From a virus: a stretch of 42,369 bases of DNA. The position numbers and the translations under genes were made by a program. Shown piece by piece: positions 1 to 42,369 of the stretch (within the stretch, counting starts at the first letter, position 1; each line of letters begins with the position of its first letter). The stretch spans positions 1 to 42,369 of the IMG/VR virus record IMGVR_UViG_3300044648_000374; one strand, given 5' to 3'. The notes under the pieces are model-generated. The model ran no database searches. It saw only the letters and a program-made list of their open reading frames with translations, and was not told the DNA's origin.

Positions 1-1
1 G

Positions 2-643
2 TCGCTCTACGGCCGTCCCTGCTACGCGGGTCTCGACCTATCCAGCACTCAGGATCTCACTGGACTCGTGCTTGCCGTCGTGGCCCCCGACGGCAGTTTG
101 GATATCGTCCCGTACTTTTGGACGCCGCATGACCGGATGACCCAGAAAGAGACCACCGACAAGGTCCCGTACCCGCTCTGGGTCAAGCAGGGCCACATGG
201 AAGCAACGCCGGGTACCGCCATCCGGAAGGACGCCATCGTCCGCCGGATTGCCGAGATCATCGGCCGCTTCGAGGTCAAGGAGATTGCCTATGACCGCCA
301 CCGGATCGAGGATCTGATCCCGTTTTTCGACGACGAGGGCCTGGATCGCGACCTTTTGGTGCCTTTTGGGCAGGGTTTCGTCGGTTTCGGCCCCGCGGTC
401 GATGCCCTTGAGACCGCGGTACTGAACAGGGAAATCAGGCATCCCGGCAACCCCTGCCTGACCTGGAATATCGCCAACAGCGTCGTGGTGCAGGACGCCG
501 CCGGTAATCGGAAGTTGGATAAAAGCAAAAGTACCGGACGCATCGACGGTGCGGTCGCGATGGCGATGGCCGTCCGGCAGGCCATGGTCGGTCGCGAGGC
601 CGCCCCGTCGCCGTATGAATCAAGGGGTCTGTTAGTCTTCTGA
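2..643 (+). CDS. Terminase large subunit, C-terminal nuclease part (5' truncated by window)
   Basis: This is the headful/site-specific DNA packaging motor subunit that cuts concatemeric phage DNA and pumps it into the prohead. Only the C-terminal part is in the window; the frame is open from base 2 to the stop at 641-643 (213 residues). The segment GLDLSSTQDLTGLV near the start holds the first acidic residue of the RNase H-like nuclease fold of the Terminase_1 family. YDRHRIEDL (near residue 99) and a distal STGRIDGAVAMAMA supply later acidic positions, as in HK97-like large terminases. The ATPase half (Walker A/B) lies upstream of the window. The gene is followed by the portal gene after 57 bases that carry a TAAATA element, the standard terminase-portal order. 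The family call is firm; the exact packaging mode cannot be read from this fragment. Confidence 0.95.
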   Translation, partial: SLYGRPCYAGLDLSSTQDLTGLVLAVVAPDGSLDIVPYFWTPHDRMTQKETTDKVPYPLWVKQGHMEATPGTAIRKDAIVRRIAEIIGRFEVKEIAYDRHRIEDLIPFFDDEGLDRDLLVPFGQGFVGFGPAVDALETAVLNREIRHPGNPCLTWNIANSVVVQDAAGNRKLDKSKSTGRIDGAVAMAMAVRQAMVGREAAPSPYESRGLLVF

Positions 644-653
644 CCCCCGCCGA

Positions 654-659
654 TAAATA
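654..659 (+). promoter_or_regulatory. TAAATA late-promoter-like element before portal
   Basis: TAAATAC lies 41 bases upstream of the portal ATG, and a GAGG ribosome-binding site lies between them. It is one of 13 + strand copies in the structural region. The promoter role is inferred. Confidence 0.6.
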
Positions 660-700
660 CCCAAAAGCCGGAGATCCGGCATCATTATTGAGGCCGGGCA

Positions 701-2011
701 ATGAATTTCATGAACCGACTGGCCGGCTGGGCTTCTGAACTTCGAGCCAGTCCGGAAAATCCCAAGACTTCGCTCGCCAACCCGGCCGAATGGCTGGTGA
801 GTTGGCTCGGAAACCCCACGGACAGCGGCGTCAACGTCAACGAAGTCTCGGCCATGCAGTCCGCGGCGGTGTACTCCTGCATCCGGATCATTGCCGAAAC
901 GATTGCCTCGCTGCCGGTCCATGTGTTCGAGGATAGTGCCGGCGGGGCCGCCAAGGTCAAGGCCGGGAACTACCACCGGATGCTGGCGGTCGAGCCCAAT
1001 CCGCTGATGTCGGCGGCGACTTTCCGCGAGATCCTGACCGGTCATCTGGCCGGCTGGGGCAATGCCTATGCCGAGATCGTCAGGAACGGCCGGGGCGAGG
1101 CCATGGAACTGTGGCCGCTGCGGCCCGACCGGGTAGAGGCCCGGCTGGTCGAGATCGACGGTACCCCGCGGCTTGGTTACAAGATCACCGCCGACGACGG
1201 TTCCGTCCGGGTCCTGCCCAGCGTTGACGTTCTCCATGTCCCGCTGTTCGGCTTCGATGGTTTGAAGGGCTACAGCCCCATCGCCCAGAGCCGGAACGCC
1301 ATCGGGCTGTCGCTGGCCGCTGAGAAGTTCGGCTCCGGCTTCTACCGCAATGGTGCGACGGTCGGTACCGTCCTGGTCTCACCCAAAGCCCTCAGCGATG
1401 TCGCCGCCAAGCGGATCAAGGAGAGCTTCAACAGCAACCACGCCGGTACGGGCAACGCCCACAAGACCGTGGTTCTCGAAGACGGCCTTGACATCAAGTC
1501 GCTCGGCATCGCTCCCGCGGATGCCCAACATCTTGAAAACCGCCGCTTTCAACTTGAAGAAATTGCCAGAGTATTTCGCGTCCCGTTGTCCTTCCTCCAG
1601 TCCAGTGTCGGGAATACTTTCGCCAACAGTGAAGCTCAAGATCTTCACTTCGCCAAGTACTGCATCCTGCCCTACGTGACCCGGTGGGAACAAGAGATTA
1701 ACCGGAAGATATTCACCGGTGCCTCAGCGAGTAAATACTACGTCAAGTTCAACATGAACGGCCTCCAACGTGGTGTCTTCAAGGACAGGATGGATGCTCT
1801 TGTGAAGTCTGTGCAGGGCGGCGTTATGACGCCGAACGAAGCACGGGCACTTGAGGATCTCGCCCCGCTTCCTGGTGGGGACGACCTGTACCTGCAACAG
1901 AACATGGCCGGTATCCAGGCCATTTCGGACGGTTCGGCCGGCAACGCCGTGACGAACGCAACGAACACAGAGCCCGCCGTAGAGCCGGCCGATGGGGAGG
2001 AAACACCATGA
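701..2011 (+). CDS. Portal protein (HK97-type)
   Basis: This is the dodecameric ring at the packaging vertex through which DNA enters and leaves the capsid. The 436-residue length is typical of the Phage_portal family. The N-terminal half has the family pattern SAAVYSCIRIIAETIASLP (about residues 52-70), the central part has EIVRNGRGEAMELWPLRPDR, and the stem/crown region contains FRVPLSFLQSSVGNTFANSEA (about residues 292-312). The start at 701 is preceded by a GAGG motif at good spacing. The last four bases overlap the protease start (ATGA), so the two are translationally coupled. The extreme C-terminus is Ala/Thr/Glu-rich and probably disordered. The stretch at 1540-1760 is less GC-rich than the rest and contains an in-frame TAAATAC at 1732. 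Confidence 0.96.
   Translation: MNFMNRLAGWASELRASPENPKTSLANPAEWLVSWLGNPTDSGVNVNEVSAMQSAAVYSCIRIIAETIASLPVHVFEDSAGGAAKVKAGNYHRMLAVEPNPLMSAATFREILTGHLAGWGNAYAEIVRNGRGEAMELWPLRPDRVEARLVEIDGTPRLGYKITADDGSVRVLPSVDVLHVPLFGFDGLKGYSPIAQSRNAIGLSLAAEKFGSGFYRNGATVGTVLVSPKALSDVAAKRIKESFNSNHAGTGNAHKTVVLEDGLDIKSLGIAPADAQHLENRRFQLEEIARVFRVPLSFLQSSVGNTFANSEAQDLHFAKYCILPYVTRWEQEINRKIFTGASASKYYVKFNMNGLQRGVFKDRMDALVKSVQGGVMTPNEARALEDLAPLPGGDDLYLQQNMAGIQAISDGSAGNAVTNATNTEPAVEPADGEETP
1732..1737 (+). promoter_or_regulatory. TAAATA element inside the portal gene
   Basis: TAAATAC within codons Ser-Lys-Tyr-Tyr of the portal. It matches the recurrent late element but is coding, so it may be chance. The nearest downstream start is the protease at 2008. 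Confidence 0.25.
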
Positions 2012-2625
2012 CCGGACGCCGCAAGACGGACGGCCCGATGGTTGAGCGACGGACCTTCGAGGTCCGGCAGTTCGGTATCGAGCAGGACGGTGATGCACCG
2101 GCCCGGATGGTCGGCTACGCCGCCGTCTTTGACTCGAACAGCCAGGATCTGGGCGGCTTCGAAGAGCGAATTGCCCCAGGGGCATTTGCCGAAGCCATCG
2201 ACCGCGATGATGTCCGGGCACTGTTCAACCACGACGCGAATTTTGTGCTCGGCCGTGCGAAGGCTGGCACGCTCCGGATGACCGAAGACGACCACGGCCT
2301 GCGGGTCGAGATCGATCCGCCGGACGCCCAGTGGGCCAAGGATCTCATGGTTTCCATGGGCCGCGGCGACATCGACCAGATGTCCTTTGGTTTCCGGGTA
2401 AAGGAAGACCAGTGGGAAAAGCGGGACGGCAAGAACATCCGGACTTTGAAATCCGTCGAACTCTATGATGTCAGCCCCGTAACCTATCCGGCTTACTTGG
2501 ATACAAGTATTGCTGTTCGGTCCATGCAGGACTGGAAAGACCAGACTACTTCGGAAGCCCCCGAGACTAAATACCGTGCTGACCTCGCAAGAGTCAATCT
2601 CAAGCGTCGTCTACTGAACGACTGA
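2008..2625 (+). CDS. Prohead (capsid maturation) protease
   Basis: This is a herpesvirus-type serine protease (U35/HK97 gp4 family). It removes the scaffold-like N-terminal domain of the capsid protein and then itself. The 205-residue length is typical. Visible landmarks are YAAVFDSNSQDLGGFEE (residues 32-48), the catalytic His in ALFNHD (about residue 74) and the catalytic Ser in QMSFGF (about residue 126), followed by YDVSPVTYPAYLDT, a highly conserved family strand. The ATG overlaps the portal stop. It sits between portal and capsid gene, as in nearly all HK97-like head cassettes. The last 40 codons are less GC-rich and contain a TAAATAC element at 2568 that may serve the capsid gene. Confidence 0.96.
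   Translation: MTGRRKTDGPMVERRTFEVRQFGIEQDGDAPARMVGYAAVFDSNSQDLGGFEERIAPGAFAEAIDRDDVRALFNHDANFVLGRAKAGTLRMTEDDHGLRVEIDPPDAQWAKDLMVSMGRGDIDQMSFGFRVKEDQWEKRDGKNIRTLKSVELYDVSPVTYPAYLDTSIAVRSMQDWKDQTTSEAPETKYRADLARVNLKRRLLND
2174..2182. promoter_or_regulatory. CCCCAGGGG palindrome (possible operator)
   Basis: Core CCCCAGGGG flanked by aattg and catt, inside the protease gene. It is one of about eight copies of an AT-flanked palindrome in the window. A binding role is inferred only. Confidence 0.35.
2568..2573 (+). promoter_or_regulatory. TAAATA element upstream of the capsid gene
   Basis: TAAATAC inside the 3' end of the protease gene, 94 bases before the capsid ATG. It is a good candidate for an extra promoter feeding the most highly expressed structural gene. 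The codons (Thr-Lys-Tyr) do not require this exact sequence. Confidence 0.45.
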
Positions 2626-2667
2626 CGGTTCCCGCAGTCTACATTCTGTGTACAGAGGAAGACATTG

Positions 2668-3906
2668 ATGTCGAACATCGCTAATCTGCGGGAAACCCGC
2701 TCGAACCTGATCAACGAGGCCCGTGCCGAACTGGCGAAGATCACCACGGACATGTCCGAGGGTGATGTTGCTGAGTATGAGGGCCGCTTCGACGCCGCGA
2801 TGGCGGAAGCCGACAAGATCGAAGGCCGGATCGCTCGCGAAGAGCGTCTGCTGGCAGCCGAGGCCGCCCTGGAAGCCCGCGTCGAGCAGCGTGCCGAGAA
2901 GGCCCGCACCGGCCGCGGCGATGCCGAGAAGGCCGTCAACCTGGAAGACGGTGCGTTCCGTTCCTGGCTCCGCGGCGGCATGGCCGCTCTGTCGGACGAG
3001 CAGCGGAACTACGTTCTGACCACCCAGGCTGAAGCCCGTGCCCAGAGCATCGGCACCCCGGCCGAGGGCGGCTTCCTGGTTCCCGAAGGTTTCCGGGCCG
3101 TTCTGGAGCAGAGCCTGAAGGCATTCGGCGGCACCCGTCTGGTTTCGACCATCCTGCCGACCGCTTCGGGCAACAACCTCCCGATGCCGACCGTCGATGA
3201 GACGAATTCAATCGGAGCGATCATTTCCGAGAACAGTCAGGTGTCTGAGGGCGATGTTGCTTTCGGTCAGGTTGTGCTTGGTGCCCACATGTACTCCTCG
3301 AAGATGATCCGCGTCTCCCAGCAGTTGCTGCAAGACTCGGCCTTCGATCTGCCGGCGTACCTCGCGGACGCTCTGGGGACTCGCCTCGCCCGGATCACCA
3401 ACCAGCACTTCACCACCGGCACGGGTACCAACCAGCCTAAGGGTATCGTGACTGCTGCAACGCAGGGCGTTGTCGGTGCCGCTGGCACGGCCACTTCGGT
3501 GACCTATGACAACCTGATTGACCTGATCCACAGCGTTGATCCCGCGTACCGTGCAGGTGCGACGTTCATGTTCTCGGACAACGTGCTGAAGGCCCTCCGC
3601 AAGCTGAAGGACGGTGAAGGCCGCCCGCTGTGGCAGCCCGCCCTGACCGCTGGTGAGCCGGCGACCATCCTGGGCCGCCCCTACGTGATCAACAACGACA
3701 TGCCGGTCATGGCTGCCAACGCGAAGAGCATCGTGTTCGGCGACCTGAAGAAGCACATCATCCGCGACGTGCTGGGCGTGCAGGTTGTGACGCTCAACGA
3801 GCGTTTCGCGGACTACGGGCAGAAGGCATTCCTGGCGTTCAGCCGCCACGACGCCAACTGCGTCAACCCGTCGGCGATCAAGTACTTCGCGAACGGTGCC
3901 AGCTAA
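2668..3906 (+). CDS. Major capsid protein (HK97 fold)
   Basis: This forms the icosahedral shell. The first ~100 residues are highly charged and helical (coiled-coil delta domain acting as internal scaffold). The mature HK97-fold protein then begins near residues 125-140, around IGTPAEGGFLVPE, the usual start of the N-arm. Cleavage by the upstream protease should fall between about residues 100 and 125. Further family landmarks are the SSKMIRVSQQLLQDSAFDL spine-helix region (about residues 211-229), TGTGTNQPKGIV, and ILGRPYVINNDMP near the C-terminus. I chose ATG 2668, directly preceded in frame by TTG, because GAGGAAG at 2655-2661 gives a proper Shine-Dalgarno spacing. A strong terminator follows at 3942. 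Total length is 412 residues, usual for the family. Confidence 0.97.
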   Translation: MSNIANLRETRSNLINEARAELAKITTDMSEGDVAEYEGRFDAAMAEADKIEGRIAREERLLAAEAALEARVEQRAEKARTGRGDAEKAVNLEDGAFRSWLRGGMAALSDEQRNYVLTTQAEARAQSIGTPAEGGFLVPEGFRAVLEQSLKAFGGTRLVSTILPTASGNNLPMPTVDETNSIGAIISENSQVSEGDVAFGQVVLGAHMYSSKMIRVSQQLLQDSAFDLPAYLADALGTRLARITNQHFTTGTGTNQPKGIVTAATQGVVGAAGTATSVTYDNLIDLIHSVDPAYRAGATFMFSDNVLKALRKLKDGEGRPLWQPALTAGEPATILGRPYVINNDMPVMAANAKSIVFGDLKKHIIRDVLGVQVVTLNERFADYGQKAFLAFSRHDANCVNPSAIKYFANGAS

Positions 3907-3909
3907 TTT

Positions 3910-3918
3910 CCCCTGGGG
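3910..3918. promoter_or_regulatory. CCCCTGGGG palindrome after the capsid gene
   Basis: Core CCCCTGGGG flanked on both sides by aattt, starting 4 bases after the capsid stop. It is one of the best copies of the recurrent palindrome and lies just before the terminator. Confidence 0.5.
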
Positions 3919-3941
3919 AATTTCCCCGGCGGGTAGGGATG

Positions 3942-3970
3942 GGGGCGGCCTTCGGGCCGCCCCTTTTCTT
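3942..3970 (+). terminator. Rho-independent terminator after the capsid gene
   Basis: Nine-base-pair G/C stem (GGGGCGGCC at 3942-3950, GGCCGCCCC at 3955-3963) closed by a TTCG tetraloop and followed by TTTTCTT. This is a textbook intrinsic terminator on the + strand. A TAAATA element 48 bases downstream of it would restart transcription for the fibre genes. Confidence 0.9.
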
Positions 3971-3996
3971 TGTCCGAGCGGTCTGTCCGAGCGGTC
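3971..3996 (+). repeat. Two perfect tandem copies of a 13-bp unit
   Basis: TGTCCGAGCGGTC occurs at 3971-3983 and again, without a gap, at 3984-3996, directly after the terminator T-tract. It may be a replication-slippage duplication or a paired binding site. Confidence 0.9.
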
Positions 3997-4017
3997 ATTA
4001 CGGGAAACCCGATTGGG

Positions 4018-4023
4018 TAAATA
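4018..4023 (+). promoter_or_regulatory. TAAATA element 5 bases before an ATG
   Basis: GGGTAAATAC ends 5 bases before the start at 4029, with no Shine-Dalgarno sequence. A small dyad (CGGG/CCCG, 4001-4011) lies just upstream. The geometry fits a -10 element driving a leaderless mRNA. Confidence 0.65.
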
Positions 4024-4028
4024 CGAAC

Positions 4029-4238
4029 ATGAAAATAGTCATGCAAACCAGCATGGCCGGCGGTCACTCGCTGGCCTATGGCGAGATCGTTGACCTGCCG
4101 GATGCCATCGCGACTGCGTGGATCGAGGCTGGCATCGCCGCCCCCGTGACGGAGCCGGCCCCGGCCGAGATCCAGGAAGCCACGGCTCCGGCTGCACCGG
4201 AGCGTGCCACCACCCGCCGCCGCAAGGCCGCCAAGTAA
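4029..4238 (+). CDS. Small protein following the capsid gene, unknown role
   Basis: A 69-residue protein. The N-terminal half (MKIVMQTSMAGG, then YGEIVDLPDAIATAWIEAG and IAAP) has the pattern of small SH3-like or DUF7210-type proteins often encoded right after phage capsid genes. The C-terminal half is Ala/Pro/Glu-rich and ends in a strongly basic tail (RRRKAAK). The frame is open further upstream, but ATG 4029 is preferred because it follows the TAAATA element by 5 bases; there is no ribosome-binding site for it or for the upstream ATG. It may bind capsid or DNA, but nothing in the sequence proves this. Confidence 0.7.
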   Translation: MKIVMQTSMAGGHSLAYGEIVDLPDAIATAWIEAGIAAPVTEPAPAEIQEATAPAAPERATTRRRKAAK

Positions 4239-4247
4239 GAGGTCAAG

Positions 4248-4586
4248 ATGGCAACCGTACTCGATTTGCTGGTAGAACAGGGCACGACCTGGGCTTACCC
4301 CATGGAACTGGCGACCGAGACCGGGTCGCCGATTGACCTCGCGGGATACACCGCAAAAATGCACGTCCGCAAGCGGCCAGACGCCCCGCTGCTGATTGAA
4401 CTGGCGACGCCGGATCGGATCGTCATCACGCCGGGCCAACTGGAGCTTCGGCTCGACCCCGCGGACACCGCTGGCCTGAAGGCCAGCCGGTACGTCTATG
4501 ACCTGCTGCTGCTCGGCCCGGACGAGTCGGTCACCCGCATCCTCGAAGGCATCTTTGAAATCCGGAGGACCGTGACCCATGGTTAA
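4248..4586 (+). CDS. Small Ig-like/BppU-N-like structural protein
   Basis: A 112-residue protein. The N-terminal pattern EQGTTWAYPMELATETGSP, then IDLAGYTAKMHVR, is typical of phage proteins resembling the N-terminal domain of lactococcal baseplate protein BppU. These often precede or start fibre proteins, where the domain acts as an attachment platform. It ends with ILEGIFEIRRTVTHG, also common in that family. A GAGGT Shine-Dalgarno sequence precedes ATG 4248. The stop overlaps the start of the collagen-like fibre gene by 8 bases, so translation is coupled and the two products probably work together. It likely anchors the fibres to the virion; whether to head or tail is open (see findings). 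Confidence 0.65.
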   Translation: MATVLDLLVEQGTTWAYPMELATETGSPIDLAGYTAKMHVRKRPDAPLLIELATPDRIVITPGQLELRLDPADTAGLKASRYVYDLLLLGPDESVTRILEGIFEIRRTVTHG

Positions 4587-6972
4587 GGTAGTTGTAGCAC
4601 CGGTTTTGGCCGAGAAGCTGGTCCTTTCCGGAACCGCGGCAAACACCGTCGGGCCGGCTGGGCCGACCGGACCTACCGGGCCTATCGGGCCGCAAGGGCC
4701 GGCTGGAACGTCGATTACCGGGATGTCGGTTAACGGCCAGGGGGATCTGATGATCTCGCTGTCGGACGGGACCGATTACTCAGTTGGGCCGGTTGCCGCC
4801 ATCCCCGGCCCGCCGGGTGCTGACGGGCAGGACGGGATCAACGGCCTGAGCGTGACCGCCGGCCGGGTCGAGAACGACGCCCTGGTGCTGACGCTCTCCG
4901 ACGCCTCCGAGATCACGGTCACAGGCACTGTCCGCGGCGACGCCGGCAGCGACGGTATCGACGGGGCTACCGGAGCCGACGGGACGGCCGGAGCAGACGG
5001 CAGCGACGGCGTGGGGATCGCCACGATCACCGTGGTGGATGGTGACCTCGTCATAACCCTGACGGACGCCCGCACGATCAACCTCGGCCCGCTTCCGGCC
5101 GGGCCAGTCGGAGCCACCGGGCCGCAGGGTATCCCCGGCGTCGCCGGCAGCGACGGCCAGGATGGCAGCGTCGGGCCGCAGGGCGATCCCGGCCAGGATG
5201 GCCGCAGCGTCACGTCCGGCCGGATCGAGGGCGACGCCCTGGTTCTGGTTCTCGATGACGCCAGCGAGATCACGGTTTCCGGTTCAGTTCGCGGCCCCGC
5301 GGGAACCAACGGGACAAACGGAACAAACGGCGTCGCCGGCAGCGACGGCCAGGATGGCAGCGACGGGATCTCGATCACGTCGGCATCCATCGACGGCAAC
5401 GGCGACCTCGTTCTCGGCCTCAGCAACGGCTCGACCCTGCTGCCCGGCCACGTGGTCGGAGCCCAAGGTATTCAAGGCATTCCGGGCAGCCAGGGCATTC
5501 AAGGCATCCCCGGCCCCGCCGGAAATGACGGCAGCGACGGCCAGGATGGCGGCATCGGACCGGCAGGCCCGGCTGGAGCGGACGGGACCGACGGGATCGG
5601 GGTCGCCTCCGCTGCCCTGTCGTCCGGTAACCTGATCCTGACCCTGACCGACGCTTCGACAATCAACGTCGGTTCTGTGGTCGGGCCTGCTGGTCCGGCG
5701 GGAGCCGCGGGTAGCGATGGCAGTGACGGGGCCGCCGGCAGCAACGGCAGCGACGGCCAGGATGGCGTGGGGATCTCGTCGGCAGCCCTGTCGTCCGGTA
5801 ACCTGATCCTGACCCTGACGGACGCTTCAACGATCAACGTCGGCTCCGTGATCGGGCCGGCCGGGCCTCAGGGGCTGCAAGGGCCGGCGGGCAGCGACGG
5901 CAGTGACGGCAGCGACGGCAGCATCGGGCCGGCCGGTCCGGCGGGCAGCGACGGGGCACCCGGCGTCGGCGTCCCCACGGGCGGAACCGCGGGCCAGATC
6001 CTGAGCAAGCTCGACACGAATACCGATTACAGCACGGCCTGGATCGATGCCCCCACGGGCGGCGGCGGCGGCATGGCCGAACTGGTCAGCGATACCTCCC
6101 CGCAGCTTGGTGGCGACCTCGATGTCAACGGCAAGAAGATCACCTCAACCGGCACCATCACGGTAGAGCCGAACGGGACCTTGCGGGTACGGGGCGAACT
6201 GGGCGGGACCGACTATCTCGACCCCTTCGTACCGCACGTCGCGAACGTAACCATCGACAACTACTCCAACGGTGATTTCACCACGCCGATGCTGGCCTTC
6301 CGCCAGCACGCGGGGACGAAGGACGCACCGCTGGGTAACAACAAGGCCCGCCCTCTCGGACTGCTGTCGTTTCAGCACTACGACGGAACGTCGTATAAGC
6401 AGGCGGGTGCGATCAGCTACCACAAGGACAACAACGCGGTAGGTGGCCTTGGAGGCTTCCTGGGCTTCACGGCGTCCAACTACGCGGGTCAGATCGGACA
6501 GTCCCTGCGGGTCTACAAGGAGCGGGTCGAAGCCCAGTTCTCCCTGTACGCCAAGGATCTCCAGATCGGCGACCCCTACCGGAACTTCATGGACATCCGG
6601 CGGTGCTTCGCCCTGACGACCACCGCCACCCCGGCCGTGATGAACGATCCGCTCGTCATCGGGAACGAGGCCCGCGGCTACGAGATCAGCGTCGTTGCCC
6701 GTGAGACCAGCGGCTCGGCGGCCTCGGCCATGTGGACGTTCTCCGGGATGGTCGATACCAACGGCCAGCCGGACTACGTGACCGGCAACGGCTTTCCGCT
6801 GGCCCGGCTCATCACCCCACCGCTCAAGACCGTGGTGGCTAAATCGGTGGCGGCCTGGGACGTGAACGTCAGCGTGTCGCAAAACACCCTCCGGCTGACG
6901 GTGCAGGGGGCGGCCAGTCAAAACATCACGTGGATCGCAATCGTCCAAAGTGTTTCAGCGGGGACTTGGTAA
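4579..6972 (+). CDS. Collagen-like fibre protein
   Basis: A 797-residue virion fibre. From about residue 24 to 470 it alternates Gly-X-Y collagen segments (for example GPAGPTGPTGPIGPQGPAG, and many GSDGQDG/GSDGSDG runs) with seven copies of a ~28-residue beta module of the type GNLILTLTDASTINVG. Each pair is presumably a collagen triple helix followed by a short trimeric beta segment. After a Gly-rich hinge comes SDTSPQLGGDLDVNGKKI (about residues 504-522), a motif common in phage tail-fibre C-terminal halves, then a globular C-terminal region of about 270 residues that may be the trimerising or receptor-binding head. The sixth and seventh modules are almost identical at the DNA level (near 5605-5690 and 5775-5860), which points to recent duplication. 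It overlaps the preceding gene and abuts the next. Confidence 0.85.
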   Translation: MVKVVVAPVLAEKLVLSGTAANTVGPAGPTGPTGPIGPQGPAGTSITGMSVNGQGDLMISLSDGTDYSVGPVAAIPGPPGADGQDGINGLSVTAGRVENDALVLTLSDASEITVTGTVRGDAGSDGIDGATGADGTAGADGSDGVGIATITVVDGDLVITLTDARTINLGPLPAGPVGATGPQGIPGVAGSDGQDGSVGPQGDPGQDGRSVTSGRIEGDALVLVLDDASEITVSGSVRGPAGTNGTNGTNGVAGSDGQDGSDGISITSASIDGNGDLVLGLSNGSTLLPGHVVGAQGIQGIPGSQGIQGIPGPAGNDGSDGQDGGIGPAGPAGADGTDGIGVASAALSSGNLILTLTDASTINVGSVVGPAGPAGAAGSDGSDGAAGSNGSDGQDGVGISSAALSSGNLILTLTDASTINVGSVIGPAGPQGLQGPAGSDGSDGSDGSIGPAGPAGSDGAPGVGVPTGGTAGQILSKLDTNTDYSTAWIDAPTGGGGGMAELVSDTSPQLGGDLDVNGKKITSTGTITVEPNGTLRVRGELGGTDYLDPFVPHVANVTIDNYSNGDFTTPMLAFRQHAGTKDAPLGNNKARPLGLLSFQHYDGTSYKQAGAISYHKDNNAVGGLGGFLGFTASNYAGQIGQSLRVYKERVEAQFSLYAKDLQIGDPYRNFMDIRRCFALTTTATPAVMNDPLVIGNEARGYEISVVARETSGSAASAMWTFSGMVDTNGQPDYVTGNGFPLARLITPPLKTVVAKSVAAWDVNVSVSQNTLRLTVQGAASQNITWIAIVQSVSAGTW

Positions 6973-9570
6973 ATGGCACTGATTATTGATAACAGCACAT
7001 CCACCGTCGAAACCCCGGAGAATGAGTACGCTCTCACTCTCGCCCCTGCCGGAGCCGGCAACGACGGCGTCCTGTTGATTGACGCCACCAGCATCTACCT
7101 ACAGGGCGTGGCGACGGAGGACCCGGCGGGTCTGCCGACCCTGATTCAGAAGGGGGATAACGGCAAGCTGGAGATCGGGGCTAACAACGGCAACGTCCTG
7201 CTCACGCCGGGCGGGAGCGACAACCCCGCGGTAGAGATCGGCGGCAACGGCTACCTGCGGGGCAAGGATGGCCTGCTGTGGATCGGCAACAACGGCGGCT
7301 ACGTCAACATCGGCGGTGATCAGTTCGGCGTCGGCACCAAGCCGGTCCTGACCATCGCCTCCGACATTGAGCTTTACCAGTCCGTCATCAAGACGACCGC
7401 CGATACGCCGGATCTCGCCCTCGTGTCGGGAACCGGCCGGCTCATTCTGGATGGGCAGAAGTTCCCCAAGGCGGCAGGTACCTCCGGGCAGGTCCTGACC
7501 GCCGGAACGGACGGCAACCTGCTCTGGAGCACGCCGACCGGCGGCGGAGCCACCACGCTCGACGGCCTGACCGACGCGGTGATCGACACGCCGCAGGGCG
7601 GCCAAGCCCTGGTGTGGAACGGTGGTGACTCGGTCTGGGAAAACAGTTCGCTGACCCTGGATAGCCTGTTCGACCTGAGCCTCAGCGGTGTCGCGAACAA
7701 CCACATCCTGAAGTACAACTCGACGACCCAGCGATGGACCAACGTCCCGCTACCGGCCAGCGGAGCAACCAACCTGGATGGCCTGTCCGACGTGCAGATT
7801 GGGGCATACTTCCCCCTCACCAACGGCGACATGCTGTACTACACGGAGGGGGATAACACGTGGTACAACGGCCCGGCACCGACCGGTAGCGGAACCGTGA
7901 CCGCCGTCCATTCGGGAACCGGCTTGACCGGTGGCCCGATCCAGACGACCGGTACCCTGTCGCTGACCGGGCAGGCCCTGGCCCTGCACAACCTGAATGT
8001 CTCCGGCCTGATCGCCAGGACGACCACGGGAATCCAGAGCCGCAGCGTCGCTGCCGGAACCGGCATCACGGTCACCAACGGGGATGGTAACGCGGGCAAC
8101 CCGACCATCGCCGTAGCGACCCAGCTTCAAACCCTGAACAGTATGTCAACCACCGGCCTGATCAGCCGGGCATCCTCCAGTTCTATCACGCCCCGTACCA
8201 TCACGGGGACCACGGGCCGGGTCAGCGTCACCAACGGCGACGGCGTTTCGGGCAATCCGACGATTGACCTTGCAGCCTCTGGTGTGTCCGCGGGCACGGT
8301 GGATGTCGCCACCCTCACGATAGACACCTACGGGCGGGTCACGTCGCGGACGGGCATCCTGACCACCGCAGGCGACTTGGTCATCAAGAACGCCTCGGGG
8401 ACTACGGTCCGCCTGCCGATTGGCACGGAAGGGCAGCACCTCGCCGTTGCCAGCGGGGTTCCCGCCTGGGTCTCCGGTGTGAACAACCCGACAACGGCCA
8501 CGGGTGACATCCTGTACCGCAACAGCGGCGGGACCTTCTCACGGCTTGGCATCGGCACTACGGGGCAAAACCTGACGGTCTCCGGCGGCGTCCCAGCCTG
8601 GGCGGCCGGGGTCAACGACCCGACGGACGGCCACAACCAGTTGATCTACAAGTATAATGGGACCTTCGTGAAGGTCTTCGCCCCTTCTAGCTACGGGCAG
8701 GTCCTGACCTATAGCAGCACCAATGGGATCTCGTGGCAAGCCCCGGCATCCGGCGGGGGCGGCGGCGGGGCCGAAGCCTACGATTTCGGCGGAACCCCAT
8801 ACACCACCACCACGGCCTCGGGCGATCAGGCCATCGCCATCGGGGCGAACACCCAGGCGGCCGGCCAGTACGCGGTCGCCATCGGCTCCGGTTACACCCA
8901 GGCGAACGCAGCCGAGGCCATCGCGGTCGGGGCGAACGCCCAGGCGAACGCGGACAAGGCTGTCGCTCTAGGCTACTACGCGTATGCCGCCGGGTCGTAC
9001 GGGATCGCCATCGGCAAGACGGCGAAGAACGCCGGGGCGGGCATCACCCTCGGCCACGACGCCTGGAACTACAACGCGGACGGCCTCGTCATCGGTCTGG
9101 GGAAGCACGACAACAACGCCGCCAGTGTCATCCGCTCGCACAAGCACGCCTTCCACATTGCCTCCCTGAGCGGGTATGCGAGCGATCAGTTCATGACGAT
9201 GCCGGGGCCGAACGGAAACTCCTACGAGAACGGCATCCTGCTCAACCACCCGACCGACGCCGGCCACTGCTTCTTCACCGGCACGGTGAAGTTCTCCGCG
9301 GTCGCCCGCTGGAACAACAGTTCCATGCACTACCAGGGCAGCTTCAAGTTCGGGGGCCGCTGCCAACCGTACAACACGCCGGTGATCCACTACCAGGGTG
9401 CGACGGTTGAGGACTACAACACGCTGGGCGGGTCGCTGACCTTCACCATCGGGAACAATCAGAACAACGATAGCAACAAGCTCGGCCTGAAGGTCTCGAA
9501 CCCGGTCGGCGACGAGCTTTATGTCACGGCCTGGGTGGAGTTCGACGCCGTCGAGTACTACGGCTGGTAA
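6973..9570 (+). CDS. Large fibre protein with YadA-like head repeats
   Basis: An 865-residue fibre protein whose ATG follows directly on the previous stop codon (coupled translation). Residues 1-180 form a repetitive beta region. Residues 180-290 contain repeats of the type LDGLTDAVI followed by GQALVWNGGDSVWEN, widespread in structural proteins of environmental phages. Residues about 300-600 contain repeated TVTNGDGNAGNPTI-type units. Residues about 614-700 carry at least five YadA/Hia-type head repeats (GDQAIAIGANTQAAG, YAVAIGSG, EAIAVGANAQAN, KAVALGYYAYAAG, YGIAIGKTAKNAG), known from trimeric autotransporter adhesins as left-handed parallel beta-rolls. The C-terminal ~160 residues form a separate domain. 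It is probably a trimeric adhesive fibre; its target is unknown. Confidence 0.85.
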   Translation: MALIIDNSTSTVETPENEYALTLAPAGAGNDGVLLIDATSIYLQGVATEDPAGLPTLIQKGDNGKLEIGANNGNVLLTPGGSDNPAVEIGGNGYLRGKDGLLWIGNNGGYVNIGGDQFGVGTKPVLTIASDIELYQSVIKTTADTPDLALVSGTGRLILDGQKFPKAAGTSGQVLTAGTDGNLLWSTPTGGGATTLDGLTDAVIDTPQGGQALVWNGGDSVWENSSLTLDSLFDLSLSGVANNHILKYNSTTQRWTNVPLPASGATNLDGLSDVQIGAYFPLTNGDMLYYTEGDNTWYNGPAPTGSGTVTAVHSGTGLTGGPIQTTGTLSLTGQALALHNLNVSGLIARTTTGIQSRSVAAGTGITVTNGDGNAGNPTIAVATQLQTLNSMSTTGLISRASSSSITPRTITGTTGRVSVTNGDGVSGNPTIDLAASGVSAGTVDVATLTIDTYGRVTSRTGILTTAGDLVIKNASGTTVRLPIGTEGQHLAVASGVPAWVSGVNNPTTATGDILYRNSGGTFSRLGIGTTGQNLTVSGGVPAWAAGVNDPTDGHNQLIYKYNGTFVKVFAPSSYGQVLTYSSTNGISWQAPASGGGGGGAEAYDFGGTPYTTTTASGDQAIAIGANTQAAGQYAVAIGSGYTQANAAEAIAVGANAQANADKAVALGYYAYAAGSYGIAIGKTAKNAGAGITLGHDAWNYNADGLVIGLGKHDNNAASVIRSHKHAFHIASLSGYASDQFMTMPGPNGNSYENGILLNHPTDAGHCFFTGTVKFSAVARWNNSSMHYQGSFKFGGRCQPYNTPVIHYQGATVEDYNTLGGSLTFTIGNNQNNDSNKLGLKVSNPVGDELYVTAWVEFDAVEYYGW

Positions 9571-9603
9571 CCTGAGGCTGGTAACCTGAGGCTGGTAACC
9601 TGA
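9562..9603 (+). repeat. Three perfect tandem copies of a 14-bp unit at a gene end
   Basis: GGCTGGTAACCTGA occurs at 9562-9575, 9576-9589 and 9590-9603. The first copy contains the stop codon of the YadA-like fibre gene, so the repeat has expanded out of the end of the coding sequence. Confidence 0.95.
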
Positions 9604-9606
9604 TTA

Positions 9607-9633
9607 ACTCCCGTGCGGTTAACGCACGGGAGT
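9607..9633 (+). terminator. Strong hairpin after the fibre genes
   Basis: Eleven-base-pair perfect stem (ACTCCCGTGCG and CGCACGGGAGT) with loop GTTAA. No T-tract follows, so it may be a factor-dependent terminator, a pause site or an mRNA 3'-end stabiliser rather than a classical intrinsic terminator. A TAAATA element follows 20 bases later. Confidence 0.6.
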
Positions 9634-9652
9634 CCTCCCCGACCCCCTGACC

Positions 9653-9658
9653 TAAATA
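9653..9658 (+). promoter_or_regulatory. TAAATA element before the connector genes
   Basis: CCTAAATATT lies 21 bases before the ATG at 9680, with a strong GAGGAGG ribosome-binding site in between. This is the arrangement expected of a promoter with a short leader. Confidence 0.6.
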
Positions 9659-9679
9659 TTCCAAACGAGGAGGACCGCC

Positions 9680-10255
9680 ATGCATAGAACCGTGACCCCG
9701 CCCGCCGCCCTGCCCGTCCTCTTGGAGGAGGTCATGGAGCACCTGCGGCTTGACCCGCTGGACGAGGCCGAGCAGGCCCTGATCGCCGGCTACATCGCCG
9801 CGGCGGTCAGCCATGTCGAGACGACGCTGAACCGCTACCTGCTCAACACGGTGGTCGAAACCATCCTGCCGTGCTTCCCCGTGCGGGCGATTGAACTGCG
9901 GGGCCGGGTCCAATCCGTCACCTCGATCACCTATCTGGATCTCGAAGGCGTCGAGCAGACCGTTGATCCCGACGCTTACCGGGTCAACACCGCCAGCGAG
10001 CCGGGTCGGGTCTACCAGAAGGTCGGCTACTTCTGGCCCACCACGCTGGATCAGGAGGACGCCGTGACGGTCCGCTACACCTCCGGCTACGGTGCGACGC
10101 CCGAAACAATTCCCCAGGGGATTAAACAGGCGATCTTCCTCCTGACCTCGCTCTGGTATGAGCAGCGGCTGCCGGTCGTTCTCGGCACCAGCGTCTCCGC
10201 CCTGCCGTTCTCCGTCGAGTGCCTTCTTGCACCGCACAAAGTGTGGTCGCTCTGA
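9680..10255 (+). CDS. Head-tail connector protein (gp6/phiE125 gp8-like)
   Basis: A 191-residue protein of the helical connector family that forms the first ring below the portal (HK97 gp6, phiE125 gp8 family). The N-terminus contains the characteristic LLEEVMEHLRLDPLDEAEQ helix followed by IAGYIAAAVSHVETTLNR (residues 15-52). A beta region follows with VQSVTSITYLDLEGVEQTVD and the C-terminal ITKAIFLLTSLWYEQR-like helix (here IKQAIFLLTSLWYEQR). The start has a GAGGAGG ribosome-binding site. The stop overlaps the next start (TGATG). A CCCCAGGGG palindrome is embedded at 10112. Confidence 0.88.
   Translation: MHRTVTPPAALPVLLEEVMEHLRLDPLDEAEQALIAGYIAAAVSHVETTLNRYLLNTVVETILPCFPVRAIELRGRVQSVTSITYLDLEGVEQTVDPDAYRVNTASEPGRVYQKVGYFWPTTLDQEDAVTVRYTSGYGATPETIPQGIKQAIFLLTSLWYEQRLPVVLGTSVSALPFSVECLLAPHKVWSL
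10112..10120. promoter_or_regulatory. CCCCAGGGG palindrome inside the connector gene
   Basis: Core flanked by caatt and attaaa, closely matching the copies at 3910 and 29777 although it lies in coding sequence. Role inferred only. Confidence 0.35.
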
Positions 10256-10590
10256 TGGCCCGCGTGATCCAGCCCGGCAATCTCGACCAGCGGGTGGCGT
10301 TGCAGGAAGAGATCCGCACTCCCGACGGCCAGGGCGGCTACGCCCTGACGTGGCAGACCGTCGCGACCCTGTGGGCCGAGGTCAAGCCGCTGTCCGGCCG
10401 CGAAATCCTGCACTCCGACAAGCTTCAGGCCCGTGACCTCTACCGGATCACGATCCGCAACCGCAAGGGCATCCTGGTCAGTCACCGGCTGCTCTGGCAG
10501 GGCCAGATCCTCGATATCGTCTCGGCCAGCGATCCCGGTCCCCGGTCGGCGTTCCGGATGATCGAAGCCGAAGCCGGCGGACCGACCTGA
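10255..10590 (+). CDS. Head-tail adaptor/stopper (SPP1 gp16-like, Phage_H_T_join)
   Basis: A 111-residue protein of the head-tail joining family, the stopper ring under the connector. The N-terminal LDQRVALQEEIRTPDGQGG and the following WQTVATLWAEVKPLSGRE are the signature strands of the family, as is the C-terminal half with WQGQILDIVSASDPG. I chose ATG 10255, which overlaps the preceding stop (TGATG); an upstream in-frame ATG at 10219 would overlap the connector gene by 36 bases without a ribosome-binding site. The stop also overlaps the next start, so 9680-11620 reads as one coupled neck operon. Confidence 0.9.
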   Translation: MARVIQPGNLDQRVALQEEIRTPDGQGGYALTWQTVATLWAEVKPLSGREILHSDKLQARDLYRITIRNRKGILVSHRLLWQGQILDIVSASDPGPRSAFRMIEAEAGGPT

Positions 10591-11252
10591 TGGCTCCGCG
10601 GAAGATCGATCCCAACTTCATCGGGCCGATGCAGTTTCGGCCGCGGGACGCCAAGCGGGTCGAGATCAACGGCCGGATGCAGACGCTGTTCCGCCGTATT
10701 CAGGCCGAGGATAGCGAACTGACGGCCGAGATCCGGCGGATCATCGAGGAGGAGGCCGAGGGCCTGATGCGGGCCATCGAGGCCAACCTCCGGGCGGTCG
10801 GCGGTGTCGATACCGGTGAACTGCTCCGCAGCATCGCCGTCGATATCGGCGGCAAGGGTCTGTCCGCCGAGGTCGGTGCCGGGGCCGGCATGAAGGATAT
10901 TAGAAACAAGCAGTGGATGAACACGCTGGCGTTGTGGATCGAACACGGCACCCGGCCGCACGCCCTGGGTGAAGGGTCGTCGCTCCGGGTCAGTAAGCGG
11001 GATTTCAAGGCCGGGAAAGCGGCGATCCAGGAAGGCCGCATGCACCCTGGCACGCGACCCCGGCCGTTCGTCAAGCCCGCCTACGAGGTCCGCAGGCCCA
11101 GAATTGTCCGCCGGCTCGAAGAAGCGGCCGTCCGGGTGCTCGACCAGTTCAGCACGTCGGCGGTCAAGATCAAGCCTGAGAAGCCGAAACCCCAAGAATG
11201 GCCTGGGCTAGGAGGATCATCGTCGAAACCCGCAGGAGGCACGCCAGAATGA
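10590..11252 (+). CDS. HK97 gp10-like neck/tail-joining protein
   Basis: A 220-residue protein of the HK97 gp10 family, involved in tail completion and joining. The family hallmark is a helical N-terminal half followed by GGVDTGELLRSIAVDI and WIEHGTRPHALGEG (about residues 73-88 and 112-125), then RPRPFVKPAYEVRRPRI near the C-terminus. The last ~30 residues (KPEKPKPQEW, then Gly/Ser/Pro-rich) are longer than usual and look disordered. The start overlaps the adaptor stop (TGATG) and the end overlaps the next start (ATGA). The function is known for the family; no catalytic residues are expected. Confidence 0.9.
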   Translation: MAPRKIDPNFIGPMQFRPRDAKRVEINGRMQTLFRRIQAEDSELTAEIRRIIEEEAEGLMRAIEANLRAVGGVDTGELLRSIAVDIGGKGLSAEVGAGAGMKDIRNKQWMNTLALWIEHGTRPHALGEGSSLRVSKRDFKAGKAAIQEGRMHPGTRPRPFVKPAYEVRRPRIVRRLEEAAVRVLDQFSTSAVKIKPEKPKPQEWPGLGGSSSKPAGGTPE

Positions 11253-11620
11253 CCGTCACGTCCGCGATCCAGAAACGCGTCTATGAGATCCTGTCCGCCG
11301 GCATGGACCAGCCGATCTACGACTACGTGCCGCCCGACGCCGTCTGCCCCTACATCGAGATCGGCGACGACATCGTGACCGACCTCTCGGACAAGACCGG
11401 CGACCAGTTCGCCGTCTCCCTGACGATCCACTGCTGGTCAACCAGCCGTGGCAGGAAGGAGATCCGGGACATGACCATGGCGGTGCGGGAACTGCTCCAT
11501 AATATCGATCTCGCCATCGACGACCTGCAAGCAGTCAGCCGCTGCACCCAAATGCAGACCTTCCGAGATCCCGACGGCTTCACCCAGCACGGCACGGCGA
11601 CCTTCCGGATCATGGTTTAA
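11249..11620 (+). CDS. Tail terminator/completion protein (DUF3168)
   Basis: A 123-residue protein with the DUF3168 pattern: AIQKRVYEILSAG, then PIYDYVPPDAVCPYIEIGDD and a later VRELLHNIDLAI. Members such as SPP1 gp17 and lambda gpU cap the tail tube at the head-proximal end and form the tail side of the joint. I chose ATG 11249 because AGGAGG lies about 9 bases upstream and it overlaps the preceding stop (ATGA); an in-frame ATG at 11198 is possible but less well placed. It ends the neck operon; a hairpin and a TAAATA element follow. Confidence 0.88.
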   Translation: MTVTSAIQKRVYEILSAGMDQPIYDYVPPDAVCPYIEIGDDIVTDLSDKTGDQFAVSLTIHCWSTSRGRKEIRDMTMAVRELLHNIDLAIDDLQAVSRCTQMQTFRDPDGFTQHGTATFRIMV

Positions 11621-11633
11621 CAGCAGTAATCGA

Positions 11634-11648
11634 CCGAAGGCTCTTCGG
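11634..11648 (+). other. Small hairpin abutting a TAAATA element
   Basis: Six-base-pair stem CCGAAG/CTTCGG with a three-base loop, separated by one base from TAAATA at 11650. Similar dyads sit directly before several other TAAATA copies. Confidence 0.5.
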
Positions 11649-11649
11649 C

Positions 11650-11655
11650 TAAATA
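11650..11655 (+). promoter_or_regulatory. TAAATA element before the tail-tube gene
   Basis: GGCTAAATAC lies 45 bases upstream of the ATG at 11701; a GGAG ribosome-binding site lies in between. Confidence 0.6.
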
Positions 11656-11700
11656 CTTCAGCTTTTCCTGGCCCACGGGCCTTTCTTCTGGAGTATTACT

Positions 11701-12114
11701 ATGGCGAATGAGAAGGGCCTTTCGTGCCTCTTGCAGGTTGGCGTCACGGCCAACGCCCCGGCCAGCTACGTTACGTTGGAAGGTCAGACCGACACACAAT
11801 TTGACGGTAGTGTTCAGATCGCTGATACAACCGACAAGAGCAACAACGGCTGGCAGACCGGTCTCGCGACCACGCGGTCCGGCACGGTTTCCGTGAACGG
11901 CAACCTGTACACCACCCGTGCACAGCTTGACGCCCTGGAGACTGCCTGGGTCAACGGCACGACTCACGCGTGCAAAATCGTGTTCGATGCAAGCGGTGGT
12001 GGTTATACTGGAAGCTTCTACATCACCGCGTTCAACATCAGCGGATCGGTTTCAGATGTAACAAAATACTCCATTACGCTTACCCCGGCTGCGGCACTGA
12101 CTGCCGTCCCCTAA
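11701..12114 (+). CDS. Major tail (tube) protein
   Basis: A 137-residue protein that builds the tail tube by stacked hexamers around the tape measure. The TP901-1-like major tail family pattern is visible: an N-terminal VTLEGQTDTQFDGS, the central DTTDKSNNGWQTGL (residues 44-57), SVNGNLYTT and a C-terminal FYITAFNISGSVSDVTKYS, then ITLTPAAALT. The position directly before the tail chaperones and tape measure confirms the call. The codons at the 3' end (about 12000-12080) are less GC-rich than the neighbours. It has its own TAAATA element and a GGAG ribosome-binding site, consistent with high expression. Confidence 0.92.
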   Translation: MANEKGLSCLLQVGVTANAPASYVTLEGQTDTQFDGSVQIADTTDKSNNGWQTGLATTRSGTVSVNGNLYTTRAQLDALETAWVNGTTHACKIVFDASGGGYTGSFYITAFNISGSVSDVTKYSITLTPAAALTAVP

Positions 12115-12140
12115 TCCATCAGAGTTAGGCTACACACCAA

Positions 12141-12527
12141 ATGTCTAATGTTGCAAACAAGCACCGGGGTGAGGTTCGCCTCACCCTGGGTGACAACGTC
12201 CTTCTGCTCCGCCCGACCTACAGTGCCGTGGCGGAGTGGGAAGACCGGACCGGTTCCGGTTCGGTCCAGATCCTCTACCGGTTCTCCGCGGCGTCCTACC
12301 GGATGGCCGAGGTCGTCGCCGTGGTGGCCGCGTCCGCCCGTGCCGGCGGCCACAAGGTCACCGACGACCAGATCGGCGAGATGCTGATCGGTCACGGCGT
12401 CATCGAGACGGTGCCGGTCATCGCCAAGATGATGGCCGAGGTCCTGACCGGCGGCAAGGAGCCCGACCCAGAGGGGGAAGCTCCGGCGGCGGAGACCCCG
12501 AAGACGGAATCCCCTTCCGCCGCCTGA
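12141..12527 (+). CDS. Tail assembly chaperone (GTA_gp10-like)
   Basis: A 128-residue protein of the GTA_gp10/Phage_TAC_11 family. It starts with KHRGEVRLTLGDNVLLLRPT, then YSAVAEWEDRTGSGS (residues 7-39), the family pattern, followed by MAEVVAVVAASARAGG and a C-terminal Pro/Glu/Ala tail. These chaperones hold the tape measure during tube polymerisation. The frame one base back is open across the gene and carries the second chaperone segment, so a -1 frameshifted product is possible, as with lambda G/GT. No clear slippery heptamer was found; GGGGGAA at 12473-12479 is the closest. No good ribosome-binding site precedes ATG 12141. Confidence 0.85.
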   Translation: MSNVANKHRGEVRLTLGDNVLLLRPTYSAVAEWEDRTGSGSVQILYRFSAASYRMAEVVAVVAASARAGGHKVTDDQIGEMLIGHGVIETVPVIAKMMAEVLTGGKEPDPEGEAPAAETPKTESPSAA

Positions 12528-12529
12528 AT

Positions 12530-12709
12530 ATGCTGGCCTGCCAGATCGGCTGGCGACCGGGCGAGTTCTGGGATGTGACTCCCGTTGAACTGTTCGTCGC
12601 CATCGACGCCTGGAACCGGATGAACAATCCGGAAGCCGCCGAAGAGCAGGACCGCCGGGCCAAGTTCCGACAGTTCCGCGAGAAGCTGGAGGCCGCAGGC
12701 GTGGCTTAA
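12530..12709 (+). CDS. Second tail assembly chaperone (small, GTA gp10.1-like)
   Basis: A 59-residue protein beginning MLACQIGWRPGEFWDVTPVE, matching the family of short proteins between GTA_gp10 and the tape measure in gene transfer agents (pattern Leu-Gly...Phe-Trp...Thr-Pro-Glu-Leu). In many relatives a residue block like IPFRRL precedes this Met in the same frame, and here that block is present in the sequence just upstream (12509-12529) but in the -1 frame of the first chaperone gene. So the product may be made either by re-initiation at ATG 12530 (3 bases after the TGA) or as a frameshift fusion with 12141-12527. Confidence 0.7.
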   Translation: MLACQIGWRPGEFWDVTPVELFVAIDAWNRMNNPEAAEEQDRRAKFRQFREKLEAAGVA

Positions 12710-12728
12710 TCCGATCCCTCCCCTTGGG

Positions 12729-12734
12729 TAAATA
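12729..12734 (+). promoter_or_regulatory. TAAATA element before the tape measure gene
   Basis: CTTGGGTAAATACG lies 27 bases upstream of ATG 12762, with a GGGGAGG ribosome-binding site in between. A short CCC/GGG dyad abuts it upstream. Confidence 0.6.
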
Positions 12735-12761
12735 CGCTATCACAGGGGAGGACGGACTAAG

Positions 12762-15641
12762 ATGTCCCAGGAAATTTTCGGACTTTTGGTCCGTATCGAA
12801 GCGACTACGGCCGGGCTGAGGGCCGAACTCAACAAGGCCAAGAAGGGCGTCGATGACGCCGCCGGAGCCTTCGACAAGGGAGCCCGGAAGGGCGAGCAGG
12901 CCATCGACCGGATGCACCGGCAGGCCGCCGCGTCCGCCCGCCTCTCGGCTGAGCAGCTAAACACCCTCAAGTTCACCGCTTCCGATATTATCGCTTCGCT
13001 TGGAAGCGGTATGAGTCCTATGCAAATTTTGTTGCAGCAGGGTCCTCAAGTCGCCCAGGCGTTCAGCTTTTCCATGTCCAAGGCCGCCATGGGCGTGACG
13101 GGGTTCGCCGCCGTCGTGCTGGCCGGCGTCGCCGCCTTTGAATCCTACCAGTCCTCCATGCGGGCGGTCACGACCGCCAACCGGCTGATGGGTAACGCCA
13201 GCGGCCTGACGGCCGGCGACCTCGAACAGTTGGCCCAGCGGGCCGCGGAGACCGGCAATATTTCGGTCCGGGCCGCCCGTGAGCAGGAGCAGGCGTACCT
13301 CCGCACCGGCCGGATCGGCGGCGACGTGATGGAGCGGCTGATCGGCATCTCCAAGACCTATGCCACGGCGACCGGGCAGAACATGGACGAGGCGACCAAG
13401 AGCCTCGCGGAACTGTTCAGCGACCCGGTCAAGGGTGCCCAGTCCCTCGCGAAAGAGTTCAATCTTTTAACCGACGCGGAACTGAAGCACATTGAAGCCC
13501 TGGCGGCCTCCAACAAGCACCAGGAAGCCCAGATCGAACTGTTCGACAAGCTGGCTCCCCGGATCAAGGGGGCGACTGAGGACCTCAGCGTCTGGTCCCA
13601 GCTATGGAACGGGATCTCCAAGCTCGGAGGCAACCTCGTTGACGGGGCCGGCCGGGCCATCGGTCAGGCGGTCGGCATCGAGCCCCCGCGGGCGATTGGT
13701 CAACCGGGGGCCAAGGAGCAGGCCCTGATGGAGGAGCGGGACCGGCTCAAGAAGTTCGATTTCTCCTACTTGGATAAATTTCCGGGCAACGACCGGGCCG
13801 GGGCCGAGGCCCGCCGGGACGCCGAAGTCAAGAAGCTTGAGGACGAGATCGATGTCCTGAGGCGTGCCCGCAACGAGGTCGATAACCTCCGGGAAGCCGA
13901 AGAGAAGCTCAACAAGGAGCGGTCGGAGTCGGCCCGGCAGTCCCACGAAGTGACCAAGATCGTCGATAAGAACCGGGTCGGTCAGAAGTCCGAAATCAAG
14001 CAGTTGAAGAACGACCTCGCGACGCTGGATCGGAACCGGGACAACACCGGCGTGTCGGAGTCCACCCGGTCCGAGGAAGCCGCCGCCCGCGAACGGATGG
14101 AACACCGCCTGTTCGGTTTGGAAGAGGCCGAACGTCTCAAGATGACTCTGGAGGAGTACAAGCAGAGCCAGCGGGACGCCGAGCTTGAGTACTCCAAGAC
14201 CCTGCCGCCGGCCGAGGCCGAGCGTCACCTCGCACGCCGCCGCCTGGAAATCGACCAGATCGGCACCCTGACGACCGAAACGGAGCGGCTGTCCCAGCGA
14301 AACGGCCTGCTGACCGAACAGAACGTCGAGCAGTTCCGCACCCAGCAGCAGATCATCCAGGGCCTGGATCTCCAGACCGACGCCACGGAGCGGCTGGCCG
14401 ACGCCGCCGGCAAGGGCGAGGCGGCCATCCGGAAGGCCAATGCCGAGAACGAGATCGCCGCGGCCTACGCCCGCGATCTCGCGGAAGGGATCGCGGTTGA
14501 GGAAGCCGCCGCCCGCCAGGAAGCCGCCACCCGGAAACAGATCGCGGCCGAGCAGAGTGCTGAACTGGATAACCAGATGAAGCACCAGCAGGCCCTCAAC
14601 GCCATCCTGGGCCAAGGCCCGGAGGCGGTGGAGGAACTCCGCATCCAGGAGCAGGCCCGGACGATGGCTCTCCGCGAGGGTATCGAGGGCACGGACGCCT
14701 ATACCCAGGCCCTGGATAGGTACCTGAAGAAGCTCCGGGATCTCTCGTCCGAGGAGAAGACCGGCGTCCTCCAGGGTGCGGTAGAGGGCGGGAATTTCCG
14801 GAAGCAGCAGGACCTCGGCCAGATTGGCATGCTCGGCATGACCGACCGGGAACAGGCCAAGGCGGAAGCCCGGATGCGGGCCACCGAAGAACTCCGGCGG
14901 ATGGGCATCACCTCAACGCAGAACCTGACGGAAGCCCAGAAGCTGCTGGTCGAGCAGGTCTACGCCCAGGCGGACGCCCATGTCCAAGCCAGCCTGTACA
15001 TCGCCGAACAGCGGGGGGTCTACGATGAACTGGAAGGCGTCGTTGATCAGACCTTCGACCGGATCGGTGGTGCAATAACGGAAGCATTTGCACAAGGTGA
15101 AATGGCGGCTCTCGACTTCAAGGCGGTCGGACGTGCAGTAGTGAGCGAGCTTTTTCAAGAGCTACTCAAGTTGACACTTATCAATCCACTGAAGAACTTT
15201 GCGTTCGGTACTGCCCTGACGACCATCGGCAACGTCGGCAACATGCTGATCCCTGGCATGACCCACGGGTTCGGCAATGTCAACGGCGGCGGCGGGACCT
15301 ACGGCGGCACGGAGAACGGGCCGCAGTTCCGGGCCGCCGGTGGTCCGGTGATGCCCGGTCAGGGATATATCGTCGGGGAGAAAAGGCCCGAATACTTTGT
15401 GCCCCAGGTCGCCGGCCGCATCCTCCCGCGGGTTCCCGAAGTGATGGCCGCCGGCAGCATCGGCGGCGTCGCCACAGCGGGTGACACGATCCACGTCAAT
15501 CTGAACGTCTCGACCGGGGTGCAGGCCACGGTCAAGGCGGAACTGATGGGGATGATGCCGCAGATCACCAACGCGACGAAGGCGGCGGTCGCCGACAGCC
15601 GGCAGCGGGGCGGGGCCTACAGCCGGGCGATGGGTCGTTAA
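12762..15641 (+). CDS. Tail tape measure protein
   Basis: A 959-residue protein that sets tail length and is ejected ahead of the DNA. The TMP_2 (prophage tail length tape measure) domain is visible at about residues 60-130: NTLKFTASDIIASLGSGMSP, then QILLQQGPQVAQAF, followed by a hydrophobic segment (GFAAVVLAGVAAFESY). Residues about 320-640 are long charged coiled coils. The C-terminal part is Gly-rich (NGGGGTYGGTENG) and ends with a basic SRQRGGAYSRAMGR. At about 1.5 angstrom per residue the length suggests a tail of roughly 140 nm. The stretch at 15070-15210 is less GC-rich than the rest. A hairpin follows the stop. Confidence 0.95.
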   Translation: MSQEIFGLLVRIEATTAGLRAELNKAKKGVDDAAGAFDKGARKGEQAIDRMHRQAAASARLSAEQLNTLKFTASDIIASLGSGMSPMQILLQQGPQVAQAFSFSMSKAAMGVTGFAAVVLAGVAAFESYQSSMRAVTTANRLMGNASGLTAGDLEQLAQRAAETGNISVRAAREQEQAYLRTGRIGGDVMERLIGISKTYATATGQNMDEATKSLAELFSDPVKGAQSLAKEFNLLTDAELKHIEALAASNKHQEAQIELFDKLAPRIKGATEDLSVWSQLWNGISKLGGNLVDGAGRAIGQAVGIEPPRAIGQPGAKEQALMEERDRLKKFDFSYLDKFPGNDRAGAEARRDAEVKKLEDEIDVLRRARNEVDNLREAEEKLNKERSESARQSHEVTKIVDKNRVGQKSEIKQLKNDLATLDRNRDNTGVSESTRSEEAAARERMEHRLFGLEEAERLKMTLEEYKQSQRDAELEYSKTLPPAEAERHLARRRLEIDQIGTLTTETERLSQRNGLLTEQNVEQFRTQQQIIQGLDLQTDATERLADAAGKGEAAIRKANAENEIAAAYARDLAEGIAVEEAAARQEAATRKQIAAEQSAELDNQMKHQQALNAILGQGPEAVEELRIQEQARTMALREGIEGTDAYTQALDRYLKKLRDLSSEEKTGVLQGAVEGGNFRKQQDLGQIGMLGMTDREQAKAEARMRATEELRRMGITSTQNLTEAQKLLVEQVYAQADAHVQASLYIAEQRGVYDELEGVVDQTFDRIGGAITEAFAQGEMAALDFKAVGRAVVSELFQELLKLTLINPLKNFAFGTALTTIGNVGNMLIPGMTHGFGNVNGGGGTYGGTENGPQFRAAGGPVMPGQGYIVGEKRPEYFVPQVAGRILPRVPEVMAAGSIGGVATAGDTIHVNLNVSTGVQATVKAELMGMMPQITNATKAAVADSRQRGGAYSRAMGR

Positions 15642-15655
15642 CCTGTTGTGAGGTG

Positions 15656-15686
15656 AACCGGTTGGTGGATTAACCGCCAACCGGTT
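15656..15686 (+). terminator. Long hairpin after the tape measure gene
   Basis: Thirteen-base-pair stem (15656-15668 with 15674-15686, one G-T wobble) and loop ATTAA, followed by AATTGT. The T-tract is weak. Like the hairpin at 9607, it precedes a TAAATA element by about 20 bases. Confidence 0.6.
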
Positions 15687-15705
15687 AATTGTACGGCGGG
15701 GGCGA

Positions 15706-15711
15706 TAAATA
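15706..15711 (+). promoter_or_regulatory. TAAATA element 5 bases before an ATG
   Basis: GCGATAAATATCC ends 5 bases before ATG 15717; no Shine-Dalgarno sequence is present. Candidate leaderless start. Confidence 0.65.
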
Positions 15712-15716
15712 TCCGT

Positions 15717-16307
15717 ATGGCAACATATCCCTTGACGATGCCGACGACACCGGCACCCACCCAGTGCACCATCTCTTTGCAGCGAGCGGTAGCCGTGGCG
15801 GAGAGCCCGTTCACGGGTCAACAGCAAGCTGTGGTTTATCCCTACGAATTGTGGAAGGCCGTGGTTCAGCTTGCCCCGATGAAGCGTGCCCAGGCGGCCG
15901 AGTGGCAGTCCTTCTTCCTTCAGTTGAAGGGTCGGCGGGGTACCTTCCTGATGCCCGACTACGACGCCATCACGCCGCGGGGCACGGCCCGGACGGTCAC
16001 GGTGTCGTCCGGCACCGTCAGGGCGAGCACGATCACGCTGAACGCCAACGGCACCCTGCTGAACGGCGACTACATCCAGATCGGCAGCGGGGCGGCGGCC
16101 CGGCTGCACATGATCGTCGGCGGCGGCAACAGCGGCAACGCGGTTTACACGATTGAGCCGGCGTTGAAGGCCACCTACTCGGCCGGAACCGCGGTTACCG
16201 TCGTCCGGGCCTGCGGCCAGTGGCGGCTCGACACCAATGACTCGGGCTGGGACAGTGATGCGGCCAGCGTTTACGGGTTCTCCTTTAGCTGCACGGAAGC
16301 GTTCTGA
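15717..16307 (+). CDS. Distal tail/tail-tip protein (gp12-position, lambda M-like slot)
   Basis: A 196-residue protein in the slot directly after the tape measure, equivalent by order to GTA gp12 or lambda gpM. The N-terminal half reads as beta-rich with AVVYPYELWKAVVQLAPMKR, then AQAAEWQSFFLQLKGRRGTF (about residues 38-77). The pattern in which a residue block around W..FF..L.GR.GTF is followed by Asp-Tyr is common in phage tail-tip proteins of about this size. A beta insertion with repeated Gly/Asn/Thr follows. The C-terminus (WRLDTNDSGWDSD) is typical of such proteins. The start follows a TAAATA by 5 bases with no ribosome-binding site. The stop overlaps the next start (TGATG). The role is inferred from order and pattern. 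Confidence 0.75.
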   Translation: MATYPLTMPTTPAPTQCTISLQRAVAVAESPFTGQQQAVVYPYELWKAVVQLAPMKRAQAAEWQSFFLQLKGRRGTFLMPDYDAITPRGTARTVTVSSGTVRASTITLNANGTLLNGDYIQIGSGAAARLHMIVGGGNSGNAVYTIEPALKATYSAGTAVTVVRACGQWRLDTNDSGWDSDAASVYGFSFSCTEAF

Positions 16308-16873
16308 TGAGCCGTTCCCTTACCGCCCCGATGGAAGCGGCGACGCTCGCTCCCGTCGTCTGCCCGATCCTGATGGTTGAAGCCCTGTTCGACTCCGGGA
16401 CGGTCCGGATGTGGTCCGGGTACGGAGACCTGTCGTGGAATGGCGTCACCTGGATCGGCACCGGAAACCTCCTGGGCATCGGGACCATTGAGGAAGCCAG
16501 CGAACTGCGGGCAACCGGCGTCGATATCAGCCTGTCCGGCATCCCGTCGGATCTGCTGAACATCGCCCTGGCGGAGCCCTATCAGGATCGCGAGTGCCGG
16601 GTCTACCTCGGAGCTTTCGACAGCAACACCGGTGCCCTGCTGGGCGATCCGTACCGCATTTTCGGCGGCAGAATGGACATCATGCAGATCCGGGACGGCG
16701 GCGACACGGCGACGATCACCATCAGTGTCGAGAGCAAGATGATCGATCTGGAGCGGCCTCGCGAGCGGCGGTACGAGGATGCCGACCAGACCGCGTTTTT
16801 TCCTAATGACCGGTTCTTCAAATTCGTCCAATCGATCCAGGACAGCGAAGTCACCTGGGGCCGGACGGTTTAA
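16307..16873 (+). CDS. Tail-tip protein (gp13/lambda L-position, baseplate hub-like)
   Basis: A 188-residue protein. It contains MVEALFDSGTVRMWSGYGDL, then WNGVTWIGTGNLLGIG (about residues 22-57), then TGVDISLSGIPSDLLNIALA and a C-terminal EDADQTAFFPNDRFFKFVQS, then WGRT. This arrangement recurs in tail-tip proteins that sit between the distal tail protein and the NlpC/P60-like protein, equivalent by position to GTA gp13 (DUF2163) or lambda gpL. It likely forms part of the hub that closes the tube. Start coupled to the preceding stop. A hairpin and TAAATA element follow. Confidence 0.75.
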   Translation: MSRSLTAPMEAATLAPVVCPILMVEALFDSGTVRMWSGYGDLSWNGVTWIGTGNLLGIGTIEEASELRATGVDISLSGIPSDLLNIALAEPYQDRECRVYLGAFDSNTGALLGDPYRIFGGRMDIMQIRDGGDTATITISVESKMIDLERPRERRYEDADQTAFFPNDRFFKFVQSIQDSEVTWGRTV

Positions 16874-16897
16874 CGAAAACGGCCTAAACACGGCCCG

Positions 16898-16916
16898 GCG
16901 GGGCGGCGGACCCCGC
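16898..16916 (+). other. Hairpin directly abutting a TAAATA element
   Basis: Six-base-pair stem GCGGGG/CCCCGC with a seven-base loop; its last base is followed immediately by TAAATA at 16917. It could be a weak terminator or a binding dyad belonging to the promoter. Confidence 0.5.
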
Positions 16917-16922
16917 TAAATA
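16917..16922 (+). promoter_or_regulatory. TAAATA element 5 bases before an ATG
   Basis: CGCTAAATAGGG ends 5 bases before ATG 16928. No Shine-Dalgarno sequence lies at a usable distance. Candidate leaderless start. Confidence 0.65.
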
Positions 16923-16927
16923 GGGTC

Positions 16928-17338
16928 ATGAGATACGAAAACTGGCCCTGCCGCCTCCAAATCCTCCTCGATGCTGCTCGTGAACAGGAATTTTCCTGGG
17001 GCACCCTCGACTGCTGCCAATGGGCTGGTCTCGCTGTCGAGGCCCAGACCGGCGTCAATCCCATCGCCCACATCCGGGGCAAGTACCGCACCGCCATCGG
17101 GGCCAAGCGGGTACTGAACCGTGACTTCGGCGGCAGCCTCCGGGCCGGCGTCACGCTCGCGATGGGTGATCCGGTACCGCCCCTGATGGCCGGCCGCGGC
17201 GATCTCGTACTGGTGGATCTCGACGGTACGGAATGCGTCGGCGTCGTTGACCTCTCGGGCGAGCGGATCGCCGCCATCGGCCTCCATGGCCTCGAATTTG
17301 TCCCCCTGACCGCGGCCGTCGCCGCCTGGAAGGTCTGA
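16928..17338 (+). CDS. Tail-tip NlpC/P60-like (DUF6950-type) protein
   Basis: A 136-residue protein in the position of the tail Cys peptidase (GTA gp14, lambda gpK). The motif FSWGTLDCCQWAGLAVEAQT (about residues 22-41) fits the catalytic Cys region of the DUF6950/NlpC-like fold, followed by GVNPIAHIRGKYRTAIGAKR, the usual second block. A His in the later half would be expected for catalysis; IGLHGLEFVPL near the C-terminus supplies one. Such proteins trim peptidoglycan during DNA entry or are structural remnants. The start follows TAAATA by 5 bases without a ribosome-binding site. The next gene starts 3 bases after the stop. Confidence 0.75.
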   Translation: MRYENWPCRLQILLDAAREQEFSWGTLDCCQWAGLAVEAQTGVNPIAHIRGKYRTAIGAKRVLNRDFGGSLRAGVTLAMGDPVPPLMAGRGDLVLVDLDGTECVGVVDLSGERIAAIGLHGLEFVPLTAAVAAWKV

Positions 17339-17341
17339 GCC

Positions 17342-20300
17342 ATGCCTCCTGTTGCCATCGCCGCGGTTGGAGCCGCCGCCTCCTACGGTATCGGCGTCGC
17401 CATCGGCACCATCACGTACTCGGCCGCCACCCTGGCGGCCACCGTGGCTCTCTCGGCCGCCCTGGCGGGGGCCTCGATGCTGCTCGCCCCGGACGCCCAG
17501 GATTTCTCCAGCCTTGCTCAGGACCGCAACCACACGATCCGCCAGCCGGTGGCCCCGCGGCAGATCCTGTACGGAAAGGTGAGAACAGGCGGACCCATCG
17601 TTTTTATTAACGTACATGGAGATCTCGCCCCAAACGGACAGCCAAACGGCGTCAACAAGAACAAGTGGATGAATATCGTCATCCCTCTGGCAAATCATGA
17701 GGTCGATGCCATTGAGGACATTTACCTGAATGATGAGAAGCTAGACTTGGGGGCGGACGGCTACGTCAACTCGGGTACTTACTATTACACCGGCGATTGG
17801 GGTACTGGGACGAATGCCCAGAATATCCTCTGGGAACGCGGCATGGTCCGGGTCCGCAAGTACCTCGGGGCTCCCGGACAGGTCGCCGACCAGGGCCTGA
17901 TCAATGAGACCGCCCACCTGCCGGCGGAGGAGCGTTGGACCGCCGAAAGTATCGGCAACGGCGTGGCCTATATCGTCGTGACGCTGGAATGGAACACCAA
18001 GATCTTCCAGTCCGGTATCCCAAATATTACCGCGGTGGTCCGTGGTAAGAAGGTTTACGATCCCCGGACTGGGACGACGGCGTGGTCCGACAATGCCGCC
18101 CTGTGCATCCGGGACTACCTCCTGACGCCGCACAAGGATGGCGGCATCGGGGCGTCGGCGTCGGAACTGCTGGAAACCAACTGGGTGGCCCAGGCCAACT
18201 TGTGCGACGAGGCGATCCCGCTGGCCGAGGGCGGTACGGAAAAAAGGTACACCTGCAACGGCTCCATCGAGCTTTCGGCGTCCAACAGCCCGAAGAACAC
18301 GATGGAAGCCCTGTTGACCAGTTGTGCCGGCAACCTGTCCTACTCCGGCGGCCAGTGGCGGCTCCTCGCGGGGGCCTACCGGACGCCGACCGTGACCCTG
18401 ACGGACAATGATTTCCGCGGCCCGGTCGAGATCCAGACCAGGGCGTCCAAGCGGGACTCGTACAACGCCGTCAAGGGCACCTTCGTCAGCCCCGCCAATC
18501 TGTGGCAACCCGCCGACTACCCGGCGGTACTAAGCGACACGGCGATGGCCGAGGATGGCGGCCACCGGGTGTTCCGCGAACTCGACATGCCGTTCACCCA
18601 CTCGGCGGCGACCGCCCAGCGGTTGGCAAAACTGGATCTGCTCAAGAGCCGGCAGCCCATCGTGGTCTCTGTCCCGTGCAAGCTCACGGCCTTCCGCTGC
18701 CAAGTCGGCGATACCGTTCTGGTCACGCGGGAACGCCAGGGCTGGGTTGCCAAGCCGTTCGAGGTGGTCGAATGGCGGCTGGCCGTCGATGCCGAGTCGG
18801 GCCTGGGCGTGGATCTGGTTCTCAAGGAGACCGCTCCCGAGGTCTATGATTTCAACACCTCTGAGGAGCAGCCGTTCGACCCCGCCCCCGGCACGACCCT
18901 GCCGGACTGGCGGACCGTCTCGGAGGTGCAGAACCTCTCCGTCGATAGCTCCAACTCCCAGGTGATCGAGGGCTCGGACGGCGGCCTCATTTCCCGTGCC
19001 CTCGTGACTTGGACCCACACCGACAACGCCCTGGTGGAGTCCTTCGATATCCAATGGAGACCCAGCGGCGAAACCGCTTGGTCCTACAGTGCGACGACGA
19101 CCTCGAACGCCTACTCGATTGACTCGCTCAACGTCGGCGTCGTGATCGATGTCAGGGTCAGAGCCAGGAACTCCCTGGGGATCTACGGCAATTTCACGAC
19201 CGTCCTCAACCACCAGATCAGCGGCTTCTCGGCCCGGCCCAACCCGGCGGTCACCGGCCTCAAGATCCAGGGCAGTGCGGCGGGAACGCCGGGGACCTTC
19301 AACACGAGGGACGCCACCTTCGTGTGGGACGCGACCTCGCTCGGCCCCATGCTGTTTTCCGCCTATGTCGTCGAGATCAGGGATGCGACCACCAATGCCC
19401 TCAGGCGTCGGGTGGAAACCATCAACCCGATTTTCACCTACAGCTTCGATGCTAATACAACCGATGGAATTAAGAGATCCTTCAAGATCTCAGTACAGGT
19501 GAGAAACAGACTCGGGGCACTCTCTACCGCCACCACCCTGACGGCCAGCAACCCGGCCCCCGGAGCCCCCACGGCGGTGTCGCTGCTCGGCAGCTTCCGG
19601 ACGATCTCGATGCGGTACACGCCGCCGACCGACCCGGATTACGAAGGTATCCTGCTCTGGGTCGGGACGGCGACCGGGTTCGCCCGCAACGCCGCGTCCC
19701 TCAAGTACCAGGGTCCCGATACCTTCATCGTTCTCGATGCCCTACCGGGTACCGCATACTACGTCCGCTACGCCTGCTTCGATGCCTTCGGGGTCGATGG
19801 CATCGTCGAGTCGGCAGAGTCCCTGGTCAACACGATCCGGATCTCGCACACCGATCTGGTCGATGACCTTATCGAGGAAAGCAACCTCGTTCCGAGTTTG
19901 CGGACCAGTATCCAGAAGATCCCGGTTCTCGAAACGGCGATCACCAACGAGCAGACGCTCCGCGAGGATGCCGACGAGTCGCTGGCCCAGCAGATCACGA
20001 CGCTGTCCGCGGTCACCGGCGTTGGCTTCAATGCGACGGTCGCCTACCATTTCGACGCCACCGTTGAGGGATGGGCGGCGACCAACGGGACGCTGACGTG
20101 GCAGTCCTCCGGGGCGGTCCGCCAGACGGCGACGACGGCCGATCCCTACATCCAGAGCCCCAGCGGGCTGGCGATCAACGGGGCTCAGAACCGCTACATC
20201 CGGGCACGGGTCACCAGGATCGCCGGCTCAGGCTGGGACGGGACCGCGTACTATACGACCAGCGGCCACGGCCATGTGACCGGCTACCGCAAGACCATCG

Positions 20301-22474
20301 GCAACCCGACGATTGCGGTCGGCGGGTCGGCTGTCCTGACCTGGGACATGCACGCCCTGACGGCTTCAACGCCGAACGCGGACGACTGGAAGAACAGCAC
20401 GATCACCCGGATCAGGCTGGATCTGGGTTCGACGACGGCGGATCAGTTCGACATCGAGTGGGTCGCCATCGGTGCCGAGGCCCCGGCGGCCAGCACCGCC
20501 ATGGTGCAGGCGGAAACCCTGGCCCGGACGACCGCCCTGGAGAGCGAGGCCACCGCCCGGCAGACGCTTCAGACGACGGTCAACGGACACACGACCAGTA
20601 TCCAGACCCAGGCCACAAGTATTAACGGCCTGGAAGGCCAGTATACTGTTAAAATCGATAACAACAATCACATTAGCGGCTTTGGACTCGCCAGTGTTCC
20701 GAAGGACGGGGCCACGGTTTCGTCTTTCGTCATCAACGCCGACAAGTTCGCCCTGGCGAAACCGTCGGCCGGGATGACGACCCCGAACATTCCCTTCATC
20801 ATCGACACGACGGAGACGCCGCCGGTCCTGAGCTTCACCGGCGTGATGGCGGCGGATCAACTCCGGACGGGAACCATCGACACGGAAACCCTGTACGTCG
20901 GCGGGACCAATCTGGTTCTCGACGGTCCGAGCAAGACGATCAAGGTCAAGTCCGGGACCACCGACGTGGTCAAAATGGGCCGGCTCTCGACCGGTCCGGA
21001 CGTGTACGGGCTGGAAATCAAGGACACGGGTGGGAACCTGATCCTGTCCTCCGGGGCCGGCCTCGGCAACGGTGTCGTCAAGTCCGCCAATCTGGCGTCC
21101 GGGCAGGGCGTCAACTGGATGTACAACTCTGACGCTCAATTGAATACCGACGGCTGGTACCCCTCGTTCTCGTCCGCCGGCATCCCCCTGCCGACGATAG
21201 GTCGCAACGTCGATGCCGGCAATACGATCCCCGGCACCGGGTTGATGTACTGGTTCGTCCCTGCAACCTATGCCGCTAACCTCGTGTTCGATATAGCGAA
21301 TTGCGGACAGAATGGAAACAGGTACCCGGTGCAGGCGGGCCAGAGGTACGAGGCTTCGGGCTATGCCGGCGTCTGGCGGGCCAAGGGAGTTGAAGTCTTC
21401 ATCCTGTGGTTAAACGCGTCCGGTACCGGGATCTCGGAGTCTCACGGAAACCAAGTACTCAACCAGGGCGGGTTCGTCCGGCTGAACCAGCTTGGCCGCA
21501 CCCACGTGATCGCGGTCGCCCCTGTCGGAGCGGTCAGTGCCCAGATCAACTTCCGGGTGACGACCAACGGAGGAAATAATCCCTATGGCATGGTGACCCA
21601 GGCGTACTTCGGCCCGGCGACCGCCAACCAGAGCGAGGTCTCACCGTGGGTTCCCGGTCCGAACCCGGTCGCCGCGGCGGGCGTCGCCGGTCTCGGAGCC
21701 CTGGCGACCGTATCGTCGGTAGACTACAACGCCCACCTGACAAACAAACCGCAGTTCGGCGGCTTCGCTTACTTGAACCAGATCAATAATGCGAACGTCT
21801 CTACTTACATTGCTTCCGCCGCTATTGGTGACGCCCACATCGCCACCTTGAACGCGGCGAAGATCCGGGCCGGAATGATTGACGCCCTAGACATCAACGT
21901 CCGGTACGGCAGTATTAACGTAATTGACAGCAATAATGCCAACCGGGTCCGGATGAAAATCGGCCACGTCCCCGGCTACGCCTATGGTTTTTATTGCTAC
22001 GATAACAATGGAAACGTTACTTTTGAAGCATCGGGTGCCAGGAATTACCTCAACGGGGCGATCATCGGCAATGCCGAAATCGGTACGCTCAAGCTGGCCG
22101 GGGAGTCGGTTCTCATTCCCCGCTCGGCCTCGACGACGACGTTCCGGACCGGTAACGGGGGCTATCAGGCCGTCCTCCAGTTCCCCATGGTGGTCCCTCA
22201 CGCGACCCGCCTGATCCTGATGGCTTCCACGTGGTTGAGCTTCCCCAACGGTCCCAAGCCGTGGAAGATCCGGGGGCAGATCTATAACAACGCGGGCGGG
22301 GCGTCGGTATACCAAATTGATCGCGAGGGCGGTGCTTACAACGATGCCCCGGCGATGAGCGGTGATGTCCAGGTCGGAGCCGGTTCCTACAACTGCGTCT
22401 TGTGGTTCTACGGGGCCAATGCCGACGTTAAGTTTCATCAGGCCAACATGATCGTGCTCGGAGCGATGCGGTAA
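17342..22474 (+). CDS. Tail tip attachment / host specificity protein (J-like)
   Basis: A 1710-residue central tail-tip protein, equivalent to lambda gpJ and GTA gp15. Residues 1-52 are hydrophobic and Ala-rich, as usual for this family. Residues 55-520 form the conserved hub part (YGKVRTGGPIVFINVHGD, then NHEVDAIEDIYLNDEKL, and FRCQVGDTVLVTRERQGWV). Fibronectin/Ig-like domains follow at about 545-830. Residues 841-900 hold a coiled segment (DDLIEESNLVPSLRTSIQK). Residues about 1054-1140 match the DUF1983 region (LEGQYTVKIDNNNHISGFGL, then FVINADKFALAKP). The C-terminal ~550 residues contain carbohydrate-module-like beta domains and a second interface block near 1500-1600, and probably contact the receptor. 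ATG 17342 lies 3 bases after the previous stop. Confidence 0.9.
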   Translation: MPPVAIAAVGAAASYGIGVAIGTITYSAATLAATVALSAALAGASMLLAPDAQDFSSLAQDRNHTIRQPVAPRQILYGKVRTGGPIVFINVHGDLAPNGQPNGVNKNKWMNIVIPLANHEVDAIEDIYLNDEKLDLGADGYVNSGTYYYTGDWGTGTNAQNILWERGMVRVRKYLGAPGQVADQGLINETAHLPAEERWTAESIGNGVAYIVVTLEWNTKIFQSGIPNITAVVRGKKVYDPRTGTTAWSDNAALCIRDYLLTPHKDGGIGASASELLETNWVAQANLCDEAIPLAEGGTEKRYTCNGSIELSASNSPKNTMEALLTSCAGNLSYSGGQWRLLAGAYRTPTVTLTDNDFRGPVEIQTRASKRDSYNAVKGTFVSPANLWQPADYPAVLSDTAMAEDGGHRVFRELDMPFTHSAATAQRLAKLDLLKSRQPIVVSVPCKLTAFRCQVGDTVLVTRERQGWVAKPFEVVEWRLAVDAESGLGVDLVLKETAPEVYDFNTSEEQPFDPAPGTTLPDWRTVSEVQNLSVDSSNSQVIEGSDGGLISRALVTWTHTDNALVESFDIQWRPSGETAWSYSATTTSNAYSIDSLNVGVVIDVRVRARNSLGIYGNFTTVLNHQISGFSARPNPAVTGLKIQGSAAGTPGTFNTRDATFVWDATSLGPMLFSAYVVEIRDATTNALRRRVETINPIFTYSFDANTTDGIKRSFKISVQVRNRLGALSTATTLTASNPAPGAPTAVSLLGSFRTISMRYTPPTDPDYEGILLWVGTATGFARNAASLKYQGPDTFIVLDALPGTAYYVRYACFDAFGVDGIVESAESLVNTIRISHTDLVDDLIEESNLVPSLRTSIQKIPVLETAITNEQTLREDADESLAQQITTLSAVTGVGFNATVAYHFDATVEGWAATNGTLTWQSSGAVRQTATTADPYIQSPSGLAINGAQNRYIRARVTRIAGSGWDGTAYYTTSGHGHVTGYRKTIGNPTIAVGGSAVLTWDMHALTASTPNADDWKNSTITRIRLDLGSTTADQFDIEWVAIGAEAPAASTAMVQAETLARTTALESEATARQTLQTTVNGHTTSIQTQATSINGLEGQYTVKIDNNNHISGFGLASVPKDGATVSSFVINADKFALAKPSAGMTTPNIPFIIDTTETPPVLSFTGVMAADQLRTGTIDTETLYVGGTNLVLDGPSKTIKVKSGTTDVVKMGRLSTGPDVYGLEIKDTGGNLILSSGAGLGNGVVKSANLASGQGVNWMYNSDAQLNTDGWYPSFSSAGIPLPTIGRNVDAGNTIPGTGLMYWFVPATYAANLVFDIANCGQNGNRYPVQAGQRYEASGYAGVWRAKGVEVFILWLNASGTGISESHGNQVLNQGGFVRLNQLGRTHVIAVAPVGAVSAQINFRVTTNGGNNPYGMVTQAYFGPATANQSEVSPWVPGPNPVAAAGVAGLGALATVSSVDYNAHLTNKPQFGGFAYLNQINNANVSTYIASAAIGDAHIATLNAAKIRAGMIDALDINVRYGSINVIDSNNANRVRMKIGHVPGYAYGFYCYDNNGNVTFEASGARNYLNGAIIGNAEIGTLKLAGESVLIPRSASTTTFRTGNGGYQAVLQFPMVVPHATRLILMASTWLSFPNGPKPWKIRGQIYNNAGGASVYQIDREGGAYNDAPAMSGDVQVGAGSYNCVLWFYGANADVKFHQANMIVLGAMR

Positions 22475-23581
22475 ATGGAAGACTTCATTTGTTTTTACGT
22501 ACTCGCCACCGGGGAAATCATCTCCGGCGGCTGGTACCTTCAGGCGGACGCCGACGCGGCGATCCTGGCCGATCCCACCCTGGGTTACGTTATTGCCCCT
22601 GGGGAAATTGCCATCGCCGACTACTACGTGGTCGGCGGTGTCCTGACGGCCAAGCCGCCGGTGCCGGAGTATTTCTGCTGCTTCTATAAACTGGCCGATG
22701 TCACGGGGACCATCACCTACGCGGGCTGGTACACCCTGGCGGAAGCCGACGTGCTGGCCGCGGCGGACCCGACGGTGGGGTACATCGCGGCCAACGCTGA
22801 GATCGTGATCGCCAACTACTACATCGCCGCCGGCCCCACCCTGACGCCGAAGCCGGGCTTCGAACCCGACCCCGACCCGGAACCCGACCCCCGGTATTAT
22901 TTTGTCTTTTGGGTTACTAACGACCCGGACGGCGAAATCATTTACGCCAACTGGATGACGCAGGCCCAGGCGGACGCCCAGCTTGTGACCGATCCGGCCC
23001 TGTCCTACCTGATCAGCCCGGACCCGATCCAGCCGTCGGAAGGCCACGTCGAGAACGGCGTGCTGGTTTGGCACACGCCGACTCCCCCGGTGGTCCTCAA
23101 GTACTACGCGTTCTACGAGACAGACGATCCGCTCGGAACCTTCCTTCAGGTGCTGAACTGCACCGAAGCCGAGGCCGACCTCCACCTGACCAACAACCCC
23201 GATCTGTCCAAGATCGAGGTCAACTCGATGATCAAGACCGGCGACCACTTCTACGCCCAGGGCGGCGGCCAGTCCGGCGATCCGCTGGCGGTCAAGGAAC
23301 CGGTCCCCTACACCCTGACGGGCACCACGGTGGTGGATGGCGTCCATACCCTGACGGCCGATGGCGTCGCGACGGCGACGATCTCCGGCCTCGAAGAGGG
23401 CACCAAGGTAACCCTGCTGGCGACGGTGGATTTCCCGGAGGTTTCCGAGGTGATTCCCGACGACGGGACCTCCCTGGGGGTCGGGTCAACCACCCTGAAG
23501 ACCGAGCATAAAATCCCCCACATCCTGCGGCTGGAGCTAGACCTCTGCCTCCCCACGGAGATCACGATCCATGGCGTTTAA
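22475..23581 (+). CDS. Tail fibre protein with four tandem 60-75 residue repeats
   Basis: A 368-residue protein whose ATG directly follows the stop of the J-like gene. Residues about 4-62, 66-127, 140-205 and 210-270 are four diverged copies of one module: an aromatic start (FYxLxTG), then a GWY segment, an Ala/Asp helix, DPTLGYVIAPGEI-like, DYYVVGGVLTAKP-like. An EPDPDPEPDP linker separates copies two and three. The single-copy protein at 24433 looks like one more member of this module. The last ~90 residues are Thr/Val-rich beta (VDGVHTLTADGVATATISG), resembling an Ig-like tail. No catalytic motif is seen. By position it is a fibre or fibre connector at the tail tip; the function is not recognised with certainty. 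Confidence 0.65.
   Translation: MEDFICFYVLATGEIISGGWYLQADADAAILADPTLGYVIAPGEIAIADYYVVGGVLTAKPPVPEYFCCFYKLADVTGTITYAGWYTLAEADVLAAADPTVGYIAANAEIVIANYYIAAGPTLTPKPGFEPDPDPEPDPRYYFVFWVTNDPDGEIIYANWMTQAQADAQLVTDPALSYLISPDPIQPSEGHVENGVLVWHTPTPPVVLKYYAFYETDDPLGTFLQVLNCTEAEADLHLTNNPDLSKIEVNSMIKTGDHFYAQGGGQSGDPLAVKEPVPYTLTGTTVVDGVHTLTADGVATATISGLEEGTKVTLLATVDFPEVSEVIPDDGTSLGVGSTTLKTEHKIPHILRLELDLCLPTEITIHGV
22596..22604. promoter_or_regulatory. CCCCTGGGG palindrome in the fibre gene
   Basis: Core flanked by tattg and aaatt, inside codons for Ala-Pro-Gly-Glu of the first repeat module. Another copy of the recurrent palindrome. Confidence 0.35.
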
Positions 23582-24422
23582 TGTCACAGCGTCCCCCGAC
23601 CCCGTGGCGGACTTCGTCGCCGCGGCCGGCGTCGAGAGCGTCCTCCTGAAATGGACCGCCGCCCCCTACCCGGTCGAGATCTGGCGAGGCGACGACAACG
23701 GTCCCGGCATCCTGCTGACGACGACCACCACCGACAGCCTCGTCGATGGCCCGCTGCCGGCCGGCGTTGAGGTCGTCTACTGGGTCCGGATGATCCGGAC
23801 GCTCTCGACCGGCGACATCGTCTACAGTTCCCTCTGGTCCGGCGGGCCGATGTACGGCCGCTGCACGCCGGTCGCGGCCGAGATCCCCTACGGGGCGGTC
23901 GAGACGGATCACTTGGTCGCCAACGCGGTGACCACGAGGGCGACCTATACCGAAACCTCGGAGGAATGGGTTCAAAAGGGAACCTATTCGGACGGCAGCG
24001 TCTCCCCGTCGGGTGATTGGTCTTGGACGCTATCGGACATCCTCTTCACCGGCGATGATTCCACCATGGTGATCGATTGCTGGTGTCGCGGCGTCGTCAG
24101 TCCCAAGTATTTCCGGATGCCGGACTCCAGCGTCTGGGCCACCGTGACGGCTGAACTGGTTGATATCACGGGCGGCGGCACGGTCGTGGATTCCGAGACC
24201 CTGATCGTCACCGGCGGGCGGGTCGAGCAGCAGGGCATCGCCGGGGCCTACTTGACCTTCGACCTTGACATCCACTACCAACATAAGTTCATTCTCCAAA
24301 CCATCGCGGGCAGGCAGTACGCAATACGTTTCAAATTAGACGCACATGTCGATGATAACAGCAACTTTGTGTTGTGGGCCACCGATCTCAGGCAGATCGT
24401 CTGGCAATCTTTCAAGAGGTAG
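23571..24422 (+). CDS. Tail-tip-associated fibre protein
   Basis: A 283-residue protein starting 11 bases before the previous stop. Residues 1-95 look like a fibronectin/Ig-like domain (VESVLLKWTAAPYPVEIWRG). The segment IPYGAVETDHLVANAVTTRA (about residues 103-122) closely resembles the linker found in phage tip proteins just after their fibronectin domains. The C-terminal ~150 residues are a beta-rich domain with several Trp and Cys residues (WSWTLSDILF, VIDCWCRGVVSPKYF), probably a carbohydrate-binding or trimeric distal domain. The position after the J-like gene supports a side or tip fibre. The 3' end (24280-24370) has AT-richer codons than its surroundings, a sign of recent exchange in a receptor-binding domain. 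Confidence 0.65.
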   Translation: MAFNVTASPDPVADFVAAAGVESVLLKWTAAPYPVEIWRGDDNGPGILLTTTTTDSLVDGPLPAGVEVVYWVRMIRTLSTGDIVYSSLWSGGPMYGRCTPVAAEIPYGAVETDHLVANAVTTRATYTETSEEWVQKGTYSDGSVSPSGDWSWTLSDILFTGDDSTMVIDCWCRGVVSPKYFRMPDSSVWATVTAELVDITGGGTVVDSETLIVTGGRVEQQGIAGAYLTFDLDIHYQHKFILQTIAGRQYAIRFKLDAHVDDNSNFVLWATDLRQIVWQSFKR

Positions 24423-24432
24423 TGAGGGGATC

Positions 24433-24651
24433 ATGGTTCGTTACGTCATCTACACCCCGGACGGCATCATCCGGGCCGTCGTTGTCGGCGATCTGGCGAT
24501 TGCCGAGGCCAACATCCGGCTGGGCGAGTCCCTGCTGATCTGGGACGGCCACGTCACGGCGACCGGCCACAAGGTCGAGAATGGCGTCGTGGTCGAGATC
24601 CCGCCGACCCCGCCGACCCTGGCGGTCCCCGGTCCGCGGACGAGATCATGA
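24433..24651 (+). CDS. Small protein with one copy of the tail-fibre repeat module
   Basis: A 72-residue protein, preceded by GAGGGG at proper spacing before ATG 24433. It reads YVIYTPDGIIRAVVVGDLAI, then AEANIRLGESLLIWDG, then TGHKVENGVVVEIPP. The order of elements (aromatic start, DG turn, helix, G-rich turn, GH-VENGVVV strand) matches the four modules of the protein at 22475, especially GHVENGVLV in its third copy. Such single modules are common beside phage tail fibres and may be fibre tips or fibre assembly partners. The stop overlaps the next start (ATGA). Confidence 0.6.
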   Translation: MVRYVIYTPDGIIRAVVVGDLAIAEANIRLGESLLIWDGHVTATGHKVENGVVVEIPPTPPTLAVPGPRTRS

Positions 24652-24758
24652 GCGAGATCCCGGTCATCCTGGCGATCATGGGATCGGTCGCCGTGCTGGG
24701 TCCTGCCGCCCTCGCGGCAGGGTCGCTGGTTCACCGCTTGGTCGGGATGCTGCCGTGA
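24648..24758 (+). CDS. Small single-span membrane protein (holin candidate)
   Basis: Only 36 residues: MSEIPVILAIMGSVAVLGPA followed by ALAAGSLVHRLVG and MLP. One hydrophobic segment spans about residues 5-26, then a short basic tail. The start overlaps the preceding stop (ATGA) and the stop overlaps the GTG of the next gene, which also encodes a membrane protein. Two coupled small membrane proteins after the tail genes are where many siphoviruses keep holins or spanins. No endolysin is recognisable nearby, so the lysis role is a guess. Confidence 0.5.
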   Translation: MSEIPVILAIMGSVAVLGPAALAAGSLVHRLVGMLP

Positions 24759-24961
24759 GCCGGAAGCGGAGCACGGCCGATATGGGGGTGATCGAACTGA
24801 CGGCCCGCCTGATCGTGGTCGCGTGGCTGTTCATCTCCGTCACCTCGATGGCGATGCTGGGCGGTTTCCACACCGCGGCGGTCTGGTGCGACAAATACAG
24901 CACACCGACCAACCCGGCCTGCCGGCTGGTCAAGCACGTCCTGATCATCGAAGGCCATTAA
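24755..24961 (+). CDS. Small membrane protein, GTG start (holin/spanin candidate)
   Basis: A 68-residue protein read from GTG 24755, overlapping the previous stop (GTGA). The basic N-terminus (SRKRSTADMG) is followed by one hydrophobic helix, LTARLIVVAWLFISVTSMAM (about residues 15-34), and a ~30-residue C-terminal part with two Cys (VWCDKYSTPTNPACRLVKHV) that could form a disulfide if periplasmic. The basic N-terminus suggests an N-in, C-out topology. Together with the 36-residue protein it may make up a lysis or entry-control pair. No homologue recognised. Confidence 0.55.
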   Translation: MSRKRSTADMGVIELTARLIVVAWLFISVTSMAMLGGFHTAAVWCDKYSTPTNPACRLVKHVLIIEGH

Positions 24962-24978
24962 CGGTTCGTTAGGAAATT

Positions 24979-24987
24979 CCCCTGGGG
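24979..24987. promoter_or_regulatory. CCCCTGGGG palindrome fused to a TAAATA element
   Basis: Core preceded by gaaatt and followed without a gap by TAAATAC. This is the one place where the two recurrent signals of the window touch, so a protein bound here would cover the -10-like element. Confidence 0.5.
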
Positions 24988-24993
24988 TAAATA
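24988..24993 (+). promoter_or_regulatory. TAAATA element 5 bases before an ATG
   Basis: Directly follows the CCCCTGGGG palindrome and ends 5 bases before ATG 24999, with no Shine-Dalgarno sequence. Candidate leaderless start. Confidence 0.65.
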
Positions 24994-24998
24994 CCGGC

Positions 24999-25283
24999 AT
25001 GGCCGATGAACCCGACGATCCGAAAGTCATCGCGTTTCCGGGAGCCAACCGGGCACCGGAACCAAAGAAGCGGAAGCCGCGTGGCCCCACCGTGAGCCAG
25101 CCGGCGGTGCCGCACGCCCGGTTGGAGCTTGGCCCGATCACCTATACCTGTCCGCAGTGCCGGACGGTCTCAACGCTGACCGGCCAGAACCTGATCTTCC
25201 GGGTCATAGACGCCTATTGCTCGGGATGCGGGACGCTTTTTAGGCTAACTAACGCGGCATTTTCGACAAAGCCGACCCGTTAG
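24999..25283 (+). CDS. Zinc-ribbon protein, unknown role
   Basis: A 94-residue protein. Residues 1-40 are charged and Pro-rich with a basic patch (PKKRKPRGP). Residues about 47-83 form a four-Cys zinc ribbon: YTCPQCRTVSTL, then DAYCSGCGTLFRL, two CxxC pairs about 24 residues apart. Zinc ribbons of this size bind nucleic acid or protein; a role as a small transcription or packaging factor is possible but not shown. The start lies 5 bases after TAAATA without a ribosome-binding site. The gene converges on the minus-strand gene at 25280 and the two overlap by four bases. Confidence 0.65.
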   Translation: MADEPDDPKVIAFPGANRAPEPKKRKPRGPTVSQPAVPHARLELGPITYTCPQCRTVSTLTGQNLIFRVIDAYCSGCGTLFRLTNAAFSTKPTR

Positions 25284-25642
25284 GATCTCGGGGGCAGCTT
25301 GCTTCCCGGCGGCGGTTCGACATCGTAGTCGTAGTAGTAATCGGTTTCAGAGAGAAAGACGCCATCTTGACCCGGTACCGGGTAGTGCAGGACGCAGAAC
25401 CGATCCGTTTTGAACAATTTGTTCAATTTTTTCGCCAAAGAATACGCATGGCCCCCGTTGATGAACGCGGTACGAGCATATTTCGGGCCAGGGTAATCCA
25501 AAAGAGTGTTGCGTTTCCGCAGCCCGACCGGTTGATCCCCGTAGGCGACGACGAAGACGCCCTGGGCGATCAGGACTTCGGTCGCCTTGTAGTCGCGACC
25601 GGTGTGCGACACCAAGACGGTGGGTTTCGGGCGTCCGGTCAT
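25280..25642 (-). CDS. Unknown protein, lone minus-strand gene
   Basis: A 120-residue protein read leftward from ATG at 25642, preceded by a good GGAGG ribosome-binding site (GCGGAGGATCGC). The N-terminus (TVLVSHTGRDYKATEVLIAQ) starts like an alpha/beta domain, followed by GVFVVAYGDQPVGLRKRN and a C-terminal acidic Tyr-rich stretch (ETDYYYDYDVEPPPG). Third codon positions are G/C-rich, supporting this strand over the longer opposite reading frame at 25367-25813. I do not recognise a family. It interrupts a rightward block and ends tail to tail with the zinc-ribbon gene. It may be an accessory gene inserted next to the late region. Confidence 0.65.
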   Translation of the reverse strand: MTGRPKPTVLVSHTGRDYKATEVLIAQGVFVVAYGDQPVGLRKRNTLLDYPGPKYARTAFINGGHAYSLAKKLNKLFKTDRFCVLHYPVPGQDGVFLSETDYYYDYDVEPPPGSKLPPRS

Positions 25643-25760
25643 GCGATCCTCCGCGGTCAGGTGGGGCCAGCCAGGGGGAAGGAAGGTGAGCAGCCACTTG
25701 ACCCAAATGAGAGCCGGCCCCGGTCTACTTATCCACGGAGATCCCCGGCGGTCCTGCCCG

Positions 25761-25766
25761 TAAATA
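25761..25766 (+). promoter_or_regulatory. TAAATA element 4 bases before an ATG
   Basis: CCCGTAAATACCCG ends 4 bases before ATG 25771. No Shine-Dalgarno sequence is present. This is the last copy before a 15.4-kb stretch with none. Confidence 0.6.
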
Positions 25767-25770
25767 CCCG

Positions 25771-25941
25771 ATGGACAGCTTCCCGGACGATCCCTTCCTG
25801 GACCAGATGGTAGACATCGTCGATGCCGCCTACCTGATCTACCGCCGCCACCCCACCGGCCTGAGCCGTCATGTCTGGGCGGTGCTCCTCGGCCTGTTCG
25901 CCGACATGGTCGGCGTCTGGCGGGAGTACGAGGACGATTGA
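25771..25941 (+). CDS. Small unknown protein
   Basis: A 56-residue protein. It is helical and amphipathic: MDSFPDDPFLDQMVDIVDAA, then YLIYRRHPTGLSRHVWAVLL, then GLFADMVGVWREYEDD. Acidic at both ends with an Arg/His-rich centre. No family recognised. It starts 4 bases after a TAAATA element and lacks a ribosome-binding site, as in the other leaderless candidates. It is isolated: 128 bases from the minus-strand gene upstream and 219 bases from the next rightward gene. Confidence 0.55.
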   Translation: MDSFPDDPFLDQMVDIVDAAYLIYRRHPTGLSRHVWAVLLGLFADMVGVWREYEDD

Positions 25942-26073
25942 CGAATTGTTCTTTACAAAGACGAAGAGAGCCATTACTGTACTGGGACCAGTTGAGCCAA
26001 GATTAGCTCCTGACGAATACTACCCCAATCGATAGATCTGTAGTAATACCCAAGACTTACCTCACCCGCCCCG

Positions 26074-26102
26074 TTGATTTTCTCTTTCGGGTCAGGTAGG
26101 CT
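26074..26102 (+). promoter_or_regulatory. Possible sigma-70-type promoter before the 26161 gene
   Basis: TTGATT (26074-26079), 17-base spacer, TAGGCT (26097-26102). This is a modest match, in the 219-bp gap upstream of a coupled gene trio that lacks the TAAATA element. A degenerate copy of the recurrent palindrome (aaatCCCCCTGGAGatt, near 26141-26156) overlaps the ribosome-binding site of the first gene. Confidence 0.3.
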
Positions 26103-26160
26103 GTATTTGGTCAAGGGCGGTCCCTGCCCATTTGAAGACCAAATCCCCCTGGAGATTGGT

Positions 26161-26631
26161 ATGAGCGATGTTTCAGCACGCCTGAATAAGGTGCTGGGTA
26201 AACTGTTCTCCGAGCACGAGGGCGAACGGGCCGCCGCGGCGTCGGTGTTGAACCGGATCTGTAAGGCCGAGGGGATCAACCCCAACGACTTGAAGTTCGG
26301 AGCGACCGTCACGGTCAAGCCGCCGCCGGGTGCCGGGTCGGGGTCGGGCTTCGGTACCGCCGGCATGTCCTACGACCAAATGAAACGGGAACTGGACTGG
26401 ATGGAGAAGGAGCGGAAATGGCATCAGGAGCGGATCAAGCTCTTGGACGAGATCCGGGAACTCCGCCAGCAGGCCAACAAGCGACAGTACCAGGAATGGG
26501 CCGCGGGCGAGCGGGAGCGGATCATGGACCACAACCGACGCCTCATCAAGGCCCTGGCGGAGATGCGGCAGCGGTGGGCCGAGGTCCGGAAGATCATGAA
26601 TGAGAAGTACCCGCCCGAGGTGCCGCTGTGA
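26161..26631 (+). CDS. Unknown phage protein with DUF2786-like N-terminal helix pair
   Basis: A 156-residue protein. Residues 5-40 (LNKVLGKLFSEHEGERAAAA, then SVLNRICKAEGINPNDL) match a pattern common in phage and prophage proteins, a helical hairpin with a GER...A core, similar to the N-terminus of DUF2786-type proteins. A Gly/Ser/Pro linker follows, and residues about 70-150 are highly charged helix (ERKWHQERIKLLDEIRELRQ), likely a coiled coil. GGAG precedes ATG 26161; an upstream in-frame start at 26074 has no ribosome-binding site. The stop overlaps the GTG start of the regulator (GTGA). Confidence 0.65.
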   Translation: MSDVSARLNKVLGKLFSEHEGERAAAASVLNRICKAEGINPNDLKFGATVTVKPPPGAGSGSGFGTAGMSYDQMKRELDWMEKERKWHQERIKLLDEIRELRQQANKRQYQEWAAGERERIMDHNRRLIKALAEMRQRWAEVRKIMNEKYPPEVPL

Positions 26632-26966
26632 AGGAGCGGGCGGTGCCGATTGATCCGGCCCTGGCGGCAGCCCTTGCCCGCCAGAAAGTCCGCGAGGCGG
26701 AGCACCGGCGTCGCCAGCAGCACCTCGCGGTCCGGTCCGCCCAGATCAGGGCCGCCAGGGCCATCCTGGGGTGGTCCCAGGACAAACTGGCGGCAGCCGT
26801 CGGGGTCTCCCGGCTGACGATCAACAGGATCGAGAGAGGCCGGTGCTTGCCCCTGGATGAGACCGACCAGCACCTGCGGGATCTCTTTGCCGCGAAGGGT
26901 ATTCGGTTCGAGTCGCACGGGGACGGCAGCTACCGCGTCGTCTATACCCTGGCAAATCTACCATAA
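26628..26966 (+). CDS. XRE-family helix-turn-helix regulator
   Basis: A 112-residue protein read from GTG 26628, coupled to the preceding gene. An Arg-rich helical N-terminal segment is followed by the HTH at about residues 42-68: RAILGWSQDKLAAAVGVSRL, then TINRIERGRCLP. The recognition helix is around VSRLTINRIE. The C-terminal part (HLRDLFAAKGIRFESHGDGS) is typical of small XRE regulators. It could be a Cro/repressor-like switch or a regulator of the genes around it. The recurrent palindrome CCCC(A/T)GGGG is a natural candidate binding site, but nothing here shows that. Confidence 0.85.
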   Translation: MKERAVPIDPALAAALARQKVREAEHRRRQQHLAVRSAQIRAARAILGWSQDKLAAAVGVSRLTINRIERGRCLPLDETDQHLRDLFAAKGIRFESHGDGSYRVVYTLANLP

Positions 26967-26979
26967 GGAGGACGGACTC

Positions 26980-27207
26980 ATGCGAGATCGCTACATCACC
27001 GCCAAGGCCCTGGCCTACGCCATCGCCGCCATCGACAGCCTGCCGCCGGAAAGGCAGGAATGGAGTGACCGGAATGACATGGTCGAACTGCTGTGTCGCC
27101 AGATGCCGGACCCGGTCCAACGCGAAGCCCTGGCCCTGTCGGTGCAGGGACACTTCGGCAGACCTCCGGACCTGACGGACTGGAAACAGCGGGGAGTGAC
27201 CTTATAA
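26980..27207 (+). CDS. Small unknown protein
   Basis: A 75-residue protein with a strong AAGGAGG ribosome-binding site before ATG 26980. It reads as mostly helical: ITAKALAYAIAAIDSLPPER, then DMVELLCRQMPDPVQREALA. One Cys and several Trp are present, but no metal site. The pattern of a helical pair with a C-terminal HFGRPPDLTDWKQRG is not one I can place. It is the last rightward gene before the convergent structured gap at 27208-27405. Confidence 0.6.
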   Translation: MRDRYITAKALAYAIAAIDSLPPERQEWSDRNDMVELLCRQMPDPVQREALALSVQGHFGRPPDLTDWKQRGVTL

Positions 27208-27256
27208 ACCGGGGCTGCCGGGACTGGAAATCTGCCGAAGTGAACTAGATTGCTGA

Positions 27257-27332
27257 TGTGCCGCCGCCGGAGTTTCCACGTTGCAGCGAGGCGTTTCCGG
27301 AGCGATGAGAACCGGAAACGAGCGGCGGCACA
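27257..27332. other. Nested hairpin structure in a convergent gap
   Basis: An outer 11-bp perfect stem (TGTGCCGCCGC 27257-27267 with GCGGCGGCACA 27322-27332) encloses a 9-bp perfect hairpin (CGTTTCCGG 27292-27300 with CCGGAAACG 27312-27320) and a 24-base left arm. GTTTCC/GGAAAC boxes recur four times between 27273 and 27342, allowing alternative foldings. The gap holds no gene of its own. Candidate structured RNA or bidirectional terminator. Confidence 0.6.
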
Positions 27333-27352
27333 CTTGGGAAACGGAGAACACT

Positions 27353-27398
27353 ACTAAATGTTGCGGGGACCTTTAGGCAGATCCTCGCAACATTTAGT
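27353..27398. terminator. Long hairpin at a convergent junction
   Basis: Thirteen-base-pair perfect stem (ACTAAATGTTGCG 27353-27365 with CGCAACATTTAGT 27386-27398), extendable by four more pairs to 17 with a 12-base loop. It lies 7 bases from the stop of the minus-strand gene and 146 bases after the rightward gene. No T-tract on either strand. Likely a shared 3'-end structure. Confidence 0.65.
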
Positions 27399-27405
27399 GG
27401 AAAGA

Positions 27406-27942
27406 TCAGGACGGTTCCCGACCGGTCGCCTTGGTGATCAGCAGACCGGCCTTGTACAACCGGTCAACCTCGGCCATGCCTTCGGGCCGGATGTACAGTT
27501 CCAGGTAGTTCGGGCAGGTGGCGTACGGGGCCTGATAGAAGAACTTCGCACCCGCTTCGGTCAGCGTGAAGTGGGGCCGGCCGAACTTGACGCCGCGGGT
27601 CAGGTAGCCGGCGTGGGCCAGGGAGTTGTGGATATGCAGGCGGATCACTTTCGGGAACCGCTCCTTGATCCACGACAGAGCCCGGACGCCTTCCTCCGGG
27701 GTCGGGGCCGGGATCACCTTCGCCTTGGCGGCCTTCGGCTTGACGACCGCCAGGGTCGGGGTCGGGGTCGGGGCGGTCGCCTGATCCAGCAGGTCGGTCA
27801 ACCGCTGGTTCTCCAGCCGGGCCTGCGTCAGGGCCGCCTGGGTGTCGGCGACATGGCGGAGCAGCACCAGCGTGCTGTCCTGGAGGGCATTCAGATGGTT
27901 CCGGATCTCTTCCGGGTTGGGTGTGATGGTGGGCGTCGTCAT
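27406..27942 (-). CDS. Unknown protein, coiled coil plus winged-helix-like C-terminus
   Basis: A 178-residue protein read leftward from ATG 27942, which has GGAGC 3 bases away as ribosome-binding site; an in-frame start 96 bases further upstream would run through the predicted promoter. Residues about 12-55 form a helical, coiled-coil-like segment (LNALQDSTLVLLRHVADTQA). A Thr/Pro/Ala/Lys-rich linker follows, and residues about 85-150 read like a winged helix: ALSWIKERFPKVIRLHIHNS, then AGYLTRGVKFGRPHFTLTEA. Possibly a DNA-binding protein. It is separated from the other leftward genes by 266 bases and appears to have its own promoter. Confidence 0.6.
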   Translation of the reverse strand: MTTPTITPNPEEIRNHLNALQDSTLVLLRHVADTQAALTQARLENQRLTDLLDQATAPTPTPTLAVVKPKAAKAKVIPAPTPEEGVRALSWIKERFPKVIRLHIHNSLAHAGYLTRGVKFGRPHFTLTEAGAKFFYQAPYATCPNYLELYIRPEGMAEVDRLYKAGLLITKATGREPS

Positions 27943-28001
27943 GGTTGCTCCATTGGCTTCATCGTCATCAGATCCATCCGTCAGGGATGCATCTTGGAGA
28001 A

Positions 28002-28031
28002 ACCATAACGACACCAGTGCCACCGTTGCAA
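28002..28031 (-). promoter_or_regulatory. Predicted minus-strand promoter for the 27406-27942 gene
   Basis: On the minus strand: TTGCAA (28031-28026), 18-base spacer, TATGGT (28007-28002), each four of six to the sigma-70 consensus. Transcription would start near 27995, about 53 bases before the ATG. A CCCCCAGGGGG palindrome lies just upstream of the -35 at 28043-28053. Confidence 0.5.
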
Positions 28032-28043
28032 AATTCACGTAGC

Positions 28044-28052
28044 CCCCAGGGG
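28044..28052. promoter_or_regulatory. CCCCAGGGG palindrome upstream of a minus-strand promoter
   Basis: Core extended to CCCCCAGGGGG (28043-28053), 12 bases upstream of the -35 element. Its flanks lack the usual AT bases, so this is the weakest member of the set by sequence, though well placed for regulation. Confidence 0.35.
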
Positions 28053-28095
28053 GCCGTTTGGATCACCGAACCAGCAGTCTTATCGAATTGTCGTA

Positions 28096-28189
28096 CCCCG
28101 GATCGGGGCGTTCTCATCCAGTGCAGGCTCACCTGCGTCTACCGTACCCGTTGGGGCGGACCGGTGCCAATCTGGCGGATCGGCACCGG
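28096..28189. other. Three successive hairpins in the 28.0-28.2 kb gap
   Basis: CCCCG/CGGGG around GAT (28096-28108), GCAGG/CCTGC around CTCA (28123-28136), and an 8-bp CCGGTGCC/GGCACCGG with a 13-base loop (28161-28189). The last lies 20 bases after the stop of the leftward gene at 28209 and may end that operon, although no T-tract is present. Confidence 0.45.
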
Positions 28190-28208
28190 GGATGCAAGCT
28201 TCTTGGCC

Positions 28209-28499
28209 TCAGCCCCTTTCCATCATTTCGACCAGTTGGTAGTTCCGCTTTTTAGCGAAACCCACCACGGCGAAGTAGGCGGTAGGGCTGCTCCGGTAGA
28301 AATCCGCGGTGAGGGTGATTTCCATGCCCTTGTCCGACCAGACCAGTTGGCACCATTCCTCAAGCCGGGGAGCCCCCCAGACCGCCATGGTGGCGTTGAA
28401 GGTGTGCATCCCTCGGCCGATGAATCCGCTGATGTCTGCCACTGCGGAGATCGCGTCCACCGGCATCGGGATGGTTTCGAGATTGAGGTCCATTTCCAT
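28209..28499 (-). CDS. Unknown protein of the leftward block
   Basis: A 96-residue protein read from ATG 28499, which overlaps the stop of the upstream gene (TGATG); a GTG one codon earlier is an alternative. It reads MEMDLNLETIPMPVDAISAV, then GFIGRGMHTFNATMAVWGAP, then LVWSDKGMEITLTADFYRSS, consistent with a small alpha/beta domain. It has two aromatic-rich strands near the C-terminus (PTAYFAVVGFAKKRNYQL). No family recognised. Last of four tightly packed leftward genes. Confidence 0.6.
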   Translation of the reverse strand: MEMDLNLETIPMPVDAISAVADISGFIGRGMHTFNATMAVWGAPRLEEWCQLVWSDKGMEITLTADFYRSSPTAYFAVVGFAKKRNYQLVEMMERG

Positions 28500-28984
28500 C
28501 ACTTCCTGATGAGGTTCAGTACCGCCTGGGGATCAGGCGGAAGCTTGCAGAGCGGGCGGAGCGGGGTCGTGACGCGGTGGGTATCTGCACTCCCCCAGGA
28601 TGTGATATGGAGGACCACACCCGTGACCAGGGGATCGTCCCGATGGTAGGTCAGGCCCATGCAGATCACCCGCTTGACCTGCTCCCGGTTCAGGGTCTGG
28701 CCCCGCTTGACGTTGCCGCTCAGATGCCCTGCCGCCCGGTCGAACAGCTTGTTGATGTCGGGGTTGTTCCGGGGATGGTAGTCATCGATCTCGTAAGTGC
28801 TGACGTATTCGGTCTCGTATCTCAGCAGCGGCGGGAGACCGTCCCGCTCGACCACGGCGGCGAACTCGATCATCCGGTAGGTCGGTTGCGGTTGCGGTTC
28901 GGCGACTTTAGGTTCGGCGGCTTTAGTCTTCTTCTCACCCGGCCACGGCGGGGCCGGCAGCTTGTCGATGTCGGGGTTGCCCAT
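28499..28984 (-). CDS. Unknown protein of the leftward block
   Basis: A 161-residue protein. Residues 1-35 are Pro/Lys/Glu-rich and look disordered (PWPGEKKTKAAEPKVAEPQP). The rest contains MIEFAAVVERDGLPPLLRYE, then TYEIDDYHPRNNPDINKLFD, then VKRGQTLNREQVKRVICMGL and a final DPQAVLNLIRK. It shares the run NPDIDKL/NPDINKL at its own start and middle, and a TRREVIH/REQVKRV-like segment with the neighbour at 28992, which hints at distant relatedness within the block. Function unknown. Confidence 0.6.
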   Translation of the reverse strand: MGNPDIDKLPAPPWPGEKKTKAAEPKVAEPQPQPTYRMIEFAAVVERDGLPPLLRYETEYVSTYEIDDYHPRNNPDINKLFDRAAGHLSGNVKRGQTLNREQVKRVICMGLTYHRDDPLVTGVVLHITSWGSADTHRVTTPLRPLCKLPPDPQAVLNLIRK

Positions 28985-28991
28985 CTTGTCC

Positions 28992-29402
28992 TCACGCTAC
29001 TACGAAACTGAAATCGACGTGCATGCGGTGGCGTTCCGGGATCGAGATAGTGCCGACGACCCAGTTGGCACTGAAGGCCCGCCGTTGCGTTATCGACGCT
29101 CTGGTCGCCATGTAGTGGATGACCTCGCGGCGGGTCACCAGGGGGTCGCCGGGGTGCCAGCGGGCGAAGTCAGGGTCGTTGACCCCATACTCCAACAGGT
29201 AGTACAGCGTGCTGGCGTGGGTTTCGCTGACGGCGTTGCACCGGTAGCGGTAGTAGTCCGCCAGCACCTGGGTCGTCGGCGTCTCGAACCGCCATTCGGG
29301 TGTCTTGGCCTTGCCGTGCCGGATCACGAGGCTGAACTTCACCATGCCGGGAAACCCGGCGGGTGGTCGGATGGGGGCATTGGGGAATTGGATCACGCTC
29401 AC
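28992..29402 (-). CDS. Unknown protein of the leftward block
   Basis: A 136-residue protein, ATG at 29402, 3 bases after the preceding stop and 7 bases before the next gene. It has strands with a Tyr-rich centre (LADYYRYRCNAVSETHASTL, then YYLLEYGVNDPDFARWHPGD), then PLVTRREVIHYMATRASITQ and NWVVGTISIPERHRMHVDFS. The order of a DPLVT segment and a helix with Arg-Glu-Val is similar to the neighbour at 28499-28984 (HRDDPLVTGVVLHITSWG), suggesting the two arose by duplication. Function unknown. Confidence 0.6.
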   Translation of the reverse strand: MSVIQFPNAPIRPPAGFPGMVKFSLVIRHGKAKTPEWRFETPTTQVLADYYRYRCNAVSETHASTLYYLLEYGVNDPDFARWHPGDPLVTRREVIHYMATRASITQRRAFSANWVVGTISIPERHRMHVDFSFVVA

Positions 29403-29405
29403 TTT

Positions 29406-29678
29406 CTATTCGTCTCCAAACAGGAACTGTTCCACATCCAACAGGTCAACGCCGCCGCCCTGGCCGTTATGGAGTTGCAGGTTGCCCGAGTGACCGTCGA
29501 GCAGCCGGTAGGTGCCGTAGTCGGTCGCACGCGGATCTCTGGTGCGGCTCTTTTGCAGGAACATCCCCTGCCGCTTCGCCGCCCGGCGCAGCCGGGCTTC
29601 GAAGACCTTGAGCTGCTCCTCGGTCATCGAGTTGATCTCTTCGGCCGTCGTCAGCGTTCTCGCCAGTGGGTTCGACAT
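29406..29678 (-). CDS. Small conserved-type protein with Arg-rich helix
   Basis: A 90-residue protein at the head of the leftward block, with GAGGAGG before ATG 29678. The core EARLRRAAKRQGMFLQKSRT, then RDPRATDYGTYRLLDGHSG matches a widespread small bacterial/phage protein pattern (Arg-rich helix, KSR.RdP...YG.Y.L.D) of unknown function that I know from many GC-rich bacteria. The C-terminus is acidic (DLLDVEQFLFGDE). It faces the helicase gene across a 205-bp divergent control region containing the recurrent palindrome. Confidence 0.7.
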   Translation of the reverse strand: MSNPLARTLTTAEEINSMTEEQLKVFEARLRRAAKRQGMFLQKSRTRDPRATDYGTYRLLDGHSGNLQLHNGQGGGVDLLDVEQFLFGDE

Positions 29679-29776
29679 CGCGTCCTCCTCTTGAACTTCA
29701 CCCAGAGAATAACCTGGAAGCTAAACCACAACATCACCTCAAAGGGATAAGCGGCGGAGCATAGGGGGTAGGAATT

Positions 29777-29785
29777 CCCCAGGGG
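29777..29785. promoter_or_regulatory. CCCCAGGGG palindrome in the divergent control region
   Basis: Core flanked by ggaatt and aaatta, giving the near-perfect dyad AATTCCCCAGGGGAAATT between the leftward block and the helicase gene. Two TTAACG boxes 11 bases apart follow (29792, 29803). This is the best-placed operator candidate in the window. Confidence 0.6.
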
Positions 29786-29815
29786 AAATTATTAACGGGT
29801 GGTTAACGCCAGGGC

Positions 29816-29844
29816 TTGACCGCTGACTCAGCGAGGCATACCGT
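29816..29844 (+). promoter_or_regulatory. Predicted promoter of the helicase/replication operon
   Basis: TTGACC (29816-29821), 17-base spacer, TACCGT (29839-29844), in the divergent gap. The spacer contains a small dyad (GCTGA C TCAGC). The predicted start near 29851 falls on a direct repeat of GGTCGAACCA (29850-29859 and 29861-29870), and GGAGG precedes the ATG at 29884. Confidence 0.55.
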
Positions 29845-29849
29845 GATCG

Positions 29850-29870
29850 GGTCGAACCAAGGTCGAACCA
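29850..29870 (+). repeat. Direct repeat in the helicase leader
   Basis: Two perfect copies of GGTCGAACCA separated by one base, between the predicted -10 and the ribosome-binding site. Possibly a binding site for the ribbon-helix-helix domain at the start of the helicase (autoregulation), which is speculation. Confidence 0.7.
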
Positions 29871-29883
29871 CGGAGGAACCATA

Positions 29884-32835
29884 ATGGCGACGCCCTTAGA
29901 GCTTCGGGAGAAGCGAAAGGCCGCCGGCTGGAAAGAGGTGACCGTCCTCGTCCCGCCGGAATTGGCGAAAGTGATGGAAGATCAGCGCGGCGAGACGCCG
30001 CGCAGTCAGTGGCTGATCAGGCAGGCCCTGTCCCTGCTGCCGCAGGGGCTTGTCGAACGGTTGACCTGGGGCCGGCCCGGTCGCAAGCGGAAATACCTGC
30101 CGCCCCGCACCCCGACCCTGCCGGATCTCGCGATCCCGCTCCAGCACCTGACCTACCAGAGGATCTCGCTGGCCGAGCATTTCGCCCGTGAAGCCGGCGG
30201 CGGTGCCGGCAGCGTCACGCTGATGAAGACGACCGATGACCAGACCCTGGTGACCTACCGCTACGGGGCGATGCTGGGGAACGAGGAAATCTACACCATC
30301 GCCTACCGGATGGGCGGTCGCTGGCGTTCATCCTGCTATGTGCAGGACGGCCACGGCGACCGGACCATTGAGAGGGGCATGCTGATGCCGACCGCCCGGC
30401 ACCTTCAGGATTTCCTCGCGTACGTGAACCAGCGGGGCGGCCGGGTGATTGACGAGCGGGCTGAGCGGCCCTACACGCCGACGATCCGGGTCCGGCCCCT
30501 GATCCGCCGGATCGGGGACGAGCCGCAGGCTTGGAGCCTGGAAATCGACGCCTCCCAGGCGAGGGAAAACGGTGACCTGCCGGCCCTGCACCGGTTCCTG
30601 ACGACGGTCTACCGATGGTCGCCGCCGATGGTTAACTGGTTTTCGGTTAAGGAGGTTCCTGACCTGTTGGTGAGCAGCGGCGTCAGCGAGGCGGCCCTGA
30701 TTGAGAGCCGCCGGCTGCTCCATCACCTGGGGGCCGAGGTGCGGGACGATCAGCCCTGGGGCATTGCTCAGGATGTCGTCACCGCCCGGCTAGATCCGCT
30801 CGGCATCATCTACACCATCGAGGCCAATCAGCAGGACCGCCGCTGCATCGCCGTGCCGACCGATTGTTCCCCGCGGGTCTGGCCGGACTGGCAGCGACTG
30901 CTTGACGAACTGGGCGTCGAGACTGTCGAGCAGCACCCGGAGGAGGTGCCGCTGGATATCGACTGGAGCAAGGTGCCGGGCTGGAACGAGCCATCCGCGG
31001 GCGGCAAGACGTTGAGAGGCTACCAGCGGGAAGGCGTCGAGTTCATCGCCAGCCGGGGCTGGCGGTGCATGATCGGCGACGCCATGCGGGTAGGAAAAAC
31101 TGCCCAAAGCATCGCCGCGGTCCATGCCAAGGGATGCCGGCGGATCGTCTGCATCCTGCCCCTGGCGGTCGTCCATGTCTGGCGGAAGCAGATCGCCGAG
31201 TGGAACGTGCCGGGCCACCCGCAGCGGATCATCGAGGTCCGGACATCGACCAACCCGCCGGCCCTGTCGAAGTTCAAGGACGGCAAGCCCGACGACTGCA
31301 TGACCTGGGTGCTGTGCACCTACGACAAGCTCACACCGCGGACGGAAAACATCTGGCTCCGGGGGGCACGCGAGGGCAAAGAAGGTTACCGTGAGGACCA
31401 GTTCGAGGAAATCGGGGAAGCCTTCGCGGAAGCCGGGGCCGCCGATGCGGTGACCAAGGTCGGGCCTGATCTCAAGATCTCGCTGACGCCCGACGACGAA
31501 CTGCTGATCCGGGCGGTTGAGCAGGTCCGCCTGCCTGAGTGGGTCAAGGAAGCCGAGTCGCTCCGCAACGCCCTGGTGCGGGTCAACGGCCCGGTCAGGG
31601 AAGCTCTCATGACCTGGGACCCCGATGCCGTCCTGCTCGACGAAGCCCACAGGATCAAGAACCCGCGGTCCGGCCGAACCCGATCCGTCAGGATGCTGAT
31701 TCAGGTCCCCCACCGACTCGGACTCTTGCTCTCCGGGACGATGATCAGGAACTATTTCGATACTGAGGGCATCCCGATGCTGGAGGCTCTGGTCAGTCTG
31801 GATGATCATTACAAGCAGGCCAAGCGAGCGTCCGTCGATAAGGCGACGCTGACTGAAAAACTGTTCCGGTATTACATGATCAGGCGGAGGCTGAAGGACG
31901 TGCAGGATCAATTGCCAGCGAAGATCCGCGAACGGGTCGATATCCCGCTCGGCTCCAAGGGCGAGGCATATTTCGACGAGTACCTCGAACACATGGCCCG
32001 TGCCGACGAGATGTTCTTCAGGGTCGCCGTCCGGGGCGGCAAGATGGACGAGGCCCGGAGTGCCGCCCTGGGGGCGTGGGCTCAGGCCCGAAAGGCCCTG
32101 GCGTTGGCAAAGATCGCCGACGGGCTGGTGATGGACACCATCATTGAGACCATCGAGCAGTCCGAGGCCGGCTGCTCGATTGTTTTCGGCCACCACATCG
32201 AAGCGATGGACATGCTGTTCCAGCAGTTGACCGACAAGGGGCTGAATTGCGTCAAGGCGTATGGCGACGTGACGCCGCGGCAGCGAGTCGAGGCCGAGTC
32301 GCGGTTCCAGTCCGGCCGGGCGGATGTTTACATCGGCGGCCTCCAGACCGCGGAAGGGATCAGCTTAGACAGAGCCGACGCCTGCGTGCATATCGAGCAG
32401 GACTGGGTGCCGGGGACGATGTTGCAGGCAGAGGCCCGCGCCGAAGGCGCGGGGCAGGTGGCACCAAATGGCTATCTGATCCGCACCTGCTTCAACTCCT
32501 TCGGCCTGGAACCGTTCGACGACATGGACGCCATCATTGCCGGCATCCTGGCGAAAAAACTAAGTGGCCTCAATGAGTTGTATGAGGAGGACGAGACCCT
32601 GGAAGCCGCCGTCATCATCGACGCCGAGAACCTCCAGCAGGCCCTGGCCGCCCGGTCGTGGGCCAAGGCCCAGGCCAGGATGGAGCGGGAAGGAATCACG
32701 CCCGAGTCGCCGCCCGACTCGGACGGGAAACCCACCGGCCGGGCGATCAAGCTGTTCAAGGCACCGCCGCTCCGGCGGCTGAAGGACCGGAAATCCCTGA
32801 CGCGGCGGAAGGATGACGAACCGGAACCCGCTTAG
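29884..32835 (+). CDS. SNF2-type helicase with N-terminal ribbon-helix-helix-like domain
   Basis: A 983-residue superfamily 2 ATPase. Motif I is GDAMRVGKTAQ (about 398-408), motif II LLDEAHRIKNP (about 583-593, a DEAH box), motif III LLLSGTMIRN (about 613-622), motifs V/VI QTAEGISLDRADACVHIEQD then MLQAEARAEGAGQ (about 820-857). The order is that of SNF2-like remodelling/repair helicases, but the usual QA-GR-HR-GQ of motif VI is altered to QAEARAEGAGQ. The first ~60 residues contain EVTVLVPPELAKVMEDQRGE, then TPRSQWLIRQALSLL, which fits a ribbon-helix-helix DNA-binding unit; residues 60-370 are uncharacterised. It begins the rightward replication region and may remodel DNA at the origin. ATG 29884 has GGAGG 8 bases upstream. 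Confidence 0.85.
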   Translation: MATPLELREKRKAAGWKEVTVLVPPELAKVMEDQRGETPRSQWLIRQALSLLPQGLVERLTWGRPGRKRKYLPPRTPTLPDLAIPLQHLTYQRISLAEHFAREAGGGAGSVTLMKTTDDQTLVTYRYGAMLGNEEIYTIAYRMGGRWRSSCYVQDGHGDRTIERGMLMPTARHLQDFLAYVNQRGGRVIDERAERPYTPTIRVRPLIRRIGDEPQAWSLEIDASQARENGDLPALHRFLTTVYRWSPPMVNWFSVKEVPDLLVSSGVSEAALIESRRLLHHLGAEVRDDQPWGIAQDVVTARLDPLGIIYTIEANQQDRRCIAVPTDCSPRVWPDWQRLLDELGVETVEQHPEEVPLDIDWSKVPGWNEPSAGGKTLRGYQREGVEFIASRGWRCMIGDAMRVGKTAQSIAAVHAKGCRRIVCILPLAVVHVWRKQIAEWNVPGHPQRIIEVRTSTNPPALSKFKDGKPDDCMTWVLCTYDKLTPRTENIWLRGAREGKEGYREDQFEEIGEAFAEAGAADAVTKVGPDLKISLTPDDELLIRAVEQVRLPEWVKEAESLRNALVRVNGPVREALMTWDPDAVLLDEAHRIKNPRSGRTRSVRMLIQVPHRLGLLLSGTMIRNYFDTEGIPMLEALVSLDDHYKQAKRASVDKATLTEKLFRYYMIRRRLKDVQDQLPAKIRERVDIPLGSKGEAYFDEYLEHMARADEMFFRVAVRGGKMDEARSAALGAWAQARKALALAKIADGLVMDTIIETIEQSEAGCSIVFGHHIEAMDMLFQQLTDKGLNCVKAYGDVTPRQRVEAESRFQSGRADVYIGGLQTAEGISLDRADACVHIEQDWVPGTMLQAEARAEGAGQVAPNGYLIRTCFNSFGLEPFDDMDAIIAGILAKKLSGLNELYEEDETLEAAVIIDAENLQQALAARSWAKAQARMEREGITPESPPDSDGKPTGRAIKLFKAPPLRRLKDRKSLTRRKDDEPEPA

Positions 32836-32847
32836 CAGGTACAGCTT

Positions 32848-33106
32848 TTGGGCCAGGGTTGAAAAAAGACCCTTGCCCAAACGCGTCCTTGCGGGCAAGA
32901 TTTGGACGCAGAAACGCCAATGCCCTCCCCACCTCTTGCCAAAAGTCGAGGGGAAGGCACTGGTAGATGAAGGAAGGAGAAATCAGATGGCCTAAAGCTG
33001 CTTCCACCTCCTCTGTTGATTTCCCAACAGGCACTGCTTCGGCGGCGGTGGCCTGACAGCCCTTCTCTGTTCGTCAGGGAAGGATAACCGAGGTCTTAGC
33101 CTCGGT
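32848..33106. other. Multi-hairpin non-coding region
   Basis: The 336-bp gap between the helicase and the DnaT-like gene shows no convincing gene. It holds at least six successive hairpins: 32848-32880 (TTGGGC/GCCCAA plus AGGGT/ACCCT, one mismatch), 32883-32909 (GCGTCC/GGACGC enclosing CTTGC/GCAAG), 32921-32959 (TGCC..CCCC/GGGG..GGCA), 33013-33030 (CTGTTG/CAACAG), 33052-33078 (CCTGAC/GTCAGG) and 33087-33106 (ACCGAGG/CCTCGGT). Possible structured RNA, attenuator or replication structure. Small open frames on both strands here lack ribosome-binding sites. Confidence 0.55.
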
Positions 33107-33171
33107 CAACACGGAGGTACGCCCGGAAGCCGCTATTTTTAGGTCATCTACCCCAACTCAAAGGAGGTATG

Positions 33172-34095
33172 ATGGCAGGCGACTTACTTCTCCGAATACC
33201 CCATCAGTTAGGCCAACAGGTAGAGGACGACGCCGAACTCCTGAAAGCCGTAATGAAGATCGGGCGTCTGGCGTTCCAGGAGCCCGGTCAGTGGTCCGAC
33301 AATGGCGGCCAGTACGAGGTCGGTCCCGGCCAGTTCATCACGACGCTCTCCCGTCTCGCCGACCTGCTCGGCGTCCCGACTGCTGCGAAGGCCCGTGCCA
33401 TCTTGGGCCGCGGCGAGCGACTCGGCGTGTTCGCGACGAAGACGGTCTGGCCTGTCGGAACAGACTCGGGAACCTTCAGCAAGCACATGGCTCGCACACA
33501 GGTAACCCTAGTGCTCATGCGGGTTTCCGGGGGTCAAGCACACAGCCAGCCTTCAGCAAGCACACATATAAAAGATAATGATTCCTCCAATAAGAATCCT
33601 CCTCCTGCGGCGGGGTATGGGGAAAATGTCTACCCCATTACAACCAAAACGGTGATTACGGCCGACTGGTGGCCGTCTGCCAGCATGGAAACCTGGATTC
33701 GCCGGGCGTACCCGACGTTCGATCTCGACCGGTTCATCGTCAACGACTACCGCGTCAAGCTGCTCGGCAAGGAAATCGCGAACCCTGACACCTACCTGAA
33801 AGCTTGGATCAAGCGAGAGCACAACCCAGAGGTCTACCAGCATGGATATCAAGCCCCTACGCCCAGCCCGTCTGCAAGGGCTAACGCCGATCAGGTCGAA
33901 CTTGCCGAAGCTCGGCGAAGAGCCGAACACGATGAGATCCTACGCGAGCTACAGGCGGAACGTGGCGGATCTGGCGACGGCCCGGCCACCTACGGCAGCG
34001 GAGATTTCCTCACTGCCCGCCGAGTTGGCGGCGGCCGAGAAAGCCCTGACGCCGCTGTCGGTGGAGGAGTGTGGGTGGTTGATGAAGGAGCTTGA
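33172..34095 (+). CDS. DnaT-like/replisome organiser protein
   Basis: A 307-residue protein. Residues about 30-95 look like a winged helix (GQYEVGPGQFITTLSRLADL, then AKARAILGRGERLGVFATKT), as in phage replisome organisers and replication initiators. A poorly conserved, AT-richer linker (about 120-155; codons near 33540-33660) follows. Then TADWWPSASMETWIRRAYPT, VNDYRVKLLGKEIANPDTYL and KAWIKRE (about 162-215), which matches the C-terminal domain shared by DnaT and phage primosomal proteins that load the helicase. I chose ATG 33172 because AGGAGG (33162-33167) is too close to the in-frame ATG 33169. The last ~50 codons overlap the next gene and look poorly conserved. Confidence 0.75.
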   Translation: MAGDLLLRIPHQLGQQVEDDAELLKAVMKIGRLAFQEPGQWSDNGGQYEVGPGQFITTLSRLADLLGVPTAAKARAILGRGERLGVFATKTVWPVGTDSGTFSKHMARTQVTLVLMRVSGGQAHSQPSASTHIKDNDSSNKNPPPAAGYGENVYPITTKTVITADWWPSASMETWIRRAYPTFDLDRFIVNDYRVKLLGKEIANPDTYLKAWIKREHNPEVYQHGYQAPTPSPSARANADQVELAEARRRAEHDEILRELQAERGGSGDGPATYGSGDFLTARRVGGGRESPDAAVGGGVWVVDEGA

Positions 34096-34765
34096 CGCCC
34101 TGGTGGAGTGGTGGAAGACGCCGCCTCCGCCCATGAAGCGGCTGGTCAAGAAGCTGTCCCGGTATCCGCTGGATCTGGTCGAGCGGATGCTGGAGAGGAT
34201 CAGCGACGACGCCAAGGCCGAGCGGTTCCTGGCGGCCCGCATCTTCCCGCTGCCGGGCGATTTCATCAAGTACATCCGGGACGAGCTACAGGAGCGGCGG
34301 GACCACCTGTCGGAACTGCGGAAGATCAAGGCGTGGCTTGAGTTCCAAGCCCGGCTGGCCGAGCAGGAGGCGGCGCGACGCGCCGCCCAGCAGCCCAAAG
34401 CCCTGCCGGGATCGGGGTCGTCGGTTTCCCTCCTGACCACAGTCCCGCGGACGCTGCCGGCGGTGCGGCTGGCCGATGTCAGCGGCCCGCCCAACATGGC
34501 GAGGCCGCGGATCGTCATCCTCCGCATCCCCGTGGCGGATCTACCGGCCGCCATCCGGGAAGACATCGAGTCGGTCGTCGGAGAGGTTGCCCAGACGGCC
34601 ATGCTGGTAGCCGGCGTCACTCGTCTGGCCGCCCGTGCCGGCATGGTCCATGGCTTGGTAGCCGGCATGATGGGTCTGGCCGAAGGCGAAGCCCGCATCC
34701 GGGTCGTCGATGAGGACGCCGAAGCGGCCTTGCGGGAACTTTTGGTGGACTCAACTGTACCTTGA
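33932..34765 (+). CDS. Unknown protein overlapping the DnaT-like gene
   Basis: A 277-residue protein from ATG 33932 (an in-frame ATG at 33842 would give 307 residues). Either way it overlaps the preceding gene by 164-254 bases in another frame. Third codon positions in the overlap are strongly G/C-rich in this frame, which supports it. Residues about 50-160 are helical (WLMKELDALVEWWKTPPPPM, then YPLDLVERMLERISDDAKAE, ELQERRDHLSELRKIKAWLE). A Ser/Pro linker and an Ala/Val-rich C-terminal domain with an acidic end follow. No family recognised. Its place among replication genes suggests a partner of helicase loading. The stop overlaps a TTG of the next frame. Confidence 0.65.
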   Translation: MRSYASYRRNVADLATARPPTAAEISSLPAELAAAEKALTPLSVEECGWLMKELDALVEWWKTPPPPMKRLVKKLSRYPLDLVERMLERISDDAKAERFLAARIFPLPGDFIKYIRDELQERRDHLSELRKIKAWLEFQARLAEQEAARRAAQQPKALPGSGSSVSLLTTVPRTLPAVRLADVSGPPNMARPRIVILRIPVADLPAAIREDIESVVGEVAQTAMLVAGVTRLAARAGMVHGLVAGMMGLAEGEARIRVVDEDAEAALRELLVDSTVP

Positions 34766-34785
34766 CGAACTTGAAGGAGAAACCA

Positions 34786-34992
34786 GTGCCCTGTCCCAGC
34801 CCCTACGGCCTGAATGAACCGCGGCGGCCCCGCCAGTCCGACTCGATCATCAAGTTGGCAGGCCAGACCCAAGACTGCCTTGAGCACCTGGAAGATCTGG
34901 TCGCGACCCTGAGGCAGACGCCGGATGGTAACGTCGTGCTGGACGCCATCCGGGAAACCATGCTGAGGTTGGCTGAGGAGAGCCGCGGGTGA
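34786..34992 (+). CDS. Small unknown protein
   Basis: A 68-residue protein. I chose GTG 34786 because AAGGAG (34774-34779) lies 6 bases upstream; an in-frame TTG at 34762 overlapping the previous stop is the alternative. It reads as a basic Pro-rich N-terminus (YGLNEPRRPRQ) followed by a helical segment, IIKLAGQTQDCLEHLEDLVA, then VVLDAIRETMLRLAEES. No family recognised. The hairpin repeat array begins 12 bases after its stop. Confidence 0.55.
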   Translation: MPCPSPYGLNEPRRPRQSDSIIKLAGQTQDCLEHLEDLVATLRQTPDGNVVLDAIRETMLRLAEESRG

Positions 34993-35003
34993 TAGACTGG
35001 AAT

Positions 35004-35417
35004 CGGCCACCCTGGTTCGCCGGGGTGGCTACGATGATCAGTACGGGATTCGGACCATGGGGTAACCAGCGGCCACCCAAGTGGCTACGATGATTGCAAA
35101 TCATACCGGGACCTCGATGAATTACCCGGCCACCGGTTCGCCGGTGGCTACGATGACATGAAAATGAACTTGAGAGCCGATACAGGAACACCGGCCACCG
35201 GTTCGCCGATGGCTACGACGAACCGTAACGGACGACGTAAGGGCCTTCGGGAAACCGGCCACCCAGGTGGATGGCTACGACAATGCCTCGCTCAGGATTC
35301 CGTGGGGAACGAAAGCCACCGGCCACCCCAGGGTATCGGGATGGCTACGACGAAGCTATCGAGTGCAACGCCCTGCTCACAACGGCCACCCCGCGCAGCG
35401 CGGGGTGGCTACCCGCT
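35004..35417 (+). repeat. Array of seven hairpin repeats with unique spacers (CRISPR-like)
   Basis: Seven units start with CGGCCAC(C) at 35004, 35070, 35127, 35192, 35256, 35320 and 35383, and end with GGC followed by an 8-base tag: TACGATGA (35030, 35086, 35149), TACGACGA (35214, 35346), TACGACAA (35276) and the degenerate TACCCGCT (35410). Units are 24-35 bases and spacers 32, 33, 35, 34, 36 and 29 bases. Each unit folds as GCCACC...GGTGGC. Stems differ but mostly stay paired: 10 bp with TTCG loop in unit 1, 8 bp with TTCG loop in unit 3, 11 bp in unit 7; units 4 and 6 have one mismatch. The last unit has lost its tag. The array lies in a 480-bp gap with no convincing gene. Confidence 0.9.
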
Positions 35418-35448
35418 AACCATCTGTTAACCCAAAGCCTCTATTAAA

Positions 35449-35467
35449 CCCTCCACCTGATGGAGGG
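35449..35467 (+). promoter_or_regulatory. Hairpin sequestering the ribosome-binding site of the 35473 gene
   Basis: CCCTCCA (35449-35455) pairs with TGGAGGG (35461-35467) around a 5-base loop. The right arm contains the only Shine-Dalgarno sequence (GGAGGG) of the gene starting at 35473, so translation may depend on melting of this stem. Confidence 0.6.
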
Positions 35468-35472
35468 ACTTG

Positions 35473-36009
35473 ATGACTGACGACGACGACACCGCTGATC
35501 TCCTGAGCGAAATCATGGCCCGGAACGATCACAAGATCCAGGCCATGATGGCGGCTTCCGACGAACGCACGATCCCACTCCAGTGGGAGAGCCGCGAACG
35601 GGGTTGGGCAAACCAGATCCTGGTGGCACGCCGGGGCCGCGAGGTCTTCACCGTGTTCCAGGACAGCTACACTGAGTACTGGAACTGGTACCGCGGAGCC
35701 GAGGTCTACGACCCGTTCGACGAAGAGTCGTCCGTGGTCTACTGCGAGGAAGCGACCGCCGCCGGGGCGATCCGGGACTGCCAGCATGAGCTTTGGAGCG
35801 AGGGCCGGTTGCCGTTCTTCCTCCGGCAGGTCCGCCGCACCGTCGTCGATAACGCCGGAGGTGACTGGGCTCCCTACGAGGCTGCCCTCTGTCTGTGTCG
35901 GAGGGCCAGCACCGCGATGGCTCTGCTGGGTGACATTTCGTCAACGGCCCGTAAGATTATCGCCGTCCGGGACAGAGAAATAAAACGCCTGATGGATAAA
36001 GACGACTGA
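35473..36009 (+). CDS. Unknown acidic protein of the replication region
   Basis: A 178-residue protein, ATG 35473. The N-terminus is very acidic (MTDDDDTADLLSEIMARN). The middle is aromatic (SYTEYWNWYRGAEVYDPFDE), then EEATAAGAIRDCQHELWSEG, and the C-terminal ~70 residues are helical with three Cys (EAALCLCRRASTAMALLGDI) and a basic end (RDREIKRLMDKDD). No family recognised. It stands between the hairpin array and the terminator at 36109, and its ribosome-binding site is inside a hairpin. Confidence 0.65.
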   Translation: MTDDDDTADLLSEIMARNDHKIQAMMAASDERTIPLQWESRERGWANQILVARRGREVFTVFQDSYTEYWNWYRGAEVYDPFDEESSVVYCEEATAAGAIRDCQHELWSEGRLPFFLRQVRRTVVDNAGGDWAPYEAALCLCRRASTAMALLGDISSTARKIIAVRDREIKRLMDKDD

Positions 36010-36018
36010 TTTTAATTT

Positions 36019-36058
36019 GAACCACTCCGACTGATCTGCGACATTACAGTCGTGGTTC
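36019..36058 (+). other. Inverted repeat after the 35473 gene
   Basis: GAACCAC (36019-36025) pairs with GTGGTTC (36052-36058), with an inner GACT/AGTC pair (36029-36032, 36048-36051). It lies between the gene end and the strong terminator and has no clear function. Confidence 0.4.
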
Positions 36059-36108
36059 GCGTCCACAGCTTGCTCAAATCCTCTGGTTCTCCAAGACTTC
36101 GTCGTACA

Positions 36109-36152
36109 GGCCCCGCCGGTTTCGTCCCCGGCGGGGCCATTTTTATTTTGGC
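36109..36152 (+). terminator. Strong rho-independent terminator before the SF3 helicase
   Basis: Eleven-base-pair perfect stem (GGCCCCGCCGG 36109-36119 with CCGGCGGGGCC 36128-36138), 8-base loop, followed by ATTTTTATTTTGG. It separates 29.9-36.0 kb from the helicase-polymerase unit, so the latter should have its own promoter in 36150-36280, where I see no clear one. Confidence 0.92.
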
Positions 36153-36287
36153 CTCCCGGATTTCATTTCGGCATGATCCGGCTGTACGACGGAATTGTCC
36201 GTTGTCGGACGAAGACACCCCAGCACTGACCTGACGGGCGGAAATCATTACTTTCGCCGACGGCCGTGCTGTGTCTGAGGAGAACAG

Positions 36288-37847
36288 ATGGCAACAAAGA
36301 TTAAACTCGAAACCGTTGTGAAGAAGGTTGAGGCCGCCTATGGCCGCCCTTCCCTGCTGCGTGAAGCCCTGACGGCGGCCCGTCGGAGCGGCTACACCCT
36401 TCATGACATCATCGAAAACGCCACCGGCCGAACCGGTAACTGGCTCCGCGAAGACGAGGAAGCCGCGGCCCTGGTTGAGGCGGTCTTCGATGGCGGCGAT
36501 CCCGCCGAGGATGGCGAGTCCGAGGAAGCCCGGCTCCGGAGATGGGCCGGTGACGTGCTCGACCACCGGGCCAAGCTGATCCTGCACCAGGGGGCCTACT
36601 ACGCGGCCCTGGTCGCCGACAGCGACCGCAAGATCCTGTCGAAGCCGCTGCCCATGCAGGAAGCGATGCCGATCCTCCAGGCCCACGCGTGCCAGCACGT
36701 GCTGGCCGCTACCGGCGATACCGTAGACCCTGGTCTGGCCCGCAAGCTGCTGGACTACTGGCGGTACTATGCCGAGCCGATTGACTGGCCCGAGGCCATG
36801 GCGTTGCCGACCGAGGACATCTGGTGCCTGCACCGCCCGGCCTACGAGGCTGACGACAGCGTCGAGATGCCGACGTGGCGGAAGGTTCTGGACCGCATGA
36901 TTGACCCCGCGGCCTTCGCGGCGTGGTGGTTCGGGATCTACTCGAAGCAGTACCGGGGTCGGCAGACGCTCTGGCTCTACGGCCCGAACGGTGAAGACGG
37001 CAAGAGCACGATCATCTCCCTGCTGGCCCGCGAACTGTTCGGCCCCGCCCACGAGGCGATCAGCAACAGCAGCTTCGGCGGCTCGGGCGGCAACCGGTTC
37101 ATCTACGCCCCGTTCGAGCACGCCCGCGTGGTCACCTATGCCGACGCCAACAACACGCACGTGCTGAAGAAGGAGGAGTTCAAGATGATCTCCAGCGGCG
37201 GTCGGGATCACGTCCAGATCGAACGCAAGGGCGTCATGCCCTACACCAGTACCCTGTCGGCGTCGATGGTGGTCGGCTCGAACCACAAGCCGGATCTGTT
37301 GAAGGCCAACCACAGCCTGTCCCGCCTGCTCTTCATCGAGATCGCCCCGATGGACGGCCCGAAGGACCCCGAGGTGGATGCCAAGCTGATCGCCGAGTTG
37401 CCCGGTTTCCTCGCCTATGCCGCGGCCTCCTATGCCGAGCGGTGCCAGGACAATTACCGGGTCACGCAGAACGAGGCTTCCGAGGCGGCGGTCGTCGAGA
37501 TCACGCTTGAAGGCGACGAGCAGTACGCGATCCTGGCCGAGAAGCACTTCGATTTTCACCCGGATCTGGAGATCGCCGCCGCGGAGTTCCACGACATCGT
37601 GACGCGGAAATGCCAGTTGAGCGGCTACCCGCTCAAGGATTTCAGGCTCTACCTGAGCGACGAGTACGGTGTCCGGTACCGGGTCGGCAAGGGCAAGGGA
37701 GCGACCCGCCGCTACTTCGGCGTCGGCAAGCGGGGTTCCCTGGCCCGCATGGGCGGCGGTGCTGAACCGGCCCTGGCCGGCCGGCAGTCCAACCCGGACG
37801 AGGAACTGAAGGTTCTGGTGCCGGCCGGTGAAGAGGAGCACTTCTGA
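36288..37847 (+). CDS. Superfamily 3 replicative helicase (D5/P4-like)
   Basis: A 519-residue protein. The SF3 ATPase core starts at about residue 205 with a D5_N-like lead-in (VLDRMIDPAAFAAWWFGIYS), then Walker A GPNGEDGKST (about 232-241), Walker B region ARVVTYADANN (about 278-288), and a motif C-like TLSASMVVGSNHKPDL (about 322-338), followed by SLSRLLFIEIAP with the arginine finger. The N-terminal ~200 residues lack recognisable primase motifs, unlike many D5/P4-type proteins, so priming must come from elsewhere. The start has GAGG 8 bases upstream. The stop overlaps the polymerase start (TGATG), so helicase and polymerase are made together. Confidence 0.88.
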   Translation: MATKIKLETVVKKVEAAYGRPSLLREALTAARRSGYTLHDIIENATGRTGNWLREDEEAAALVEAVFDGGDPAEDGESEEARLRRWAGDVLDHRAKLILHQGAYYAALVADSDRKILSKPLPMQEAMPILQAHACQHVLAATGDTVDPGLARKLLDYWRYYAEPIDWPEAMALPTEDIWCLHRPAYEADDSVEMPTWRKVLDRMIDPAAFAAWWFGIYSKQYRGRQTLWLYGPNGEDGKSTIISLLARELFGPAHEAISNSSFGGSGGNRFIYAPFEHARVVTYADANNTHVLKKEEFKMISSGGRDHVQIERKGVMPYTSTLSASMVVGSNHKPDLLKANHSLSRLLFIEIAPMDGPKDPEVDAKLIAELPGFLAYAAASYAERCQDNYRVTQNEASEAAVVEITLEGDEQYAILAEKHFDFHPDLEIAAAEFHDIVTRKCQLSGYPLKDFRLYLSDEYGVRYRVGKGKGATRRYFGVGKRGSLARMGGGAEPALAGRQSNPDEELKVLVPAGEEEHF

Positions 37848-39730
37848 TGCACAGGATTTATTTCGATTTTGAATACCGCCGGGACGGTGCCGAGATCATC
37901 CTCGGAGCCTTCCTGCCGACCCGCACCGGTGAACCGGTCCTGATCGATTTCCGGAACGGGGAGGGTCGCGATGAACTCGCGGCCCTGGTGGCCCGGTACC
38001 GCGGCGACGCCTGGGTGGCCCACTACGCGTGGGCCGATTTGGGCTGCCTGTGGGATCTCGGCATCGACCTCTCGGGCCTGCCCACCATCTGTACCTGGAC
38101 CGAAGCCAAGATGATCGGCATGTCGCACCCCGACACCGCCGGCACGCTCTACCGGCAGAAGTTCGGCCTGCTCGACGCCTGCACGGCGTGGGATGTTGCC
38201 GATCCGCTCGACCCGGCGGAGAAGGAGGCGTGCCGCGACCTGATCCTCAATCAGGAGACCTGGGACGCCGACGAGTGGGCCAGGATCGAACGCTACTGCC
38301 TGTCCGACGTGTGGCTCTGCCGCTCCCTGCTGATGCAGCTTCACCGCGTCCTAGACAGCACGCTGGAAGGGCTGGTCAGCGTCACGGCCGATATGCTGAA
38401 GCGGGGCGAGTATGTCAGGGACAGCCTCGTGATCCACAAGCGGTCGAGCGGCTTCCCGGTCGATACCTCGTTGATGGACGACATCTATGACAACCGGGTG
38501 CCGGTCTGCACCGGTCTGGCCCAGGCGGTCAACGAGCACTACGGGGCGGACCTGTACGAGATCCCGAAGCCGAACCGGAAGACCGGCTTGGCCCGGCCGC
38601 CGGTCGCCAAGACGACGGCGACTGAGGCCCTGGTGCGATCCCTGGGGCTCGACGACGGCTGGCCCATGACCGACACGGGCAAGCTCAAGATGGACTCGGA
38701 TACGCTGGACGAGATGGTTTCCCGGCACCCGGTGCTCCGGAACCTCCGGGAAACCCGTGACAGCATCCGGGCGATGTCGAGCACCGACCTGCGGGACCTC
38801 CTGACGGATGGCTGGATCAAGGCCCCGCCGAACCCGTGGCACACCGTGACGGGCCGGAACGGTCCTAAGCCGCGGGAAGGATTCCTACTGAACCTGATGC
38901 CCTGGCAACGCAGCATGGTCAGGCCGAAGCCCGGCTGGGTTCTGGTCGGAGCCGACTGGTCGCAGCAGGAGATCGCCATCGCGGCGTCCCTGTCGGGTGA
39001 TGAAGCCCTGCTGGCCTCCTACCTGTCCGGCGATACCTACCTCGCCATGGCAAAGCGGGCCGGTGCGGTGCCGCCTGATGCCACCAAGAAGTCGCACCCG
39101 GTCGAGCGGCAAGCCTACAAGGCGGTTCAGCTTGGGATCTCCTATGGCAAGGGCATCCGGTCGCTCGGCAACGACATCTTCCTTGACCTTGGGGGCCGCA
39201 CCGGCAAGCCGATCCTGTCGCCGGAGGAGGCGTTGGACAAGGCCGATGCGATCTACCATTGGCACCGGGACGAGTACGATACCTTCTGGTCGTGGATCGA
39301 TGACGGGATCTCGGACGCGTCCGCGGCCGGCTACTGGCGGATGACCGACGGCTGGATGCGGTTCATCGACGCCGATGTGAGGTATACCCAGTTGCTCAAT
39401 TTCCCGATCCAGTCCGGCGGTGCCCGGATGCTCCGGGCGGCGGTCAGGCGGATCGCCGACACCCCGCTCGACATGGCGTGCAGCCACCATGACGCCATCT
39501 ACATCTCTTGCCGGGAGGAAGACGCCGAAGCCCATACCGTCCTGCTGTTGGCGGCGATGAACGAGGCGGCGGCCGAGGTGGTGGGTCAAAACGTCCCGAT
39601 CACCGTCGATGCCAAGGTGTACGATCACCAGGGCGGCTACTGGGACGACCGTGGCACCGTGATGCATGCCCGAGTGATGGCCGAGATCGCCAAAGCCAAG
39701 GCGTTGAAGTCTCATTTAGGTCACAAATAG
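37847..39730 (+). CDS. Family A DNA polymerase with 3'-5' exonuclease domain
   Basis: A 627-residue replicative polymerase. The DEDD exonuclease is at the N-terminus: YFDFEY (residues 5-10, D and E), AWADLGCLWDL (about 62-72, D) and YCLSDVWL (about 151-158, D). The polymerase motifs are A, VLVGADWSQQEIAIA (about 364-378, catalytic Asp and Glu); B, ERQAYKAVQLGISYGKG (about 419-435); and C, CSHHDAIYI (about 544-552), where the usual His-Asp-Glu is His-Asp-Ala. The catalytic Asp of motif C is intact. Length and layout fit small phage PolA enzymes without the 5'-3' exonuclease. The ATG overlaps the helicase stop. A possible origin region follows the stop. Confidence 0.93.
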   Translation: MHRIYFDFEYRRDGAEIILGAFLPTRTGEPVLIDFRNGEGRDELAALVARYRGDAWVAHYAWADLGCLWDLGIDLSGLPTICTWTEAKMIGMSHPDTAGTLYRQKFGLLDACTAWDVADPLDPAEKEACRDLILNQETWDADEWARIERYCLSDVWLCRSLLMQLHRVLDSTLEGLVSVTADMLKRGEYVRDSLVIHKRSSGFPVDTSLMDDIYDNRVPVCTGLAQAVNEHYGADLYEIPKPNRKTGLARPPVAKTTATEALVRSLGLDDGWPMTDTGKLKMDSDTLDEMVSRHPVLRNLRETRDSIRAMSSTDLRDLLTDGWIKAPPNPWHTVTGRNGPKPREGFLLNLMPWQRSMVRPKPGWVLVGADWSQQEIAIAASLSGDEALLASYLSGDTYLAMAKRAGAVPPDATKKSHPVERQAYKAVQLGISYGKGIRSLGNDIFLDLGGRTGKPILSPEEALDKADAIYHWHRDEYDTFWSWIDDGISDASAAGYWRMTDGWMRFIDADVRYTQLLNFPIQSGGARMLRAAVRRIADTPLDMACSHHDAIYISCREEDAEAHTVLLLAAMNEAAAEVVGQNVPITVDAKVYDHQGGYWDDRGTVMHARVMAEIAKAKALKSHLGHK

Positions 39731-39748
39731 GTCAGCAATGCTGTCCTT

Positions 39749-39868
39749 GGACGACACCCACTACAGGGGACGACACCCCCCCTATTACTTAAACTAAGAT
39801 AGGTATGTGTATGTTGTGGTGACGCCGGGAGTTGAGGGGGGTGGTGTCCCTGTCGTCCCCTGTCGTCT
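39749..39868. other. Candidate replication origin: iteron-like inverted repeats around an AT-rich core
   Basis: Rightward GGACGACACCC at 39749 and GGGGACGACACCCCCC at 39767 face leftward copies in 39836-39868 (GGGGGGTGGTGTCCC, then TGTCGTCCCCTGTCGTC). Between them lies an AT-rich stretch (39783-39820, with TTACTTAAACTAAGATAGG). The arms could also form an imperfect ~20-bp stem. The 266-bp gap between the polymerase and ssDNA-binding protein genes has no other gene. Origin function is inferred from layout. Confidence 0.4.
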
Positions 39869-39996
39869 CGGGTGAGAAAACTGAAAAAAGGACGGTCTGG
39901 AATTTTGATCTTCCGGGGGCCAAGCGGATAAATTCATTTCAGACGCCGAATTGAGCAATGGGCTCGCACCGGTGCAATGATGGAAAGAACAGAATT

Positions 39997-40644
39997 ATGG
40001 GTAAGCCCACCGTAACTGAACTGAATGCCTTCCTGTCCAAGGTTCGTCCCCAGGGCATCCTGAAGTTCCCGCGTCTGACCAACGCTTTCGACGGTCACAA
40101 GTTCTCCGACGGCAAGTTCACGGCCCAGATTAACCTGCCCAAGGGTGATGCCGAGGTCGAGTCTTTCGTCGCTCAGGTCAATGGTTACCAGAAAGCCATC
40201 GGCGGTGCCGAGGCGGTGATCAAGGATGGCGACAGCTTGAACCGCAAGGGCGTCAAGCCGGCACCGGGTCACTATGTCGTCAACCTCAAGGCCGGTGCCC
40301 AGTCCAAGGTCGGCTACTACGACGCCGGCAAGAACCGCATCTCCCCGGAAGAGTTCGAAGACGGCGACACCGTGCGGGTCAAGGTCAACGCCTTCGACTA
40401 CACCCAGTCGCTCGGCCGTCCCGGCGTCAGCCTTTGGATGAATGGCTTCCAGCTTATCGCCAAGACCGAAGCCGACTTCGACGCCGTTGAAGGCGGCTAC
40501 GTCGCTCCGGTGGCTCCCGTGGTGGCTCCGGCGGCCAACGAGGATGACTTCTCCTCTGCCCCGCTGACCAGCGTCTACCCGGAAGGCCAGGACGCCACGA
40601 CGATCCTGCGTTCGATCCGTGAGCGTTCCGCCGCTCAGGGCTGA
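39997..40644 (+). CDS. Single-stranded DNA-binding protein (DUF2815/gp2.5-like)
   Basis: A 215-residue protein. The N-terminus (GILKFPRLTNAFDGHKFSDG, then KFTAQINLPKGD, about residues 20-51) fits DUF2815-type phage ssDNA-binding proteins: a strand, a LTNAF-like turn and a second strand that start the OB-fold. Later landmarks are GHYVVNLKAGAQSKVGYYDA and GDTVRVKVNAFDY. The C-terminus has Ala/Pro/Val-rich repeats (VAPVAPVVAPAANEDDF) with acidic residues, like the flexible tail that contacts partners in gp2.5. ATG 39997 has only a weak GGAAAG ribosome-binding site; an upstream in-frame start (39958) would add 13 residues. Codon use is strongly biased, as in an abundant protein. Confidence 0.8.
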   Translation: MGKPTVTELNAFLSKVRPQGILKFPRLTNAFDGHKFSDGKFTAQINLPKGDAEVESFVAQVNGYQKAIGGAEAVIKDGDSLNRKGVKPAPGHYVVNLKAGAQSKVGYYDAGKNRISPEEFEDGDTVRVKVNAFDYTQSLGRPGVSLWMNGFQLIAKTEADFDAVEGGYVAPVAPVVAPAANEDDFSSAPLTSVYPEGQDATTILRSIRERSAAQG

Positions 40645-40652
40645 TCCTGAAG

Positions 40653-40674
40653 ATGGGCGCCGACCGGCGCCCAT
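40653..40674 (+). terminator. Hairpin after the ssDNA-binding protein gene
   Basis: Nine-base-pair perfect stem ATGGGCGCC/GGCGCCCAT with loop GACC, 8 bases after the stop. The following CCCTCCC is not a T-tract, so it is a stable 3' structure rather than a classical terminator. Confidence 0.55.
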
Positions 40675-40700
40675 CCCTCCCGACAGGTCAGGACGACCCC

Positions 40701-41234
40701 ATGACGAAGATCAGACAGATCGCCTTCCGGCAGTGCTGGCCGGAGGTCCTCCGCGTGATCAAGCGGCCCGACATCCAGGCGATCCTGGCTGAAGGGCTGG
40801 CGGACTACGCGGAGCAGTATCCCGGCGTGGCCGCCTATGCCAAGCCGACCCAGCCTTGGACCTACTGCCACGGCGACCATTGGGAGTTCAACCCGCGGCC
40901 CCGGAAGGACACGCCGGAGTGGTTCATGGCCTATGGCCTGTGCCACTGGCTCTGCGACTGGCAGGCCGCCATCGGCCAGATCCTGATGCCCGAGTTGGAG
41001 TGGGATGCCGTCCGCGGCCCCCACCACAGCACGGCCGTCGGGTTCGCCCCCTACTCGGATTTCGAGATCCCGGTGGTGGTGCTCGACATCCTGCGGGAGA
41101 CGGAGAACCCGGCCGATACCCTGGCGGATGCCCGGCGGAAGCGGCAACGGGAGAGAAAGATATTGCCCCAGGGGAAAAAGCCGTGGGTCAAGCTGGCTCT
41201 CCAGCCCGATCCCGACCCCGAACCCGTCGGCTAA
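40701..41234 (+). CDS. Unknown protein
   Basis: A 177-residue protein from ATG 40701, with AGGACGA upstream; an in-frame start at 40653 lies inside the hairpin. It contains IRQIAFRQCWPEVLRVIKRP, then WEFNPRPRKDTPEWFMAYGL, CHWLCDWQAAIGQILMPELE and a later PVVVLDILRETENPADTLAD, with an Arg-rich C-terminal segment (ARRKRQRERK). Many Trp, Cys and His residues sit in the middle, which could bind a metal, but no known motif is evident. The TAA stop is the first half of a TAAATA element at 41232. Confidence 0.6.
   Translation: MTKIRQIAFRQCWPEVLRVIKRPDIQAILAEGLADYAEQYPGVAAYAKPTQPWTYCHGDHWEFNPRPRKDTPEWFMAYGLCHWLCDWQAAIGQILMPELEWDAVRGPHHSTAVGFAPYSDFEIPVVVLDILRETENPADTLADARRKRQRERKILPQGKKPWVKLALQPDPDPEPVG
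41166..41174. promoter_or_regulatory. CCCCAGGGG palindrome in the 40701 gene
   Basis: Core flanked by tattg and aaaaag, 58 bases before the TAAATA element at 41232. This is the third association of palindrome and TAAATA, after 3910/4018 and 24979/24988. Confidence 0.4.
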
Positions 41235-41237
41235 ATA
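41232..41237 (+). promoter_or_regulatory. TAAATA element where the motif reappears after the replication region
   Basis: CGGCTAAATATCC overlaps the stop of the 40701 gene; a CCGAC/GTCGG dyad (41212-41230 region) precedes it by one base. It is the first copy after the 15.4-kb gap and would drive the HNH/terminase unit. Confidence 0.6.
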
Positions 41238-41325
41238 TCCGGGCGAGAGGCCGGCTTGAGTGATCGGCCGGGTGGGTGATTCCTTCCCATGGTGTCCTCT
41301 CGCTCCCCCTTTCCCGGAGGCCGGT

Positions 41326-41511
41326 ATGGATGACTTCGACCACGATTGCGAAGATCGGGATCTCCATTGCCCGCCCCCGGTTCTCTCCTGCACCTGCCCG
41401 TGCCACCGCCTGAAGCCCACCGTGGCCGAGGTTTGTGCCGGGTACGTCATGCTTTTCGGGTTCACGGCCCTGATGGTCTGGATACTCCATACCCTGGCCT
41501 GCACCCATTAA
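41326..41511 (+). CDS. Small Cys-rich single-span membrane protein
   Basis: A 61-residue protein with GGAGG before ATG 41326. The acidic, Cys/His-rich N-terminus (MDDFDHDCEDRDLHCPPPVL, then SCTCPCHRL) could bind a metal. One membrane segment follows (about residues 35-55: EVCAGYVMLFGFTALMVWIL) and a short tail HTLACTH. No family recognised. An in-frame start at 41260 would add 22 residues but lacks a ribosome-binding site. Confidence 0.55.
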   Translation: MDDFDHDCEDRDLHCPPPVLSCTCPCHRLKPTVAEVCAGYVMLFGFTALMVWILHTLACTH

Positions 41512-41525
41512 CCGGATTTCAGTTA

Positions 41526-41861
41526 ATGCCACCCAGCGACGACGAAACCAGCTTCGAGCTACCCCGGTTCAGCGAGATCATGGCCGAACTGGATGACCGG
41601 GGCTGGACCCCCGATCAGGTGAGGGAGCACGTGGCGGATCTCATCGACGCCGCGGTGGATGACCTGTGGCAGCTATCGGTGCTGCTCTATGGGCCTGACT
41701 TCGTGGATGCCGTCTATGAGATGTCTCTGTCCCTGGCCGGCTTCATCGGTGAGCGGGCCTGCCTGACCAAGAAGGAACGCAAGGCGGTAGCCAAGGCCAT
41801 CGATGCCCAGGCTTACCAAGCCGGCATGGTGGTGGCGTACCAGGAATGGGGGCACTGCTGA
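41526..41861 (+). CDS. Unknown protein upstream of the HNH gene
   Basis: A 111-residue, mostly helical acidic protein: SFELPRFSEIMAELDDRGWT, then PDQVREHVADLIDAAVDDLW, then VYEMSLSLAGFIGERACLTK, then a basic stretch KKERKAVAKAIDAQAYQAGM. ATG 41526 lacks a clear ribosome-binding site; the earlier part of the open frame overlaps the previous gene. The stop overlaps the HNH start (TGATG). Its place before the HNH nuclease suggests a packaging-related role, which is inference. Confidence 0.6.
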   Translation: MPPSDDETSFELPRFSEIMAELDDRGWTPDQVREHVADLIDAAVDDLWQLSVLLYGPDFVDAVYEMSLSLAGFIGERACLTKKERKAVAKAIDAQAYQAGMVVAYQEWGHC

Positions 41862-42244
41862 TGGTCTCGACGTACTGGCTCGAACAGGAACGGAAGCGTC
41901 GGGCAGCCGAGGCGGACCGGAAGCGGGGCAGCAGTACGTCACGCGGCTACGACGCGGACTGGCGGAAACTCCGGCTGGTCGTCCTGAGCGAGGAGCCGCT
42001 CTGTCGGTTCTGCGGTGACCAGGGGAGGATCGTCCCGGCCGAGGTGGTTGACCACATCCGCCCGATCAGCGAGGCCCCGGAGCTACGGCTTGAGCGGGAC
42101 AACTTGAGGTCGTTGTGTGCTCGCTGCCACAATTCTCACACGGCCACCGAACAGGGCTTCGCCAAGGGGAAGAAGAAGCATGCCATCGGACCAGACGGGC
42201 TGCCGACCGACCCGTCGCACCCGTGGTTCACGCCGAAAAGCTAA
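41861..42244 (+). CDS. HNH endonuclease (packaging-associated)
   Basis: A 127-residue HNH nuclease, coupled to the preceding gene. The domain runs from about residue 33 to 95: LCRFCGDQGRIV (first CxxC), AEVVDHIRPISEAP (DH of the HNH active site), DNLRSLCARCHNSHTATEQG (second CxxC and the final His/Asn). In HK97-type phages a free-standing HNH protein next to the terminase genes is needed for efficient cos/terminase cleavage and DNA packaging; the position here, just before the presumed small terminase, fits. The TAA stop forms the first half of a TAAATA element. Confidence 0.93.
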   Translation: MVSTYWLEQERKRRAAEADRKRGSSTSRGYDADWRKLRLVVLSEEPLCRFCGDQGRIVPAEVVDHIRPISEAPELRLERDNLRSLCARCHNSHTATEQGFAKGKKKHAIGPDGLPTDPSHPWFTPKS

Positions 42245-42247
42245 ATA
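42242..42247 (+). promoter_or_regulatory. TAAATA element before the presumed small terminase
   Basis: AGCTAAATAGG overlaps the HNH stop codon and lies 61 bases before ATG 42309. A GGAG ribosome-binding site and a small CTACC/GGTAG dyad lie in between. Confidence 0.55.
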
Positions 42248-42308
42248 GGTCTGAGGGTACCTCGGCCTCGTCGCCTCCCCTACCCCCTTGGTGGTAGGAG
42301 TACCTCCG

Positions 42309-42369
42309 ATGACCCACGTTCCTACCCCCGAGGGGGCGGTTCATATCCCTAACGTGGTAGTTGGAGAAC
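42309..42369 (+). CDS. Start of a gene cut by the window end, probably small terminase
   Basis: Only about 20 codons are visible (MTHVPTPEGAVHIPNVVV...). TAGGAG lies about 10 bases upstream of ATG 42309. The call as small terminase rests only on position: HNH, then small terminase, then large terminase is the usual order, and the window begins inside the large terminase. The residues themselves do not identify it. Confidence 0.4.
   Translation, partial: MTHVPTPEGAVHIPNVVVGE

What the first reader, a model, noticed from the sequence alone, without database searches (positions are those of the whole stretch)
35004..35417. CRISPR-like array of seven structured repeats with unique spacers, no cas genes
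Each unit is a GCCACC...GGTGGC hairpin followed immediately by an 8-base tag close to TACGATGA, then a unique spacer of 29-36 bases. That is the layout of a class 1 CRISPR repeat (hairpin cut at its base, 8-nt handle, spacer of about 32 nt), and the last unit is degenerate at its 3' end, as terminal repeats often are. Against a normal CRISPR: stem lengths and sequences differ between units and change on both strands so as to keep pairing, suggesting selection on RNA or cruciform shape rather than copying. Unit starts are mostly 63-66 bp apart, about six helical turns, so a protein-bound DNA array (origin, partition site) is also possible. It lies between replisome genes.
Basis: partly seen in the sequence, partly recalled or inferred. 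Interest (0 to 1): 0.88.

Follow-up and report, generated by a model that had tools for sequence, protein, structure and literature searches.

The report
Phage array of GTAG-tagged hairpin repeats
A bacterial virus from a metagenome carries a row of seven short tagged hairpins, not a CRISPR array; the same tag-plus-hairpin element recurs in long rows in unrelated viruses, was not found in the bacterial genomes sampled, and most resembles the GTAG-tagged REP palindromes known from bacterial chromosomes.

Summary
The array is real: seven units at 35004-35417 fill an intergenic gap, and the tag cluster never arises in shuffles. It is not CRISPR: hairpins vary, no protospacers, no Cas models hit. 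The structured strand is the minus strand, opposite to the one first read: across 26 units (this phage plus contig L027), the stem has 19 G-U and 3 A-C cells on minus, the reverse on plus. Read that way each unit is 5'-TTNTC-GTAG-CC(stem-loop)GG..C(C/T)G-3'; the interval between units is not conserved. The same element was found in four further phage lineages: L027 (19 units), a Rak2-like jumbo phage (~40), another large myophage, and Mu-like myophages. TCGTAGCC is invariant across the five aligned lineages while stems drift with pairing kept. Two diverged Mu-like phages keep the array at one locus. Closest known kind: GTAG-tagged REP palindromes (Di Nocera 2013), but no RAYT transposase, no host REP family in about 1,000 genomes of four phyla, and head-to-tail order. 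TIGR stem-loop arrays were tested and not supported (no Nop protein, no internal boxes). Function is inferred only: phage-borne REP-like elements, single-stranded hairpins read by a protein.

The parts
35379..35412 (-). unit 1 in GTAG-strand order: tag degenerate (GCGGGTAG), 11-bp hairpin 35385-35409
35316..35356 (-). unit 2: CTTCGTCGTAG tag, hairpin 35322-35345
   Evidence: model R1, 35.9 bits
35252..35286 (-). unit 3: CATTGTCGTAG tag, hairpin 35258-35275
   Evidence: 35.5 bits
35188..35224 (-). unit 4: GTTCGTCGTAG tag, hairpin 35194-35213 (G-U on minus strand, A-C on plus)
   Evidence: 33.9 bits
35123..35159 (-). unit 5: TGTCATCGTAG tag, hairpin 35129-35148
   Evidence: 32.5 bits
35066..35096 (-). 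unit 6: AATCATCGTAG tag, short hairpin 35072-35085
   Evidence: 18.6 bits
35000..35040 (-). unit 7: GATCATCGTAG tag, 10-bp hairpin 35006-35029
   Evidence: 29.8 bits
35420..35480 (-). short non-coding lead-in on the GTAG strand: hairpin CCCTCCA..TGGAGGG then TTTAAT; no sigma-70-type promoter or terminator match
34762..34992 (+). 76-aa ORF, no family match; stops about 10 bp before the array
35473..36009 (+). 178-aa ORF, no family match, good ribosome-binding site; on the other side of the array

Best explanation
The array is a head-to-tail cluster of seven REP-like elements carried by a tailed phage. Each element is a short conserved single-stranded tag (TTNTCGTAG) followed by a palindrome, on the minus strand. 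Shown: the tag is conserved, the palindrome keeps pairing on the GTAG strand while its sequence drifts, the intervals are not conserved, the same element recurs in unrelated phages, and two diverged Mu-like phages keep the array at the same locus. Inferred: the working form is a single strand (ssDNA exposed during replication, or a transcript of the GTAG strand) that folds into hairpins presented next to the tag, and a host- or phage-encoded protein binds tag plus hairpin. For ssDNA the precedent is a RAYT-type HUH nuclease, which recognises GTAG next to a hairpin in REPs. Arrays grow by segmental duplication and are kept by selection on tag plus stem.
For: GTAG-strand asymmetry: 19 G-U vs 3 A-C stem cells on minus, the reverse on plus. 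TCGTAGCC invariant in 30 units of five phage lineages, three stem pairs with two-sided changes, covariation score above all 500 shuffles and all slides. Conserved block is bounded (-5 to hairpin +1..4) with no conserved interior in the intervals. The GTAG strand of the L027 array folds better than shuffles, z -7.1 versus -4.2 for the other strand. Arrays in unrelated phages; conserved position in two Mu-like phages with flanking proteins 42-58% identical. Segmental duplication in L027. GTAG tag, 6-9 bp stems with complementary changes, frequent G-T pairs and clusters reiterated with flanking DNA are described for GTAG-REPs in PMC3733652; GTAG is needed by TnpA-REP (PMC8266576).
Against: No Y1/RAYT transposase in six of the array-bearing records. 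No high-copy family in 294+392 Planctomycetota, 299 Proteobacteria, 145 Verrucomicrobiota or 189 Myxococcota genomes, though the host is unknown, Acidobacteriota and others could not be sampled, and the large genome searches used strict filters. Head-to-tail order is rare for REPs. The tag is longer than GTAG. One phage (L027) carries a ProQ/FinO RNA-binding protein, which would suit an RNA role. Whether ssDNA or RNA is the active form is not shown.
Confidence: 0.5

Rival explanations
1. A phage-specific structured non-coding RNA: the GTAG strand is transcribed as a long RNA whose repeated UUNUCGUAG-hairpin modules bind many copies of an RNA-binding protein (sponge or decoy, as CsrB does for CsrA).
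For: G-U tolerance and fold z-scores on one strand; in L027, both Mu-like phages, G007 and the first array of G001 the GTAG strand runs on from the upstream gene; ProQ/FinO gene 3.3 kb from the L027 array.
Against: In this window the GTAG strand is antisense to both neighbours and no promoter was recognised; the second array of G001 has units on both strands; no ProQ in the window; G-T pairs are equally tolerated in ssDNA.
Confidence: 0.25
2. A TIGR stem-loop array (Faure et al. 2025): guide RNAs with two short spacers between box C/D motifs, palindromes in place of edge repeats, used by a Nop-domain Tas protein.
For: TIGR stem-loop arrays are described as phage-encoded tandem arrays with 'variable but consistently palindromic' sequences (PMC12045711); this array looks like that at low resolution.
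Against: No Nop domain (PF01798) in six frames of seven array-bearing records at E<=1; no conserved internal box C'/D' in the intervals; flanking block is TTNTCGTAGCC rather than box C/D. Divergent TasA could escape Pfam, and most carriers are fragments.
Confidence: 0.07
3. A DNA site array for replication initiation, partition or packaging: iterons bound by a phage protein.
For: Lies between replication genes; regular spacing near 64 bp in the window.
Against: Spacing is irregular in relatives and arrays there lie beside a DUF4262 gene, an Hsp20-like gene, MVP-like and tail-region genes; GC skew turns at ~24 kb; palindromic drift with pairing kept is not expected of dsDNA binding sites.
Confidence: 0.1
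4. A CRISPR array, mini-array or anti-CRISPR RNA decoy.
Against: Repeats are not copies; no protospacers; no Cas hits among ten proteins; no Rfam CRISPR match; intervals diverge after duplication; the 8-nt flank lies 5' of the hairpin on the structured strand.
Confidence: 0.03

Closest known systems
GTAG-tagged REP elements (Repetitive Extragenic Palindromes; Di Nocera et al. 2013, PMC3733652) and their RAYT/TnpA-REP transposases (PMC8266576)
   Same: GTAG at one end of a 6-11 bp palindrome, on the strand with G-T pairs; stems vary with complementary changes; extragenic; clustered with reiterated flanking DNA.
   Different: Carried by phages; strictly head-to-tail in the window and L027; conserved tag extends to TTNTCGTAGCC; no RAYT gene seen; no high-copy host family found in the sampled phyla.
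TIGR stem-loop arrays with Tas (Nop-domain) proteins (Faure et al. 2025, PMC12045711)
   Same: Phage-borne tandem array of variable but consistently palindromic hairpins with unique intervals.
   Different: No Nop protein found, no internal box C'/D' motifs, different conserved flank.
CRISPR arrays and phage solitary repeat units
   Same: Hairpin units with unique intervals of about 30 nt.
   Different: Unit sequences drift; no protospacers; no Cas; duplication-and-divergence rather than acquisition.
Rfam structured RNA families
   Same: Repeated RNA-like hairpins in intergenic space.
   Different: No match at gathering threshold; the only sub-threshold matches are chance-level.

Membership tests
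GTAG-tagged REP | GTAG tetranucleotide at one foot of a palindromic stem-loop | tested here: met
   GTAG present in all 7 window units and 19 L027 units, stem of 5-11 bp
GTAG-tagged REP | extragenic location | tested here: met
   array fills the gap between two ORFs
GTAG-tagged REP | high copy number in a bacterial chromosome | tested here: inconclusive
GTAG-tagged REP | RAYT (Y1/HUH) transposase acting on it | tested here: inconclusive
   none in six array-bearing phage records; a host-encoded one cannot be excluded, and REPs are non-autonomous
GTAG-tagged REP | cleavage by TnpA-REP at CT next to the element | not testable with these tools
   biochemical
TIGR stem-loop array | Nop-domain Tas protein nearby | tested here: not met
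   PF01798 six-frame search of seven records, E<=1
[quoted passage not shown]
   no conserved interior motif
CRISPR array | near-identical direct repeats | tested here: not met
CRISPR array | protospacers or Cas proteins | tested here: not met
   (ten proteins on the replication side)
Known Rfam RNA | covariance-model score above gathering threshold | tested here: not met

The most novel reading that the evidence does not exclude
A previously undescribed phage element: the invariant TTNTCGTAGCC-hairpin module, built into arrays of 3 to about 40 units in siphophages, Mu-like myophages and jumbo phages, is a phage-selected RNA or ssDNA decoy for a shared host factor (for example a host RNA chaperone, a RAYT/HUH nuclease or a defence sensor) and is not derived from host REPs.
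Probability: 0.33. Interest if true: 0.78.

Novelty: new variant of a known kind. Interest (0 to 1): 0.52.

Why it matters
REPs are known as chromosomal elements; none of the papers found here described arrays of them in phage genomes. A tag-plus-palindrome module shared by unrelated phages and kept at one locus through divergence implies selection, hence a common protein that reads it. Finding that protein would say whether phages exploit, bait or tolerate a host single-strand nuclease or RNA-binding factor. It is also a caution: such arrays mimic CRISPR and TIGR stem-loop arrays.

Tried and rejected
CRISPR/decoy crRNA (no protospacers, repeats not copies). Rfam (none). Coding repeat (spacing not in frame). 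TIGR stem-loop array (no Nop, no inner boxes). Origin by GC skew (turn at 24 kb). Host REP family: pattern or model searches in Planctomycetota, Proteobacteria, Verrucomicrobiota and Myxococcota gave only chance or coding hits. Genome-contig scan for two tandem tags: 16 hits, none with this hairpin layout, mostly repetitive coding sequence. Viral scans 15 and 91 and most single hits of 108 lie in open reading frames or resemble chance. Close relatives by polymerase and primase: none. Structure predictions of the two neighbouring proteins were too poor to use (pLDDT 46 and 41), so no fold search was made. Near-identical contig pairs (G001/G002, L134/L135) differ by only one change each, so they carry no information on selection.

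Full report
OBSERVATION. The window is a virus record of 42,369 bp: a siphophage with terminase, portal, HK97-type capsid protein, tape measure and J-like tail protein on the left and SNF2-type helicase, DUF5906 primase-helicase, family A polymerase and Gp2.5-like SSB on the right. Seven hairpin units lie between a 76-aa and a 178-aa ORF, both unmatched. Six TCGTAGCCA copies fall within 500 bp, against at most one in 200 shuffles.

WHICH STRAND. Every unit can be read on either strand, but wobble pairs decide. In 182 stem cells of 26 units (7 here, 19 in L027) there are 159 Watson-Crick cells; of the rest 19 are G-U and 3 A-C on the minus strand and the reverse on the plus strand. Energies agree for most units, and the L027 array folds with z -7.1 on this strand and -4.2 on the other; over the whole window array, however, z is -4.9 for plus and -3.9 for minus, so this rests on the pair counts. 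On the minus strand each unit reads TTNTC-GTAG-CC..hairpin..GG..C. Because most G-U cells come from one pair (stem pair 5), the inference leans on that position; G-U, C-G and U-A exchange there.

ANATOMY. Aligned at the GTAG and at the 3' arm, conservation runs from about -5 to the end of the hairpin plus 1-4 nt and then falls to background through the interval, in the window, in L027 and in G001. No internal motif was found. Intervals of 28-35 nt in the window are unrelated to each other.

RELATIVES. Pattern scans of IMG/VR found the element in L027 (19 units; ProQ/FinO, DUF4262, a CCA-adding-enzyme-like reading at the contig end, the last from my own reading of the translation), in G001/G002 (one phage, about 40 units in two blocks, baseplate wedge protein 40% identical to Agrobacterium and Sinorhizobium jumbo phages, late sigma factor), in G007 (large myophage with IF3 and ClpX) and in Mu-like myophages G008 (L134/L135) and L082. 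TCGTAGCC is invariant over 30 units from the five lineages aligned (window, L027, G001, G008, G007); three stem pairs change on both sides and the covariation score exceeds all 500 shuffles. Those 30 units were picked by eye, and the searches that found them required the tag, which favours agreement in the tag. A model from them finds all seven window units and, among 60 control loci, only L082 as a new array. L082 and G008 hold the array behind homologous genes (42-58% identity) with different stems. In L027, units 4-11, 2-15, 5-12 and 18-19 have related intervals (66-86% identity, scores above all 2,000 shuffled pairs), so arrays grow by duplication with flanking DNA.

NOT IN SAMPLED BACTERIA. 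Two patterns and the model gave no high-copy family in 294+392 Planctomycetota (overlapping samples), 299 Proteobacteria, 145 Verrucomicrobiota and 189 Myxococcota genomes; the few hits were single and look like coding or chance contexts. A scan of 84,980 species for two tandem tags found no such array. The large model searches scored only a limited number of candidates per genome, and the host phylum is unknown, so host absence is not proven.

WHAT IT IS. GTAG-tagged REPs have a GTAG foot, 6-9 bp stems, complementary stem changes, frequent G-T pairs and clusters reiterated in tandem with flanking DNA (PMC3733652); their nuclease needs GTAG beside the hairpin (PMC8266576). The array meets the sequence-level features. 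It differs in phage location, head-to-tail order, a longer tag, and no detected RAYT. I therefore call it REP-like and do not file it as a proven REP family. TIGR stem-loop arrays (PMC12045711) are the most exciting look-alike, but a Nop protein and inner boxes were sought and not found.

MECHANISM. Shown: conserved tag, pairing-preserving drift on one strand, unconserved intervals, recurrence across phages, conserved position. Inferred: a single strand folds, tag and hairpin are read by a protein, copies are kept by selection. Not shown: RNA or ssDNA, the partner, the benefit. The mixed orientation to neighbouring genes (antisense here, co-directional in most relatives, both in G001) slightly favours ssDNA.

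Noticed in passing
window 25280-25642 (-) and L148 18726-19085 (-): A 120-aa protein of unknown family in the window is 45% identical over 98 aa to the gene directly downstream of the array in the unrelated jumbo-type phage G007; in the window it lies 10 kb from the array.
   Followed up: partly
L027 7586-8254 (-): ProQ/FinO-domain protein encoded 3.3 kb from the 19-unit array of this phage contig.
   Followed up: partly
L111 2000-4522 (-): Protein with a Major Vault Protein shoulder domain in a Rak2-like jumbo phage, beside the hairpin arrays; nearby an ADP-ribosyltransferase polyvalent-protein domain.
   Followed up: no
L134 5641-5700; L135 around 3240-3300 (-); L082 9440-9500 (-): A conserved non-coding motif near TGTCAAAGARCGG follows the arrays in Mu-like phages and recurs after an isolated unit.
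   Followed up: no
window 35440-35473: Perfect 7-bp hairpin CCCTCCA/TGGAGGG overlapping the ribosome-binding site of the 178-aa ORF and leading into the array on the minus strand; G007 also has a strong hairpin just before its array.
   Followed up: no
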